Positions 1 to 47,587 of a stretch of DNA of 47,587 nt are shown here, in pieces. The stretch is taken from contig LBPF01000002.1 of the NCBI GenBank assembly GCA_000990005.1, forward strand, positions 1-47,587. Reading direction: 5' to 3'. This DNA comes from Candidatus Woesebacteria bacterium GW2011_GWB1_33_38 (lineage in GTDB: Bacteria > Patescibacteriota > Microgenomatia > UBA8517). Numbering within the stretch: position 1 is the first letter of the stretch; the number at the start of each line of letters is the position of its first letter. A program made the position numbers and the translations under genes. The notes under the pieces are model-generated. The model ran no database searches, had not been told where the DNA came from, and worked only from the letters and a program-made list of their open reading frames with translations.

Positions 1-83
1 GGTATCAAACAAAAAGAGAAATTATAAAGGAATCTATAGGACAATATCTCACTAACCCCACAGTTAGCTTTGAATTTGGTTAA
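1..83 (+). CDS. 3' end of an unidentified protein (partial)
   Basis: An open frame enters from the left edge with codon phase at base 3 and ends at TAA 81-83. The last residues read YQTKREIIKESIGQ...SFEFG, which looks like ordinary coding sequence with a helical, charged stretch, but the fragment is too short to place in a family. It overlaps the proposed TTG start of the next gene by 14 nt, suggesting a shared transcript with the following three genes. It could also be chance read-through, since only 26 codons are visible. Confidence 0.45.
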   Translation, partial: YQTKREIIKESIGQYLTNPTVSFEFG

Positions 84-1053
84 ATTGCGTAAGTCCTGTG
101 TTAATCAAACACGACAAATACTATTGCCATTGCAAAAATATTTTGAAAAGAGAAATATTGACGGGACCACTAAACTAACAATGGAAGATTTTATTGCACG
201 AAAATATAGGCCAAATGATATACAAAAACTAAGTACAGATACACAAAAGATAGCAAATATACTTAATGATCTCTTTGAAGCTAGGAGGGCAAATGTACTA
301 ACTCCATCAGGTGAAGAGTTGATTGCCTTTTTCGAACAAATAGCCGATCGAGCTTTAGGAGAAACAACAAATCCATTAGAGATGATTATGGTTACTTGTC
401 CGCGTTACAACGAAGATGGTTTAAGTGAGACTGCGGACGCTTATCTTTCTGGATTACCACGCCTCACATCAATTTTTACCAAATACGAAATTCCGTTTCG
501 TGGTTATATTCTTGTGGATGATGCAGAGGAACGAGTCGCGAGTGGAGAGTATCTTAGTCGACTTGGTTTAACGACAGAATCATATAAAAAGGAATGTAAA
601 AGAAATGTGGAAGCAATTAGTCGCGTCTTAACAGAAGATGATAGATTTGCACAAGTATCTGTACAGGCTTTCGGGGAGATGTTTCCTGACTTTATAAATA
701 CGGTTGCCAATTTAGAAAGACAATTGTTTAAATTAACAAAGGAAGATTACGAATTGAGACTTTCGTTGGCTGGGATTGCACATTCGCGATTGGCTAGGCA
801 TACAAAAATTCTGGGTGGTCAATGTGACTTTTCTGATTCAATGTATTTAGCTATTCATTATTCAGCAGAATACATGGCGTTGGGATATTTATGTCGTTTA
901 TATCCAGGCTTAAGGAGTAACAGTTTTATTGTTAACTATAACTCACCTAATGTTGGGCAATTTAATACGGATTTATTGTCGAAGTGTATTAAAGGAAGTC
1001 CTTTGCCAGAAGACTTAAAAAATATTCCTGTATTCCAAGTCAAACTTTATTAA
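70..1053 (+). CDS. Unknown protein, about 327 aa
   Basis: I do not recognise this family. The sequence has no membrane segment or signal peptide and reads as a soluble mixed alpha/beta protein. Possible landmarks are VTCPRYN near residue 110, YILVDDAEER near 146 and an aromatic-rich C-terminal part (HYSAEYMALGYLCRLYPGLR). The start is uncertain: TTG at 70 overlaps the upstream frame, TTG 76 and 85 are alternatives, and ATG at 181 would give 290 aa; none has a convincing Shine-Dalgarno. The upstream residues look protein-like, so the long form was kept. It lies 4 nt before two histidine-phosphatase-fold genes, so it may belong to a small-molecule phosphate or ligand-modifying pathway. That is inference from neighbours only. 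Confidence 0.7.
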   Translation: MNLVKLRKSCVNQTRQILLPLQKYFEKRNIDGTTKLTMEDFIARKYRPNDIQKLSTDTQKIANILNDLFEARRANVLTPSGEELIAFFEQIADRALGETTNPLEMIMVTCPRYNEDGLSETADAYLSGLPRLTSIFTKYEIPFRGYILVDDAEERVASGEYLSRLGLTTESYKKECKRNVEAISRVLTEDDRFAQVSVQAFGEMFPDFINTVANLERQLFKLTKEDYELRLSLAGIAHSRLARHTKILGGQCDFSDSMYLAIHYSAEYMALGYLCRLYPGLRSNSFIVNYNSPNVGQFNTDLLSKCIKGSPLPEDLKNIPVFQVKLY

Positions 1054-1057
1054 ATTT

Positions 1058-1630
1058 ATGAGAATCTATTTTAGGAAAACATTAGAATATAACCCACAGC
1101 GTGTAGGGCTTTCAAAGTATGAAAGTTACGAAGCAATTACTCGTCAAAAGAGATCTCCTGATATCGTAGTTTCAGAATCATCTGAGTACTTTAATCTTCG
1201 AACATACTGCTCTAGTTTAAAAAGATGTAGGCATACCGCAGAACTTATGTCATTTGGGAAGATAACAGCACTTAATGAATTGAGAGAGATAAAATTCTCT
1301 TTACATAGTCTGGTAAGCAGTCAAGAATTTGAAAAATATGGACCGTCTTTAATTAGAGAAAAATTTATTAAAGGCTTTATAGATGATTCATTATTGGAAA
1401 CAAGAAAACAAATACAAAAAAGAATTTGTAAAGCATTGGAAATTATTACTCAGGGAACAGATGATAAACTTGTTGTTTCACACAGTTTTACAATGAAAAT
1501 GTTTGAGGCATATTTGAAAAATGATTTAGATATTTTTAAACATCCATTCCTAATTTCCAGAATTATTCATATTCAGAATGAGACATATGCTTTCGGTAAA
1601 GGATTTGAGGTAGAGATAAACAAGTTATGA
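1058..1630 (+). CDS. Degenerate histidine-phosphatase-fold protein
   Basis: Several elements of the histidine phosphatase (phosphoglycerate-mutase-like) superfamily are visible. These are the SSLKRCRHTAEL segment corresponding to the second-arginine region, ELREI corresponding to the conserved acidic region, and VVSHSF corresponding to the second catalytic histidine. The N-terminal RHG motif, which carries the phosphorylated histidine in active members, is replaced: the first strand reads IYFRKT where the neighbour reads LYFIRHG. The protein is therefore probably not a conventional phosphatase and may be a regulatory or binding paralogue of the next gene. Its end overlaps that gene in an ATGA arrangement, which implies translational coupling. 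The family call is moderately secure; loss of catalysis is inferred. Confidence 0.65.
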   Translation: MRIYFRKTLEYNPQRVGLSKYESYEAITRQKRSPDIVVSESSEYFNLRTYCSSLKRCRHTAELMSFGKITALNELREIKFSLHSLVSSQEFEKYGPSLIREKFIKGFIDDSLLETRKQIQKRICKALEIITQGTDDKLVVSHSFTMKMFEAYLKNDLDIFKHPFLISRIIHIQNETYAFGKGFEVEINKL

Positions 1631-2262
1631 TAACTGAAATAGAAAATCGACGAGGCCAGGAATTGAAAAAGAACCTTTATTTTATTCGTCATGGACAATC
1701 TGAAGCTAATATAACCCTAACTGGGGGAGGAGATCCTTCTCTTACTAAATCGGGAGTGGAACAAGCAATAGTTACAGGTAATGAATTAAAGCAACATTTT
1801 GATTCGATGGGGTGTGCACCTGTCGCATTTATACACACAGGAACAATAAGATCGATGCAAACTTTAGAAAAAATATCTGAATTTTTTGGAAGTGATTTGA
1901 CACATATAAAAATGGCAGATTTTCAAGAGAGGGGATTGGGAGAGTACGAAAAAAAAGATCTAGAGAATATATTAAAAGTGCCAGAATTGGCAGGATTATA
2001 TGAAAAGTTTGGCCCATCGTGTGTTTGGTTCTTAAAATCAGAGGATAAAGGTATAGAACTATTATCTGCAATGTATGAAAGAATCAAAAAAGGAGTATTA
2101 GATTTGAGGATTAAATATGAGAGTTTGCCTATAATTGTTATAGGACACGCGGGTTCAATGAAGATTGCTCGTAGAATTTACGAATCAGATAACGCTGAGA
2201 ATCTTGCAGATTATCTTGCAAGTTTTGTCCCTAATAATTGTGAAATATATAAATTAGGGTAA
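1627..2262 (+). CDS. Histidine phosphatase family protein
   Basis: Canonical histidine-phosphatase motifs are present: FIRHGQSEAN near residue 20, supplying the phospho-acceptor His, SLTKSGVEQA, TGTIRSMQT (second arginine), ERGLGEYE (acidic residue) and VIGHAGSMK (second His). The length of 211 aa fits the single-domain branch of the superfamily. Substrate cannot be read from sequence; family members act on phosphosugars, nucleotides or phosphoproteins. The ATG overlaps the stop of the upstream degenerate paralogue, so the two are probably made together. A second in-frame ATG is not needed, although the first 15 residues precede the fold and could be trimmed. Confidence 0.85.
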   Translation: MITEIENRRGQELKKNLYFIRHGQSEANITLTGGGDPSLTKSGVEQAIVTGNELKQHFDSMGCAPVAFIHTGTIRSMQTLEKISEFFGSDLTHIKMADFQERGLGEYEKKDLENILKVPELAGLYEKFGPSCVWFLKSEDKGIELLSAMYERIKKGVLDLRIKYESLPIIVIGHAGSMKIARRIYESDNAENLADYLASFVPNNCEIYKLG

Positions 2263-2287
2263 AATAGAAGTTACATTTATATAAAAT

Positions 2288-3274
2288 ATGAAGAAGAGAG
2301 TTTTACAGGGGATGAGGCCGACAGGAAAGTTGCATTTGGGTAATTACCTCGGTACTGCAAAGGGCATGCTTACTTTGCAGGAAGATCCTGCATATGAAAC
2401 TTATTATATGGTAGCTGATCTTCATGGTATAACCACACCTTTTGATTCTAAAAGGATAGGACCTGACGCTCGAAATGTAATGATTGACTATTTATCAATC
2501 GGACTTGATCCAGAAAAATCCGCACTTTTTATTCAATCTGACTTGGCAGATCTCCATGCCCAACTTGCATTCTATTTTTCTTCCATGGTAACAGTTGCTA
2601 GAATGCAACATTTACCAACTTTTAAAGAAAAGGTCAAACAACACCCAGATCATGTAACTATGGCACTTTTAAATTACCCAGTTTTAATGGCGGCTGACAT
2701 TTTAATTTATAAAGCAGAAATGGTCCCCGTTGGACTAGACCAAGAACCTCACTTAGAAATTGCAAGGGAAATTGCAAGAAAAACGAATGATATCTATGGA
2801 ACCAATTTTCCGGAACCAAAAAGATTTGCAACAAGTGGAGAATATGTGCCTTCATTAACGGGAGAGGGAAAGATGAGTAAGTCTGTTGAAGAAAGTTATA
2901 TTTCTTTAACAGATTCGTTAGATGAGATAAAGAAGAAACTTGCTGGCGCCCCAACTGATAGTGGAAAGGGAGAGAAAGTACCTGAAATTGGAGGTGTAGC
3001 AAATTTACTTAAATTTGTAGAACTTTTTGAAGGAACAGATGCTCGTAAAAATTACGAGCAAGCGTACAAGGGACAGGGTATAGCATATAGGGAACTTAAA
3101 GAAAATTTAGCTAATGCAATTTTTAAAGAATTAAAACCAATTCAAGAAAAAAGAAAAGAGTTGGAACACAAAACAAGTTACGTTGATGAGGTAATCAAAA
3201 GTGGTGCAGAAAAAGCCCGTAAAATTGCAAGTGAAACCGTAAAAGAAGTCAAAGAAAAAATGGGATTACTTTGA
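2288..3274 (+). CDS. trpS: Tryptophan--tRNA ligase
   Basis: Class Ic aminoacyl-tRNA synthetase that charges tRNA-Trp in the cytoplasm. The N-terminus QGMRPTGKLHLGNYLG contains the HIGH-type signature as HLGN at residues 16-19, and the KMSKS loop appears as GKMSKS near residue 197. LNYPVLMAADILIYKAEMVPVGLDQ is the typical TrpRS block. The 328-aa length is standard. The gene follows the phosphatase gene by 25 nt and may share its transcript. Its stop codon overlaps the convergent PIN-toxin gene by 9 nt, so the two converging transcripts meet there. Confidence 0.97.
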   Translation: MKKRVLQGMRPTGKLHLGNYLGTAKGMLTLQEDPAYETYYMVADLHGITTPFDSKRIGPDARNVMIDYLSIGLDPEKSALFIQSDLADLHAQLAFYFSSMVTVARMQHLPTFKEKVKQHPDHVTMALLNYPVLMAADILIYKAEMVPVGLDQEPHLEIAREIARKTNDIYGTNFPEPKRFATSGEYVPSLTGEGKMSKSVEESYISLTDSLDEIKKKLAGAPTDSGKGEKVPEIGGVANLLKFVELFEGTDARKNYEQAYKGQGIAYRELKENLANAIFKELKPIQEKRKELEHKTSYVDEVIKSGAEKARKIASETVKEVKEKMGLL

Positions 3275-3691
3275 TATTAAGTCGTCTAGAATTAGGACTT
3301 CAATTTCTTTAAATTTCTTTAAACCTTTGTCATTAGTCAAAAAATATTTGCAATTATTCTCAGTTGCAAGAGCCAGTTGATATGCATCGGGTAAATTTAT
3401 ATCTAATTGAGCTCTAATTTTTGCAGCTTGGATAGCTGTACCGTAATTAGGAGAAATAAGTGAAAAATTTGGCAACTGATTAACAAGTTCAATATAAATA
3501 TTGATTAGAATTTTATCATTGTTTTTGATTGGTTGTACCAATATTTCACTTAAAGTAATTATTGATGATATAGCTGTTATTTTCCCGACTGAAATTTCAT
3601 CAAATACATTTTGGATAACCTTTTTATATTGTTTGTTGTTTTCAACAATGTAGATAAAACATGGTGTATCTAAAAAATACGATTGTTTCAT
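3266..3691 (-). CDS. PIN-domain toxin (VapC-like)
   Basis: PIN-fold ribonuclease toxin of about 141 aa. The first acidic residue lies in FLDTPCFIYIVE, a conserved Glu in SEILVQP, and later acidic residues in INLPDAYQLALATE and FLTNDKGL. This matches the usual D-E-D-D metal-binding set, and the C-terminal NDKGLKKF corresponds to the common T-N-D-x-x-F motif. It is encoded directly after an AbrB-type antitoxin with an ATGA overlap, the standard antitoxin-first order. Targets in known VapC families are tRNA or rRNA; the target here cannot be read. Convergent with trpS. Confidence 0.85.
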   Translation of the reverse strand: MKQSYFLDTPCFIYIVENNKQYKKVIQNVFDEISVGKITAISSIITLSEILVQPIKNNDKILINIYIELVNQLPNFSLISPNYGTAIQAAKIRAQLDINLPDAYQLALATENNCKYFLTNDKGLKKFKEIEVLILDDLISK

Positions 3692-3945
3692 TGAAATTTT
3701 CTGTCTTGCCTCAAATTTTTAATATATTTTTCAATATTAATACCATCCCAGGCGTCAGTATTTATTTGGCTCAAATATGTTCCCCAAAGTTTAGGAGCAA
3801 CCTTAACATTAACTGTTTTTTCAAGACTGTCGATATTCCAAATCAGGTTATCCCCAGCAGATAGGCCTAGTTTATTTATAATATAGGCAGGAACTGCAGT
3901 TTGGTTAGATCTACTTAATGTGGTCTTGTAGGTTTGTAAATTCAT
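3688..3945 (-). CDS. AbrB/SpoVT-type antitoxin
   Basis: Small 85-aa protein with an AbrB-like swapped-hairpin DNA-binding N-terminus (TTLSRSNQTAVPAYIINKLGLSAGDNLIW). The pattern of 'quality of product / GL..GD.L' residues is typical of MazE/VapB-type antitoxins. The charged C-terminal tail (WDGINIEKYIKNLRQDRKFQ) is the likely toxin-neutralising segment. It precedes the PIN toxin and overlaps it. The ATG lies 12 nt downstream of a TATAAT box, and a perfect 10-bp inverted repeat covers that box, consistent with autorepression. Confidence 0.85.
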   Translation of the reverse strand: MNLQTYKTTLSRSNQTAVPAYIINKLGLSAGDNLIWNIDSLEKTVNVKVAPKLWGTYLSQINTDAWDGINIEKYIKNLRQDRKFQ

Positions 3946-3947
3946 AT

Positions 3948-3986
3948 ATTACAAATGATTATATAAAAACATTTGTAATTTGTCAA
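3948..3986 (-). promoter_or_regulatory. Autoregulated TA promoter with inverted-repeat operator
   Basis: On the minus strand TTGACA (3981-3986) and TATAAT (3958-3963) are separated by 17 nt. The 10-bp arms ATTACAAATG (3948-3957) and CATTTGTAAT (3970-3979) form a perfect inverted repeat flanking the -10 box. The antitoxin ATG begins at 3945, so the transcript would have a very short or absent leader. Confidence 0.8.
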
Positions 3987-4031
3987 CATACAAATTTTCA
4001 TAAATTGCAATTTAGGAATTAAAAATGGGAC

Positions 4032-4060
4032 TTGACTAAAATATACATTTTGTATATTAT
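4032..4060 (+). promoter_or_regulatory. TA promoter with AATATACA/TGTATATT operator
   Basis: TTGACT (4032-4037) and TATTAT (4055-4060) are 17 nt apart, 10 nt before the antitoxin ATG at 4070. An 8-bp perfect inverted repeat (4040-4047 and 4051-4058, loop TTT) fills the spacer and part of the -10, the expected place for an antitoxin repressor. Confidence 0.7.
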
Positions 4061-4069
4061 GTACAGAAC

Positions 4070-4330
4070 ATGAATATTTATCCTAAAACATTCACTGCAA
4101 CTGAGCTTAAAAATAATCCATCTGAGATTCTAAATCTTGCCATTTATGGTGGTTATGAAGTAATGATTGAAAAATATGGCGAAGAAGTTGTAAAAGTTGT
4201 TCCTATTATGAACCCAAGGCCTAAAAAAGATTATAGAAAAATTATGGCTAGATATTTTGGTTCAATTCCTGACTTTCCAGAAGTTTACAAATTTAGAACT
4301 ACAAGAAAAAATGTCAAAATATTTGATTGA
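4070..4330 (+). CDS. Phd/YefM-type antitoxin
   Basis: 86-aa antitoxin with the Phd/YefM N-terminal pattern: FTATELKNNPSEILNLAIYGGYEVMIEKYGEEVVKVVPI, that is, strand-helix-strand with the 'g..v.I.k.g..va.ivp' core. The C-terminal tail (KIMARYFGSIPDFPEVYKF) should wrap the toxin. Directly followed by, and overlapping by 20 nt, a PIN toxin. It sits 124 nt from, and divergent to, another TA module on the minus strand, so two unrelated TA operons share this intergenic space. Confidence 0.88.
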   Translation: MNIYPKTFTATELKNNPSEILNLAIYGGYEVMIEKYGEEVVKVVPIMNPRPKKDYRKIMARYFGSIPDFPEVYKFRTTRKNVKIFD

Positions 4331-4703
4331 TACAAATGTTATTGTAGATTTTTGGCGAGGTAGAAACTCCGTAAGAGATTTTTCATTCGATCGTGTTTCA
4401 ATCAGTGTATTGGTTCTCTCTGAATTATACGCAGGAGCAGAGAAAAGTACTAACCCTACAAAGTCAAAAAGCCAAATTGAGGATTTTGTAAAAGATTATG
4501 ACATTAAAATTATTAATATTGATACAAATATTGCTAAAATTTACGGATTAATCAGAGCAACTCTTGAAAAAAAAGGAGAGAAACTTGAAGATTTTGATTT
4601 ACTAATTGCCTCAACTGCAATTGCGGAAGACAAGATATTGGTAACAAATAATACAAAACATTTTCAAAGAATAAAAAATTTAAAAATTATAAAACCTTCA
4701 TAA
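4311..4703 (+). CDS. PIN-domain toxin (VapC)
   Basis: The protein beginning MSKYLIDTNVIVDFWRG is a classical VapC: first Asp in LIDTNVIVD, Glu in LSELYAGA, Asp in DFDLLIASTA and the terminal TNNTKHFQRI motif. About 130 aa, the normal size. A longer frame opens at 4257, but its extra 18 residues lie inside the antitoxin frame and do not resemble PIN sequence, so the ATG at 4311 was chosen; it overlaps the antitoxin end by 20 nt. Likely an RNA endonuclease controlled by the upstream Phd-like protein. Confidence 0.92.
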   Translation: MSKYLIDTNVIVDFWRGRNSVRDFSFDRVSISVLVLSELYAGAEKSTNPTKSKSQIEDFVKDYDIKIINIDTNIAKIYGLIRATLEKKGEKLEDFDLLIASTAIAEDKILVTNNTKHFQRIKNLKIIKPS

Positions 4704-4725
4704 ATAAATGTGTTAAAATTGCTTC

Positions 4726-5091
4726 ATGGATCAAGTTTCATTTGATGATTTTGAGAAAGTGGATATAAAAATAGGAACTGTTATTGAAGCAATGGTTCCT
4801 GAGTGGAGCCATTGGGTAATTAGAATGAAAGTGGATTTAGGACCTGAGATAGGAGAAAAAACTGCTTTTTCTGGCATAATGAAATTTTACAAACCACAAG
4901 ATCTTATCGGTAAACAATTTCCATTTGTGGTTAACTTAAAGCCTAAAACCATAGGACCTGATAAAGAATTATCTGAAGCAATGATGATAATGGCCACGCC
5001 TACCGGCGGGCAGGCTGTTCCAGAGGAAGATGTGGCCCCTATTTTATTTAAATTACAGAAAAAAGTAGCCAATGGCACAAGAGTTAGATAA
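4726..5091 (+). CDS. CsaA-like tRNA-binding (EMAP-II/OB-fold) protein
   Basis: 121-aa single-domain OB-fold protein of the family found as CsaA and as the C-terminal tRNA-binding domain of MetRS (FDDFEKVDIKIGTVIEA...GIGEKTAFSGIMKFY). Family members bind tRNA or act as RNA/protein chaperones. The terminal block is modified: the usual GM..AA region reads MIMATPTGGQAVPEED. Its DNA at 4996-5015 is GC-rich and partly palindromic (GCCTACCGGCGGGCAGGC), suggesting a small palindromic insertion. The next gene, ftsH, starts 18 nt downstream. Confidence 0.85.
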   Translation: MDQVSFDDFEKVDIKIGTVIEAMVPEWSHWVIRMKVDLGPEIGEKTAFSGIMKFYKPQDLIGKQFPFVVNLKPKTIGPDKELSEAMMIMATPTGGQAVPEEDVAPILFKLQKKVANGTRVR

Positions 5092-5109
5092 TTGATATAA
5101 TCTCCAAGC

Positions 5110-8100
5110 ATGAAACCAGAAGTCAAAAAAGAGACAAAGAAACCTTCAAAAAAACAAGTAACTGTTAAGATGAGAGTCAACATCTGGACAGTTATTTTTG
5201 GAATTTTATTAACTCTTTTTTTCTTACCTTCTGTTTTTTCTTTACTTGGTATTGGAACAACGGATTTGAAAGTTGATCTATCTACTGCACTCACAGACTT
5301 GAAAGACGAAAAAATAGAAAAGGTATCGATAGAAAAAAACAATTTAATATTAACTTACAAAGATAAAACCACCAAACTTGCTTCAAAAGAAGAAGGTCAA
5401 AGTTTTACAGATTTATTAGTTGCCTCAGAGATTGATCCTAATAAACTGCAATTTACCGTAGTTGACCAGACTTTTGCTAAGGCTATGGCAGAAGTAATTA
5501 GTATAGTTTTACCAATAATACTTCTTGGTGGACTTTTCTTTTACATGATGAAATCTCAAACAAGGGGAGCACAGGATATTTTCTCATTTGGCAAAAGCAA
5601 GGCTAAAATTTTTGCTAAAGGAAAGCAAGATACAACCTTTGCTGATGTTGCAGGAGTTGATGAAGCCAAAAAAGAGTTGGTTGAAGTTGTTGACTTCTTG
5701 AAAAATCCTGATAAATATAAAAAAATTGGAGCAAGAACACCTAAGGGTGTACTTTTATTTGGTCCGTCAGGAGTAGGAAAAACAATGCTTGCTAAGGCTG
5801 TAGCAGGTGAGGCCAATGTTCCATTTTTCTCAATGGCAGGCTCTGAATTTATGGAAATGCTTGTGGGTATTGGTGCCTCAGTTACAGGAGACACACCCAT
5901 ACTTATAAAAGAAAGAGATGGTGTTTGTTTAATTTCCATAGGAGAATTTGTAGATAAGTTTTACAGTAAAAATTCTGAAGGGCTAATGAAAGTAAAAGGT
6001 GTTGAGACTTTAGGTTTAAAACCCGAAGTAAATAAATTTTGGGGATCAAGATCAAATGTAAGGCCTGTCTTTGGAGGCAGTAAATGGCAAGGGGTGGACT
6101 CTGTCTATAGACACAAAGTTAAAGAAATTTATGAGATTAACTTTTTAGGAGGGAAAATTAAAACAACAGCAGACCATAGTGTGTTTGTTAGGGAATATGG
6201 TGGTATTAGAGCAAAAGAAACTAAGGATTTAAGGCCTGGAGATGTTTTAGTAAATCTGCCTATGAATACTAGAGCATGGAATTCTAAATTGAATATAACA
6301 GAACATTTTATAAAAAAGCATGAATTTCCAATAGAATCCCCACAAATTTTACTTGATTTTTGGCAAGACAATCCGGACGAGATTAAAAGTTATGAATATG
6401 CAATGGCAAATCAAGGAACGATGGCTCAGTATGCAATTGCTGAAGAAATAGGAGTATCACAAGCAACGGTTGGTAATTGGCAAAGTGGAAAGCATTTACC
6501 TCAAAGTATAAGTAAAAAGGCGATAAAACTTAGCTTTCCAGATACAGTTAAGGTAACTCCGGAACTAATGAAATTATTTGGGTATTATACAGCTGAAGGC
6601 AGAGGAACAAAAAGTTTAGAATTTACTTTTGGTTCGGACGAAATTGAATTAGTTAAAGATGTAGCGAAATTAATGAACGAAGTATTTGGTTTAAAAGATC
6701 CAAAAATAGTTTATACAGATACTAACAGTATAAGAATAATTTATTATTCTGCGCATTTAGGAAGATTTTTTACTAAACATTGCGGGAATGGAAGTCACAA
6801 TAAACATTTACCTAATTTTATCTGGAGCTTATCAGGAGAATACTTCCTTCAATATCTAAAAGGGTATTGGGAAGGTGATGGTTATAGGACAAAAGAAGGT
6901 AAACTTTCAATGACTTCTGTGAGTCATCAATTAATTAAAGAACTTACTTGGCTTTGTAGTATGCATGGCATTAAAGTGGGCGTAAAACATGAGTTTCAAA
7001 AGGAAGGAAGGAGTATATTACATGGAAAACCTCTTCCTGAAACCGAGTCATGGACTTTGATTATAGGAAAGACAAGTGATCCATTTTCTGAAGGTGAAAA
7101 AGTAGGACATTTTAAAAGAGCAATAATAAAGTCTGTGAATAAAAAGAAATATGATGGTTTTGTATATGATCTGTGTGGAGTTGAAAACGAGGCTTTCTTT
7201 GGTGGAGAATCACCAACCCTTTTGCATAATAGCCGGGTTCGTGACTTATTTGCACAGGCCAAAGCCCAAGCTCCATCAATTATTTTTATTGATGAGATCG
7301 ACGCGATCGGAAGACAACGTGGAAGAAGTGGTCTTGTTGGGGGCCACGATGAAAGAGAACAAACTTTAAATCAAATTTTAGTTGAGATGGATGGATTTAC
7401 TCCAAATGAGTCAGTTATAGTTTTAGCTGCTACCAACAGGGGAGACTTGCTTGATCCTGCATTACTTCGCCCCGGTAGATTTGACCGAAGAGTAACTTTA
7501 GATATGCCTGACAAAGAAGGAAGACAAGCAATTTTGACAATTCACTCTAAAGGTAAAACCTTTGGCAAAAGTATTAATTGGGCAAGGATAGCAGATAGAA
7601 CTGTTGGATTTTCAGGAGCTGATCTTGAGAATATGTTAAATGAAGCAGCAATTGGAGCAGCAAGATTAAATAAACCTGAAATTGATATGACTGACATTGA
7701 AGAATCAGCCACAAAAGTAAAATTAGGTCCTGCCAAGAAAAGATTGCAAAGTGCAGAAGATAAAAAAATTACCGCCTATCATGAGGCAGGGCATGCAATT
7801 GTTACCCATTTCACTAAAGGCATGGACCCTGTTCATAGAATTTCAATTGTTGCTCGTGGCATGAGTTTGGGACATACTTTAATTCCACCAGTAGCAGATA
7901 GAACTCACGATACTAAAACTCGGCTTCTTGATCAAATTACAGCTATGCTTGGAGGACGAGCTGCAGAGCAGTTTGTTTTTCATGAAATGACCTCAGGAGC
8001 TAGTAATGATATTGCCAATGCTACAAGAGTTGCACGAGCCATGGTTATTGAGTGGGGGATGAGTTCATTGGGGCCTGTTAATTTTGGGCCAGATACAAGT

Positions 8101-8376
8101 TCTGGAGAGTTTGGACAGACTGATTGGTATCAAGAAAATGCAGCTAGCCCTGCTATGCAAGAAAAAATTGACAATGAAGTTAGACATATAATGGAGAACG
8201 GCTTAAAAGAAGCAGAAAAATTAGTCAAGAAATATAAGTCTAAGTTAGACTTGGTTGCCGAAGAACTTTTAGTAAAAGAAACTGTTGACAAAGATCAATT
8301 TGAAAAAATTGTAGGTAAAAAGATAAACGGAGAAGGTATGGGAATTTTAAAGGAAGTTACTTCCCAAAAAAGCTAG
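5110..8376 (+). CDS. ftsH: ATP-dependent zinc metalloprotease FtsH, interrupted by an intein
   Basis: Membrane-anchored AAA+ protease degrading misfolded membrane proteins. Two N-terminal membrane segments (about residues 25-47 and 121-145) flank a short extracytoplasmic domain. Walker A is GPSGVGKT at about 218, Walker B IIFIDEID at about 723, the second region of homology is [21 protein letters not shown], the zinc motif HEAGH starts at 891, and the later acidic ligand lies in ASNDIANAT. The 1088-aa frame is long because residues 257-707 form an intein inserted between the pore loop and Walker B; removal leaves about 637 aa, the normal FtsH length. The pore-loop aromatic, usually F in EMFVG, is L here (EMLVG). 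The 3' end overlaps a convergent VTT-protein gene by 30 nt. Confidence 0.97.
5878..7230 (+). other. Intein with LAGLIDADG endonuclease in FtsH
   Basis: In-frame insert of 451 residues. It begins at Ser1 ([10 protein letters not shown], block A), has a block B TADHSVFV, and ends with LLHN followed by Ser+1. Excision rejoins GIGA and SRVRDLF, which restores the highly conserved FtsH stretch GIGASRVRDLF. The interior carries two LAGLIDADG-type motifs (LFGYYTAEG and LKGYWEGDG) and a helix-turn-helix-like segment ([18 protein letters not shown]). Block F ([15 protein letters not shown]) lacks the usual histidine. Class 1 splicing with a Ser nucleophile is inferred; activity is not shown by sequence. 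Confidence 0.95.
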
Positions 8377-8895
8377 TCCTATAAACCTTACAGTCTTGCC
8401 AATCAAGACTGCTGTAAAGAACTTTTTTAATGAATAATGCGTAACTCCTGCAAAGATTCCAGAAAGATCAAAAATAGGGTTGGGGACAGTTGCCAGAACT
8501 AAAATTGTTACAAATCCATTCATATTCATCCACTTTTCAATTTTTTTATAATGTTTATTTTCTTTGATAGCCACTGATCCTCCGTATCCTGCCAAATATC
8601 CTGTTAATTCACCAATTGAAGCCCCAACTCCAGAAAAGATACCAACTAAAAGTGGGTTATAAATTGATCCACCCACAAAGGTGGCAATCAAAGATGGGGT
8701 AGGAATAATTATGGTTGCGCTTCCTACAAGATTAATTAAAAATATGCCTAAATATCCAAATTCAGTAAGTTTTGCTAACTCATTTCTAAATAAAACAATA
8801 ACAACACTTATTAAAACTGAAATAATTATGAAGAAATATTTAATTATTTTGTCTTTATTTTTACTAAACCAATTTTTTATATTCGAAAAGTCCAT
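8347..8895 (-). CDS. VTT-domain (DedA/SNARE-associated-like) membrane protein
   Basis: 182-aa polytopic protein with a charged N-terminus followed by a membrane segment (IIKYFFIIISVLISVVIVLF). A VTT-like core follows: FGYLGIFLINLVGSATIIIPTPSLIATFVGG, a second hairpin with GVGASIGELTGYLAGYGG, then ATVPNPIFDLSGIFAGVTHY. VTT proteins are membrane scramblase- or flippase-like; substrate is unknown here. The F-P-N-P motif and the GE-L-x-G-Y pattern support the family. It is divergent from the BrnT-like module, and its 3' end overlaps ftsH. Confidence 0.85.
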   Translation of the reverse strand: MDFSNIKNWFSKNKDKIIKYFFIIISVLISVVIVLFRNELAKLTEFGYLGIFLINLVGSATIIIPTPSLIATFVGGSIYNPLLVGIFSGVGASIGELTGYLAGYGGSVAIKENKHYKKIEKWMNMNGFVTILVLATVPNPIFDLSGIFAGVTHYSLKKFFTAVLIGKTVRFIGLAFLGSNFL

Positions 8896-8911
8896 TATCT
8901 ATGATACCATA

Positions 8912-8940
8912 TTGACAAACAATATACATTGTCATATTAT
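8912..8940 (+). promoter_or_regulatory. TA promoter with TGACAA/TTGTCA repeat
   Basis: TTGACA (8912-8917), 17-nt spacer and TATTAT (8935-8940) lie just before the GTG start at 8946, so the transcript is effectively leaderless. TGACAA (8913-8918) and TTGTCA (8929-8934) form an inverted repeat in the spacer, a candidate operator. Confidence 0.75.
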
Positions 8941-8945
8941 TAATC

Positions 8946-9218
8946 GTGAAGTACATTGAATGGAATAGAGATAAAAACGAGAGCTTAAAAGAGGAGAGGG
9001 ATATCTCATTTGAGGAAATATCAGAAGCTATCACAAGCAAAAAGATTTTAGATGCTTTTGATCATCCAAATCAGAAGAAATATCCTAAACAACGAGTTTT
9101 TGTAGTCGAAATTAGAGATTATGCATATTTTGTAGCCTATGTTGAAGATGACAAAAAGATATTTTTAAAAACAATATATCCCGATCACCAGTTAACAAAA
9201 AAATATTTAAGAAAATGA
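8946..9218 (+). CDS. BrnT-like toxin
   Basis: 90-aa protein starting YIEWNRDKNESLKEERDISFEEISEAI, which matches the BrnT layout 'eWD..Kn..l...h.isFeea...f' followed by a strand-rich half (QRVFVVEIRDYAYFVAYVEDDKKIFLKTIYPDHQLTKKY). BrnT toxins have a RelE-like ribonuclease fold. The GTG start is directly downstream of the promoter. The next gene overlaps by 4 nt and encodes a ribbon-helix-helix antitoxin. This toxin-first order is typical of BrnTA systems. Family assignment rests on pattern, not alignment. Confidence 0.75.
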   Translation: MKYIEWNRDKNESLKEERDISFEEISEAITSKKILDAFDHPNQKKYPKQRVFVVEIRDYAYFVAYVEDDKKIFLKTIYPDHQLTKKYLRK

Positions 9219-9478
9219 AATACTTTGAACCAGACCAAGAAGAAAAAGAAATAATAAAAGCTTTTAAAGAAGGTAAGATGGTTCGTGTTAAAAATTTTAA
9301 AAAAGTTAAACTTGAACTGGAAGAAGCTGCAAAAAATACTTTAAGTAAAATAAAAAATATTAATCTGAGATTAACCGCAAAAACTTATTTTAGATTAAAA
9401 ACTAAAGCTATCGAAGAAGGTATCCCATATCAAACATTAGCTTCTTCAGTTCTTCACAAGTACGCGAACGAGATATGA
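9215..9478 (+). CDS. CopG/BrnA-type ribbon-helix-helix antitoxin
   Basis: 87-aa protein whose C-terminal half (INLRLTAKTYFRLKTKAIEEGIPYQTLASSVLHKYA) is a ribbon-helix-helix DNA-binding domain as in CopG-type antitoxins that pair with BrnT-like toxins. The N-terminal half is acidic then basic, and probably covers the toxin. It overlaps the toxin gene by 4 nt, and its own stop overlaps the exonuclease ATG (ATGA), so all three may be cotranscribed. A second module of the same type lies at 17793-18336. Confidence 0.85.
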   Translation: MKYFEPDQEEKEIIKAFKEGKMVRVKNFKKVKLELEEAAKNTLSKIKNINLRLTAKTYFRLKTKAIEEGIPYQTLASSVLHKYANEI

Positions 9479-10386
9479 ATAAACTAATTATTTTTGATGG
9501 GAACGCCTTGATGCATAGGGCTTTCCACGCGCTTCCTCCATTAACTACTAAAAATGGTGAGCCTATTAATGCTGTCTATGGCCTTGTGTCAATGCTCTTA
9601 AATGTTATAGAAAATTTAAAGCCAACGCACATTATTTTTTGTTTTGATGAGAAGGAGCCGACCTTCAGAAGTAAATTATTACCAACCTATCAATCTCAAA
9701 GACCTGAAACCTCATCAGACTTAATACCTCAATTTTTTAAAGCAAGAGATTTTTTTCGTGCTGCGCATATTTCAGTTTATTCAAAATCAGGCTTCGAGGC
9801 AGATGATGTAATAGGCACAATTGCAAAACTCGTAACTCGTAACTCGCAACAGTTTGAAACTGTAATAGTTACGGGGGATAGGGATATCTTGCAACTTGTA
9901 GACGATTCCAAAAATATAAAGCTTTTTATGCCTATTGCAGGGTTGTCCAATGGGAAAATATTTAAAGAAAAAGAAACCGTTGAAAGAATAGGAGTACTTC
10001 CAAATCAAATTCCAGATTATAAAGCACTTGTGGGTGATCAGTCAGATAATTATTTTGGAATACCAGGAATAGGACCAAAAACTGCCATAGGTCTTTTAGC
10101 CAAGTATAAGACTTTAAGTGATGTTTATGAACAAATAAATACGATTCCAGAAAAGTTAAAAGATAAATTATTAAAAGGCAAAGAATCAGCGAACTTGTCA
10201 TATAAACTCGCAACTATTGTTCGTGGGGTTCCAATTAAATTTGATATAGAAAATTCTGACAAATGGGATCTAATTTCTGGTGATGTAATCAAACTTTTTG
10301 AAGAATACGGTTTTAAGACCTTAACTGCTAGAATAAAAGCATTAAGTAGAAAAATAGAAGAAGAAAAACAGGGGTCACTTTTTTAA
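9475..10386 (+). CDS. 5'-3' exonuclease (PolA N-terminal FEN-type)
   Basis: FEN-family nuclease resembling the 5'-nuclease domain of DNA polymerase I, here 303 aa and without polymerase. The conserved acidic residues are visible: FDGNALMHRAFHAL, FCFDEKEPTFR, EADDVIG, VTGDRDILQLVD and LVGDQSDNYFGIPGIGPKTA, the last also being the helix-hairpin-helix. Probable roles are RNA-primer removal and repair of flapped DNA. The ATG overlaps the antitoxin stop. A glycosyltransferase gene starts 2 nt downstream, so the gene is embedded in a compact operon. Confidence 0.95.
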   Translation: MNKLIIFDGNALMHRAFHALPPLTTKNGEPINAVYGLVSMLLNVIENLKPTHIIFCFDEKEPTFRSKLLPTYQSQRPETSSDLIPQFFKARDFFRAAHISVYSKSGFEADDVIGTIAKLVTRNSQQFETVIVTGDRDILQLVDDSKNIKLFMPIAGLSNGKIFKEKETVERIGVLPNQIPDYKALVGDQSDNYFGIPGIGPKTAIGLLAKYKTLSDVYEQINTIPEKLKDKLLKGKESANLSYKLATIVRGVPIKFDIENSDKWDLISGDVIKLFEEYGFKTLTARIKALSRKIEEEKQGSLF

Positions 10387-10387
10387 T

Positions 10388-11503
10388 ATGAAAATAGCCA
10401 TTGTTCATGATTATATAAAAGAATATGGTGGTGCTGAAAGGGTTTTAAAAACTCTTTCTGATATGTATCTTGAAGCTCCAATATATACTGCCTTTCGAGT
10501 TAAAGATTCTACAGCTGACAAAGAATTTGAAGGTAGAAAGATAATAGAAAGCTCCTTATCTCCCATATTAAAGATTCGGAAACTGTATAGTCCATTAAGA
10601 TTTTTAATCCCCATAATTTGGGGTAGATTTGATTTGTCTAAATATGATTTAGTTATTACTTCATGTAGTTGGTATGTTACAAGAGGCTTCAAAGTAGGCA
10701 AAGATACTAAAGTGATAGCTTACTGTCATACACCACCAAGATGGTTATATGGGTATGAAACTTCAGTAAGTTTTACAAAATACTGGCCAGTTAAAATATA
10801 TGCTGCAATTGTTGGACACTTTATGCGAATGTATGACTTCAACACTGCGCAAAAAATAAACCATTGGATTGCAAACTCTAAAAATGTAGCCAATAGAATC
10901 TGGAAGTATTACAGAAAGGAATCAACGGTTATATATCCTCCAATAGAAACAAAAGAAATTAAAAAAATAACAAAAGGAGTTCAAAAGAAAGATTTCTATT
11001 TAATTGTTTCAAGATTGGTAGGCGCAAAAGGAATTGAGCATGCAGTAAATATTGCTCAAAAACTAAAAATAAATTTAATAATCGTAGGGGAAAGTCATGG
11101 GTTATCAAACATACAAAGTAATCTTCAGAGAAATAATCAAAATAATATTGAATATTTAGGTTTAATTTCAGACGTTGAAAAATATAAGCTTATGGCCAGT
11201 GCAAAAGCTTTTTTGGCTTTTGCTAAAGACGAAGACTTTGGTATGACAGTAGTTGAAGCTCAAGCAGCAGGGACTCCTGTAATTGCCTTCAATGGGGGTG
11301 GATTTAGAGAGTCTGTTATTGATGGGAAAACGGGCGTTTTAATCAATGAAGTTTCTAAAAAATCTTTACAAGAAGCGATTAAGAGGATAGAAAACATTAA
11401 ATGGAACAAAGAAGAGATTATTAAAAATGCAAAGAGATTTGGTAGAGAAAGGTTTGTTAGAGAAATGCTACAATTTATTAATGAAAAAGTTAGAAAAGGC
11501 TAG
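10388..11503 (+). CDS. GT4-family glycosyltransferase
   Basis: GT-B fold, about 371 aa. The N-terminal domain begins IAIVHDYIKEYGGAERVL, typical of GT4 enzymes, and contains AYCHTPPRWLYGYE. The C-terminal domain has FYLIVSRLVGAKGIEHAV and the E-x7-E sugar-nucleotide signature EDFGMTVVEAQAAGTPVIAFNGGG. It probably transfers a sugar from a nucleotide donor onto an envelope lipid or polysaccharide; the acceptor is not predictable. It starts 2 nt after the exonuclease gene and overlaps the next membrane-protein gene by 23 nt. Confidence 0.93.
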   Translation: MKIAIVHDYIKEYGGAERVLKTLSDMYLEAPIYTAFRVKDSTADKEFEGRKIIESSLSPILKIRKLYSPLRFLIPIIWGRFDLSKYDLVITSCSWYVTRGFKVGKDTKVIAYCHTPPRWLYGYETSVSFTKYWPVKIYAAIVGHFMRMYDFNTAQKINHWIANSKNVANRIWKYYRKESTVIYPPIETKEIKKITKGVQKKDFYLIVSRLVGAKGIEHAVNIAQKLKINLIIVGESHGLSNIQSNLQRNNQNNIEYLGLISDVEKYKLMASAKAFLAFAKDEDFGMTVVEAQAAGTPVIAFNGGGFRESVIDGKTGVLINEVSKKSLQEAIKRIENIKWNKEEIIKNAKRFGRERFVREMLQFINEKVRKG

Positions 11504-11894
11504 TATTGCCCCACTTGTTATTATTCTTTTGTCAATTATTGTAGTCTTCTTAATTTCCAGAATAGGATCCTTTTTAGTTTTAACTGGTATATTGCCTTGG
11601 TATTTATTTGCCAATATAAACGGTTTTAGGCTACACCATTTTGTCTATGGAAATATATTAATTACGATTACTAGTTTTTTTGCAATAGGACTTGGAATTA
11701 GAAAACATAAAAATTGGTTTGCACTTTTCTATGGAATTGGTCTTGGTTTAGTACTTGATGAATTTGTTCTTTGGATGGGAGATATAAGCCAACTTACCAG
11801 TTATGTGCTATTTATCCCATACTCATTAACAGCAATTACTGTTGCTAGTCTAATTATTGCAACAATTATTATGGTTAGATTATATAAAAAATAA
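11481..11894 (+). CDS. Small polytopic membrane protein
   Basis: 137-aa protein with four hydrophobic segments: ASIAPLVIILLSIIVVFLI, the region around YGNILITITSFFAIGLGI, NWFALFYGIGLGLVLDEFVLWM and SLTAITVASLIIATIIMV. I do not recognise a named family. The frame remains open 54 nt upstream (to 11427), but ATG at 11481 (MKKLEKAS) gives a normal positively charged lead into the first membrane segment. The gene sits between a glycosyltransferase and mutM with only 2 nt before mutM, so it is probably cotranscribed with them. Confidence 0.75.
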   Translation: MKKLEKASIAPLVIILLSIIVVFLISRIGSFLVLTGILPWYLFANINGFRLHHFVYGNILITITSFFAIGLGIRKHKNWFALFYGIGLGLVLDEFVLWMGDISQLTSYVLFIPYSLTAITVASLIIATIIMVRLYKK

Positions 11895-11896
11895 AT

Positions 11897-12721
11897 ATGC
11901 CGGAACTTCCAGAGGTTGAGACAATTAAATTACAACTTGAGAAATATGTCGTTGGGGCAACGATAAAAGATATAGAGATATTAAGTGAAAAGATATTCAG
12001 TGGGGACAAAGACAAAGCAATAGGACATAAAATAGTTGGAATTAGACGATTTGCAAAACAACTTTTGATAGACCTTGATAATAATTATTCAATAATGATT
12101 CATGTCAAAATGACGGGGCAGTTGCTATATCAAAATCCAAAAATCAAAAATCAAATTTCGCCCAAGGTAATAGGGGGATTGGGAGGGAAACATACACATG
12201 TCATTTTTCGTCTTAACGATGGAGATTTGTATTACAATGACGTCAGGCAATTTGGATGGATCAGAATAATTAAGAGTGAAGAATTAAAAATTAATAATTT
12301 TGCACCAGAACCATTGAAAGATTTGACTTTGGAATATTTTACTAATTTACTTTTCAAATCAAGAAGAAACATTAAAGTTTTATTAATGGATCAAAGTAAA
12401 ATTGGGGGAATAGGAAATATTTATGCAAATGATGCACTTTGGCTTGCGGGGATCAGTCCAAGGTCTACAGCTAATAGCCTACAGCCAAAAAAAGTCAAAA
12501 AACTTTATAATTCAATCCATACTGCTTTAAAAGCAGGACTTAAATATGGTGGTTCATCAGAATCTTCTTATGTTACCCCAGATGGACAAGAAGGTGAATA
12601 TCAAAATCACACCTTAGTTTATGGTAGGCAAGGCAAGCCTTGCCAGACTTGTGGTACTAAAATTGAAAAATTCTTTTTAGGAGGAAGAGGAACCTATTGG
12701 TGCAAAATATGTCAAAAGTAA
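11897..12721 (+). CDS. mutM: Formamidopyrimidine-DNA glycosylase
   Basis: Bifunctional glycosylase/AP lyase removing oxidised purines. The N-terminus MPELPEVETIK has the catalytic Pro2 and Glu3. MIHVKMTGQL, the helix-two-turn-helix block DQSKIGGIGNIYANDALW and the C-terminal zinc finger (CQTC ... CKIC) are all present; 274 aa is the family length. At 12627-12644 the DNA forms a perfect palindrome (GGCAAGGC-AA-GCCTTGCC) inside the zinc-finger coding segment, which may be a recoded palindromic insert but leaves both cysteine pairs intact. Lies between two small membrane-protein genes. Confidence 0.97.
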   Translation: MPELPEVETIKLQLEKYVVGATIKDIEILSEKIFSGDKDKAIGHKIVGIRRFAKQLLIDLDNNYSIMIHVKMTGQLLYQNPKIKNQISPKVIGGLGGKHTHVIFRLNDGDLYYNDVRQFGWIRIIKSEELKINNFAPEPLKDLTLEYFTNLLFKSRRNIKVLLMDQSKIGGIGNIYANDALWLAGISPRSTANSLQPKKVKKLYNSIHTALKAGLKYGGSSESSYVTPDGQEGEYQNHTLVYGRQGKPCQTCGTKIEKFFLGGRGTYWCKICQK

Positions 12722-13197
12722 TACAAAAACATAAGCAAAGCTTGGCCAACAAAGTTGATAAATTTCACTGGACCCACTTATTTGCAGTTGTGATTTTGGG
12801 GGGATATTTTTTTCTTTCCAAAGTTAATATGGTTCATGCTATTTCAAAAGAAAACGTTATAGAATCTTTTTTACAACTGTATTTACTTGGAGCGATTTTT
12901 GGTTTATTTCTTTTATATATCATAAGTCATGAGAAGTTTTTTCCTGTTGGAAAAGAAATTGAAGAAGAGGAAGAAAAAAAGGAAAAGAAATTATTAAAAA
13001 AATATCTTCATCATGGAAAAATTCTTGCCGTTTTTATTATTGGAACAATTGGTGGCCCTGTTTTTTTAGCATTAACTATTAGGTTGTTACTCAAAAACTT
13101 TGCGTTTAAGTATTTAATTTTAATTTTAGCTAACATTCCTTCTACTTTCTTAACCGTTGGAATTTATCGTGGATTTATACATTTTTTCAATTTTTAA
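12709..13197 (+). CDS. Membrane protein with acidic-basic cytoplasmic loop
   Basis: About 162 aa with four predicted membrane spans (WTHLFAVVILGGYFFLS; FLQLYLLGAIFGLFLLYII; KILAVFIIGTIGGPVFLALTI; FKYLILILANIPSTFLTVGIY). A charged loop rich in Glu and Lys (EIEEEEEKKEKKLLKKYLHHGK) lies between spans 2 and 3. No family recognised. Start is ambiguous: ATG 12709 is used here, but TTG 12697 and GTG 12700 are better spaced from the GAGGAAGAGG Shine-Dalgarno-like stretch at 12681-12690. The start overlaps mutM, and the 3' end overlaps the convergent glycosyltransferase by 48 nt. Confidence 0.75.
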   Translation: MSKVIQKHKQSLANKVDKFHWTHLFAVVILGGYFFLSKVNMVHAISKENVIESFLQLYLLGAIFGLFLLYIISHEKFFPVGKEIEEEEEKKEKKLLKKYLHHGKILAVFIIGTIGGPVFLALTIRLLLKNFAFKYLILILANIPSTFLTVGIYRGFIHFFNF

Positions 13198-14307
13198 TAC
13201 GACATCTTGAATTTTAAATCTCTTAGAGCTTTTTCTAGCATTTATTGCAAGACTTCTATAATCAATATTTTTAATAAAATTAGTAATATGAACAGCGAAT
13301 TTATTGGGAGTTATATTTTTAGGACAAACTAAACCATTATCTTTATTTATTAATTCTAAAGTTGTTTCATTTTCAAGCCCAATTACTGGCAACCCTGAAG
13401 CTAAGGCCTGTATTATTGATAGACTTTGAACCTCTTTTTTAGATGCTGAAATAAAAAAATGGGATTTTTTAAATACTTTATAAATTTTGTCTAAATTTAT
13501 ATAATCAAGTAAATAAACGTTTTTTATTTCGTTCAGCTCTATTTTTTTATTTAGTTTTTTCAGATAGTTACCACCTGTTTCAAATTTTCCGTGACAAAAA
13601 AATTTGTAATTATTTGGTAATTTTTTAAAAGCATCTATTAAATATGATTGATTTTTTCTCTCATTATACGAGCCTAAAAAGACAAAATTTATGTCGTTAT
13701 TTAAATTAAATTGGCGTGATTTAATTTTCCAAAGAAATCTTAGGTCAAGTCCATTGTTAATTGTTACTAATTTTATTTTTTTATCTACTTTTCGAATTGC
13801 TTGATATTGGAACTTATTAAGGGAAATTACAGTATCACATTTAGCTAAAAAACCTTTTAGACTAGTTTGGGTATAAAAGTCTTGAACAATTTTTGTTAAA
13901 TAGCTTTTCTTAAATTGTGGTAACAAATGTTCTAGTGCTTGAGTCGGAATGTGATGAAAAGTTGTTACGACCGGTACTTTGTTTTTATTGGCCCAAATTT
14001 GAGCAAGTTTTGATAAAAGGATAGAATTTTGTGTATGCACTATATCAGGATTAAATCTTTCAAGTTCATTACTAGCTGATAAAACGACCATGGGCGTAAT
14101 TAAAGGTAGATCAATACCGTTAATTGTAAAAGTAGGAATGTTTAAAATGCTAAAGTTTTTTGACTTTTTGACTAATCTATATTTTTCTCCTAAACATAGA
14201 TAAAGTACTTCATGTCTTTTTGATAATTTATTGGCTAATAAATCGGTTACAAATGAAGCCCCTGTTTCGTTGCCAATTTTATAATTAGATGTAATTACTA
14301 TTTTCAT
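13150..14307 (-). CDS. GT4-like glycosyltransferase
   Basis: GT-B glycosyltransferase of 386 aa. The N-terminal domain opens MKIVITSNYKIGNETGASFVTDLLANKL and has PDIVHTQNSILL and VVTTFHHIP. The C-terminal donor domain has FVFLGSYNERKNQSYLIDAF and the segment SKKEVQSLSIIQALASGLPVIG, which replaces the first Glu of the usual E-x7-E with a KE-VQS variant while keeping the overall fold. The frame is open further upstream to 14475, but those residues overlap recF on the other strand, and the ATG at 14307 begins a normal GT4 N-terminus. It is divergent from recF with only 22 nt between starts. Confidence 0.9.
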   Translation of the reverse strand: MKIVITSNYKIGNETGASFVTDLLANKLSKRHEVLYLCLGEKYRLVKKSKNFSILNIPTFTINGIDLPLITPMVVLSASNELERFNPDIVHTQNSILLSKLAQIWANKNKVPVVTTFHHIPTQALEHLLPQFKKSYLTKIVQDFYTQTSLKGFLAKCDTVISLNKFQYQAIRKVDKKIKLVTINNGLDLRFLWKIKSRQFNLNNDINFVFLGSYNERKNQSYLIDAFKKLPNNYKFFCHGKFETGGNYLKKLNKKIELNEIKNVYLLDYINLDKIYKVFKKSHFFISASKKEVQSLSIIQALASGLPVIGLENETTLELINKDNGLVCPKNITPNKFAVHITNFIKNIDYRSLAINARKSSKRFKIQDVVLKIEKMYKSTINSNG

Positions 14308-14329
14308 TTCTGATATTATACTTCTTAAG

Positions 14330-15325
14330 ATGATTAAAAAGTTAAAATTAACCAATTTTAGAAATTTTACTAAGAAAGAGTTTGAGTTTGGGGAAGGGAT
14401 TACAGTAATTAATGCTCCAAATGCCAAAGGTAAAACAAATATATTAGAGGCTATTTTTATGCTTTCAACTGGCAAAAGTTTTAAAGCACGAAGAGAAGAA
14501 GAATCAATAAATTATGACTGTGATTTAGCAAGGATTAAGGGGGATAGTTTGGAAATTGTTTTAACCAAAGATATTCCTGAATGGCCTAAGAAAAAACTTC
14601 TGGTTAATGGAATAGCAAGACGTATGATTGATTTCGCTGGGAATTTAAAAACAACACTTTTTTTACCTGAAGATCTGGATCTGGTAACAAGTACACCAAC
14701 GCTTAGAAGAAGGTTTTTAGATACAGTTTTGTCTCAAGTAGATAGGGAATATAGAAGAGCAATAGGATCATATGAAAAAGGAGTAAGGCAAAGAAACAGG
14801 ATATTACTTCGTATAAGAGAAGAGAATATTTCAAGAAGTAATTTATTGTTTTGGAATCAACTTTTAATTAAAAATGGGAATTACATAACTGAGAGAAGGC
14901 GAGAATTTATTGAATTTATCAATTCACTAAATAAGTGCAATTTGAAATATGATTCTTCTGCCATTAGTGAGGGTAGGTTAGAGCAATATAAAAACGAAGA
15001 AATAGCATCTGCAATGACTCTTGTGGGTCCGCACCGAGATGATTTTATCTTTTTAAAAAATGACAGGGATTTAGCCAGTTATGGCTCAAGAGGTGAACAG
15101 AGAATGGAAATATTATGGTTAAAACTTGCAGAACTTGCTTTCGTTGAGGCGAAAACTGGAGAATTACCCACACTTTTATTAGATGATATCTTTTCAGAGT
15201 TAGATCATGAACATAGGAAAATAGTTCTTGACAGCATAGGAAACCATCAAGTTATAATCACCTCAGCAGATGAGCATAATTTACCAAAAATTAAAAGTGA
15301 AGAGTTAAAAATTATAAATTTATGA
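14330..15325 (+). CDS. recF: DNA replication and repair protein RecF
   Basis: SMC-like ATPase that loads RecA at gaps with RecO and RecR. N-terminus IKKLKLTNFRNFTKKEFEF is the RecF signature. Walker A reads INAPNAKGKTNILEAIFML, with Ala at the first P-loop glycine position. The signature motif region is SYGSRGEQRMEIL, and Walker B is LPTLLLDDIFSELDHEHR with the catalytic acidic residues. 331 aa is slightly shorter than typical (about 360). The start lies 22 nt from a divergent glycosyltransferase start, so its promoter must lie within that gene. The stop overlaps the next small gene (ATGA). Confidence 0.95.
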   Translation: MIKKLKLTNFRNFTKKEFEFGEGITVINAPNAKGKTNILEAIFMLSTGKSFKARREEESINYDCDLARIKGDSLEIVLTKDIPEWPKKKLLVNGIARRMIDFAGNLKTTLFLPEDLDLVTSTPTLRRRFLDTVLSQVDREYRRAIGSYEKGVRQRNRILLRIREENISRSNLLFWNQLLIKNGNYITERRREFIEFINSLNKCNLKYDSSAISEGRLEQYKNEEIASAMTLVGPHRDDFIFLKNDRDLASYGSRGEQRMEILWLKLAELAFVEAKTGELPTLLLDDIFSELDHEHRKIVLDSIGNHQVIITSADEHNLPKIKSEELKIINL

Positions 15326-15531
15326 GTTCGGGAATTTTGATTAGATCAGAATTATTACAATGGCAGATAAACTTGTTGGAAGGAAAGGTAAAACCTACTA
15401 ACGATTCAGAACTTGAATGGCTTGAGAAACATGACATGGACATATTATCTGATGGCACTCCAATGCGCGTAGTACGGGAAAGAGAATTTTGTCCACCAAC
15501 TTTTATAGCCATGTCAGCAAAAGACGATTAG
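15322..15531 (+). CDS. Small hypothetical protein coupled to recF
   Basis: 69-aa acidic soluble protein (MSSGILIRSELLQWQINLLEG...) with no recognisable family. Its ATG overlaps the recF stop, which implies translational coupling. The central stretch DSELEWLEKHDMDILSDGTPMRVVRE looks helical. In many bacteria a small DciA/DUF721-like gene follows recF, but no clear similarity is visible here, so the function is left open. Confidence 0.65.
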   Translation: MSSGILIRSELLQWQINLLEGKVKPTNDSELEWLEKHDMDILSDGTPMRVVREREFCPPTFIAMSAKDD

Positions 15532-15570
15532 CACCTTTTATTTCCGTAAGATTTGCGGTATATTTAGAGT

Positions 15571-16635
15571 ATGTATTCTCCAAAATATTCTATAACAAAT
15601 AAAGTTCTTAAAAATATCGGGGTAGTTGAGGCATGCAAGGAAGTAATTGAAAATGCCCCGCTTGTTCCAAGCTATGAAAAACAATTCCAAACAGATGCAC
15701 TAGCAAGGACTCTTCATCATGGAACACACATTGAAGGAAATGAACTTAACTTGCAACAAGCTAAAAAAATTATTGAGGGCCAAGAGGTTTATGGCAGAGA
15801 TAGGGATATTCAAGAAGTTGTAAATTACAGAAATGTAATGACACTCTTAGATGAATTAGTTTACAAAAAAGGTGAACCCAATTTAGATAGTTTATTGGAT
15901 ATTCACAAAGCCGTTGTTGAAAAGATTGTTGATCCTGCAAAAGTCGGAGTACTTCGAACAACACAAGTAATTATAAAAGAGGAGGGAACTGACAAAATAG
16001 TACTTAAGCCACCACCTTTTGTCGAGGTTCCATATTTACTAGAGGATTTTTTTAGTTGGCTAAACTCTGAACCAGCCAAGGATATACATTCAATCATAAG
16101 AGCTGGAATAGCCCATTATGTATTGGTTGCAATTCATCCTTTTGTAGAAGGAAATGGTAGAACTGTTAGGGCATTTACACAGCTTTTAATGATGAAGGAA
16201 GAATATGATATTAAAAGATTTTTCTCTTTGGAAGAAAACTTTGATTCTGATTTAGCTTCATATTATGATGCTTTGTTTCAGGTCGACAAGGAATCACAAA
16301 ATATAGCTTCTCGTGATTTAACTGTTTGGATTGAATATTTTACCCAGGTTGTTGCAGTTGAACTCTCCAAAATTAAAGAAAAAGTCAGAAAACTTTCTCT
16401 TGATACTCGTTTGAAGGTTAAGTTTGGGGAACAAATTTCATTGTCAGAGCGTCAAATGAGACTTATGGAGTATATCTCTGATCAAGGGGGGGCTCCGATG
16501 GCTGACCTTAAAAAGTTAATTCCAATGGTTTCTGAAGATACTATTTTACGTGATTTACAAGGACTTACAAAAAAGGGCATAATTAAAAAAGAGGGCAGTA
16601 CAAAGTCAGCGAGATATTTATTAGCTAACAAATGA
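15571..16635 (+). CDS. Fic/DOC-family protein with C-terminal winged helix
   Basis: 354-aa Fic protein. The catalytic loop HPFVEGNGRTVRAF (residues about 189-202) matches HPFx(D/E)GNGR, predicting AMP transfer or related nucleotidylation of a protein hydroxyl. An N-terminal segment, LHHGTHIEGNELN, resembles the autoinhibitory helix with its IEGN glutamate, so the enzyme may be self-inhibited. The last 70 residues (SERQMRLMEYISDQGGAPMADLKKLI...GIIKKEGSTKSARYLL) form a winged helix-turn-helix. This architecture is common in stand-alone Fic proteins. The next membrane-protein gene overlaps its stop. Confidence 0.95.
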   Translation: MYSPKYSITNKVLKNIGVVEACKEVIENAPLVPSYEKQFQTDALARTLHHGTHIEGNELNLQQAKKIIEGQEVYGRDRDIQEVVNYRNVMTLLDELVYKKGEPNLDSLLDIHKAVVEKIVDPAKVGVLRTTQVIIKEEGTDKIVLKPPPFVEVPYLLEDFFSWLNSEPAKDIHSIIRAGIAHYVLVAIHPFVEGNGRTVRAFTQLLMMKEEYDIKRFFSLEENFDSDLASYYDALFQVDKESQNIASRDLTVWIEYFTQVVAVELSKIKEKVRKLSLDTRLKVKFGEQISLSERQMRLMEYISDQGGAPMADLKKLIPMVSEDTILRDLQGLTKKGIIKKEGSTKSARYLLANK

Positions 16636-16838
16636 CACCACAAGATCCACAATTTTTATATATGATCTTGGTTTTACCAAGCCTATTTGGTTTAACTCTA
16701 ATGGGAGAGGGAATTTATAAATGTGCTCATGAAGAGTGGAGCGGTCTAATAAGTGTCTTTTTTGGACTTTTGTTCATAGGAATGGTAGTCTTTGCTTATC
16801 TGTTTTTTTCCAGTTACATGAGTGGTAAAGGGATGTAA
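16632..16838 (+). CDS. Small two-span membrane protein
   Basis: 68 aa with two hydrophobic segments (FLYMILVLPSLFGLTLMGEGIY and WSGLISVFFGLLFIGMVVFAYLFFSSYM). Its ATG overlaps the fic stop (ATGA), and it is followed within a couple of bases by the HigB-like toxin start, so it links fic to the TA module on one transcript. No family recognised; the order fic - membrane peptide - toxin - antitoxin may be accidental packing. Confidence 0.6.
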   Translation: MTPQDPQFLYMILVLPSLFGLTLMGEGIYKCAHEEWSGLISVFFGLLFIGMVVFAYLFFSSYMSGKGM

Positions 16839-16839
16839 A

Positions 16840-17181
16840 ATGTATCAAGTTGATTTTTATACTACAGCCAAAAGTAATTCTCCTCCTTGGGAGTTTATTC
16901 AGAAAACCAACATTCGTGCTTCTAGAAAAATATTAAGGCATATCCAACATATTAAAACATATGGTTTAACTCTCGATAATCGATATCTAAGAAAATTATC
17001 AGGCACAAATCTATGGGAATCGAGAATATTGGGAAACGATAATATTAGGATAATATGTTGTTCGCTCCCAAACAAAACAGTAGTGGTACTAAATATATTT
17101 GTAAAGAAAAGTAACAAAACTCTTATTAATGAAATTGAGATGTCTAATAACAGATTTAGAGAGTTGACAAATATATCTTAA
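16840..17181 (+). CDS. HigB/RelE-type (phage Gp49-like) toxin
   Basis: 113-aa protein beginning MYQVDFYTTAKSNSPPWEFIQK. It contains the typical block LDNRYLRKLSGTNLWESRILGNDNIRIICCSLPNKTVVVLNIFVKKSNKT, the core of the Gp49-like HigB family (ribosome-dependent mRNA interferases). The frame opens 18 nt earlier (16822), but the ATG at 16840 gives the conserved N-terminus. The antitoxin gene starts 17 nt downstream. The toxin-first arrangement agrees with HigBA. Confidence 0.9.
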   Translation: MYQVDFYTTAKSNSPPWEFIQKTNIRASRKILRHIQHIKTYGLTLDNRYLRKLSGTNLWESRILGNDNIRIICCSLPNKTVVVLNIFVKKSNKTLINEIEMSNNRFRELTNIS

Positions 17182-17198
17182 AAGATATATGATATTGT

Positions 17199-17480
17199 AT
17201 GAGAAAAATGATTACTTTCGAGGAAATTTTAAAAAAACAATTAAAAAACAAAGAGTTCAGGAAAGAATGGGAAAAAAGTGAGCCTCACTATCAACTGACG
17301 AGCGCAATAATTAAAGCCAGAATTGAAAATAAATTAACACAAAAAGAGTTGGCAAGAAAGGCAAAAACTACCCAGGCAGTAATATCTAGAATTCAAAATG
17401 CTACTGTAAGTCCAACAATCGATTTACTTCAAAGAATTGCAGAAGGACTTGGAAAAAAATTGGAAATCAAATTTGCCTAA
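17199..17480 (+). CDS. HigA-like XRE antitoxin
   Basis: 93-aa protein with a Cro/C1-type helix-turn-helix (IIKARIENKLTQKELARKAKTTQAVISRIQNATVSPTIDLLQRIAEGLGKKLEIKF). An N-terminal extension (TFEEILKKQLKNKEFRKEWEKSEPHY) is typical of HigA proteins paired with Gp49-like toxins. It likely neutralises the upstream toxin and represses the operon. No separate promoter with a clear operator is seen in the 17-nt gap. Its stop lies 2 nt from the convergent small gene at 17483. Confidence 0.93.
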   Translation: MRKMITFEEILKKQLKNKEFRKEWEKSEPHYQLTSAIIKARIENKLTQKELARKAKTTQAVISRIQNATVSPTIDLLQRIAEGLGKKLEIKFA

Positions 17481-17482
17481 TC

Positions 17483-17695
17483 TTACTTCTTTTTATGTTG
17501 TCCTTTTTGAAGTAGTTTTATTAATTTTTTTTGGTCCTCATCTGAAAGCTCGGCGAACTTTTCAGTGCCTATTTGCGGTATATTAACAGACACAAAAACC
17601 TCACCTTGGCCACCCTTTTTAAATTTAATTTGACTGGGGTCGGCTGTTATTCCTACTTCAATTATCAACTCCGTTGCTGGGATTTCCTTTTTCAT
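17483..17695 (-). CDS. Small hypothetical protein A under a (GAA)n promoter
   Basis: 70-aa protein (MKKEIPATELIIEVGITADPSQIKFKKGG...), Lys-rich at the end (KGQHKKK), with no signal peptide and no family that I recognise. Sequence suggests a beta-rich first half and a helical second half (KFAELSDEDQKKLIKLLQKG). Its promoter contains eight CTT/AAG triplets between the -35 and -10 boxes. Two other small genes (18367-18582 and 23386-23580) have the same promoter design but unrelated products. Confidence 0.6.
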   Translation of the reverse strand: MKKEIPATELIIEVGITADPSQIKFKKGGQGEVFVSVNIPQIGTEKFAELSDEDQKKLIKLLQKGQHKKK

Positions 17696-17703
17696 TTGGG
17701 GGT

Positions 17704-17753
17704 ATTTTACTTCTTCTTCTTCTTCTTCTTCTTGTCAAACTATGGGGGTAAAC
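17704..17753 (-). promoter_or_regulatory. Triplet-repeat promoter, 8 x AAG in the spacer
   Basis: On the minus strand, TTGACA (17733-17738) and TAAAAT (17704-17709) are separated by 23 nt consisting almost wholly of the AAG repeat (CTT x8 on the plus strand, 17710-17733). Loss of two repeat units would bring the spacer to the optimal 17 nt. The flank GTCAAACTATGGGGGTAAAC is repeated at 18613-18632 with one base difference. Confidence 0.7.
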
Positions 17754-17781
17754 TTGACAGATCAATAGTTATTTGTATAAT
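17754..17781 (+). promoter_or_regulatory. Sigma-70-type promoter of the BrnTA module
   Basis: TTGACA (17754-17759), 16-nt spacer and TATAAT (17776-17781), with the toxin ATG at 17793. Predicted transcription begins within a few bases of the ATG, giving a near-leaderless transcript. Confidence 0.8.
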
Positions 17782-17792
17782 ACAGTATATAC

Positions 17793-18089
17793 ATGGTTGT
17801 TATTAAAGAACCAATTAGTTTCCAATGGGATAGGGGGAATATTGGCAAGAATGAAAAAAGCCATGAGGTAACAGAAAAAGAAGCAGAAGAAACCTTTTTT
17901 GATAAAAAGAAAGTTATTTATAAAGATAAATTTCATTCTGAAAAAGAAGACAGATTTATTTTGATAGGAAAAACCAGGGAGAAAAGATTACTTTATTTAG
18001 TTTTTACAAAAAGAGGAACTAAAATGAGAATAATTTCAGCAAGGGATATTAATAGAAAAGAGGTGAAGTATTATGTTGAAAAAACTTAA
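17793..18089 (+). CDS. brnT: BrnT-family toxin
   Basis: 98-aa protein with the BrnT pattern FQWDRGNIGKNEKSHEVTEKEAEETFFD, followed by DRFILIGKTREKRLLYLVFTKRGTKMRIISARDINRKEVKYY; the terminal 'iR.iSARdm.rkE...Y' block is diagnostic. A ribonuclease toxin is expected. It overlaps the downstream ribbon-helix-helix antitoxin gene by 17 nt. This is a better match to BrnT than the paralogous-looking gene at 8946. Confidence 0.93.
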   Translation: MVVIKEPISFQWDRGNIGKNEKSHEVTEKEAEETFFDKKKVIYKDKFHSEKEDRFILIGKTREKRLLYLVFTKRGTKMRIISARDINRKEVKYYVEKT

Positions 18090-18336
18090 ATTACCAAAAT
18101 TTAAAAATGAAGATGCAGAGCGAAGCTTTTGGTCAAAGTTGGACCTGTCTGAATACTTTGAGCCTAGCGATTTTGTTCCTGTAAGCTTTCCAAATTTAAA
18201 GCCTACATCAAGGCCAATTTCATTAAGGATCCCAGAGTATCTTATTGATAGGGTTAAAGAAAAGGCGAATGCAATAAATATTCCATATCAGTCTTTAATG
18301 AAGCTATATATTGAAAAAGGGGTCTTTGCTGATTAA
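18073..18336 (+). CDS. brnA: BrnA/CopG-type antitoxin
   Basis: 87-aa antitoxin. The C-terminal ribbon-helix-helix (PISLRIPEYLIDRVKEKANAINIPYQSLMKLYIEKGVF) is of the CopG type used by BrnA. The N-terminus (LPKFKNEDAERSFWSKLDLSEYFE) is the usual BrnA toxin-binding region, with the F-W-x-x-x-D-x-S-E-Y/F pattern. It overlaps the toxin gene and is likely an autorepressor, although no clear palindrome is visible in the promoter. Confidence 0.92.
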   Translation: MLKKLKLPKFKNEDAERSFWSKLDLSEYFEPSDFVPVSFPNLKPTSRPISLRIPEYLIDRVKEKANAINIPYQSLMKLYIEKGVFAD

Positions 18337-18366
18337 AAATACCCTCTCTTTTTAAGACAAGACAAA

Positions 18367-18582
18367 TTATCTAACCCACACATGGACATAATTCAAACTT
18401 TGATCATATGATGCACTCTCAAGTAGTTCTTTTGCCTCTTCGGCAGTATATGAATCGACAACCTTAAACCCATTTGCTTCATACGCTACTACTAAGACAT
18501 CACCCATTTTATTAGCCTGTGGTGCACTTTTTGCTGTTGCCAACGCTTCTTGAACAGCTTCCTTTAAATTGTCTCGTTCCAT
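18367..18582 (-). CDS. Small hypothetical protein B under a (GAA)n promoter
   Basis: 71 aa from ATG 18582 (MERDNLKEAVQEALATAKSAP...). An AAGGA Shine-Dalgarno sits about 7 nt upstream, so this start is preferred over the longer frame to 18639, which runs through the promoter. The protein has an amphipathic helix, a beta strand (GDVLVVAYEANGFKVVDSYTA) and a second helix (EEAKELLESA), ending YVHVWVR. No family recognised. Its promoter is a near-copy of that at 17704-17753 but with five triplets. Confidence 0.65.
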   Translation of the reverse strand: MERDNLKEAVQEALATAKSAPQANKMGDVLVVAYEANGFKVVDSYTAEEAKELLESASYDQSLNYVHVWVR

Positions 18583-18592
18583 AATAATCCTT

Positions 18593-18640
18593 ATTTTACT
18601 TCTTCTTCTTCTTGTCAAACTATGGGGGTGAACGTACAAT
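18593..18640. promoter_or_regulatory. Divergent promoter sharing one -35, 5 x AAG in the minus spacer
   Basis: Minus strand: TTGACA (18613-18618) and TAAAAT (18593-18598) with a 14-nt AAG-repeat spacer. Plus strand: TTGTCA (18612-18617), 17-nt spacer and TACAAT (18635-18640), directly before the ligase ATG at 18647. The heptamer TTGTCAA serves as -35 for both directions. One extra triplet would give the minus promoter a 17-nt spacer. Confidence 0.7.
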
Positions 18641-18646
18641 AGTTTT

Positions 18647-20314
18647 ATGTATTTTTCTGATTTTGCAAAGTATTTAGAGAGGTTAGAAAAAACGGCTTCA
18701 AGGCTTGAGATAACTGCAATTTTAAAAGAACTTTTTGAAAAAACGGATAAATCAGAAATTAAAGAAGTTGTCTATTTATCCCTTGGTGTTTTGGCCCCAA
18801 ATTATGAAGGAGTTTTACTTAACTTGGCTGAAAAGATGGTTGCTCGATCAATATCTCTTGCATACGGGGAAGATTTAAAAAAAGTTACAAAATTGTATAA
18901 AGAAATGGGAGATCTTGGAAATGTAGCTGAGAGTTTATCGGTTACGAGTGATGCGTTACGAGTTAAAAAGATACCAGTTAGTCAAGTGTTTGATAATTTA
19001 TTAACTATTGCAAAAGATGGAGGTGAAGGCTCTCAAGACAGGAAAATTGTTAAGTTTGCAGAACTATTAAAAAATCTTGATTCACTTTCTGTCAGGTATG
19101 TAACAAGAATTCCTGTAGGTAAACTTCGATTGGGTTTTTCTGAAAAAACAATATTAGACGCATTAGGCATGGGAGAGGAAGAATATAATATTCATCCTGA
19201 TATTGGTAATATTGCCAAGTTAGCTATAAGCCATAAGCTATCGACCGTAAGCCCTAAAATAGGTGTTCCAGTTGTGCCCATGCTTGCCCAAAGACTTAAC
19301 TCTACAACTGAAATGATAGCCAAAATGGGGGAAGTTGCAGTTGAACCGAAGTTTGATGGACTTAGAATTTTTATTCATTTTACCCGCAAACCAAAATCTT
19401 TGGTGTGGGGATATACACGTAATATGAATAGTCTACCGATGGAATCTTTTCCAGAATTAAAAGATATTGGCAAATATATTAAAGCTGATGAAATAATTTT
19501 AGATACCGAGGCTGTGGGGCTTGATCCAAAAAGGGAGATGTTTGTTGACTTTCAAAAAACAATACAAAGAAGAAGGAAGCATGATATAAAAAAATCATCA
19601 GGTGAAACACCACTTCAATTTCAGGTTTTTGATATTTTATTAGTTGATGGAAAAAGCTTGATTCATACACTTTATCAAATAAGGCGACAGAAGTTAGAAC
19701 AAGTAATTATTGATGGTGGACCACTGAGGATTGATGAATCAACTATCACCAAAGATCCAGAAGTAATTAAAAGATTACACGAGAAATATTTAAAAATGGG
19801 ACTTGAGGGGGTTGTAGTAAAAAGGGCAAATGGACATTATGTTTCAGGTAGAACAGGTTGGAACTGGGTTAAAATGAAAGAAGACGAAGGAAGTCAAGGA
19901 AGGCTCTCTGACACTCTAGATTGCATTGTAATGGGGTACTGGAAAGGATTGGGTAAAAGGGCCCAATTTGGACTGGGGAAAATATTGGTTGGCATCAAAA
20001 ATGGAGACAAAATAATGACTTTAACAAAAGTGGGAACAGGCTTAACTGAGGCTATGCTTGTTGAAATTAAAAATAGGCTTAATAAATTAAAATCTAAAGT
20101 CAAACCAAAGGAATACGAGGCCCAGAAAGATTTAATTCCAGACGTTTGGGTAATTCCATCATTGGTTGTTGAGGTAACAGCTGATAGTATTTCAAAATCA
20201 ACAAAACATTCCCTGGGGTTATCCTTAAGATTTCCGAGATTTATCAAGATTAGAGAAGACAAAGGACCAAATGAAGCAACAACTCTTAAAGAGTTAAAAG
20301 AAATTACCAATTGA
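18647..20314 (+). CDS. lig: ATP-dependent DNA ligase
   Basis: 555-aa ligase of the archaeal/LigB-type ATP-dependent family. An N-terminal alpha-helical DNA-binding domain (residues 1-200) is followed by the nucleotidyltransferase domain with motif I VEPKFDGLRIF (Lys of KFDG is the adenylated residue), motif III LDTEAVG, motif IV LEGVVVKR and motif V WVKMKED. A C-terminal OB domain includes PDVWVIPSLVVEV and SLRFPRF. It seals nicks in replication and repair. Most bacteria use NAD-dependent LigA, and an ATP-type ligase as an apparently chromosomal gene is common in CPR genomes. The promoter gives a leaderless transcript. Confidence 0.96.
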   Translation: MYFSDFAKYLERLEKTASRLEITAILKELFEKTDKSEIKEVVYLSLGVLAPNYEGVLLNLAEKMVARSISLAYGEDLKKVTKLYKEMGDLGNVAESLSVTSDALRVKKIPVSQVFDNLLTIAKDGGEGSQDRKIVKFAELLKNLDSLSVRYVTRIPVGKLRLGFSEKTILDALGMGEEEYNIHPDIGNIAKLAISHKLSTVSPKIGVPVVPMLAQRLNSTTEMIAKMGEVAVEPKFDGLRIFIHFTRKPKSLVWGYTRNMNSLPMESFPELKDIGKYIKADEIILDTEAVGLDPKREMFVDFQKTIQRRRKHDIKKSSGETPLQFQVFDILLVDGKSLIHTLYQIRRQKLEQVIIDGGPLRIDESTITKDPEVIKRLHEKYLKMGLEGVVVKRANGHYVSGRTGWNWVKMKEDEGSQGRLSDTLDCIVMGYWKGLGKRAQFGLGKILVGIKNGDKIMTLTKVGTGLTEAMLVEIKNRLNKLKSKVKPKEYEAQKDLIPDVWVIPSLVVEVTADSISKSTKHSLGLSLRFPRFIKIREDKGPNEATTLKELKEITN

Positions 20315-20339
20315 CATATGTACATAATGTACATATAAT
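20311..20339 (+). promoter_or_regulatory. Consensus promoter with perfect palindromic TA operator
   Basis: TTGACA (20311-20316) and TATAAT (20334-20339) are exactly 17 nt apart. The spacer is filled by the palindrome TATGTACAT-A-ATGTACATA (20317-20335), a perfect 9-bp inverted repeat. The antitoxin ATG is at 20348, 8 nt after the -10. Likely bound by the antitoxin-toxin complex. Confidence 0.88.
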
Positions 20340-20347
20340 AAAAATAT

Positions 20348-20629
20348 ATGAATTATACTGTTTCTTATACTGATTTTAGAAAAAATATGAGTGATTATGC
20401 CGATATGGCTATTGCTGGTAAGTCCGTGACTGTTAGGGATGAAAAAAGAGGTATGCCTATATTTAAAATAGTTAAAGCAGACGAAGAAGATTTTGACTGG
20501 AATGAATATATAAAATTTGTAGAAAGTCTTGGTGGTAGTGGTTTATTGGCAAGTAGAGAAGATGATCTTGCAAGAAAAAGATTTAGAAACAGTTTTAATG
20601 AGAGGTTTGAAATAGCAAGAAAAAGGTGA
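20348..20629 (+). CDS. Phd/YefM-type antitoxin
   Basis: 93 aa; N-terminal YTVSYTDFRKNMSDYADMAIAGKSVTVRDEKRGMPIFKIVKADE is the Phd/YefM fold with the conserved 'fr.n.s.y.d.a..g..v.v.r...p...iv' layout. The basic, disordered tail (DDLARKRFRNSFNERFEIARKR) is the expected toxin-binding part. It is followed by a PIN toxin whose GTG start overlaps its stop. A strong consensus promoter and a palindromic operator lie immediately upstream. Confidence 0.9.
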   Translation: MNYTVSYTDFRKNMSDYADMAIAGKSVTVRDEKRGMPIFKIVKADEEDFDWNEYIKFVESLGGSGLLASREDDLARKRFRNSFNERFEIARKR

Positions 20630-20994
20630 AAATAATTATAGATACATCAGTAATTATTGATCATACTAGAGCAAGCAAGGGAGTTTTGCTTAAGCTTATA
20701 TCCTCAGGTGCTCAAATTTATATTCCAATGGTAGTTATCTCTGAACTTTGGGCGGGAGTAAGCATGAATGATAAAAATAATGAAAAAAAGATAGAAAAGT
20801 TAATTGAAAGATTTATTGAAGTTGATTTAAGTAAAGAATCTGCAAAAAAAGCGGGAGAATTATTAAGAAATAACAAATTAATGGAAACTATTGACGCAAT
20901 AATTGCAGCTACAGCTTTGGAATTAGGGGCTCAAGTTGCCACAAGCAACAAAAAACACTTTTCAAAAATTAAGAATTTGAAGTTATATGAATAA
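20626..20994 (+). CDS. PIN-domain toxin (VapC)
   Basis: 122-aa VapC starting at GTG 20626 (KIIIDTSVIIDHTRASKG): Asp in IIDTSVIID, Glu in ISELWAG, Asp in ETIDAIIAATAL and the terminal TSNKKHFSKIKNLKLYE. The GTGA overlap with the antitoxin indicates coupled translation. Its stop overlaps the ATG of the transporter gene, so a housekeeping gene may depend partly on the TA promoter. Confidence 0.93.
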   Translation: MKIIIDTSVIIDHTRASKGVLLKLISSGAQIYIPMVVISELWAGVSMNDKNNEKKIEKLIERFIEVDLSKESAKKAGELLRNNKLMETIDAIIAATALELGAQVATSNKKHFSKIKNLKLYE

Positions 20995-22285
20995 TTTACC
21001 CAAAGCTCCAAAGTTCAAAAATTTAATTGGGCCGTCGTTTATCCTTCTGGGGCTTGGTTTAGGAAGTGGGGAACTAATCTTGTGGCCTTATTTAACCGCA
21101 AACTGGGGCATGGGAATAATTTGGGGTGCAATCTTGGGTGTTACATTTCAGTTTTTTATAAACATGGAGATTGAAAGGTATGCCCTTGCAAGAGGAGAGA
21201 GTGTCTTTGTTGGGTTTGCCAGAAAAATGAAAGTTTTGCCTTTTTGGTTTATTTTCTCAACTTTTATTTGTTGGATTTGGCCAGGAATAATAGCTACATC
21301 GGCTCGTCTTTTAGGGGAAGTTATAGGATTTACTAATTATAATCTTTTAGGAATTATTCTTTTAATTTTGATTGGTTTAATTTTAACAATTGGAAAAAGT
21401 CTATACAAAACTGTTGAAAAAATCTCAACAATTTTAATAATTATTGGTGTTCCTGCAATTTTTCTTTTGACGATGTTTTTAACTGAAAGGTCTGACCTTT
21501 TAGATTTAGTAAGAGGGGCAATAAATTTTGGCTTTATTCCTGATAGCTTGCCAATAGCCTCATTTCTAGCAGCCTTCGCTTTTGCTGGTGCTGGAGGTAA
21601 CTTAAATTTGGCTCAAAGCTTCTATGTTAAAGAGAAAGGATATGGGATGGGCAAGTTTGGAGGGAAACTTACTAAGTTTGAAATAAATAGTGAAAATTTA
21701 TCAAAATTTAAAAAATGGTGGAGAGTTATCAATATGGAACACTTATTAATTTTCTGGTTTGGTGGAGTTTTAACAATTTGTTTACTTTCACTTTTAGCTT
21801 ACTCAACAGTTTTTGGCCTATCTAATTTACCAACAGGTGTTGGATTCCTAATTCAAGAAGCAATAGTTATTTCAACAAAATTAGGAAATATTATTGGCAC
21901 TTCCTTTTTAATAATTGCTGGTTTAATGCTTTTTAATACACAACTTACAGTACTTGACGCAACTAGTAGAATAATGACAGAAAACTTGCAAATTATTAAT
22001 AATTCAACAAATTTTTCAAAAATTTACTACCCCTTTTTGTGGGTACAAATTATATTCGGTATACTTATTTTTAGTTTCAATTTCGGACAACCTTTACTTC
22101 TTTTGACTATCTCTGCGGTTCTAAATGCTGTAACAATGTTTGTACATATTGGACTAACTTTAAATTTAAATATGAAAGAATTAGAAAAAGAAATAAGACC
22201 TAATTTATTTAGAATTACCATGATTTTAATAGCCTTTTTGTTTTTTGGCTACTTTTCAATTAGAACAATAATTGCTATATTTTAA
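20987..22285 (+). CDS. Nramp-related divalent metal transporter
   Basis: 432-aa polytopic membrane protein with about 11 spans and the LeuT-like Nramp layout (IGPSFILLGLGLGSGELILWPYLTANWG; INMEIERYALARGESVF; FLAAFAFAGAGGNLNLAQSFYVKEKG). The canonical TM1 DPGN and TM6 MPH metal-binding motifs are absent; GSGE and AFAGAGGNL occupy these places. It therefore resembles the divergent Nramp-related magnesium/metal transporter group more than MntH. A large loop with KGYGMGKFGGKLTKFEI follows TM6. Substrate is not certain. The start overlaps the VapC stop. Confidence 0.85.
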   Translation: MNNLPKAPKFKNLIGPSFILLGLGLGSGELILWPYLTANWGMGIIWGAILGVTFQFFINMEIERYALARGESVFVGFARKMKVLPFWFIFSTFICWIWPGIIATSARLLGEVIGFTNYNLLGIILLILIGLILTIGKSLYKTVEKISTILIIIGVPAIFLLTMFLTERSDLLDLVRGAINFGFIPDSLPIASFLAAFAFAGAGGNLNLAQSFYVKEKGYGMGKFGGKLTKFEINSENLSKFKKWWRVINMEHLLIFWFGGVLTICLLSLLAYSTVFGLSNLPTGVGFLIQEAIVISTKLGNIIGTSFLIIAGLMLFNTQLTVLDATSRIMTENLQIINNSTNFSKIYYPFLWVQIIFGILIFSFNFGQPLLLLTISAVLNAVTMFVHIGLTLNLNMKELEKEIRPNLFRITMILIAFLFFGYFSIRTIIAIF

Positions 22286-22313
22286 ATAGATAGTTGAAAA
22301 GAGGTGATTAATA

Positions 22314-22646
22314 ATGGCAGAAGTAAAAACAACAACAGGACTTAAGAAAGAAACAGCGGGAGCATTAGCTTATGTTTTGGGCCCATTAACTGGAGTATTG
22401 TTTTTTGTTTTAGAAAAAGATCCATTTGTAAGATTCCACGCAATGCAATCAATAGTTATCTTTGTGGGGCTTTTTGCAATCCAATGGATGCTTGGTTTAA
22501 CAATAATTTTAGCAATTTTAATACCTTTGGTTGGAATTGTCTCCTTTATTCTTTGGCTTATGTGTATATATAAAGCATGGCAAGGAGAAGAGTGGGAAGT
22601 TCCATTTGCAGGCAAGTTTGCAAGAAGTTTAGTTAAGAAAGCATAA
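22314..22646 (+). CDS. DUF4870-family membrane protein
   Basis: 110 aa with the DUF4870 pattern: ETAGALAYVLGPLTGVLFFVLEKDPFVRFHAMQSIVIF, then two further spans and IYKAWQGEEWEVPFAGKFA near the end. Function of the family is unknown. A strong Shine-Dalgarno (AGAGGTGAT, about 22299-22307) precedes the ATG, unusual here because many neighbouring genes look leaderless. It is followed by an inverted repeat that could end the transcript. Confidence 0.9.
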   Translation: MAEVKTTTGLKKETAGALAYVLGPLTGVLFFVLEKDPFVRFHAMQSIVIFVGLFAIQWMLGLTIILAILIPLVGIVSFILWLMCIYKAWQGEEWEVPFAGKFARSLVKKA

Positions 22647-22661
22647 TTTTTTGTTTCTGGT

Positions 22662-22703
22662 AAGGTCAGACTTAAAATTAAATTAGTAAAAATGTCTGAC
22701 CTT
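22662..22703. repeat. 10-bp inverted repeat, possible terminator or repeat remnant
   Basis: AAGGTCAGAC (22662-22671) and GTCTGACCTT (22694-22703) are perfect inverted copies separated by a 22-nt AT-rich loop. The structure lies between the DUF4870 gene and a TA promoter. There is no U-tract, so it is not a classical intrinsic terminator. Confidence 0.5.
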
Positions 22704-22716
22704 AATAGGTTAAGTC

Positions 22717-22745
22717 TTGACAACATACGACATACGACGTATACT
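22717..22745 (+). promoter_or_regulatory. TA promoter with ACATACG direct repeats
   Basis: TTGACA (22717-22722) and TATACT (22740-22745) with a 17-nt spacer that contains two tandem ACATACG units, the sort of short direct repeat bound by ribbon-helix-helix dimers. The antitoxin ATG at 22752 is 6 nt downstream, implying a leaderless transcript. Confidence 0.75.
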
Positions 22746-22751
22746 TTAAAT

Positions 22752-23000
22752 ATGATACGAACACAAGTTTATATACCAGACGACAAATATAACGAGCTTC
22801 AACTTATGACAGCTATGGGTCATGGTACTTTTTCTGAACTTTTTAGAGAAGGAATTGATGAAGTTATTAAAAAGAAAAGAGCTAAACAACCAAAAGACTT
22901 TGATGCTCTCAAAGACTTTGCGGGAATATTGAAAGGTGGTCCGAAAGATTTATCTAAAAATATGGATTATTATTTATACGACGAACCCTATCAAAAATGA
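22752..23000 (+). CDS. Ribbon-helix-helix antitoxin
   Basis: 82 aa from ATG 22752 (MIRTQVYIPDDKYNELQLMTAMGHGTFSELFREGIDEVIKKKR), a ribbon-helix-helix N-terminus with a tail (DALKDFAGILKGGPKDLSKNMDYYLYDEPYQK) typical of VapB antitoxins. The frame is open up to 22692, but those codons run through the promoter, so the downstream ATG is preferred. It overlaps the PIN-toxin ATG (ATGA). Confidence 0.9.
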   Translation: MIRTQVYIPDDKYNELQLMTAMGHGTFSELFREGIDEVIKKKRAKQPKDFDALKDFAGILKGGPKDLSKNMDYYLYDEPYQK

Positions 23001-23389
23001 AATACTTAGTAGATTCTGATTTTTTAATTTCATTCGCTTCAGACGAAGATTCTAATCATCTTCGATCTTTAAACATTTATAAAAATTTGAAAAAAGATAC
23101 TGAACTTTTAGCTTTAAATTTAGTATTTCAGGAATCGACAACGGTAATAAGTAAAAGGTTTGGGATGAATCAAGCGAAAATTTTTTATGTAATGGTTAAT
23201 AAATTTATAAATACAAGGATTTTATTGGATGAAATATTGGAAAAAGAAATATGGAAGATATTTTTAAATCAAACAAAAAAAGGAACATCTTTTATAGATT
23301 GTGCAAATTTGGCAGTTTATCAAAAATTCAAACTTGATGGAATTTTGTCTTTTGATGATTTTTACCCCAAAGAAGTAAGAATTAGTTAA
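22997..23389 (+). CDS. PIN-domain toxin (VapC-like)
   Basis: 130 aa: KYLVDSDFLISFASDEDSNH carries the first Asp residues, VFQESTTVISKR the conserved Glu region, and GTSFIDCANLAVYQKFKLDGILSFDDFY the C-terminal acidic residues. The pattern fits the PIN branch with S-F-D at the end. Coupled to the upstream ribbon-helix-helix antitoxin. Its 3' end overlaps the convergent small gene at 23386 by 4 nt. Confidence 0.9.
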   Translation: MKYLVDSDFLISFASDEDSNHLRSLNIYKNLKKDTELLALNLVFQESTTVISKRFGMNQAKIFYVMVNKFINTRILLDEILEKEIWKIFLNQTKKGTSFIDCANLAVYQKFKLDGILSFDDFYPKEVRIS

Positions 23390-23580
23390 CTAAAAGATAT
23401 CTTTACGTTTGCATCAAGATTAGCCTTTAATACTTCAGGTTCTAGACCAACCAATTTAGCGATTTTAGAAATATTTTTCTTTGTAATAGCAAATATTTGA
23501 TTAGTTAATTCTTCCTCATCAGTTAAAGCTATAGAATAACCATCATTATCCGGATTAGGAACTCGTATTATATCTTTCAT
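23386..23580 (-). CDS. Small hypothetical protein C under a (GTA)n promoter
   Basis: 64 aa (MKDIIRVPNPDNDGYSIALTDEEELTNQIFAITKKNISKIAKLVGLEPEVLKANLDANV...). No family recognised; an IxKIAKLVGLEPEVLKA stretch looks like a short helix-turn-helix-type or VHS-like helix pair. It is divergent from pth. The promoter contains five ACT/AGT triplets between its -35 and -10, repeating the design used by the two small genes at 17483 and 18367. Confidence 0.65.
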   Translation of the reverse strand: MKDIIRVPNPDNDGYSIALTDEEELTNQIFAITKKNISKIAKLVGLEPEVLKANLDANVKISFS

Positions 23581-23589
23581 AATTTTGAT

Positions 23590-23615
23590 ATTGTACTACT
23601 ACTACTACTTGTCAA
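23590..23615 (-). promoter_or_regulatory. Triplet-repeat promoter, 5 x AGT in the spacer
   Basis: On the minus strand TTGACA (23610-23615) and TACAAT (23590-23595) are separated by 14 nt made of AGT repeats (plus-strand ACT x5, 23595-23609). A one-triplet gain would give a 17-nt spacer. The tract differs in sequence from the AAG tracts elsewhere but occupies the same place. Confidence 0.65.
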
Positions 23616-23634
23616 TTTTGGGTAGAATGAGGAT

Positions 23635-24168
23635 ATGAATGCAATAATGAAATTAATTATTGGTCTTGGTAATCCAGGAGAACAATACAAAAACAACAGG
23701 CATAATGTGGGACATATGGTTGTCGATGTTATGACTTATAAGGTTGAACCTTTAAAGGTAGATCAGAAAAAAGGTTCAACCTTGTTAGTTCGAAAATCAA
23801 ATTGTTTTATGAATGACTCAGGCAGTTTTGTTAAACACTTTATATCTTTACCGCGAAGCGGCAAGCTCCGCTTATATCCTAATATCTCTATGTCTGATCT
23901 GTACATTATCCATGACGACTTAGATATTCGTTTGGGAGAATATAAAATTCAATTTGGAAAAGGTCCAAAAGGACATAACGGAATACTTGATATTGAAGAA
24001 AAACTGGGAACAAGTGAGTTTTGGAGAGTAAGAGTGGGGATAGAAAACAGAAATCCTGAAGATAGAAAGAGTGGAGAAGAATATGTTTTAGATGATTTCA
24101 CTGATAGTGAAATCCCAATTCTTGGTAAAGTAATTAAAGAAATATGCAAAAAATTGGAGACTTTATAA
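23635..24168 (+). CDS. pth: Peptidyl-tRNA hydrolase
   Basis: Recycles peptidyl-tRNA released from stalled ribosomes. KLIIGLGNPGEQYKNNRHNVGHMVVD holds the catalytic His (in RHNVG); FMNDSGSFVKHF, YIIHDDLDIRLGEYKIQFGKGPKGHNGI and FWRVRVGIENR complete the family signature. 177 aa from ATG 23635; ATG 23647 (MKLIIGLG) is the family-typical start and equally plausible. A GC-rich hairpin cluster at 23851-23861 (CCGC-GAA-GCGG) encodes LPRSGKLRLYPN, an insertion between FMN and HDD relative to the compact family form. A possible TAGAAT -10 at 23623-23628 gives a leaderless start. Confidence 0.96.
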   Translation: MNAIMKLIIGLGNPGEQYKNNRHNVGHMVVDVMTYKVEPLKVDQKKGSTLLVRKSNCFMNDSGSFVKHFISLPRSGKLRLYPNISMSDLYIIHDDLDIRLGEYKIQFGKGPKGHNGILDIEEKLGTSEFWRVRVGIENRNPEDRKSGEEYVLDDFTDSEIPILGKVIKEICKKLETL

Positions 24169-24413
24169 CTGGAAAGTTTAAAGCTGATGATACTGACAAG
24201 TATGTTTCTCGTGAATTTCAAAAATATGCATATGATTTAGCTGTTGAACTTGATGATTTGGCCCACAAATCTTTGTACATGAGACTTGCTAAAAATACCC
24301 CCAGGGGATTAATGGAATCTGCCAGAAGTTTTGTTAAGGATGCTACAAATGCAAGAAGTAAAGGAAGGTTGTTCATGTGGAAATTGGGAGAACTTAAAAA
24401 AACTAAAAAATGA
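24144..24413 (+). CDS. Hypothetical protein, 89 aa
   Basis: Soluble, helical, basic protein (MQKIGDFITGKFKADDTDKYVSREFQKYAYDLAVELDDL...) with no recognised family. It overlaps the pth 3' end by 25 nt and the next gene by 4 nt, so it is probably translated from the pth transcript. The central SREFQKYAYDLAVELDDLAHKSLYMRLAKNTPRGLMESARSFV suggests a compact helical bundle, possibly nucleic-acid binding given the Lys/Arg tail, but this is inference. Confidence 0.7.
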   Translation: MQKIGDFITGKFKADDTDKYVSREFQKYAYDLAVELDDLAHKSLYMRLAKNTPRGLMESARSFVKDATNARSKGRLFMWKLGELKKTKK

Positions 24414-25372
24414 ATGGAAATTATATCGATCTAATAATAATTTTAGTTTTAATTTACTTTGCTACTGAAGCTTGGCGCCATGGTTTTTGGATACTTTTGG
24501 CTGATTTTGTTTCGTTTTTAGGTTCACTCATACTTTCTTTAAAATTTTATAAATATATATCAGAATTTTTAAAAATAAACTTTTCCCTAAATCTATCAAT
24601 TGCAAACGCATTAGGTTTTCTTTTTTCAGCAATTTTGGTCGAGTCCTTTTTGGGTTTATTCTTTGGATATTTAATTTATAAATTACCTAAAAAAATAAGA
24701 AACCATAAGTTGAATAATATATTGAGTATTTTACCAGGCGTGGGTGAGGGCTTAATCCTTATTTCGTTTCTTTTAACCTTAATAATTGCACTACCTATAA
24801 AACCACAACTTAAGATAGACATTGAAAATTCGAGGATAGGATCTATTATCTTGCAACAAACAACTCTTGCAGAAAAGTATATTAATGAGGTTTTTGGTGG
24901 GGTTATTAATGACTCTTTAACTTACTTTACTATTAAACCAAATACAGATGAATCGGTTAAGTTAAATATAGCTAGTTTTAATTTGGTCATAGATGAAAAG
25001 GCCGAAACAGGGCTATTATCTAAAGTAAATGAGGAAAGAAAAAAACTTGCTATTCCAGAATTAATTTGGGAATCGTCGCTTGTTCCTGTTGCTAGAAATC
25101 ACGCCAAAGATATGTGGAATAGATCCTATTTTAGTCATTACTCACCTGAAGGTAAGGATGTAGGGGATAGGCTTAATGGTGCAGGTATTAAATACAACTT
25201 TGCTGGAGAAAACCTGGCACTTGCTCCAACTTTGGGAACAGCTCACACTGGTTTAATGAACTCAAAAGGGCATAGAGAAAACATATTAGAGGTAAGATTT
25301 AAAAGAATAGGCATTGGTGTAATTGATAACGGAGTCTATGGTAAAATGTTTGTACAAGTATTTACCGACTAA
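24410..25372 (+). CDS. CvpA-like membrane domain fused to a CAP/SCP domain
   Basis: 320 aa. Residues about 1-130 are four membrane spans with the CvpA pattern (YIDLIIILVLIYFATEAWRHGFWILLADFVSFLGSLILSLKFY). The C-terminal 130 residues are a CAP/SCP (cysteine-rich secretory protein, antigen 5, PR-1) domain: VNEERKKLAIPELIWESSLVPVARNHAKDMWNRSYFSHYSPEG, AGENLA and HTGLMNSKGHRENIL. This gives the conserved His/Glu set (H in ARNHA, E in AGENLA, H in KGHREN). The CAP domain would lie outside the membrane. The domains are separately known; the fusion occurs in several bacteria. Confidence 0.9.
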   Translation: MNGNYIDLIIILVLIYFATEAWRHGFWILLADFVSFLGSLILSLKFYKYISEFLKINFSLNLSIANALGFLFSAILVESFLGLFFGYLIYKLPKKIRNHKLNNILSILPGVGEGLILISFLLTLIIALPIKPQLKIDIENSRIGSIILQQTTLAEKYINEVFGGVINDSLTYFTIKPNTDESVKLNIASFNLVIDEKAETGLLSKVNEERKKLAIPELIWESSLVPVARNHAKDMWNRSYFSHYSPEGKDVGDRLNGAGIKYNFAGENLALAPTLGTAHTGLMNSKGHRENILEVRFKRIGIGVIDNGVYGKMFVQVFTD

Positions 25373-25475
25373 ATTTTTTCTTTTCAATTTTACCTGTGAT
25401 AACAAGTATGTATACCCCAATGGCAAAAATCATCATTGCTATATAGAAAAGAGTAAGACTGTTGTTTATATTCAT
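25362..25475 (-). CDS. 37-aa single-span membrane microprotein
   Basis: Minus-strand frame from ATG 25475 to TAA 25362: MNINNSLTLFYIAMMIFAIG..., one membrane span (LFYIAMMIFAIGVYILVITG) and a basic tail (KIEKKKFSR). It begins 4 nt after the stop of the 64-aa gene at 25479, so the two form a pair. The spacing and clean span-plus-charged-tail design argue for a real gene. The stop overlaps the end of the convergent CAP-protein gene. Confidence 0.5.
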   Translation of the reverse strand: MNINNSLTLFYIAMMIFAIGVYILVITGKIEKKKFSR

Positions 25476-25478
25476 AAA

Positions 25479-25673
25479 TTATGATGAAATTCTTTCTAAT
25501 CTTAAACAAATCCACCAAAAAAGTATCATTGTTGTAATCCATGGTAGCATTTGTTTTAAAGAAAAGTCAATATTACCTAGAAGAAGAGGAATAATAGCTG
25601 ATGCCAAAATTACTTGTCCAGCATTATCCAATATATTTGAAAGTCGTTTAATTTGATCTGCCGTAAATGTCAT
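25479..25673 (-). CDS. Small membrane protein, 64 aa
   Basis: MTFTADQIKRLSNILDNAGQVILASAIIPLLLG... has two hydrophobic segments (GQVILASAIIPLLLGNI and LPWITTMILFWWICL) and ends in a charged tail (RLERISS). The family is not certain; the pattern resembles small membrane proteins often found with an even smaller partner. The opposite-strand frame here lacks any protein-like pattern, so the minus strand was chosen. Followed within 4 nt by the 37-aa microprotein. Confidence 0.6.
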   Translation of the reverse strand: MTFTADQIKRLSNILDNAGQVILASAIIPLLLGNIDFSLKQMLPWITTMILFWWICLRLERISS

Positions 25674-25732
25674 TACCTTTTTATCATATGATTTCTATTT
25701 AGTAAAATCAATAAATATGCCATAATGAGCAT

Positions 25733-26215
25733 ATGAAGAAAAATCTGATTAATAATTTAATATATTTTTTTTCATTCTTTTTATTAGTGACACTTGTTAA
25801 TAAACTTTTTTCATTTTCCTACTGGCCGTTTTATGTAGGAGGTTTATTTGGACTTTTTATGCCAAATCTTGACCATGTTTTACATATCTTTGTATTCAAA
25901 CCCTTTGAACTGACTTCTCAAAGAGTAAAACTTTTGATAAACGAGAAAAGGTATAAAGAAGGATTCATTCTGTTGTATGACACAATGGGAGAAAGAAAAG
26001 ACTTAATTTTTCATTCTGTTAATTTTCAAATAATATTTACAATTTTAACTTTTTGGGTTATATCATCTTCAAGTAGTCTGTTTGGTAGAGGATTAGTCTT
26101 GGGGTTTTATTTAAGTTTAGTTTTATTTAATTTAAGAAAGTTTCTAAATAAAGAAGTTAAAGAGTATTTTTTTATATTATTAGTCTTACTTTTTATTTTC
26201 GGGATAATGATCTAA
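25733..26215 (+). CDS. Polytopic membrane protein, 160 aa
   Basis: Four hydrophobic segments (NLIYFFSFFLLVTLVNKLF; WPFYVGGLFGLFMPNLDHVLHIFVF; IIFTILTFWVISSSSSLFGRGLVLGFYLSLVLF; EYFFILLVLLFIFGIMI). A conserved-looking GLFMPNLDHVLHIFVFKPFE motif with Asp and His residues next to a cytoplasmic loop (LTSQRVKLLINEKRYKEGF) recalls membrane metal-dependent hydrolases of the YdjM/DUF457 group, but the match is partial. Convergent with the thioredoxin-like gene. Confidence 0.7.
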   Translation: MKKNLINNLIYFFSFFLLVTLVNKLFSFSYWPFYVGGLFGLFMPNLDHVLHIFVFKPFELTSQRVKLLINEKRYKEGFILLYDTMGERKDLIFHSVNFQIIFTILTFWVISSSSSLFGRGLVLGFYLSLVLFNLRKFLNKEVKEYFFILLVLLFIFGIMI

Positions 26216-26589
26216 AGGTTTTTAAAAAGTTCAATTATTGGAGCGTCACCAACTAGACATTTGCCATCGGGTGTAACCATGAAGGGTACTGACATTTGAC
26301 CTTGAGGTTTGGGGTCGCATTTGTTATATCTATCTTCCATTATTTTGGCATTATTTTTGTCGTACCAGACCTCATACTTAACTAATTTTACTTTCTCATC
26401 TTTATCAGATGAATTAAAAAATTCAGCTACAACAGCACAGTGAGGACAACCATTGCCCCAGAAGTATTCGTAAGAATCTGCTTCTTTTTGAGGAATCTCT
26501 ACTAGTTTTTCTGGCTTTGTAAAAAAATAGGCACCACCACCAAGAATCAAGAGAGAAGAAATAATAATTATGATTCCGACTTTGTTCAT
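26212..26589 (-). CDS. Membrane-anchored thioredoxin-like protein (CPHC)
   Basis: 125 aa: an N-terminal signal anchor (VGIIIIISSLLILGGGAYFF) and a thioredoxin-like domain with FWGNGCPHCAVVAEFF as the active-site region. C-terminal SVPFMVTPDGKCLVGDAPIIELFKN includes the cis-Pro region. It likely faces the outside and handles thiols or copper-linked redox chemistry. It is the last gene of the DsbD-like/HMA operon (overlap ATGA with the HMA gene), which links it to the copper cluster. Confidence 0.85.
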   Translation of the reverse strand: MNKVGIIIIISSLLILGGGAYFFTKPEKLVEIPQKEADSYEYFWGNGCPHCAVVAEFFNSSDKDEKVKLVKYEVWYDKNNAKIMEDRYNKCDPKPQGQMSVPFMVTPDGKCLVGDAPIIELFKNL

Positions 26590-26774
26590 GTTGTAATACT
26601 GTAACCTGATTTAGTAACTATTTCAACCACTTTTGTGGTATCGTGATCATGAGTTATTTCTAGAACTTGTTTAGTATAAGAACATTTGGAAATAATTCCT
26701 ACATCTTCTAAATCAAGCTCAATCATTTTTGCACAAGAACCACAATCCATTCCAGAGATTTTGTATTTTTTCAT
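26586..26774 (-). CDS. Heavy-metal-associated (HMA) domain protein, CopZ-like
   Basis: 62-aa single HMA domain: KYKISGMDCGSCAKMIELDLEDVG has the metal-binding GMDCGSC motif, and the ferredoxin-like fold continues through QVLEITHDHDTTKVVEIVTKSGYSI. Such proteins carry Cu(I) to P-type ATPases or repressors. It is encoded between the DsbD-like/cupredoxin protein and the CPHC thioredoxin-like protein, with 4-nt overlaps at both ends, and lies opposite csoR-copA across the CsoR operator. Confidence 0.92.
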   Translation of the reverse strand: MKKYKISGMDCGSCAKMIELDLEDVGIISKCSYTKQVLEITHDHDTTKVVEIVTKSGYSITT

Positions 26775-27763
26775 TCGATTATATTAAATACTCCTGAATA
26801 CATTCCCATGCTACAGGTAAAAGTAAGTTTTCCTAATTTTGTGGGTGTGAATTCGATAATTTCTGTTCCAGTTGAAGGAAGTAATTTACTTATGTTTAAA
26901 GAGGGAATTGTAAATGATCTGGCACAACTAAAAACATTATTGGTTTTTAAAATTAACTTTACGGGAACCCCAACCTTTAAAGTATTTGTAGAAGCTTTGT
27001 AAGAAGTGCTTTTGACGTCAATTGTAACTATTTGCTTGCCGTCTTGTAGGTTCGGAACCTGTCCTGACCCTACAGGTTCCGAACCTGTAATAGCTAACTT
27101 ATAATTCTGCCATGTGTGCACAGAACCCCTTAGAACTTGTCCGCTATTTATAGATGTTATGGCAAGATAAATCATGGCAAGAACAGCAAACACTTTTAAG
27201 GGCTTAATGGAAAGAATCTTTTCAGAAGCAATTCCCAAGGCAAAAAAAATTGGAGTTGTACCCAAGACAAACGAGCCTAAAATTAAGGCTCCATACAAAA
27301 AACTTCCTGATGACACTGAAAGTAACATCATTGCTTGTGTTACACCACAAGGTATTAGGATAGTTAAAAAGCCTACAACTATTGGAGCAAAGGAGGCTGC
27401 GCTTCGTGACTCTTTTCTTAATAGTTTAAAGATAAACTTTGGGGGAGTAATTGTGAAATTGCGGAATATTGGGTGGATATCTGAAATTTTTAAGGCCATT
27501 AATAAAATAAATAATCCTGCAACAATTTGCATTACACCTTGAAATTTTGAAGTAATAACAAGGACTGATCCTAGAAGTCCGAGTAAACCACCCAACAATA
27601 GGTGGGTGATAAATTTTGAACCTAAAAACATTAAAGTTACTTTTTTTTGCTCTTCTTTTTTCTGTTCTGCTAAAATCCCTGCCAAAAGTCCACCTTGTAC
27701 TGCAAAGCAGGATAATCCCCCTGTCATTAATCCTGTCAGAAAAGCTAAAAAAATCTGGTTCAT
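26771..27763 (-). CDS. DsbD/TauE-like membrane protein fused to a cupredoxin-like domain
   Basis: About 330 aa. Residues 1-220 are six membrane spans with the DsbD_2/UreH-type pattern and paired cysteine positions (TGGLSCFAVQGGLLAG; LIPCGVTQAMMLL), expected to carry electrons across the membrane. The C-terminal ~85 residues (IVTIDVKSTSYKASTNTLKVGVPVKLILKTNNVFSCARSFTIPSL...LTFTCSMGMYSGVF) form a cupredoxin-like domain with possible Cu ligands (Cys, Met). The linker TGSEPVGSGQVPNLQDG is encoded by palindromic DNA. ATG 27763 follows AAGGA; ATG 27778 is alternative but lies in the CsoR operator. Confidence 0.85.
   Translation of the reverse strand: MNQIFLAFLTGLMTGGLSCFAVQGGLLAGILAEQKKEEQKKVTLMFLGSKFITHLLLGGLLGLLGSVLVITSKFQGVMQIVAGLFILLMALKISDIHPIFRNFTITPPKFIFKLLRKESRSAASFAPIVVGFLTILIPCGVTQAMMLLSVSSGSFLYGALILGSFVLGTTPIFFALGIASEKILSIKPLKVFAVLAMIYLAITSINSGQVLRGSVHTWQNYKLAITGSEPVGSGQVPNLQDGKQIVTIDVKSTSYKASTNTLKVGVPVKLILKTNNVFSCARSFTIPSLNISKLLPSTGTEIIEFTPTKLGKLTFTCSMGMYSGVFNIIE
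27048..27091. repeat. In-frame palindromic insert encoding TGSEPV
   Basis: Two palindromes, AGGTTC-G-GAACCT (27048-27060) and TACAGGTTC-C-GAACCTGTA (27071-27089), lie head to head inside the linker of the DsbD-like gene. On the coding (minus) strand they give ITGSEPVGSGQVPNLQ. A related palindrome at 45490-45510 gives VTGSEPVS in an unrelated protein. Confidence 0.75.
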
Positions 27764-27771
27764 ATTGTTCC

Positions 27772-27800
27772 TTGACATCCCCCTAGGGGGGATATAAACT
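27772..27800 (+). promoter_or_regulatory. csoR promoter with CsoR-type GC palindrome
   Basis: ATCCCCCTAGGGGGGAT (27777-27793) is a near-perfect palindrome of the type recognised by CsoR copper repressors. It overlies the spacer after TTGACA (27772-27777) and precedes a weak TAAACT -10 (27795-27800; TATAAA at 27793-27798 is the alternative). It also abuts the start region of the divergent DsbD-like operon, so one site can control both directions. Confidence 0.8.
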
Positions 27801-27825
27801 ATATTATCGATTATAGGGAAAAATT

Positions 27826-28083
27826 ATGCAAGTAGTAAAACAGCAAATAATTCATAGACTAAAAATTTCAAAAGGTCATTTGGAGAAGGTAATTCAAATG
27901 GTTGAAAAGAATGCGTATTGTATTGACATTGTTCACCAGCTTCTAGCAATTCAATCCGCCCTAAAGAATGTCGATGAATTAATATTGGAAAATCACTTAA
28001 AGACTTGTGTATCTGATTCAATCAAACAAGGAAAAAGTGAAGAAGCTATTAAAGAGGTAATGGAGGTATTAAAGAAAAAATGA
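27826..28083 (+). CDS. csoR: CsoR-family copper-sensing repressor
   Basis: 85-aa all-helical CsoR/FrmR-type repressor: HRLKISKGHLEKVIQMVEKNAYCIDIVHQLLAIQSALKNVDELILENHLKTC. The Cu(I)-binding set Cys32, His57 and Cys61 is in place (the C-H-C pattern of CsoR rather than FrmR or RcnR). Copper binding is expected to release the GC-rich palindrome upstream. An AGGGA Shine-Dalgarno lies 6 nt before the ATG. The gene overlaps a 27-aa microprotein gene and leads into copA. Confidence 0.95.
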   Translation: MQVVKQQIIHRLKISKGHLEKVIQMVEKNAYCIDIVHQLLAIQSALKNVDELILENHLKTCVSDSIKQGKSEEAIKEVMEVLKKK

Positions 28084-28163
28084 GCCCAGACAAAATATTA
28101 GTAATAACAGGTGGGTTAGCATTAATTGGATTTATTTGGTGGTTTTTCTTTGGAAAAAAATAA
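28080..28163 (+). CDS. 27-aa membrane microprotein between csoR and copA
   Basis: ATG 28080 overlaps the csoR stop (ATGA); the frame ends TAA 28161-28163, two bases before the copA ATG. It encodes [18 protein letters not shown]..., one membrane span ([19 protein letters not shown]) and a GKK tail. The sequence resembles the N-terminal anchor of membrane-bound cupredoxins. Placement and coupling suggest a real copper-cluster peptide, but it is very short. Confidence 0.6.
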
Positions 28164-28164
28164 T

Positions 28165-30279
28165 ATGGCCAAAAAAAGCTTTTCTATTGTTGGTATGCAT
28201 TGTGCATCATGCGCAAAATTAATAGAACGAAGTCTTTCTAAAGTTCCTGGTATTTCAAATGCCTCTGTAAATTATGGAAGCGAATCTGCTGTAGTAGAAA
28301 TAGAGGAAAGTGTATCTGATGAAATCCTTCATAACGCAGTTAAGAACGCAGGTTATAAAGCAATTTTGGGAGATAGCAAATTATCAAAAGAGGAAGAGAA
28401 AGCAAAAGAACTTAAAAATTTAAAAGTTAAAATTTTTGTCTCTTCAATTTTTTCTTTATTTGTATTCGTTGGAAGCTTTCCTGAATGGTTTGGTTATTCT
28501 CTAATCTCTAATCCCTATTTTCTATTGTTTTTAGCAACCCCTGTTCAGTTTTGGGCTGGTTGGGATTTTTATTTGGCAACATGGTCTGGGCTTAAGAACA
28601 GATCTGCAAGCATGGACACATTAATAGTTATGGGTACAACTGCTGCTTATTTTTATTCCATACTTTCCATGTTTGGAGTTGTAGTTGGTATGTATTTTGA
28701 TACTGCCGTAGTTATTATTACACTAATTTTATTTGGACGGTTTTTAGAGGCTAAAGCAAAATCTCATACTTCTGACGCAATTAAAAAACTTCTAGGCCTT
28801 GCTCCTAAGACTGCTCGTCTGATTAGAAACGGTGTAGAAATAGACGTGCCTCTAGATGAAGTGATGGCGGGAGATTTAATAAGAGTAAGGCCTGGGGAAA
28901 AAGTTCCAGTGGACGGTATTATTACGGATGGGAATAGTTTTATTGATGAATCAATGGTAACAGGGGAATCATTACCTGTTGAAAAATTAGTTGGAGCAAA
29001 TGTCATAGGATCAACTTTGAATAAATCTGGAAGTTTCATTTTTAAAGCTACAAAAGTTGGAAGTGAAACAATGCTTTTTCAAATTGTTGAAATGGTTAAA
29101 TCGGCTCAAAGTTCTAAGGCGCCTATTGCCAGAATGGCAGACCTTGTTTCTTCATATTTTGTTCCAATTGTATTAATGCTTGGAGTTGTCACTTTTGTGG
29201 GTTGGTACGTTGTTGGATTTCCAATTAATGCATTTATTAATTTAGTTGCAGTTTTAATTATTGCTTGTCCTTGTGCAATGGGACTTGCTACTCCTACAGC
29301 AATCATGGTAGGCACTGGAAAAGGGGCAGAAAAAGGAATATTAATTAAAAATGCAGAGAGTCTTGAAACTGCACATAAAATTGGTACAATTATTTTTGAT
29401 AAGACGGGAACTTTGACCAAAGGTACACCTGTAGTAACAGACATTTCTGACCCGAAAATACTTATGATTGTGGCATCTTTAGAGAAAGGTTCAGAACATC
29501 CGCTAGGTGAAGCAATTTTAAAATATGCAACAACTAAAAAGACAAAAATGCAAAAAGTGAGTAACTTTAAAGCAATATCGGGGGAGGGAATTGAAGGATC
29601 AATTGGAAACAAAAAATATTTTTTTGGAAAGATTAAAGTTAAAACTGATGAAATTACAAAACTTGAAAGTCAAGGTAAGACTGTAATGGGTCTAACTGAA
29701 GGGGATAAATTATTAGGCTTCATAGCTGTTGCAGATACCTTGAAAGAGGGAGTAAAGGAAGTGATAGCAAAATTAGAAAGTAAGGGCATTAAAACTTGGA
29801 TGGTAACTGGAGATAATCAAAGAACAGCGAGAGCCATTGCCAAATTAGCCGGAATTAAAAACGTCATGGCAGAAGTTATGCCTGATGAGAAGTCGGCCAA
29901 AGTAAAGGAATTTACATCTGTTGCTTTTAAAGTAACCAAATGCGTTGCATTTGTAGGAGACGGGATTAATGATGCACCTGCACTGGCTGCTTCTGATGTA
30001 GGTATTGCCATGGGTACAGGAACTGATATTGCTATGGAGTCTGCTGGGATCACACTTTTGAACAAAGATTTTAAATCTATCCTAACTGCCATAAATTTAA
30101 GTAAAGTTACAATGAGGGTTATCAAGCAAAATTTGTTTTGGGCCTTTGGCTATAATGTAATATTAATTCCTGCAGCAACTCTTGGACTTTTAAATCCAAT
30201 GCTTGCCTCCTTTGCCATGGCTGCAAGTTCAATTTCCGTGGTTCTAAATTCCTTGAGGTTAAATAAAATACGCATCTAA
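28165..30279 (+). CDS. copA: Copper-translocating P1B-type ATPase
   Basis: 704 aa from ATG 28165 ([16 protein letters not shown]). One N-terminal HMA domain (GMHCASC at residues 10-16) precedes eight expected membrane spans. The actuator motif is [11 protein letters not shown], the Cu-binding membrane motif [12 protein letters not shown], the phosphorylation site [10 protein letters not shown], the HP region SEHPLG, and the hinge [21 protein letters not shown]. The CPC motif plus the Cu-type terminal helices (NVILIPAA...[22 protein letters not shown]) indicate Cu(I) export. Cotranscribed with csoR and probably derepressed by copper. A longer frame to 28126 lies within the microprotein gene and was rejected. 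Confidence 0.97.
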
Positions 30280-30294
30280 TTTTTTCAAAATTTA
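30275..30294. terminator. Possible bidirectional terminator
   Basis: Between the convergent copA and 30292 genes, CTAATTTTT and AAAATTTAG form an imperfect 9-bp stem (one mismatch) with T-rich sequence on both strands. AT-rich and short, so only weakly supported. Confidence 0.35.
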
Positions 30295-30909
30295 GACCTT
30301 CTTAAGTGAAACAATGATTGTGTCTATTTCATCCAACGTTTCTTTGGTCCAACCATTTGGTAACTTAATTGAGATGTGGCCATAGTTTGTAGGTTGTTGG
30401 TAACTACCATCTTGGCCTTTTTGACAAATAGTAAAAGCTACTCCATTTTGTTCACCACTTCTCCTCATCATTCTATTATCTAGTGTTGTTAATTCTTTAA
30501 AGAATGTAAATCTACTGCTTGGACCTTCAAAGTCTGGGTCTCCTGTATAAAGACATAGCGCTCCTCCTGTAGCTGCTTGAAAAATAGAAATTGAATAGCC
30601 GTCTTTTGAAAGAATCAGTTTTTCATCCATAGCTGTTTGATTCTCTTTAGTTATTTTCCATTCATCACTAGCCTTAATAGTGTACTGATCAAAAGATAAT
30701 CCTGCACTTTTTGCGACACCACCATTTATAGTAATTAGCGAATAGGGAATAGGTAATAGGGAAGGCAAAATAGAAGCCTCTGTGTTTATGGCCTCAGGCT
30801 TGGTAATATTTTTAGTTTGAGTTCCAAAATAATAGCCTCCATATGCCATTGCGCCAAGAACAACAAGAATGATAAAAATTTTCCCTAATATTGAGAAGAA
30901 TCTGTCCAT
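30292..30909 (-). CDS. Membrane-anchored extracytoplasmic protein
   Basis: 205 aa from ATG 30909 (MDRFFSILGKIFIILVVLGAMAYGGYYFG): an N-terminal signal anchor followed by a soluble domain of about 170 residues with no recognised family. A spacer (EAINTEASILPSLLPIPYSLI) is encoded by a repetitive AATAGGGAATAGG-type DNA tract. The domain contains two cysteines (ALCLYTGD and FTICQKG) that could pair outside the membrane. It is divergent from trxA and shares a promoter palindrome with it. The frame extends to 30957, but the upstream codons overlap that promoter. Confidence 0.75.
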   Translation of the reverse strand: MDRFFSILGKIFIILVVLGAMAYGGYYFGTQTKNITKPEAINTEASILPSLLPIPYSLITINGGVAKSAGLSFDQYTIKASDEWKITKENQTAMDEKLILSKDGYSISIFQAATGGALCLYTGDPDFEGPSSRFTFFKELTTLDNRMMRRSGEQNGVAFTICQKGQDGSYQQPTNYGHISIKLPNGWTKETLDEIDTIIVSLKKV

Positions 30910-30921
30910 GATATTAATCGC

Positions 30922-30969
30922 ATTGTAATGAAGTGGGGGTTGACTTGTCAACTTCAAAACTTGTATATT
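30922..30969. promoter_or_regulatory. Divergent promoter pair sharing a GTTGAC-TT-GTCAAC palindrome
   Basis: Plus: TTGACT (30940-30945), 18-nt spacer, TATATT (30964-30969) before the trxA ATG at 30980. Minus: TTGACA at about 30946-30951 with an 18-nt spacer to TACAAT at about 30922-30927, before ATG 30909. The two -35 boxes form a palindrome, so the promoters may compete or be co-regulated. Confidence 0.65.
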
Positions 30970-30979
30970 GTTTCTTGCT

Positions 30980-31303
30980 ATGGCACTAATAAAAATTACA
31001 GATTCTTCATTTGATCAAGATGTTTTGAAAAGTACTTTACCGGTTCTTGTTGATTTCTATGCAGATTGGTGTGGACCTTGCAAGATGGCAGAACCAATTT
31101 TGGATGAACTTAGTGAGATTTATAAAGGCAAACTTAATCTAGTTAAAATTAATGTAGATGAAAATCAAGCAACTTCAGGTAAATATGGAGTTATGTCTAT
31201 TCCTACAACAATTTTATTTAAAGATGGAATTGAGATAGGGAGACAGGTGGGTTTTGGAGGAAAATTAGCTTTTGAAGATTTAATCAAAAAAGGAATGGGG
31301 TGA
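30980..31303 (+). CDS. trxA: Thioredoxin
   Basis: Small thiol-disulfide carrier of 107 aa. LVDFYADWCGPCKMAEPILDELS carries the WCGPC active site, and GVMSIPTTILFKDG the cis-proline loop. The ATG at 30980 (MALIKITDSSFDQ) is the family-typical start; codons up to 30968 overlap the -10 box. It would be reduced by the thioredoxin reductase encoded 15 nt after the intervening small gene, and may feed electrons to the membrane DsbD-like protein. Confidence 0.97.
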   Translation: MALIKITDSSFDQDVLKSTLPVLVDFYADWCGPCKMAEPILDELSEIYKGKLNLVKINVDENQATSGKYGVMSIPTTILFKDGIEIGRQVGFGGKLAFEDLIKKGMG

Positions 31304-31309
31304 TTTTTA

Positions 31310-31531
31310 ATGCCACAAGATACACCAACAACAGATTCAACAACAGTAACACCAGTAGCTGATCCTAAGGTAGTAGTTGCTACATCAGCTCCTGTTGCAC
31401 CAGCAATGCCTGCTGAAACACCTATGCCGGCTGAGACAGTAACGACAGAAGTTCCTACTCCTGAAGTTCCAACATCTGTTATGACTGAACCAGTAGCTGA
31501 GACACCTGTCACAGAAACACCAACTGTTTAA
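31310..31531 (+). CDS. Low-complexity Pro/Thr/Val/Glu-rich protein
   Basis: 73 aa composed almost only of P, T, V, A, E and D (for example PAETPMPAETVTTEVPTPEVP) with no hydrophobic signal. It is likely intrinsically disordered. It lies 6 nt after trxA and 14 nt before trxB, so it is probably expressed with both. It may be a linker-type or surface repeat peptide; there is no family evidence. The reverse strand gives a similar low-complexity frame, but the plus strand agrees with the operon. Confidence 0.6.
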   Translation: MPQDTPTTDSTTVTPVADPKVVVATSAPVAPAMPAETPMPAETVTTEVPTPEVPTSVMTEPVAETPVTETPTV

Positions 31532-31545
31532 TTTTTTTAAGTAAA

Positions 31546-32472
31546 ATGCAAGACACTATTTGGGATACGGCCATAATTGGTTCTGGACCTGCAGGTTTAA
31601 CTGCGGGTGTTTATACTACTCGTGGAGCAGCATCAACAATTATTTTAGGTGGAGATGTTTGGGGAGGGCAGCTTATGTTAACTTCAACTGTCGATAATTT
31701 TCCAGGGTTTCCAGAAGGAGTTATGGGACCAGATCTCATGGAGAAGATGAAAAAACAAACTATTCGTTTTGGTGCCCAATTTGTGCCTCAGAATGTAACC
31801 AAAGTTGATTTTTTTGTTCGACCATTTGTACTCACTGTTGACGGTTCACAGTTCACTGCTCACTCTGTGATTATAGCTACAGGTGCAGAAACAAAATGGC
31901 TGGGAGTTCCTGGAGAGAAGGAATTAATTGGTCGAGGAATTTCTTCCTGTGCTCCATGTGATGCACCTTTCTTTAAAGATAAATATGTGATTGTTATAGG
32001 TGGGGGAGATTCTGCAATGGAGGAGGCTTTAGTTTTAACAAAGTATGCCGAAAAAGTTACTATTATTCATAGGAAGTCAGAATTTAAAGCCTCGAAAGTA
32101 ATGCAAGAAAAAGTTTTTGCAAATTCTAAGATTAACGTAATTTGGGATAGTGAAGTAGTAGAAGTCAAAGGCAAAATTAAAATAGAAGAAATAATAATTA
32201 AGAATGTAAAAAAAGAAGAAACAAAGACCGTTAAATTAGATGGGATGTTTGTTGCTATTGGACATGATCCATCGAGCCAAATATTTAAAGGATTGATTGA
32301 CTTGGATGAGAAAGGATATGTTGTTCCAAAAGAGGGATCAAAAACAAACATCGAGGGAGTATTTGTTTCTGGTGATGTTCATGACCATACCTACAAACAG
32401 GCTATAACTGCAGCAGGCTATGGTTGTATGGCAGCAATGGACTGTCTAAATTACCTTACAGAATTAAAATGA
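31546..32472 (+). CDS. trxB: Thioredoxin reductase
   Basis: 308-aa FAD/NADPH enzyme. DTAIIGSGPAGLTAGVYTTRG is the FAD-binding motif, SSCAPCDAPFF the redox-active CxxC (CAPC instead of the common CATC), and VIVIGGGDSAMEEALVLTKYA the NADPH site. GVFVSGDVHDHTYKQAITAAGYGCMAAM is the C-terminal FAD block. It regenerates reduced thioredoxin. Its stop overlaps a 33-aa microprotein ATG, the first of several tiny downstream frames. Confidence 0.97.
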   Translation: MQDTIWDTAIIGSGPAGLTAGVYTTRGAASTIILGGDVWGGQLMLTSTVDNFPGFPEGVMGPDLMEKMKKQTIRFGAQFVPQNVTKVDFFVRPFVLTVDGSQFTAHSVIIATGAETKWLGVPGEKELIGRGISSCAPCDAPFFKDKYVIVIGGGDSAMEEALVLTKYAEKVTIIHRKSEFKASKVMQEKVFANSKINVIWDSEVVEVKGKIKIEEIIIKNVKKEETKTVKLDGMFVAIGHDPSSQIFKGLIDLDEKGYVVPKEGSKTNIEGVFVSGDVHDHTYKQAITAAGYGCMAAMDCLNYLTELK

Positions 32473-32570
32473 AATTTTTTGCTAAATCAAATTTTCTAGC
32501 TACTCTCTCTGATCTGTTTGTGAACTTATCTGCAGGTTGGTTTGGTGTTGTTTTTATACTTTCAATTTAA
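32469..32570 (+). CDS. 33-aa microprotein after trxB
   Basis: ATG 32469 overlaps the trxB stop (ATGA); the frame encodes MKFFAKSNFLATLSDLF... with one hydrophobic segment (LSAGWFGVVFILSI) and ends at TAA 32568-32570. The basic N-terminus and single span look like a genuine small membrane protein. A further 23-codon frame starts at its stop (32570-32641) but is too short to call. Confidence 0.45.
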   Translation: MKFFAKSNFLATLSDLFVNLSAGWFGVVFILSI

Positions 32571-32618
32571 TGTATGGATTAGCAGGTTTTTCGCTTTCGT
32601 ATTTTTTAAAAGATTTAA

Positions 32619-32741
32619 ATGATAGAAATAGATTTAGTTAAAACAGTAGTTGGTGCACAAAATATTTTTGGTGTTTTTATGATTATTGTTTTGGGACTTT
32701 TACTTTACTTGATGAATAATAAAAAAATATGGGCAAAATAA
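32619..32741 (+). CDS. 40-aa membrane microprotein
   Basis: MIEIDLVKTVVGAQNIFGVF... from ATG 32619 to TAA 32741, with one membrane span (IFGVFMIIVLGLLLYLM) and a basic tail (NNKKIWAK). It overlaps the next microprotein by 13 nt. The chain of overlapping starts and stops after trxB suggests a translationally coupled set of small membrane proteins in the thiol-redox operon. Confidence 0.5.
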   Translation: MIEIDLVKTVVGAQNIFGVFMIIVLGLLLYLMNNKKIWAK

Positions 32742-32860
32742 CATTTTCAGATATTATGTTTTCGCCATACACTTCTTTGGTTTTAATCCCGATTATTCTT
32801 TTTATGATTTGGAAACTATCTCATACATCAAAACCTTCAAAAACCAAAAAGAGAAAATAA
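32729..32860 (+). CDS. 43-aa membrane microprotein
   Basis: MGKITFSDIMFSPYTSLVLI... from ATG 32729 to TAA 32860; one hydrophobic span (SLVLIPIILFMIWKLS) and a strongly basic tail (SKPSKTKKRK). It overlaps the 40-aa frame. The overall topology (short outside, basic inside) is consistent with a membrane peptide; no homologue is recognised. Confidence 0.5.
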   Translation: MGKITFSDIMFSPYTSLVLIPIILFMIWKLSHTSKPSKTKKRK

Positions 32861-32876
32861 GTTTTCCCCTATAGTA

Positions 32877-32905
32877 TTGTGATTTGACAAAAAATTAAGT
32901 ATAAT
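32877..32905 (+). promoter_or_regulatory. Promoter of the cysteine-rich microprotein
   Basis: TTGTGA (32877-32882), 17-nt spacer and TATAAT (32900-32905), 6 nt before ATG 32912. A TTGACA at 32884-32889 is too close to this -10 to pair with it. Confidence 0.55.
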
Positions 32906-32911
32906 ATAGTC

Positions 32912-33046
32912 ATGTTTTCTTTACCTTCGTTATTTGGTAAAAAATTAAACTGTCTAAGGGATTGTAATGGTGCGTGTTGCCACGACATGACAATCAAGGC
33001 TCTTGGTGAAGCAGAGATGGCAATTATCATGTTTATTATTTCGTGA
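32912..33046 (+). CDS. 44-aa cysteine-rich microprotein
   Basis: MFSLPSLFGKKLNCLRDCNG... contains CLRDCNGACCHDM, four cysteines and a histidine in 12 residues (C-x3-C-x3-C-C-H), followed by an amphipathic or hydrophobic C-terminus (EAEMAIIMFIIS). The clustering suggests metal or Fe-S binding, or a redox peptide. It has its own near-consensus promoter and sits between trxB and the DsbA-like gene, in the same redox and copper neighbourhood. No family is recognised. The reverse-strand frame here is not protein-like. Confidence 0.5.
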   Translation: MFSLPSLFGKKLNCLRDCNGACCHDMTIKALGEAEMAIIMFIIS

Positions 33047-33113
33047 GAGAGATGGATATTAATTTTAATTTTTGTTGGTTGACAAAATACAAGGCTTCTG
33101 GAAGAATTAACAC

Positions 33114-33935
33114 ATGTCTGAAAACGTTGAAAAGAAATCTTCACTTAAAGTAACAAAGCCTTCGCTTTTAGAAAAGTTTGTTCCAGCACTCTTGGTTATC
33201 ACAGTAGGCCTTGCTTTTTTGGTAGGTGTTCTTTGGCAGAAAGTTGAAAACATTGGAAAAGGAAATACAAATACAACTACAGGCACACAACAACAAGCTC
33301 CTGAGCCCGTTAAAGTATCACCTGATCAAATTAAAGGGCTTTTTGATAAAGATGTAATTAAATTTGGAAATAAAGATAGTAAAGTTTTATTTGTTGAAGC
33401 ATCAGATCCATCTTGTCCCTACTGTCACATAGCAGCTGGTCTTAATCCTGAACTAAATACGCAAGTTGGGCCACAATTCAAATTGGTAAGTGATGGTGGA
33501 ACTTATATTGCGCCTGTTATAGAAATGAAGAAATTAGTTGATAGTGGTAAAGCTTCATTTGTTTGGCTTTATTTTAATGGCCATGGGAATGGTGAAATGG
33601 GTACAAAAGCTATGTATTGTGCCTATGAAAAGGGTAAATTCTGGGAAGTACATGATCTTTTGATGACCTCTAAAGGATATGACTTGCTTAATAACACAGT
33701 CAAGAATGACAAAGCTCAGTCTGGAGTACTTGCAGACTTTTTGAAATCAGCCAATGTTGACGGGCTTAAATCATGTCTTGAGAGCACTAAATATGATGAT
33801 AGACTAGCTTCAGACATGGCGCTTGGACGCGAGCTTGGTGTTTCAGGAACACCTGGATTTTTTGTAAATGAAAATAATTTTGCAGGTGCATACTCATATA
33901 AAGACATGGAGAGTGTGGTAAAAAATGCTCTTTAG
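33114..33935 (+). CDS. DsbA-like membrane-anchored thiol oxidoreductase
   Basis: 273 aa with one N-terminal membrane anchor (FVPALLVITVGLAFLVGVLWQ), a Thr/Gln-rich spacer, and a DsbA/thioredoxin_4 domain with active site DPSCPYCH. GVSGTPGFFVNENNFAGAYS is the cis-Pro loop and C-terminal helix. It would introduce or isomerise disulfides outside the membrane. Other cysteines (MYCAYEKG, LKSCLES) may form a structural pair. The 3' end overlaps the HD-protein gene by 11 nt. Confidence 0.93.
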   Translation: MSENVEKKSSLKVTKPSLLEKFVPALLVITVGLAFLVGVLWQKVENIGKGNTNTTTGTQQQAPEPVKVSPDQIKGLFDKDVIKFGNKDSKVLFVEASDPSCPYCHIAAGLNPELNTQVGPQFKLVSDGGTYIAPVIEMKKLVDSGKASFVWLYFNGHGNGEMGTKAMYCAYEKGKFWEVHDLLMTSKGYDLLNNTVKNDKAQSGVLADFLKSANVDGLKSCLESTKYDDRLASDMALGRELGVSGTPGFFVNENNFAGAYSYKDMESVVKNAL

Positions 33936-34737
33936 TAAAAAAATAGTTAAATCTTCACTTGATGCAATTAAAATTAATGTTTCTGTGGGAGAAAATCAGC
34001 TTTTAAAGAAAGTTTTAGATAACATTAATAGTAATGATGAGATAAAAACACTTTGGAAGATCATGAATGTCATGGCTATTGATAGGTTGGGAATGAGTGA
34101 TCATGGGCCAACACATTTTAATATTGTAGCCAATAACGGCCAAAGACTTATCAAGATACTGGAGAAAAATAATATTTCAATGTCAATTGTTACTGATTTT
34201 GGATTAACTAACGATCATGCTGAGGCTGTAGTTTTTTTAGCCTGTATAATGCATGATTTAGGAATTTCAATTCACAGAGATGGGCATGAAGGATATAGTC
34301 TTTTCATTGCACGAGATATACTTAAGGAGATTCTTTCGTTCTTGCCAATTGAAGAGAGGATGGTTGTAACTTCAGAAATACTTCATGCAATTATCTCTCA
34401 CCGTGCAAACGGAAAACCTAAAACAGTAGAAGCTGGAATTATGAGAATTGCAGATGCAATTGATATGGGAAAAGGAAGAAGTAGAATTACATATAAAAGG
34501 GGAGAGGTCAATATTTATTCTGAGTCAGATTTAGCGATTAATAATGTTGAGATATTGGAAGGAAACAAAAAACCAATTGAAATTAGAATTCATATGACAA
34601 ACCCAGCAGGAGTTTTTCAAGTTGACGAAATAATGACAGAAAAACTAGTAGGATCAAACTTGGAAAAATTTGTAACAATCACTGCCTATATGATGATTGG
34701 TTCTTCAGAACAACTTTATAAAGAATACAGTGTTTAA
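33925..34737 (+). CDS. HD-domain phosphohydrolase
   Basis: 270 aa. HD-superfamily metal ligands are visible: MSDHGPTHF near residue 55, the MHDLGISIHRDGHEGYS block near 110, HAIISH near 152, and RIADAIDMGKGRSR. This arrangement (H...HD...D) predicts a metal-dependent phosphohydrolase, possibly of nucleotides. A C-terminal strand-rich domain (KRGEVNIYSESDLAINNVEILEG...) has no recognised family. It overlaps the DsbA-like gene but is functionally unrelated in appearance. Convergent with the SpoU methyltransferase gene. Confidence 0.9.
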   Translation: MLFSKKIVKSSLDAIKINVSVGENQLLKKVLDNINSNDEIKTLWKIMNVMAIDRLGMSDHGPTHFNIVANNGQRLIKILEKNNISMSIVTDFGLTNDHAEAVVFLACIMHDLGISIHRDGHEGYSLFIARDILKEILSFLPIEERMVVTSEILHAIISHRANGKPKTVEAGIMRIADAIDMGKGRSRITYKRGEVNIYSESDLAINNVEILEGNKKPIEIRIHMTNPAGVFQVDEIMTEKLVGSNLEKFVTITAYMMIGSSEQLYKEYSV

Positions 34738-35267
34738 AGATTTTCAATGACTTTATAAGAGACAATTGCTAGTGATCCCCAGACATTTAGAGAATTGTTA
34801 ATTCCAAACATGGGTAATTCTATAATTAAATCTGCTTTTTCTAATACCTCTTTAGATACCCCAGTGGTTTCATGACCCACAACTAGCGCAACTGGGAATC
34901 TCAAATTGTCTATGGTCAATTGTCTATAGTCTACAGCTTTTACATCTTGTTCTATGGCCACAATTTGCACGCCTTGTTTTTTGAGTTTACCGATTAAATG
35001 AGTTACTGAATTACTGTGTTCCCATGGTACCCATTCTTCTGTGCCTACTGCAGCTTTATGAATTCTAGAAGATGGTGGATATTCAGATTCTCCACAAATG
35101 TATACTTTTTCCGTAGCTACAGCGTCAGCTAGTCTAAAAATAGAACCAATGTTATATGTGTCTAGGACATTATCCAGAATAAAATAAATTGGATTTCTTT
35201 TGATATGCTTCATATCATCCGCCTTGGGCGGGTTCCTCCTTAATTGTTTGGAATTCATCCTTTGCAT
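34734..35267 (-). CDS. SpoU/TrmH-family RNA ribose methyltransferase
   Basis: 177 aa, the small single-domain SPOUT form. FILDNVLDTYNIGSIFRLADA is motif 1, ALVVGHETTGVSKEVLEKAD motif 2, and IELPMFGINNSLNVWGSLAIV motif 3 with the knot and SAM site. It probably 2'-O-methylates tRNA or rRNA. The N-terminal extension KQLRRNPPKADDMKH is encoded by DNA with a GC palindrome (CCGCC-TTG-GGCGG, 35219-35231). The start may be ATG 35267 or ATG 35258. Divergent from the RRM gene. Confidence 0.93.
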   Translation of the reverse strand: MQRMNSKQLRRNPPKADDMKHIKRNPIYFILDNVLDTYNIGSIFRLADAVATEKVYICGESEYPPSSRIHKAAVGTEEWVPWEHSNSVTHLIGKLKKQGVQIVAIEQDVKAVDYRQLTIDNLRFPVALVVGHETTGVSKEVLEKADLIIELPMFGINNSLNVWGSLAIVSYKVIENL

Positions 35268-35306
35268 ATGGCTATTATATCAGCTTCGTAGTAAAATACG
35301 TTCTAG

Positions 35307-35696
35307 ATGAACAAAAGATTGTTTGTAGCTGGCTTACCTTTCTCTTCAACAGATAGTGATTTAAAAGATCATTTTTCAAAAGCTGGGGTAATTACCTTAG
35401 TTCAAATTATCATTGATAAATTTTCAGGACGTTCAAAAGGATTTGGATTTATTGAATTTGAAAAAGAAGAAGAGGCGGCAAAAGCTATTGAAATGTTTCA
35501 TGAAACAGACTTTGGCGGAAGAAAGTTAATAGTTGCAGAAGCAAAACCAATGGAAAAAAGAGAATTTAAACCAAGATCTGGTGGGGGAGATGACAGACGT
35601 GGTGGATACTCTGATGACAGGAGACCTTCATTCGGTGGTAGACCAAAGTTTACAAGAGGTGGAGGAAGAACTGGAGGCTTCAGAAATGACAGGTAG
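35307..35696 (+). CDS. RRM-domain RNA-binding protein with Gly/Arg-rich tail
   Basis: 129 aa. One RNA-recognition motif with RNP2 (RLFVAGLPF) and RNP1 (RSKGFGFIEF) covers residues 3-80. The C-terminal 45 residues are an Arg/Gly/Asp-rich tail (GGGDDRRGGYSDDRRPSFGG...). This is the layout of cyanobacterial-type Rbp proteins used in cold or RNA metabolism. A zinc-ribbon-like gene overlaps its stop, so the pair may act together on RNA. Confidence 0.95.
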   Translation: MNKRLFVAGLPFSSTDSDLKDHFSKAGVITLVQIIIDKFSGRSKGFGFIEFEKEEEAAKAIEMFHETDFGGRKLIVAEAKPMEKREFKPRSGGGDDRRGGYSDDRRPSFGGRPKFTRGGGRTGGFRNDR

Positions 35697-35943
35697 TACT
35701 TGCACAAGATGTGGTAAACCTAGAATTGTAGTTAAGACCTACGATGAAAAAGTTGACAATTCAACTGTTACATATACTATAACAGAATGTTCTGATCCGG
35801 ATTGTCAAAAAATGGTAAATAAAACTCTTCTTACTGAAAAGAAGAAAAGACAATTTATTAAAGATGAACAAGTTAAAAGAGAAGAAGCTAGAAAACAGAT
35901 AATTGAAGATAAAAAGAACCACAAAGACGACGACGAAGATTAA
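35686..35943 (+). CDS. Small zinc-ribbon-like protein with charged tail
   Basis: 85 aa from ATG 35686 (MTGSTCTRCGKPRIVVKTYDEKV), preceded by TGGAGG as Shine-Dalgarno and overlapping the RRM gene end. Cys pairs CTRC and CSDPDC are spaced like a zinc ribbon; the rest is a Lys/Glu/Asp-rich helix (TEKKKRQFIKDEQVKREEARKQIIEDKKNHKDDDED), a likely coiled coil. RNA or ribosome binding is a reasonable inference from the RRM partner. The longer upstream frame lies wholly inside the RRM gene and was not used. Confidence 0.8.
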   Translation: MTGSTCTRCGKPRIVVKTYDEKVDNSTVTYTITECSDPDCQKMVNKTLLTEKKKRQFIKDEQVKREEARKQIIEDKKNHKDDDED

Positions 35944-36128
35944 ATTAAAGCTTTAAGAAGTGCTTCTCTGATGTTTTTGCCACCTATCCAGACATTAAGA
36001 AATACAATTGCAGGTTTACTTCTATTCCACTCCTGAAGATAATATTTGTTTATACGACCACCCTTTTTAATTAATGCCTCAGCTAATTGGTCTACTGAAA
36101 AATTTGTATTGATATGACAGTATAACAC
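35940..36128 (-). CDS. Hypothetical protein, 62 aa
   Basis: GTG-initiated minus-strand frame (MLYCHINTNFSVDQLAEALIKKGGRINKYYLQEW...) ending next to the zinc-ribbon gene. The composition is protein-like, with a helix (VDQLAEALIKKG) and a strand-helix end (AIVFLNVWIGGKNIREALLKALI), but no family is recognised. It lies 7 nt downstream of tRNA-Gln in the same direction and would use that transcript. The alternative is that the stretch is non-coding spacer. Confidence 0.45.
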   Translation of the reverse strand: MLYCHINTNFSVDQLAEALIKKGGRINKYYLQEWNRSKPAIVFLNVWIGGKNIREALLKALI

Positions 36129-36135
36129 ACTTTTG

Positions 36136-36206
36136 CTGCGGGACTAGGATTCGAACCTAGATAGACAGATCCAAATTCTGTCGTACTGCCCTTATACGAT
36201 CCCGCA
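36136..36206 (-). tRNA. tRNA-Gln (anticodon UUG)
   Basis: Acceptor arms TGCGGGA and TCCCGCA pair perfectly (36200-36206 with 36137-36143 on the minus strand), the T-arm is CTAGG-TTCGAAT-CCTAG, and the anticodon loop ATTTGGA gives UUG. Discriminator G at 36136; no CCA is encoded. The 5' end lies 4 nt from the stop of the HTH/LAGLIDADG-like gene. Confidence 0.95.
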
Positions 36207-36209
36207 TTA

Positions 36210-36908
36210 TCATAACTTTTGATATCTTGTTAGTATTATATCCGATAGAGTAACCATTTTGCTAATGAAGTGACTCATTTTTCTGACGTTAACACTTAAT
36301 TGACCAACGTAATCTAAATTTTCTTGCTGTTTAGCTACAATGTTATGTTTCCAACTTATTGCAAATTTATTTACATCAATGATCAATTTTTTAGACCAGA
36401 ATCTTTTTATCCTCTCTAAATCACTTTTTCTAATTTCATGAATATATAATCTGAACGACATATTTTCCTTTTTTGATAACCTGAAGTATTTTTCTAAAAA
36501 TTTTATATATAAGTTAATTAATCTAAAATCTGAATTTGAAAAGCCATTACTATAACTTTTGGTTCCTTCTGCTTCATAAAGCATAACTCCAGCAACAAAA
36601 AGGGGATCGTTGAAGTTGACTTTTTGCTCGCTTATAAAATTTTGAACATCCTCATCACGTCTTTTAAGTCTAGTAATTTTAGAGGCAAGAGTTCCTAGAA
36701 CGTGGTTTTGGACACGCTTTTTAAGTTGAATTTGCATGTGTTCCGGAGATAGATTTAGACCCGCGAATGTTATCCAACTATTTATTGTTGATTTTGCAAC
36801 ACCTGTTTCTTTGATTATTTCAGAATAACTATATCCTAGTTTTCTTAAAGTTATTACTTTTTGAAAAACATCTTTACTTTTACGTCTGACAGAGAAACGT
36901 GTGAGCAT
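36210..36908 (-). CDS. HTH protein with LAGLIDADG-like domain
   Basis: 232 aa. The N-terminal helix-turn-helix (FQKVITLRKLGYSYSEIIKETGVAKSTINSWI) is followed by a basic segment, then FVAGVMLYEAEGTKSYSNGFSNSDFRLINLYIKFLEKYFRLSK. The latter resembles one LAGLIDADG motif of homing endonucleases (G-x4-E-G) with its following 'sNsd..li..f..fl' helix. It could be a freestanding homing endonuclease derivative or a regulator that kept the fold. It is packed between tRNA-Gln and the tRNA-Lys promoter, a favoured mobile location. Function is not certain. Confidence 0.7.
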   Translation of the reverse strand: MLTRFSVRRKSKDVFQKVITLRKLGYSYSEIIKETGVAKSTINSWITFAGLNLSPEHMQIQLKKRVQNHVLGTLASKITRLKRRDEDVQNFISEQKVNFNDPLFVAGVMLYEAEGTKSYSNGFSNSDFRLINLYIKFLEKYFRLSKKENMSFRLYIHEIRKSDLERIKRFWSKKLIIDVNKFAISWKHNIVAKQQENLDYVGQLSVNVRKMSHFISKMVTLSDIILTRYQKL

Positions 36909-36949
36909 TAATTAATACTACACCGAATTAATGACGAATATCAAGGGTG

Positions 36950-36979
36950 TTGAGATTAAGGAATACAATAAGGTATAAT
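36950..36979 (+). promoter_or_regulatory. Promoter of the tRNA-Lys/tRNA-Glu unit
   Basis: TTGAGA (36950-36955), 18-nt spacer and TATAAT (36974-36979); tRNA-Lys begins at 36991. The predicted start is a few bases before the mature 5' end. Confidence 0.75.
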
Positions 36980-36990
36980 ATGACGTTCAT

Positions 36991-37062
36991 GGGCCCGTAG
37001 CTCAGGGGTAGAGCAGGAGCCTTTTAAGCTCTGTGTCGATGGTCCGATTCCATCCGGGCTCA
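36991..37062 (+). tRNA. tRNA-Lys (anticodon UUU)
   Basis: Acceptor GGGCCCG pairs with CGGGCTC (37055-37061, one G-U), the D-arm contains AGCTCAGGGGTAGAGC, and the anticodon loop CTTTTAA gives UUU. The T-loop is TCCGATT, an atypical form of the usual TTCGAAT. Discriminator A at 37062, followed by CCC rather than an encoded CCA. Confidence 0.93.
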
Positions 37063-37067
37063 CCCAT

Positions 37068-37129
37068 GGCCCCGTCGTCTACATGGAAACATGAGATGAT
37101 GATTTGTTAGCCAAAATGTTAATTTTGGC
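37068..37129 (+). other. tRNA-Glu-like 5' remnant and hairpin
   Basis: GGCCCCGTCGTCT (37068-37080) matches the first 13 nt of tRNA-Glu (37127-37139) with one difference, but the rest of a tRNA is missing. A perfect 8-bp hairpin, GCCAAAAT-GTTA-ATTTTGGC (37110-37129), then runs into the first bases of the intact tRNA-Glu. It looks like a partial tRNA duplication, as often left by integrative elements. Confidence 0.6.
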
Positions 37130-37197
37130 CCCATCGTCTATCGGTAGGACACGAGACTTTCATTCTCGGAGGCAGGGTCCGACTCCCTGTGGGGTCA
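37127..37197 (+). tRNA. tRNA-Glu (anticodon UUC)
   Basis: Acceptor GGCCCCA pairs with TGGGGTC (37190-37196), the anticodon stem-loop CGAGA-CTTTCAT-TCTCG gives UUC, and the T-arm is CAGGG-TCCGACT-CCCTG. Discriminator A at 37197; no encoded CCA. The last three bases, TCA, are part of the 12-bp direct repeat that bounds the integrative element. Confidence 0.95.
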
Positions 37198-38692
37198 CAC
37201 ATTGAGACAATTTTTCAGAATATGTGGCAGAATGGCGACTGCCACATATGAAATTGACCGTAGAATAGCCCAAATTGTAATTCATGGAGAGTTTTTGATC
37301 GGTTAGGAAAAAGTTCGAGCAGGCACTTCTAACAAAATCTGAAAGATTTTGGTATTCATTTTTCTCAGCAGCGATTTTTTGTGCCTGAAAGGCACTCATT
37401 ATGAAATGTTCTAGTGGTTCGAGCCAGTTGTTGCCATTAGTTTTAATTTTTTCTATTTTCTCTTGTAAATTAAGTTTAGTGTTAAACAACTCGTTCTTTT
37501 TAATTTTGTAATCTTCTTCATTAACAACACCGTCTAAGTATGTGTCTAACAACTTACTTAACTTAATTTCTGTTGTTTGTAGTTCTGTTTCAGTCAAAGC
37601 TGTGTTTTCCTCTGCTTTGACTGATTCTATTTGTTTATCCTTTTCTAATAACTCCAGCCACTTTTCTTTCCATCCTTCAGGTACAATCACTGAACGGACA
37701 TGTTTTCTTAATTGTTTGGCAAGATCAAACTCAGTTATATATTTTTGACTACACTTACCAAATTTTTTAGTACACCTGTAATATGTAAATGTCGGAGAGT
37801 TGCCATTTTTATATTTACGATGATGACTTTCGCCAGTAATAGCACCACCACATTCTCCACATCTTGCCAAACCAATGAAAGGAAAAGTATGGCCGTTATA
37901 CCTAGGTCGTTCAAACCTAGTAATTTGTTTTTGTGTTGCTTCAAAAAGTTGTTTTGAAATAATAGATTTATGAATTCCTTTATGCAGTTCTCCCTTGTAA
38001 TTCATTACTCCTAAATAAAACCTATTGGAAAGCATTTTTTTAATTGTAGTTGTATTTATTTTTCTACCAAGTCTAGTAGTTACTTTTAAGTTAAATAAAT
38101 ACTTTGAAATTGAAACAAAAGAATGCTTTCCTGTTGCAAACATTTCAAAACACTTTTTTATAATTTTACTTCTAACTGGATCAACTGCTATGGTCTTTGT
38201 AATTTTATCGTTTAAATATCCAAGTGGTGCTTCAACTGGCCAAATACCTAACCTAACTTTGTGTCTCATACCTCTTTTTACATTTTCACTTAAATTGTCT
38301 ACATAATATTTAGACTGTGAAAACGCCATACTGAGTACAAATTTACCCTGTGGTGAGTTCTCAAACCAAAATGAGGGGAATTTTAGATCAATCAATTTTC
38401 CAGTGTCCAATGAGTAAATAATCTTTCCACCATCAATACTATTTCTAGCCAAACGATCTGGGTGCCATGACACAATACCTTGAACTTCACCATTTTCTAT
38501 TCTTTCAAGGATTTTGTTAAACAGTGGCCTCCCAGTCGTTTTGGCTGTTCTGCTTTCGCAGACGAAATCTAAAATTTCCAAGTTTTGGTTTTTAGCAAAT
38601 TCTTTTAATTCTGCTATTTGCTGGTCAATGGAAAGAATTTGCTTTGTCTTTTCATCTGTACTTTTTCTGCAATATGCTATGTATTTAATCAT
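37160..38692 (-). CDS. Large serine recombinase
   Basis: 510 aa. The N-terminal resolvase domain starts KYIAYCRKSTDEKTKQILSIDQQ, with the catalytic Ser11 in YCRKS, and continues with GIVSWHPDRLARNSIDGG (catalytic Arg residues). The recombinase domain (GIWPVEAPLGYLNDKITKTIAVDP...) and a zinc ribbon (ARCGECGGAITGE...YRCTKKFGKCSQ) follow, then a coiled-coil segment. It catalyses integration and excision by double-strand cleavage with a phosphoserine link. The frame ends inside tRNA-Glu on the opposite strand, so the last ~12 residues (after SQCV) come from host DNA; in a circular form the frame would run on differently. Confidence 0.96.
   Translation of the reverse strand: MIKYIAYCRKSTDEKTKQILSIDQQIAELKEFAKNQNLEILDFVCESRTAKTTGRPLFNKILERIENGEVQGIVSWHPDRLARNSIDGGKIIYSLDTGKLIDLKFPSFWFENSPQGKFVLSMAFSQSKYYVDNLSENVKRGMRHKVRLGIWPVEAPLGYLNDKITKTIAVDPVRSKIIKKCFEMFATGKHSFVSISKYLFNLKVTTRLGRKINTTTIKKMLSNRFYLGVMNYKGELHKGIHKSIISKQLFEATQKQITRFERPRYNGHTFPFIGLARCGECGGAITGESHHRKYKNGNSPTFTYYRCTKKFGKCSQKYITEFDLAKQLRKHVRSVIVPEGWKEKWLELLEKDKQIESVKAEENTALTETELQTTEIKLSKLLDTYLDGVVNEEDYKIKKNELFNTKLNLQEKIEKIKTNGNNWLEPLEHFIMSAFQAQKIAAEKNEYQNLSDFVRSACSNFFLTDQKLSMNYNLGYSTVNFICGSRHSATYSEKLSQCVTPQGVGPCLRE
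37195..37206 (+). other. Left attachment site (attL)
   Basis: TCACACATTGAG starting in the last three bases of tRNA-Glu; an identical 12-mer lies at 42974-42985. It is the likely crossover region for the adjacent serine recombinase. Confidence 0.7.
37221..37278 (+). repeat. 58-nt imperfect inverted repeat, recombinase 3' side
   Basis: This stretch, within the recombinase 3' coding end, matches the reverse complement of 38782-38839 at 45 of 58 positions without gaps. It contains a perfect hairpin TATGTGGCAG/CTGCCACATA (37221-37230, 37239-37248) and the block CGTAGAATAGCC (37259-37270). Confidence 0.75.
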
Positions 38693-38781
38693 GTTTTTAA
38701 GTTGTTACAGAGCTTTGCTCTGAAAAATTTTTGCATTTTGATTTGTTTTCCTTTTCTCCGACCAACACCTGCAATTTTCAT

Positions 38782-38839
38782 ACAATTGTGGCTATTCTAC
38801 GCTGTTTTCTGTATGTGGCAGTCCCCACCCCGCCACATA
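38782..38839 (-). repeat. 58-nt imperfect inverted repeat, recombinase 5' side
   Basis: Inverted partner of 37221-37278 lying upstream of the recombinase start, with the same internal order: TATGTGGC/GCCACATA hairpin arms (38812-38819, 38832-38839), then GGCTATTCTACG (38790-38801). The two copies bracket the recombinase gene and are candidate recombinase-binding or accessory sites. Confidence 0.75.
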
Positions 38840-38860
38840 TTTATCTGAGAAATCTCTGAT

Positions 38861-38950
38861 TGTGAACTGTTACGAACAAATTCGAACCGAATTTCAAAGA
38901 ACTCGGAACACCTCGCTCACCGCTTCGCGGTTCGCTTAGCTCGGCCTTTG
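38861..38950 (+). repeat. 90-bp inverted repeat, left copy
   Basis: Exact reverse complement of 42889-42978 over all 90 bases. It starts TGTGAACTGTTACGAAC and ends GCTCGGCCTTTG. Internal hairpins include ACCGC-TTC-GCGGT and AAATTCG-type stems. Together the two copies enclose the cargo genes but not the recombinase. Confidence 0.95.
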
Positions 38951-39065
38951 TGTCTCGTTTTTTAACAAAGTGCCTGCCGAACTTCGTTTTGTTCTGTTCT
39001 TAAATCAAAATGCAAAAATTTTTAAAGTTCTGTCTGTCTTATAGTTTTTGTTCTCGTATTTTGAC

Positions 39066-39165
39066 AACTTAAATGGCCACTCTGGTGTAATCAACTCGGA
39101 TCTCTCCAAATCGTCCAAAGTGGCCATTAAAAAAGAGATCCTCAAAGTTGATTACAATTTAAGTT
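39066..39165 (+). other. Interleaved inverted repeats (possible pseudoknot or cruciform)
   Basis: Nested arms: AACTTAAAT (39066-39074) with ATTTAAGTT (39157-39165), TGTAATCAAC (39086-39095) with GTTGATTACA (39147-39156), and GGATCTCT (39098-39105) with AGAGATCC (39134-39141). AATGGCCACT (39072-39081) is complementary to AGTGGCCATT (39119-39128) inside the loop, which crosses the nested stems. It is non-coding and 76 nt before the AlbA_2 gene. Confidence 0.8.
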
Positions 39166-39217
39166 TACTTCTTGAAGAATGTTTTTCAACTATCAATAAT
39201 TAGTTGGTGATAGAAAG

Positions 39218-39226
39218 TGCTATAAT
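39218..39226 (+). promoter_or_regulatory. Extended -10 promoter of the cargo operon
   Basis: TGCTATAAT (39218-39226) is an extended -10 (TGn-TATAAT) 14 nt before ATG 39241. No good -35 is seen 17 nt upstream, as is common for extended -10 promoters. Confidence 0.65.
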
Positions 39227-39240
39227 TCAGGCTAAATAAT

Positions 39241-40458
39241 ATGTTTTTTAATAAACCAATCAAGGAAATAAAATTTAATGATGTACTAAGTTTTTGTGAA
39301 CTAAAAACAAAAGAAAATTTTGCACTTGATTACAAAGAGGAATTTCCAAAAAACCTAGAAAAAACTATTGCTAGTTTCGCAAATACATACGGAGGATTAA
39401 TTATTATTGGTGTTGAAGAAAATGACGGAAAACCAGTAGATAAGCCAAAAGGAATTAAGTGGGAACGAGGTTTAGAAGAAAGAGTTTATAGCATAACAAC
39501 AAGCAATATTACACCACCCATCTTTCCAGAGGTACAAGTTTGTGATCCTGTTAAAGATAAAACTTTTGTTATAATACAAATACCACAATCTACTAATACA
39601 CCACACGCCATTGAAAATAACACCAAAGTTTATTCGAGAACTGGGAATATCTCTACCCCAGAAGAATTAATTAATATTAATGAATTACATTGGCTTGCAA
39701 GACATAGAGAGAATGCTATCAACTTAAGGAATGAAATTATAAATTCGGTCAATGATCGATATTATTCATTGATTGAATACGGCAAAGTAAATATCGAATT
39801 TGGCGAATTAAATATGTATATTATTCCAGCATATCCAACTTATCTAAATGTTGACTTATTAAAATTAAAAAACGAAATAACTTCTTTAGAAGTAAATACA
39901 TTGGGGAATTCAGTATTTCCTTCATTCATGAATACGTCTATTAAAATAATGCAAAATGGACTATATCTTTTTATTCATAATAAAGGCGATCTTGGCGAAT
40001 TTACAGAATATACAGCATTTAACACAAGCGGTTTACTTTTCCATTCGCAAGACTTTGGTCGAATTAAGAAAGGTAACGATGATCTTCCAAAAAAGACAGT
40101 TTATTTATCACAAATAGTTGCACAATACTTTGATTTTTTACATTTCTATAAAAATTTTGCGAATCAAATTAATATTCATGGAGATTATAAAATTCATGTT
40201 GCCTTATTAAAGATGTTCAAGGTGCTTCCTGTGTACATTGGATATAATAACTTTTGGGGCGAAGATCCTGAACCATTTATGGATAAACGATATATTTACG
40301 ACAGAATACTTACAACTGAAGTTTTTAATAGCAAAGAAAGCATAATTAATGAAGTTGCTGATTTTGCAGTTGATTTACAATTAGGTCTAGGTTTTCCTTA
40401 TACAAAAGATCAAGCAATTAAATGGCTCGAAGAAAAATCACAAAATATAAATTTTTGA
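39241..40458 (+). CDS. AlbA_2 (Schlafen-type) domain protein
   Basis: 405 aa. Residues about 14-135 carry an AlbA_2/Schlafen ATP-binding-like domain: LDYKEEFPKNLEKTIASFANTYGGLIIIGVEENDGKP, then TFVIIQIPQSTNTPHAIENNTKVYSRTGNISTP. The remaining 270 residues are a long alpha/beta region with no recognised family (FINQINIHGDYKIH-type segments). AlbA_2 proteins include putative helicase-associated regulators and nuclease-like Schlafen proteins, and occur in defence and mobile loci. It is the first cargo gene, with its own promoter, and is followed 39 nt later by a smaller gene. Confidence 0.88.
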   Translation: MFFNKPIKEIKFNDVLSFCELKTKENFALDYKEEFPKNLEKTIASFANTYGGLIIIGVEENDGKPVDKPKGIKWERGLEERVYSITTSNITPPIFPEVQVCDPVKDKTFVIIQIPQSTNTPHAIENNTKVYSRTGNISTPEELININELHWLARHRENAINLRNEIINSVNDRYYSLIEYGKVNIEFGELNMYIIPAYPTYLNVDLLKLKNEITSLEVNTLGNSVFPSFMNTSIKIMQNGLYLFIHNKGDLGEFTEYTAFNTSGLLFHSQDFGRIKKGNDDLPKKTVYLSQIVAQYFDFLHFYKNFANQINIHGDYKIHVALLKMFKVLPVYIGYNNFWGEDPEPFMDKRYIYDRILTTEVFNSKESIINEVADFAVDLQLGLGFPYTKDQAIKWLEEKSQNINF

Positions 40459-40497
40459 CATATTGCTACAAGTGTATTTAATTGATATAGTAAATGT

Positions 40498-40836
40498 ATG
40501 GGTGAAGATCAAGTAACTGGAACAAATTCGACAATATCAATAAGCGTTTTGGCTGGCGAAACCATGAACAGTTTGTTGAATAGCTGGGTTGCAGAACTAG
40601 AAGTTCAAGACAAAGATAATTTACAAAACGAAGTAAATAATTTTGTAGAACTTATTAAAAAAATAACACCATTAGATATCGAAAACAAAAATATAAGCCA
40701 AGAGATAATTACATCAACTTCAAAGATATTGGCACAACTTACTAACGATCAAAAAGCCACAGATTCATTTTATAATACATTGAACTTATGTATTGTAGGT
40801 TTAGGAACAAGATTAAAATCTATTAACAATGAGTGA
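40498..40836 (+). CDS. Unknown cargo protein, 112 aa
   Basis: Acidic, helical protein (MGEDQVTGTNSTISISVLAGETMNSLLNSWVAELEVQDKDN...) without membrane segment or recognised motif. It overlaps the J-domain gene by 8 nt, so the two are probably coupled. Helix-rich stretches (LQNEVNNFVELIKKITPLDIENKNISQEIITSTSKILAQL) suggest a bundle or adaptor. A TA-like or J-protein co-factor role is possible but unsupported. Confidence 0.75.
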   Translation: MGEDQVTGTNSTISISVLAGETMNSLLNSWVAELEVQDKDNLQNEVNNFVELIKKITPLDIENKNISQEIITSTSKILAQLTNDQKATDSFYNTLNLCIVGLGTRLKSINNE

Positions 40837-41713
40837 AACACCACCACAAGTACCAACAGAGAAAGTACAACCACAAAAAAAAGAGTTGTATAAATTACCA
40901 CCAGAGCGAAGAAGGCTTGAGGCTGTACGAAAAGTTCATGAGATGAGAATAGTAAATGTAGGAAATAGAGGTGAGGAACCATGGCCAATAGAACTACGTG
41001 GTTACCAAGAACATGCAGTAGCACTTTTAGATCTTGTCTACAAGAATTCAAAACCTGACTCTGTAGGAGTAATTATCAATGGTAGTATGACTGCAGATCC
41101 AGAGTTAGCAAAAAAAATAAGAGAGCATAAAGGTTTACTTGCCGTTCATGGGGGAAATAGAGAAACAACGGTATTGAATATTGAGGAAAAACAAGGCGGC
41201 GAGTATGTTTGTAAATTTGGACATTCAGCTAAGGGTTCTAGTTTAGATAGAGCGCCTAATGGCAGTGTTAGTGTAAATGTTAATAATGATCCAAATGCTA
41301 TCACCGATGAAAGTTTATTTAAATTATATAAATTGATTGGGAAGGTTGATTTTGTTGAAAGTCTCGGAATTAGAGCAGAACTTCGCGGTAGCGGTGCAGC
41401 ACGAGCCAATTCTAAACCAATTGATCCTGAAGGACATTACTCATCGTTAGGGTTAAACCCATATGCACTGAGGTTTTTAGACGAACAATATTTCAACACT
41501 CTCGTTTCTGGAATGAAAAGAGAAGTTGCAAGAAAGTTACATCCTGATTCTGGAAATACAGCTACGGAAGAGGAAACAGAATATTTAAGAAAAATGTTAA
41601 AAGCATGCGATGTACTAGAGAAACCTGATAAACGGAAAGCATATTCAAGTTGGCTTAATTCAGGAAATGGCGAAGCAAAACAATCTCCAAAAGAAGAATG
41701 GAAAGAAATATAA
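40829..41713 (+). CDS. J-domain protein with novel N-terminal domain
   Basis: 294 aa. The last 85 residues form a J-domain: YSSLGLNPYALRFLDEQYFNTL, the hallmark HPD at residues 238-240 (RKLHPDSG), and ACDVLEKPDKRKAYSSWL. The N-terminal ~200 residues are not recognised. They contain a basic helical lead (PPERRRLEAVRKVHEM) and an alpha/beta core (VGVIINGSMTADPELAKKIREHKGLLAVHGG; LGIRAELRGSGAARANSK). A J-domain normally recruits and stimulates a DnaK chaperone; no DnaK is encoded on the element, so a host chaperone would be used. Confidence 0.85.
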   Translation: MSETPPQVPTEKVQPQKKELYKLPPERRRLEAVRKVHEMRIVNVGNRGEEPWPIELRGYQEHAVALLDLVYKNSKPDSVGVIINGSMTADPELAKKIREHKGLLAVHGGNRETTVLNIEEKQGGEYVCKFGHSAKGSSLDRAPNGSVSVNVNNDPNAITDESLFKLYKLIGKVDFVESLGIRAELRGSGAARANSKPIDPEGHYSSLGLNPYALRFLDEQYFNTLVSGMKREVARKLHPDSGNTATEEETEYLRKMLKACDVLEKPDKRKAYSSWLNSGNGEAKQSPKEEWKEI

Positions 41714-41717
41714 TTAT

Positions 41718-42395
41718 TTAAGTTAATCTAGTGAGAACTTTTTGATGTCTTGCGCCTCTATAGATTGGCATTTTTAATTCCTTAGCCATTTTATTATTCA
41801 TTTCAGCAGCTTCAATTCCCAATCGATGTCTTTGTATTCGTTCACCATGATTTTTTGCTAATGCTAGCATGTAACCTCTTGAAATTTCTCTTGCTCCCAA
41901 AAGATTTGGTGTTTCTTTACTTTTAAATGCAAAATAATAATATTCTGGATCAACTAATCCTTCAAAAAAATGTCCATAGTCTTTTTGAACAAGAGGTATC
42001 AAATCTTCTGTGTTAAATGGTGCAACCACGGGGTGTTTGTGAATAACGCCAACCATTACTTCGGGTGCTGTAACTATTCCCTGTGTTGCCACATGATCTT
42101 TTGACCCTTGAGTATTTACAGTTTGAACTAGCAATTTTTGTCTTTTACCATCCGTCTTAATAATTCGACCATTTTCTTCAGGGTGTGTAAACATAAATTC
42201 GACATCACCTCGTTCTATTTTTGATTGATGGAATACCCCTTCCATAACTTGCATCCATGTTTCATTAAGTACAATTTTGTCAGGAAAGTTAATTTCTGCT
42301 TCAAGTTTCTTTTGTGCAGATTTTAAGAGCATATCTTTTGTTTGCTCAATAGTCCATTCTGTCTTTGATCCTTTTTCTTCTCCGCCTAATGACAT
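41718..42395 (-). CDS. Possible JAMM/MPN-like protein
   Basis: 225 aa on the strand opposite to the other cargo, convergent with the J-domain gene (4-nt gap). VMVGVIHKHPVVAPFNTEDLIPLV (His119, His121, Asp131) resembles the JAMM zinc motif H-x-H-x7-S-x2-D, but the Ser position is Thr and the spacing to Asp is one residue short. An upstream Glu (VMEGVFHQ or RGDVEFMF) could complete the site. If real it would be a metalloprotease or deubiquitinase-like enzyme. The C-terminal helical region (GYMLALAKNHGERIQRHRLGIEAAEMNNKMAKEL) is unassigned. Alternative: an unrelated hydrolase. Confidence 0.7.
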   Translation of the reverse strand: MSLGGEEKGSKTEWTIEQTKDMLLKSAQKKLEAEINFPDKIVLNETWMQVMEGVFHQSKIERGDVEFMFTHPEENGRIIKTDGKRQKLLVQTVNTQGSKDHVATQGIVTAPEVMVGVIHKHPVVAPFNTEDLIPLVQKDYGHFFEGLVDPEYYYFAFKSKETPNLLGAREISRGYMLALAKNHGERIQRHRLGIEAAEMNNKMAKELKMPIYRGARHQKVLTRLT

Positions 42396-42447
42396 AATTT
42401 ATTTTACCTTATTTTATAAGTGTTTATTTTGACGGTTATATTTTATT

Positions 42448-42845
42448 TCCTGCCCATGCACATGGCGTAAGCCATACCCCTGTAAGCTTTGGGGTGTTTT
42501 GTGCTGGGCAGGATTCCCGACAGGGAATATTTCAGGAAGCAATGTGGGTTGTGTTGTAGCTGTAGCTTCTAACCAAGTGCTGTGCGTAGCACCTATGCCT
42601 TGTTTTCAGCACTTGAGTAGTTGCTCTTTAGGGCAAATTGCGACTGAAATGGTGTTTGGGTTACCGTTGCGGTTACCGCAACCGCAAACCGTCAACCGTT
42701 AGACCGCTATAAGGCCGTGAATACGGCCAGTTGACGGTGTTCGTTGAGGTGCTTACGGTAACCCGTCAGGCTTCCGTTGTTCTGTGGTATAATTGCTTTG
42801 TTCTTTGAAGCTATGTGTTGCTGCTATAGTTTGGCGTAGCCAAAC
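42448..42845. ncRNA. Hairpin-rich non-coding region, candidate structured RNA or replication/transfer site
   Basis: No plausible gene in 42396-43027. Helices seen: TCCTGCCCA(t)GCACA with TGTGCTGGGCAGGA (42448-42462, 42501-42513), enclosing TGGC-GTAA-GCCA and ATACCCC/GGGGTGT; ATTCCC-GACA-GGGAAT (42513-42528); AAGTGCTG/CAGCACTT (42575-42582, 42607-42614) with GTGC-GTA-GCAC; GGGTTACCG/CGGTAACCC (42658-42666, 42756-42764) enclosing GTTGCGG-TTA-CCGCAAC, ACCGTCAAC/GTTGACGGT and GGCCGT-GAAT-ACGGCC; GTTTGGC-GTA-GCCAAAC (42829-42845). TATAAT with TGG before it at 42788-42793 is a possible plus-strand promoter. Class unknown. Confidence 0.55.
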
Positions 42846-42888
42846 AACAAAAAATCGCGCTGAGTTAAAATGTGTTAAAAAGCGAGGC

Positions 42889-42978
42889 CAAAGGCCGAGC
42901 TAAGCGAACCGCGAAGCGGTGAGCGAGGTGTTCCGAGTTCTTTGAAATTCGGTTCGAATTTGTTCGTAACAGTTCACA
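42889..42978 (-). repeat. 90-bp inverted repeat, right copy
   Basis: Exact inverted partner of 38861-38950, ending 7 nt before the end of the right attachment repeat and overlapping its first five bases. It contains ACCGC-GAA-GCGGT-type hairpins. Perfect identity over 90 bp in a drifting AT-rich genome suggests recent duplication or ongoing gene conversion. Confidence 0.95.
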
Positions 42979-42985
42979 CATTGAG
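42974..42985 (+). other. Right attachment site (attR)
   Basis: Second copy of TCACACATTGAG, overlapping the end of the right 90-bp repeat and followed by chromosomal-type sequence (CTTTTTTAATTAG). Confidence 0.7.
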
Positions 42986-43027
42986 CTTTTTTAATTAGTA
43001 TCATTATTGCAGTTCGCTTAACGGAAC

Positions 43028-43531
43028 GTGAATAAAAACATTTTTAATTCTAATCCCGACATATATTTAAATTACGGCTATTTAATGCTCCCAATTAGTC
43101 TAAATATAGTTTCAAAAATAAAAATTGGAACCAAAACATTTTATTCTAAAAATGGATACCATATTAGTTTGCTTTGTCTCGAAGAATTTTCAGAATCTGA
43201 TCAAAAGAAGGTTCTAAACTTTGCTCAAAAATATCCAGTAAAGCTTAAAAAAATATCCAAGATTTATCGGTTAGTAACGCAAGAAAACCAACAGTCAATA
43301 ATCGTTCGTGTACATCTTTATGAATTGAAGAGATTGATTTTTGCTTTTAATAAACATTTTGGTTACAACTTTACTTATCCACCAACCCATATAACCTTGT
43401 TTACCTTAAAAGATCAATATGGCATTGCTGTCAATTCAACCGAAGAATACCGTCGGCTTACCCGTCAAATTATTCAGAAGGATTGTCAAAGACTAGCCAA
43501 GTCTTTCAAACTTATTAGATTTGCAATTTAA
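43028..43531 (+). CDS. 2H-phosphoesterase-like protein
   Basis: 167 aa from GTG 43028. Two H-x-S/T-x motifs, YHISLL (His45) and THITLF (His121), are spaced as in the 2H phosphoesterase/LigT-like superfamily, whose members cleave cyclic or 2'-5' phosphodiesters in RNA or nucleotides. The rest of the sequence (GYLMLPISLNIVSKIKIG; EYRRLTRQIIQKDCQRLAKSF) fits an alpha/beta fold. It is the first chromosomal gene beyond the integrative element, so its native promoter may have been separated from it by the insertion. Confidence 0.75.
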   Translation: MNKNIFNSNPDIYLNYGYLMLPISLNIVSKIKIGTKTFYSKNGYHISLLCLEEFSESDQKKVLNFAQKYPVKLKKISKIYRLVTQENQQSIIVRVHLYELKRLIFAFNKHFGYNFTYPPTHITLFTLKDQYGIAVNSTEEYRRLTRQIIQKDCQRLAKSFKLIRFAI

Positions 43532-43555
43532 TATTGATTGATATTAAATTAAACT

Positions 43556-44137
43556 ATGACAAGTTCTTTACAGGAACCACCTTTAGTTGATGTTAAAGTT
43601 ACAAACCCTGTTACATATCTTCGCCTTTGGTGGGATAGGGTAATGGGGAAGGAGGGAGTTTATTTTAGTTTTAGAATTCACCCAATTACAGCATTTTTAA
43701 TTGCTTTTGGATTTGCCACTGCTTTTATTGGTGTTGGCAGATATTCAATAAATATCCCATTTTTAAAATATCAAGTTTTACCAACAATTAAACCCACAAC
43801 CTCAGCGGAAGTTATCTGGAAAGAAACTGCCTTTACCGGTAAATTGCAACTTTCATTAACCACTAATAAATATTTTTTAATCACCACATCTTCTGAAGCA
43901 ATCACTTTGGATGTTCCAAGTAACTTAGATCTAATTACTTTAGTAGGGAAAAGAATCTTTGCAATTGGCCAATACAATAAAACAGAAAGATTTCTTAAGG
44001 TTTTTGATATTAAAGATTTAGAAGTCTTACCTAGGACACCAGTGCCTATCCCAACTATTGAAGCGATAGGTACGCCAGTTGCTGAAATTAACTCTAGCGC
44101 AATTCCAATACCTACTGATACAATAGAAACACAATGA
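43556..44137 (+). CDS. Single-span membrane protein with extracytoplasmic domain
   Basis: 193 aa: cytoplasmic N-terminus (about 45 residues with LRLWWDRVMGKEGVYFSFRIHP), one membrane span (ITAFLIAFGFATAFIGVG), and an outside domain with OB-like strands (EVIWKETAFTGKLQLSLTTNKYFLITTSSEAITLDVPSN). A Pro/Thr-rich tail (RTPVPIPTIEAIGTPVAE...) follows. No named family. It overlaps the next anchored protein gene by 4 nt, suggesting a two-gene envelope unit. Confidence 0.75.
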   Translation: MTSSLQEPPLVDVKVTNPVTYLRLWWDRVMGKEGVYFSFRIHPITAFLIAFGFATAFIGVGRYSINIPFLKYQVLPTIKPTTSAEVIWKETAFTGKLQLSLTTNKYFLITTSSEAITLDVPSNLDLITLVGKRIFAIGQYNKTERFLKVFDIKDLEVLPRTPVPIPTIEAIGTPVAEINSSAIPIPTDTIETQ

Positions 44138-44691
44138 AAGGGAAAATAGTTTTATTCATTATAATTGGCATATTTCTTCTTGGTTTGGTGGGCTGGGTGT
44201 CATACAGTAAATTTAAGGGAAACAAAACTGTTTCAACAGGATCTAATAGTGAAAAGAGTGGTATTTTTACTTCAGTAAAGGACGCATTAACTCAAAAGTT
44301 AACACTTTCTTGTGAATTTACAGACGAGACAGGAACGGTAGTTAAATCTTATATCAAAAATGGGGCAGTAAGAGTAAGTTCAATAGGAAATGGTGATAAT
44401 GTACAGGCGAATGAAATTATTATTAAAGATAAAAAAATGTATATGTGGGAACCTAAAACAAAAGCGGGATTTATCTATATAATTCCTGACCAGACAGAAA
44501 ATAGTCAGGTTGGAACAACCAACCAGGACGTTGTTTCAAGCGAATCGTACTTGAATATGATTGATCAATATAAAGATTCATGTAAGGTAGCAACAGTTGC
44601 TGATTCTTATTTTACCGCGCCAACAGATGTTAATTTTCAAGATATGAGTAAACTTTTGGAAGATCTTCAAAAATATGGAAATCCTAAGTAG
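44134..44691 (+). CDS. Signal-anchored extracytoplasmic protein
   Basis: 185 aa with an N-terminal signal anchor (IVLFIIIGIFLLGLVGWVSYS). The soluble domain has LSCEFTDETGTVVKSYIKNGAVRVSS, EIIIKDKKMYMWEPKTKAGFIY and a second Cys in KDSCKVATV; the two cysteines could form a disulfide. The pattern 'tyyikg.k.r.e' resembles envelope proteins common in CPR genomes, but no named family was assigned. It overlaps the DedA gene by 17 nt. Confidence 0.75.
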   Translation: MKGKIVLFIIIGIFLLGLVGWVSYSKFKGNKTVSTGSNSEKSGIFTSVKDALTQKLTLSCEFTDETGTVVKSYIKNGAVRVSSIGNGDNVQANEIIIKDKKMYMWEPKTKAGFIYIIPDQTENSQVGTTNQDVVSSESYLNMIDQYKDSCKVATVADSYFTAPTDVNFQDMSKLLEDLQKYGNPK

Positions 44692-45319
44692 TTTATTTAG
44701 CTTTATATTGCATATTGACACACATTTAGGAGAAATTATAATTCAGTACGGAACTATATCCTACTTGATTTTATTCTTAATAGTCTTTGCTGAAACTGGT
44801 TTTGTTTTTACACCGTTTTTGCCAGGAGATTCACTTTTGTTTGCAGCCGGAGCCTTTGCAGCTCTTGGATCGTTTAATATCTTTGCTGTTTTATTAATTT
44901 TATGGACAGCTGCATTTTTAGGAGACACTGCAAATTATTGGATAGGACATTTTTTTGGTCAGAAAATAATTGATAATCCAAAAATACCTTTTATAAATAA
45001 AGATCATATAGGTAAAGCTGAAGAATTTTATAAAAAGCATGGTGGCAAGGCCATTTTTCTTTCTCGTTTTGTACCAATTGTCAGAACTTTTGCCCCATTT
45101 GTGGCAGGAATTGGAAAAATGCACTATGGAGATTTTATAAAATATAATTTGTCTGGAGGATTTGTCTGGGTTTTTGGATTCACACTTCTGGGGTTTTTCT
45201 TTGGCAACATTCCAGTTGTTAAAGATAATTTTTCTTTGGTGGTTCTTGCTATAATAGGACTGTCAATAGCTCCAATAATATATGAACTCGTTAAATCTAA
45301 AACTAATCCTCATTCTTAG
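44675..45319 (+). CDS. DedA-family membrane protein
   Basis: 214 aa with the DedA signature: ISYLILFLIVFAETGFVFTPFLPGDSLLFAAGAFAALG, DTANYWIGHFFG and FLSRFVPIVRTFAPFVAGIGKMHYGDFIKYNLSGGFVWV. The FxRxxPxxR-type motif supports a phospholipid scramblase/flippase-like role (for example, undecaprenyl-phosphate or phosphatidyl lipid recycling in known members). It overlaps both neighbours (17 nt and 38 nt), so it is within an envelope operon. Confidence 0.95.
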   Translation: MEILSSLFSFILHIDTHLGEIIIQYGTISYLILFLIVFAETGFVFTPFLPGDSLLFAAGAFAALGSFNIFAVLLILWTAAFLGDTANYWIGHFFGQKIIDNPKIPFINKDHIGKAEEFYKKHGGKAIFLSRFVPIVRTFAPFVAGIGKMHYGDFIKYNLSGGFVWVFGFTLLGFFFGNIPVVKDNFSLVVLAIIGLSIAPIIYELVKSKTNPHS

Positions 45320-46319
45320 CTTTTTTGTGTTTTTATTTATTAACAGACAAAGTATATTTCAGAAATTTGATCCAGAAGTTGTTGGTAGATATTTAAGATC
45401 GCAGGATATTGAAGATATTGAAAATAAAATAAAAAACAGAATATTTATATCTGATTCTGATATTTATATAGCCGCGGGCTATTTATATGTTACGGGTTCG
45501 GAACCCGTAAGTTACAACTTTCAGCACCCGCCATTAATTAAATACTTATTTGGATTATCAGCTAAGTATTTTAACTTGCCACTACTACCCAATATTATCT
45601 TTGCAGGTGTGTTATTGTTTGAAGTTTATCTTCTTGGGAGTTTAGTTTTCAAAAATGGCTCTGTTGGATTATTGGCTTCACTATTTTTATTAGTAGATCC
45701 TGTTTTTAAGGAAGTAATAACCTATGCACTTTTAGATCTTGGGCAAATGGTTTTTATCTTGGGATTTTTAATTATGTCCATAAAGTCGGTCCAATCACAA
45801 GGTGTCACCTTGTTGTCTGGAGTTATGCTTGGTTTAGCTTTCGCCTCAAAATTTTACAGTCCTGTAATTATATTTTTAGGACTGGTTTATATATTTAAAT
45901 TGCTTAACAAGCAATTTAATATTAAACATGAACTAGCTATTTTATTAATTGCCTTTTTAGTATTTAGCATTTGTTATATTAAATCCTGGCCTTTTAATAT
46001 ATTTTTTGAACAGGTAAAAATTGTTAAGTTCATGCTGACCCATAACAGTGCTACTCAGTGGGGTGGAGTACTGCCAATGTTTTTTGGAGGCTATTTCCTC
46101 TGGCCAATATTATTTTTTGTGAATTTATTTGCAATTCTGAAGACTAAGTTTACGGATCCGCGTTTTCTTGTTTTTCTAATTCCCATTTTTTATTTTTTAA
46201 TTCTTAATTTTCAATTACCTTTTACCCGTTATTTTATTTTAATCCTGCCATTTCTATATTTATCATTGACTAATTTTATAGTTAGGTTATATAGTACTCC
46301 CTACAAGTTTAAAGGTTGA
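45282..46319 (+). CDS. GT-C-like (PMT/GT39-type) polytopic membrane protein
   Basis: 345 aa, about 9 membrane spans. An N-terminal extracytoplasmic loop with DSDIYIAAGYLYVTGSEPVSYNFQHPPLIKYLFGLSAKYF resembles the glycosyltransferase GT-C/PMT acceptor loop (H-P-P-L-x-K motif), followed by repeated spans (LASLFLLVDPVFKEVITYALLDLG). It would transfer a sugar from a polyprenyl-phosphate donor on the outer face. The TGSEPV stretch is encoded by a palindromic insert (45490-45510). Its last codons (Y-K-F-K-G-stop) are the left copy of a 21-bp direct repeat. Confidence 0.85.
   Translation: MNSLNLKLILILSFFVFLFINRQSIFQKFDPEVVGRYLRSQDIEDIENKIKNRIFISDSDIYIAAGYLYVTGSEPVSYNFQHPPLIKYLFGLSAKYFNLPLLPNIIFAGVLLFEVYLLGSLVFKNGSVGLLASLFLLVDPVFKEVITYALLDLGQMVFILGFLIMSIKSVQSQGVTLLSGVMLGLAFASKFYSPVIIFLGLVYIFKLLNKQFNIKHELAILLIAFLVFSICYIKSWPFNIFFEQVKIVKFMLTHNSATQWGGVLPMFFGGYFLWPILFFVNLFAILKTKFTDPRFLVFLIPIFYFLILNFQLPFTRYFILILPFLYLSLTNFIVRLYSTPYKFKG
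45490..45510. repeat. In-frame palindromic insert encoding TGSEPV
   Basis: Perfect palindrome with 10-base arms TTACGGGTTC and GAACCCGTAA around a central G, in-frame in the GT-C gene. It encodes VTGSEPVS, the same hexapeptide TGSEPV as the insert in the DsbD-like gene at 27048-27091. Confidence 0.8.
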
Positions 46320-46321
46320 CT
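46301..46321 (+). repeat. 21-bp direct repeat, left copy
   Basis: Sequence containing ACAAGTTTAAAGGTTGAC is identical to 47113-47133. It covers the last codons and stop of the GT-C gene and bounds the Phd/PIN cassette on its left. Confidence 0.9.
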
Positions 46322-46334
46322 ATTTAGCTTCAGG

Positions 46335-46387
46335 TGTACGATAAACCGTACAGAATACTTGACAATGTATAGTACACATGTTATATT
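46335..46387 (+). promoter_or_regulatory. TA promoter with two operator-like repeats
   Basis: TTGACA (46359-46364), 17-nt spacer, TATATT (46382-46387), 5 nt before ATG 46393. Upstream lies the perfect repeat TGTACG-ATAAAC-CGTACA (46335-46352), and within the spacer the near-palindrome ATGTATA-G-TACACAT (46365-46379), similar to the operator at 20317-20335. Confidence 0.78.
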
Positions 46388-46392
46388 AAATT

Positions 46393-46665
46393 ATGGATTT
46401 ACAAATGGCAAATATTATTCCAATAACTCAGGCTCGAAGTAAGCTTGGAAATCTAGCTGAGTTGGCGATAGCAAGTAACTATTTTGTTTTAACAAAAGGA
46501 ACAAAGCCACCAGTAGCTTTGGTAGATTTGGCCTACTTAAGAAATTTGGAAACGGCAGTTGGAAAGATTTATCAAAAGACTTTTATCGATCCAAAATTAG
46601 ATAAATATACAAGAAATTTTTCTAATATGGAAATTAAAAAATGGCTACAAGAAGACGAAATCTGA
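46393..46665 (+). CDS. Phd/YefM-type antitoxin
   Basis: 90 aa (MDLQMANIIPITQARSKLGNLAELAIASNYFVLTKGTKPPVALVDLAYLRNLE), with the Phd/YefM pattern 'i..aR..l..l...a......vltk...p.a.ivd..y...L'. ATG 46405 (MANIIPITQ) is a possible alternative start. The C-terminal tail (TFIDPKLDKYTRNFSNMEIKKWLQEDEI) should bind the PIN toxin encoded by the next, overlapping gene. The promoter and operators upstream suggest autorepression. Confidence 0.9.
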   Translation: MDLQMANIIPITQARSKLGNLAELAIASNYFVLTKGTKPPVALVDLAYLRNLETAVGKIYQKTFIDPKLDKYTRNFSNMEIKKWLQEDEI

Positions 46666-47075
46666 AATTATTTCTGGATTCAAGCGTATTATTTACAGCT
46701 GTTAATTCTCCAATCGGCGGATCAGCAAAATTATTTACATTTACAGATATTAAATTAATTGTATCAAATATAGTCTTGCAAGAGGTTGAAAAGAATGTTC
46801 GAACAAAATTGCATGATTATCATTTAGATCGTTTTTTTATGCTTGTTGATAAATTATCTATAATTGATCAAATCCCAAACGATGAACAGATTTTGAAAGC
46901 AAGGAAAGTAATTGTAGAAAAAGATGCAGTAATCTTGGCAGAAGCAAAAGATTCTGACTGTGATTATTTGATAACTTTAGATAAAAAAGATTTTTTGCAA
47001 GAGAAAGTGTTTGATTTTATTAAACCAAAAAAGATACTTACTCCAAAAATGTTTTTTGAAACACAAAAATTGTAG
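46641..47075 (+). CDS. PIN-domain toxin
   Basis: 144 aa: KLFLDSSVLFTAVNSPIGGSAKLFTF (first Asp), IVLQEVEKNV (Glu), VEKDAVILAEAKDSDCDYLITLDKKDFL (later Asp residues, with T-L-D-K-x-D-F replacing T-N-D). It belongs to the PIN_3/PIN-like branch (COG2402/COG1569-like) rather than classical VapC. It overlaps the antitoxin by 25 nt. The whole cassette lies between two 21-bp direct repeats directly upstream of the rRNA operon. Confidence 0.88.
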   Translation: MATRRRNLKLFLDSSVLFTAVNSPIGGSAKLFTFTDIKLIVSNIVLQEVEKNVRTKLHDYHLDRFFMLVDKLSIIDQIPNDEQILKARKVIVEKDAVILAEAKDSDCDYLITLDKKDFLQEKVFDFIKPKKILTPKMFFETQKL

Positions 47076-47080
47076 TCCTA

Positions 47081-47108
47081 TTGCACAGCATTTTTAATAT
47101 GTTATAAT
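47081..47108 (+). promoter_or_regulatory. Candidate rRNA promoter
   Basis: TTGCAC (47081-47086), 16-nt spacer and TATAAT (47103-47108), about 275 nt upstream of mature 16S. It sits immediately left of the right direct-repeat copy. Other weaker boxes exist nearer to 16S, so assignment is tentative. Confidence 0.4.
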
Positions 47109-47112
47109 TCTT

Positions 47113-47133
47113 CTACAAGTTTAAAGGTTGACT
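47113..47133 (+). repeat. 21-bp direct repeat, right copy
   Basis: Identical to 46301-46321 and containing the sequence that encodes the GT-C protein C-terminus, although no gene is read here. The flank GTCAGGTACA also resembles TTCAGGTGTACG after the left copy. Confidence 0.9.
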
Positions 47134-47382
47134 CGTCAGGTACAAGACTGCACCCGATTTGATAACCTCCAAAAGAACCTTTAAAATTAGCCATTAAGAA
47201 TTAGAAATTAGGTAATAGATTAAAAGACCCAAATTATTTTAGTTAGAGTAGTTTTTTAGATTTGTTGCTTAATTTTTGATCCTTACTGTGCTGATTGAAC
47301 ATTAACATTGAAATGTAAATATGACAGTAAACTATGTAGTCTAGTATGACTACAAGTTCAAGATGTGACTAGGAGTGTGTGT
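47134..47382 (+). other. 16S rRNA leader region
   Basis: No gene is seen. The region contains AACCTTTAAA (about 47178-47187), complementary to part of the direct repeat, and GTAGTC/GACTAC arms (about 47337-47354), which could form part of a pre-rRNA processing stem. Confidence 0.5.
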
Positions 47383-47587
47383 TACTTTTTGAGGATTTGA
47401 TCCTGGTCCAGGATGAACGCTAGCGACGTGCTTTAGGCATGCAAGTAGAACGGAACGTAACATTTTGCGCAAGCGAAATTATACGTTCAGTTGCGAACGG
47501 CTGAGTATAAAATAGGAATCTACCCAATGGTGTGGAATACCTTATCGAAAGATGAGCTAATACCACATGACCCCGCAAGGGAAAAGC
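47383..47587 (+). rRNA. rrs: 16S ribosomal RNA, 5' end (partial)
   Basis: GATTTGATCCTGG (47394-47406), AGGATGAACGCTAGCGACGTG and GGCATGCAAGTAGAACG correspond to the conserved start of bacterial 16S rRNA, followed by variable region V1 and CGAACGGCTGAGTA. The gene runs off the right edge. The mature 5' end is estimated from the distance to the conserved block. The forward primer 27F site carries about four mismatches, as reported for other uncultured phyla. Confidence 0.95.

Follow-up and report, generated by a model that had tools for sequence, protein, structure and literature searches.

The element behind tRNA-Glu

The DNA analysed here, a stretch of 47,587 nucleotides referred to below as the window, is contig 2 of the 845-kb genome of Candidatus Woesebacteria bacterium GW2011_GWB1_33_38. 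It contains a patescibacterial integrative element of 5.8 kb that targets tRNA genes, with the following features.

37127..37198, plus strand: tRNA-Glu(TTC), the integration target (ARAGORN)
37160..37198, minus strand: host-derived chimeric tail codons, antisense in tRNA-Glu, reading VTPQGVGPCLRE and a stop
37160..38692, minus strand: ORF of the large serine recombinase, whose integrated form has 510 aa (Pfam Resolvase, Recombinase and Zn_ribbon_recom, plus translation)
37195..37206, unstranded: attL core, 12-bp direct repeat TCACACATTGAG, partner 5779 bp away
37219..37279, minus strand: a half (IRa), the recombinase 3' coding end with a hairpin; inverted partner at 38781-38841, 79% over 61 nt
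38781..38841, plus strand: a' half (IRa'), which repeats the recombinase 3' end in inverted form ahead of the recombinase start; protein-level match 38748-38855
38861..38950, plus strand: b half (IRb), contiguous with a', the two making a second inverted attP (attP2); in frame it encodes NCYEQIRTEFQRTRNTSLTASRFA and a stop
39066..39167, unstranded: conserved structured element with a pseudoknot, lying after b and before the first cargo gene (covariation; model R1, 102.4 bits)
39241..42395: cargo genes, namely a Schlafen AlbA_2-domain protein, a 112-aa ORF, a protein with a weak DnaJ-like end and a 225-aa ORF of no known family
42889..42985, minus strand: b' half (IRb'), right end of the element, from which the circular form would take its native tail
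42974..42985, unstranded: attR core, 12-bp direct repeat, same as 37195-37206

The N-terminal resolvase domain of the recombinase is followed by the Recombinase and zinc-ribbon domains, all over the Pfam cut-off. Large serine recombinases carry catalytic Y-x-R-x-S and DRLARN motifs, and Y7, R9, S11, D79, R80, L81, A82, R83 and N84 were invariant in 42 sequences. Domain order and fold family are those of the A118 and SPbeta integrases, and solved relatives were found; unlike these integrases, the window-type gene crosses its own attP and targets tRNAs.

The recombinase ORF lacks a stop codon of its own: the frame runs over the 12-bp att repeat and stops inside tRNA-Glu on the opposite strand, its translation ending in SEKLSQCVTPQGVGPCLRE and its overlap with the tRNA amounting to 39 bases, counting the stop. 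This confirms the initial annotation, which had the frame cross the repeat and end in the tRNA on the opposite strand. Across the whole window, the exact repeat TCACACATTGAG was found only at 37195 and 42974. When the two copies are joined, as excision would join them, the recombinase frame starts a new tail with SQCVNCYEQIRTEF, and the whole tail reads SQCVNCYEQIRTEFQRTRNTSLTASRFA and a stop; in its wider context the predicted circle frame ends in SEKLSQCVNCYEQIRTEFQRTRNTSLTASRFA and a stop. That joining would lead the frame into another tail had likewise been proposed, and the letters checked agree. The accompanying statement that this tail runs through a 90-bp repeat has to be amended, since the 90-bp pair (38861-38950 and 42889-42985, 100% over 90 nt) is inverted and only its right-hand copy reaches the att core; as an att direct repeat it was discarded.

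The element is ordered tRNA.a - recombinase - a'.b - cargo - b'.host, a/a' and b/b' being inverted pairs. Ahead of the recombinase start, positions 38781-38950 (a' then b) repeat the whole junction in inverted orientation, and read in the recombinase frame they end in SEKSLIVNCYEQIRTEFQRTRNTSLTASRFA and a stop. This upstream a'.b junction is a second, inverted attP within the element; the initial annotation overlooked it, together with the inverted orientation of the 90-bp repeat.

Several minor features were recorded in and around the element. Perfect inverted repeats about 250 bp apart flank the internal attP (38723-38744 and 39002-39023, 22 nt, in the window), and repeats of the same kind bracket that of a relative, L020 (9390-9419 and 9650-9679, 30 nt). 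Within the recombinase coding sequence, close to the element end, there is a hairpin (37219-37279 in the window, the same place in relatives); its sequence varies among subfamilies, but a hairpin as such seems present in several relatives looked at by eye. Known defence cargo was rejected: the sole PADLOC match, DndD to the 112-aa ORF (E 0.0025), was judged to be due to chance. A viral_contigs scan, checked for phage origin, returned only 3 loci. Outside the element, a 232-aa ORF at 36210-36908, near tRNA-Gln and tRNA-Lys, gave only weak helix-turn-helix matches; it may encode an intron-type endonuclease or be some other mobile gene.

Empty site, crossover and relatives

In a sister genome, Ca. 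Woesebacteria GWB1_33_22 (G001, the single same-genus relative compared), tRNA-Lys, tRNA-Glu and the next gene follow one another with no element between them. About 100 bp after tRNA-Glu a gene starts with MATSNIEPPLVDVKVTNP (translated by eye); it matches the window ORF 43556-44137 (MTSSLQEPPLVDVKVTNP), which lies beyond the element. Because G001 has the same gene order without the element, the element is an insertion after tRNA-Glu. The downstream ORF in the window (43028-43531) was found in no genome besides the window's own among 50 searched, and tRNA-Glu itself was used as the synteny marker in its place. G001 has a recombinase of its own with the same arrangement, spread over two contig ends, in which a and a' are 100% alike over 100 nt; it runs into an apparent methyltransferase gene (named from the translation) and not into a tRNA.

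The crossover was located in the 27 loci that have all three of attL, internal attP and attR. A clean common core of 4-11 bp at the three sites, at the tRNA 3' end, was found in 23 of them; 26 had been scored as shared, of which L051, L098 and L114 were misregistered and removed, and L056 has Ns. One of the 23, L042, is without a called tRNA. In the window the three-way core is TGTG (TGTGA by eye), and attL and attR alone share 12 bp; among the other elements no convincing repeat of at least 10 bp was found, their cores being shorter. The possibility that the real crossover lies elsewhere was thus tested, and the three-way junctions place it at the tRNA 3' end. Since 23 of 27 loci share clean cores and the sister genome has an empty site, the layout of the window and its relatives is not a product of chance.

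A scan of GTDB species genomes gave a census of 80 loci, 9 cut by a contig edge and 71 not. Nearly all are Patescibacteria by title; the few others, e.g. Desulfobacterales and Omnitrophota, may be transfers or binning errors. An opposite-strand tRNA, of 12 kinds in all, adjoins the recombinase 3' end in 59 of the 71 non-edge loci. The ORF stops inside this tRNA in 31 cases, beyond it in 25 and before it in 3, so the frame runs into the tRNA in 56 of 59, or 56 of the 71, and homologues do not as a rule end ahead of the att site. The tail extends into or past the tRNA by 10 to 279 bases in 55 of these 56 and by 2311 in one. Among the 12 loci without a called opposite-strand tRNA, three (L085, L098 and L114) have the native motif described below in their own ORF, L045 reads into what by eye looks like a tmRNA 3' end, L083 and L088 adjoin apparent tRNAs missed by ARAGORN (also by eye), the 3' neighbour is hidden by Ns or the contig end in L056 and L061, and no tRNA was found at the recombinase 3' end in L036, L042, L074 and L096. 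An inverted a' copy, marking the second attP, was present in 58 of the 71 loci with an ORF end, and the a/a' and b/b' pairs are often 95-100% alike; six of the 13 loci lacking a' have less than 150 nt of upstream sequence. No a' copy was detected in L035, an 81% relative.

In the two genomes of the genus, 15 matches were examined; seven intact recombinases among them have an adjacent tRNA, and each of the seven ends inside that tRNA. Among 286 sampled genomes of the phylum, 77 matched a C-terminal query of 100 aa ending in the native tail; recombinase C-termini mostly matched to about residue 80, and tail-only matches were separate short pieces, several of which sat on the other strand of that contig. 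The two near-full matches looked at were both chimeric.

A conserved peptide in the lost half-site

Read in the recombinase frame, the attP half that is lost on integration codes for a conserved tail, FEKIRTxF, with a stop after it. The motif, [FYL]xK[IVC]RTxF, was searched with the looser pattern [IVCLA]R[TSG]x[FYML], written after seeing the data. From 62 rows with a', 54 were scorable (at least 44 nt of b), and the motif was in the recombinase frame in 50 of these and never solely in another frame. The four misses were L071, L098 (where it falls inside the a' alignment), PRO (divergent) and ALA; PRO and ALA are without the standard motif. In most elements a stop comes 8-17 codons after the motif start. 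Between the last conserved domain and the motif the spacer varies, with 17 different lengths; measured without gaps, 39 of 45 are multiples of 3. In L085 the recombinase lies in the other orientation, with tRNA-Trp upstream, and its own end is the native tail CAFEKIRTEFAKN and a stop. AlphaFold gave the tail as a low-confidence helix (pLDDT 47-49), which was not used as evidence.

Among 45 distinct motifs, whose pairs are not independent, the synonymous share of single-base codon differences was 0.55 in frame compared with 0.21 and 0.05 in the shifted frames. Without the IRT codons (TTCGAAC) it was 0.36, against 0.13 expected without selection, and at the last Phe 0.90 against 0.11 expected. 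The tail is kept in frame in 50 of 54 elements, and synonymous variation is in excess. A peptide that integrated copies lack is thus under coding constraint, so a real peptide is replaced on integration. With the 56 of 59 frames and the three-way junctions, this strongly supports, in many related elements, the earlier proposal that integration changes the enzyme's tail.

Conservation of the motif is in part at the DNA level, for it overlaps TTCGAAC, a likely DNA recognition element. On the recombinase strand, TTCGAAC of the tRNA T-arm lies some 13 bp beyond the core, and the copy of this heptamer in b, within the KIRT codons, some 17-18 bp beyond it. In large serine recombinases, attP holds the zinc-domain motif about 5 bp further out from the crossover than attB does; Rutherford is said to have described, in 2013, this outward position of the attP motif in large serine integrases. 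Of the 47 rows, 35 were scorable for the offset, and the attP motif was further from the crossover than the T-arm motif by 5 bp in 21 and by 4 bp in 11. The shift known from attP and attB thus recurs here at 4-5 bp in 32 of 35 cases, a likeness to the A118/SPbeta type. The tail codons (AAA ATT CGA ACN, KIRT) would thus double as a T-arm mimic, and the offset motif within them would explain the targeting of many tRNAs.

These observations bear on the possibility that the overlap is passive, with the att site placed in a dispensable 3' end, both tails tolerated and the enzyme unaffected. The integrated tails are free in length, the conserved domain ends ahead of the tails, and the KIRT codons hold a DNA motif common to tRNA T-arms, all as a passive overlap would have it. 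A neutral arrangement would not predict a conserved coding peptide, and the strong synonymous bias outside the DNA motif, the stop soon after it and a frame kept in 50 of 54 elements across 17 spacer lengths all speak against it. We regard a passive overlap as unlikely.

Probable consequences of the exchanged tail

On the crossover position, the two frames, the conservation and coding constraint of the native tail, the second inverted attP and the empty site, all established by sequence comparison, we build a model that we consider probable: the recombinase gene spans attP, and integration swaps the native tail for an antisense-tRNA tail, lowering or changing activity and stabilising the insertion. 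In the circle, the gene would end with its own C-terminal peptide, x[FYL]xKIRTxF, and a stop, supplied by one attP half-site. Integration at a tRNA 3' end would take that half-site away and join the frame to antisense tRNA, giving a random tail. The native tail would be needed for full activity, most likely for attP x attB integration, and its loss would lower or change enzyme activity and stabilise the insertion. The altered enzyme would also keep the chromosomal second attP from recombining with other tRNA genes. The enzyme may thus be switched off after insertion. Of the switch between integrated and excised forms suggested by the initial annotation, the tail change stands; that the forms differ in activity, and that the integrated one is off, we infer.

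Almost all integrated copies are chimeric, and the reverse order, with the tRNA at the recombinase start and the native tail kept, was clear once, in L085. This orientation bias fits a lock; other causes would be use of a single attP, leader loss or tRNA read-through. The recombinase module might instead be an invertible cassette, flipping between tRNA.a and a'.b and regaining the native tail without excision. The highly similar inverted pairs and the flipped order of L085 would suit such a cassette; the flipped order is rare, native-tailed ORFs numbering 3 of 71 with a tRNA upstream only in L085. To our knowledge, serine integrases normally do not recombine such site pairs without help, which also counts against inversion, and we find this reading rather doubtful.

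The integrase of Mx8 is a tyrosine recombinase, and SSV-type integrase genes are split by integration. The Mx8 (IntP) and Mx9 integrase genes contain attP, and integration gives them a new 3' end, which was called a molecular switch in the text available to us (PMC6070905); according to the same text, the altered Mx8 integrase stays active. An attP within the coding sequence is the shared feature. The window enzyme has serine recombinase domains, so it would work like Mx8 outside that family, and it differs further in its many different tRNA targets, its conserved native tail and its second inverted attP, which the available Mx8 text does not report. Given Mx8, an off state need not follow from a change of tail. 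By a reverse switch, the enzyme made from the circle would be held in check by its native tail, and excision or inversion would fall to the enzyme with the tRNA tail; Mx8 integrase with a replaced 3' end, which alters specificity and does not die, is in keeping with this. A common new activity from random antisense-tRNA tails is hard to credit, and nearly all integrated copies being chimeric suggests that the chimeric form is the stable state, so that we hold such a reversal to be quite improbable. An assembly or annotation artefact has a negligible chance: the genomes are metagenome-assembled and inverted repeats may mislead assemblers, but dozens of independent genomes have the same layout at many different tRNAs, with consistent junctions, and two of the records (L076, CP055307; L114, AP024682) bear the title of complete genomes.

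DsiB of the Dehalococcoides ssrA islands is a precedent for a serine recombinase that runs into a host RNA gene, and its authors suggest that it is perhaps fully functional only on the circle (PMC3146451, in the portion available). It has one target, the tmRNA gene ssrA, compared with tRNA-Glu here and 12 tRNA types among relatives. DsiB is CcrB-like and has a partner, DsiA; in the window, the four cargo ORFs were searched for a companion small serine recombinase and had no Pfam Resolvase match. The portion seen reports neither a conserved native tail nor an inverted second attP. SSV-type archaeal integrase genes extend over attP as here, in the accessible part of PMC4383910; the recombinase class differs. 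By the excerpted Islander report of 2014, only tyrosine integrases were then known to target tRNA and tmRNA genes. What was already described, in these partial texts, is the tail switch (Mx8) and the idea of circle-only function (DsiB); set against them, the conserved native tail, the second inverted attP and the T-arm offset are new. No description of this patescibacterial element type was found in the literature searched (few subscription papers, preprints outside its scope). What was a curiosity in Mx8, and a suspicion in DsiB, thereby becomes a testable rule for a recombinase family across Patescibacteria, with the lost peptide, the crossover position and a route to many tRNA genes in one family defined. 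If the tail controls activity, such enzymes would be self-locking one-way integrases, useful in genome engineering. For annotation there is a warning: the annotated C-termini of such recombinases are antisense tRNA.

The tail-exchange model can be extended, tentatively, to a self-disabling element with two inverted attP sites. The circle alone would hold a complete gene with leader and tail; use of attP1 would remove the tail and use of attP2 the leader, while KIRT codons mimicking the T-arm would bring one family to many tRNAs. The candidate leader is the pseudoknotted element of about 100 nt, in which two crossing helices comprise 24 pairs, 15 of them changed on both sides, and 95.8% of cells are paired compared with 75.6% when shuffled. 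Model R1 gave 22 matches at E about 1e-5 or better in 92 sources; 20 of the 47 family genomes have the element, in many cases directly ahead of where a serine recombinase starts, and Rfam gave no match to it at the gathering score. In distant recombinases it lies 16-32 nt upstream of the matched start (e.g. G035, G023, G005, G009, G049). It may serve as a leader RNA, or be an RNA on its own. In the window type it is outside a'.b, so reverse integration would part it from the gene. In L071 and L107 it is inside a'.b, adjoining the gene, and the leader-loss part of the model fails for these.

Two further arrangements were seen among the relatives. In L023 (4224-4297, G000:C13), a 21-nt piece of the 5' part of tRNA-Pro is repeated 53 bp off, perhaps the scar of an earlier insertion. 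In L114 (4465-13539), the recombinase module lies between two cargo modules with different b arms, in inverted pairs of 175 nt (100%) and about 115 nt (79%), and native motifs are on both sides; cargo modules of this type may be exchangeable.

Follow-up and report, generated by a model that had tools for sequence, protein, structure and literature searches.

The window, the whole stretch of 47,587 nucleotides that was analysed (contig C2), belongs to a 0.85-Mb genome of 14 contigs. Near its right-hand end, a tRNA-Glu gene is followed by a convergent gene for a large serine recombinase, a block of variable cargo genes and a non-coding stretch dense in hairpins (Table 1). Homologues of the recombinase are 45-81% identical and convergent with a tRNA gene wherever both are present. 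The window's recombinase reached none of the curated cut-offs for CcrA, CcrB, CcrC and XisF (at best 110 bits against 375 for XisF and 105 against 900 for CcrB), and an SCC-type (Ccr) or XisF element was rejected. No recombination directionality factor was recognised. The recombinase reading frame terminates inside tRNA-Glu (37160-37198), an overlap repeated in other elements; the protein thus takes its final residues from the target site, and excision would alter them.

Homologues of the window's cargo were absent from the first set of related loci. Elsewhere the cargo is ordinary and variable, including an MFS transporter and an EamA transporter (Pfam), together with proteins that, on reading their sequences, we take to be aldo-keto-reductase-like, methyltransferase/NUDIX-like and others. 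In a b unit at 5990-6990 of locus L096 (G258:C35), a 332-aa cargo protein may, judging from its sequence, be a reverse transcriptase. PADLOC returned only a weak DndD stretch from the cargo (E 0.0025), which we set aside, and no phage genes were recognised in these elements. Elsewhere in the window (5110-8376), an FtsH-like protease gene (1088 aa) appears by eye to hold an intein-like in-frame insertion.

Table 1. Features of the element and its surroundings, in window coordinates
Feature	Position	Strand	Remarks
tRNA-Glu	37127-37198	+	ARAGORN; elements attach at its 3' end (attB half of attL); unoccupied in sister genome G001
attL: core TCACA plus arm a (outer copy)	37195-37279		inverted repeat of 38781-38853 (77-80%); junction alignment
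Large serine recombinase, 510 aa	37160-38692	-	convergent with tRNA; Pfam Resolvase, Recombinase, Zn_ribbon_recom
Arm a' (inner copy)	38781-38860		inverted-repeat and junction alignments
Arm b	38861-38967		97% inverted copy of 42873-42978; a' plus b form a complete inverted attP, core ~38861-38866
Pseudoknot-like segment	39072-39156	-	three interleaved helices; between arm b and cargo; strand predicted from A.C excess on +
Variable cargo	39241-42395		Schlafen/AlbA_2 protein, 112-aa protein, DnaJ-like protein (+), 225-aa protein (-)
Module A	42448-42651	+	bulged 14-bp stem with two hairpins; TTCCC/GGGAA hairpin; multi-branch fold closed by ATTTCAG/CTGAAAT
Module B	42655-42771	+	CGG-N-CCG palindrome cluster plus GGCCGTGAATACGGCC hairpin; stems vary with compensation
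Module C	42785-42978
Predicted extended -10 promoter	42785-42793	+	TGGTATAAT; points outwards to attR
Terminal hairpin	42829-42845	+	GTTTGGCGTAGCCAAAC then AAAAAATCGCGC; stem differs from element to element, with small loop and TCGCGC conserved (class-wide right-end comparison)
Arm b', P arm of attR	42873-42978		GCGA-hairpin-GAGC motifs; ends TTCGAATTTGTTCGTAACAGTTCACA
attR core TCACA plus CATTGAG	42974-42985		CATTGAG is the first bases of a probable older unit's a arm; TCACACATTGAG also at 37195-37206
Probable older-unit remnant	42986-43541	+	167-aa gene at 43028-43531; absent from sister genome G001

Attachment arms and insertion at the tRNA gene

Across the class, 11 complete cases have a common layout, which reads tRNA 3' end / a - large serine recombinase - a' / b - cargo - b' / chromosome. 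Their junctions run from the tRNA through TCAC into a at the left, from b' through the core into a (inverted) at the centre, and from b' through TTCAC into the flank at the right, the TTCAC core that is shared with the tRNA 3' end being the meeting point of both arm pairs. In each of these 11 cases, the central a'-core-b is an intact attP lying in inverted orientation inside the integrated element. Neither the orientation of recombinase to tRNA nor the left/right order of the structured ends ever flips in the cases seen, which argues against an inversion switch of cargo or recombinase. The terminal motif GTTCGAATTTGTTCGNAANNGTTCAC is found in 39 of 374 class genomes (a reversed control gave 1 match), and the paired ends within a locus face outwards and are usually identical in sequence. 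Beyond the class the motif is rare, and the phylum sample has it in two genomes. Viral contigs scanned for exact patterns and for the end motif gave no match, nor did phage and plasmid records searched with blastn.

Within most elements the arms are 92-100% identical, compared with about 65% between elements; those of L038 and L103, for example, are perfect. Over the first 90 nt from the core, mean identity within elements is 98% for b/b' and 95% for a/a', against 67% and 63% between elements; further inside it is 40-54%, and left and right are unrelated at 160-260 nt from the core. The window's own element has b and b' identical over 90 nt, whereas a and a' match there at only 70% (70-80% over all comparisons), and on the latter account it may be inactive. 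Since serine recombinase sites are normally about 50 bp, arms of 80-200 bp exceed the expected length. Gene conversion, or pairing within a single strand, presumably homogenises them.

Long perfect inverted repeats on both sides of the cargo could also be read as the terminal repeats of an ordinary transposon, with the recombinase an unrelated neighbour. This we regard as very improbable, since no target-site duplication was seen and the outer flank is conserved. Outside b, the recombinase's own a' arm recurs element after element, and both arm pairs share TTCAC, the core matching the end of the tRNA.

In the sister genome G001, of the same genus, the empty site is preserved as a tRNA-Glu gene in which GGGGTCACA is followed by AATTTTAG, directly before the downstream gene. 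In G041, a unit with different cargo has GGGGTCACA joined to CATTGAG at its left and AACAGTTCACA joined to AAAAATAT at its right. As read from these junctions, insertion at tRNA-Glu is precise. The window's attR is followed by CATTGAG, with which an a arm starts, and by a 167-aa gene that has no counterpart in any of 47 other genomes searched (G001 and 46 others). This segment (42979-43541) is probably what remains of a unit inserted earlier, and new units would appear to enter between the tRNA and older units, as the stacked units of the Patescibacteria contig L049 also suggest. In L049 (1-5607), two b-cargo-b' blocks are separated by an a arm without recombinase in a cassette-array-like arrangement; no overlap of termini marked it as a circular contig. 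Sequence comparison establishes the boundaries of the element, its attL/attP/attR geometry, the empty site, the concerted arms and the compensatory hairpins described below.

The hairpin-dense end and its modules

A first, sequence-only reading had described the stretch at 42396-43027 as far denser in helices than its surroundings, and this proved correct. Against dinucleotide shuffles, 42440-42850 folds with z-scores of -5.7 as + strand RNA and -5.8 as - strand RNA, and 42400-43027 folds as DNA with a z-score of -7.9, while 16 random 300-nt windows of the same contig range from -2.8 to +1.8. Ten perfect hairpins lie in 42396-42990. Structure is uneven along the region, with the sub-window at ~42579-42878 alone giving a z-score of -2.0. 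The 14-bp bulged stem enclosing two hairpins is real (42449-42512) and is kept in six other full-length copies. The 9-bp stem GGGTTACCG/CGGTAACCC (42658-42666 / 42756-42764), proposed to enclose three more hairpins, is shared by the window and a handful of close copies; most homologues form competing local hairpins such as CTGACGG..CCGTCAG instead. The extent of the feature also needs revision, as the functional unit stops at attR (42978) and not at 43027, and its inverted partner lies outside, at 38861-38967. The hairpins themselves are real, far above chance and conserved in copies from seven or more Woesebacteria-type genomes.

When 95 relatives were searched at the DNA level, the region turned up in several genomes from the window's own family, with four copies in G012. 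Homologous sequences bear the names Woesebacteria, Microgenomatus and Patescibacteria, which makes the window's genome one of the Microgenomates type, a group of ultra-small bacteria within the Patescibacteria. Their alignment splits the region into modules A, B and C, the last of which falls into two sequence classes, and the order A-B-C-b' is maintained in full copies. Using a covariance model, we found ten full copies of module A in 6 of 50 family genomes, and no copy outside its own family in the 374-genome class sample. L049 has one more, and L025 and L027 are truncated copies. Many elements of the class are without A and B, which are therefore dispensable for integration as such. Rich in hairpins and mostly restricted to a single family, A and B are an addition that moves together with the cassette. 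At 4780-5200 of L035 (contig C6 of the window's own genome, near 143116), a B module and a class-2 C end occur without module A, perhaps as a degenerate older unit.

Counted over the helices of the homologues, compensatory cells number 11 for A, 10 for B and 24 for C of class 2, compared with 0-5 in column-shuffled controls; a second count on A gave 10 double-change cells against 2.5 in shuffles. These changes lie mainly in local hairpins. The long-range stems of A, ATTTCAG/CTGAAAT and CCAAGTGCT/AGCACTTGG, are nearly invariant, and their bases rank with the best conserved in the region. In the palindromes of module B, the half-sites change together within one copy.

Right ends have a regular order, in which an extended -10 is followed by a hairpin with an element-specific stem and then by AAAAATCGCGC. 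Of 18 right ends, 12 have a TG-N-TA.. element at about the corresponding position, where 1.5 would be expected. A and B lie upstream of this predicted outward promoter, and a transcript from it, starting just inside b', would cross attR into neighbouring DNA; the promoter may well be used. The adjacency of B to the conserved extended -10, and the joint change of its half-sites, would be expected if the end were palindromic regulatory and recombination DNA only, with B an operator cluster of the outward promoter and A a functionless hitch-hiking repeat, which would also suit the restriction of A to one family and its truncated copies. This account is unlikely in our view, as the strong conservation of A's long-range stems is unexpected in a passenger.

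RNA or DNA as the acting form

The sequence-only reading had offered a large structured ncRNA, a single-strand origin or transfer site, or a cluster of small palindromic repeats. The last of these captures one part of the feature, in that the final ~105 bp are one arm of an inverted repeat, but the main point, which could not be seen without relatives, is that the stretch is probably where a serine-recombinase element that targets tRNA genes ends in attR. For the first, conserved structure with compensation is found as predicted, but the suggested comparison with large ncRNA families such as GOLLD, ROOL and OLE gave no match. Across all Rfam families nothing reached the gathering threshold, and nothing credible appeared up to E 5.

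That A and B, perhaps with C, are a genuine large structured ncRNA carried by the cassette and made as a + strand transcript is nonetheless consistent with the compensated local helices, with a + strand RNA fold that is the more stable in 14 of 14 copies, and with some GTAA, GCAA and GGAA tetraloops. The folding preference is partly expected because the + strand is G/T-rich, and the window's z-score is equal on both strands. In the conserved helices of A, B and C, non-Watson-Crick cells on the + strand comprise 23 G.U and 22 A.C, a ratio that differs only modestly from the 20:9 of the tRNA control at the same loci. Alignment of the homologues showed no conserved promoter-like sequence upstream of A, the cargo gene adjoining A may have either orientation, and truncated copies exist. 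We therefore hold an ncRNA to be rather unlikely.

The C(GNA)G loop is exceptionally stable in DNA. It accounts for 26 of 57 triloops in the region's copies, whereas GNRA accounts for 9 of 54 tetraloops. Because of the lack of wobble strand bias, the few GNRA loops, the many C(GNA)G triloops and the lack of a conserved promoter for A, we lean weakly towards A and B acting at the DNA level rather than as a large ncRNA, the strand-bias and loop-type arguments being drawn from few sequences. Based on these comparisons, A and B are best described as unclassified structured nucleic acid. A single-strand origin or transfer site would be compatible with DNA-level hairpins and the inverted attachment arms; no Pfam Rep or relaxase was found among the cargo proteins scanned.

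As a candidate RNA, the pseudoknot-like segment at the other end of the cargo is more promising than the hairpin-dense stretch. In five sequences (the window, L022, L024, L026 and L037), 13 of its 33 pairs have compensatory changes, a result matched in 0 of 500 shuffles. Its non-standard cells on the + strand are 9 A.C and 3 G.U, an A.C excess that suggests an RNA on the minus strand, towards the recombinase, of which it is possibly a leader. Left inner ends in elements of other families also fold well, with z-scores of -3 to -6 in several. Lying beside the recombinase, the pseudoknot is a candidate control point.

Mechanism and relation to known systems

Taken together, the hairpin-dense stretch is probably the right-hand, cargo-distal, non-coding attR end of a cassette inserted by a large serine recombinase at tRNA 3' ends. 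The last ~105 bp of the cassette (b') are the P arm of the attachment site, now attR. This b' is kept nearly identical to the inverted b, which with a' forms a spare inverted attP beside the recombinase. A and B may act as folded or cruciform DNA in propagation or regulation of the element, rather than as a large RNA in its own right. Presumably the recombinase still acts in some elements and the spare attP is functional.

The arms also permit a bolder proposal, in which cassettes pass through a single-stranded circle, a:a' and b:b' pair into a double-stranded attP between loops of recombinase and cargo, and the A-B-C end serves the single-stranded stage as a second-strand start or early promoter. 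Both arm pairs are complementary in 11 elements, the weakest pair being that of the window's own a. Serine recombinases normally cut all four strands, and such cutting would leave hairpin-capped chromosome ends, which disfavours this route; we consider it quite improbable. If true, it would be a serine-recombinase counterpart, in Microgenomates, of folded-strand integration by integron attC and CTXphi.

Gene gain by host-dependent Patescibacteria is little understood. Class-wide, tRNA-anchored cassettes that bring in one or several ordinary cargo genes, and that have a spare inverted attP and concerted arms, would offer a specific path for it. The odd geometry poses the testable question of why an integrated serine-recombinase element should hold a second, reversed attP, and the hairpin-dense end may be a marker of such elements in genomes. 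No published description of the inverted-attP layout was found in the open literature, a weak absence as few subscription papers were covered. The element is thus of a known integrative kind, with an internal arrangement that is new as far as we have found.

GOLLD, ROOL and OLE likewise comprise hundreds of nucleotides of dense structure, whereas the stretch described here has no Rfam match and is known from sequence alone. Integron cassettes share with these elements a recombinase platform, exchangeable ordinary cargo, foldable attachment DNA and stacked units (in L049 and, with its probable older remnant, in the window). However, the recombinase here is of the serine type (Pfam) and not a tyrosine recombinase, the arms are inverted rather than direct, and every unit may come with a recombinase of its own; neither IntI nor attC was seen in the element, and an integron was rejected.

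The closest likeness is to large serine integrase elements in tRNA genes, which also have a terminal large serine recombinase, insertion at the tRNA 3' end, a short shared core, attL and attR, and a clean empty site. A single attP that is split on integration is usual in such elements, though not strictly defining, whereas here a second, complete and inverted attP lies intact between recombinase and cargo in 11 complete cases, and the arms are concerted over 80-200 bp with hairpin-rich ends. In CTXphi, two inverted attP copies pair in the single-stranded genome and form a double-stranded attP (PMC3089051). The present elements resemble it in having two attP copies of opposite orientation that are able to pair in one strand. 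In CTXphi, however, the tyrosine recombinase XerC exchanges a single strand pair, whereas a serine recombinase, which cuts both strands, is found here.
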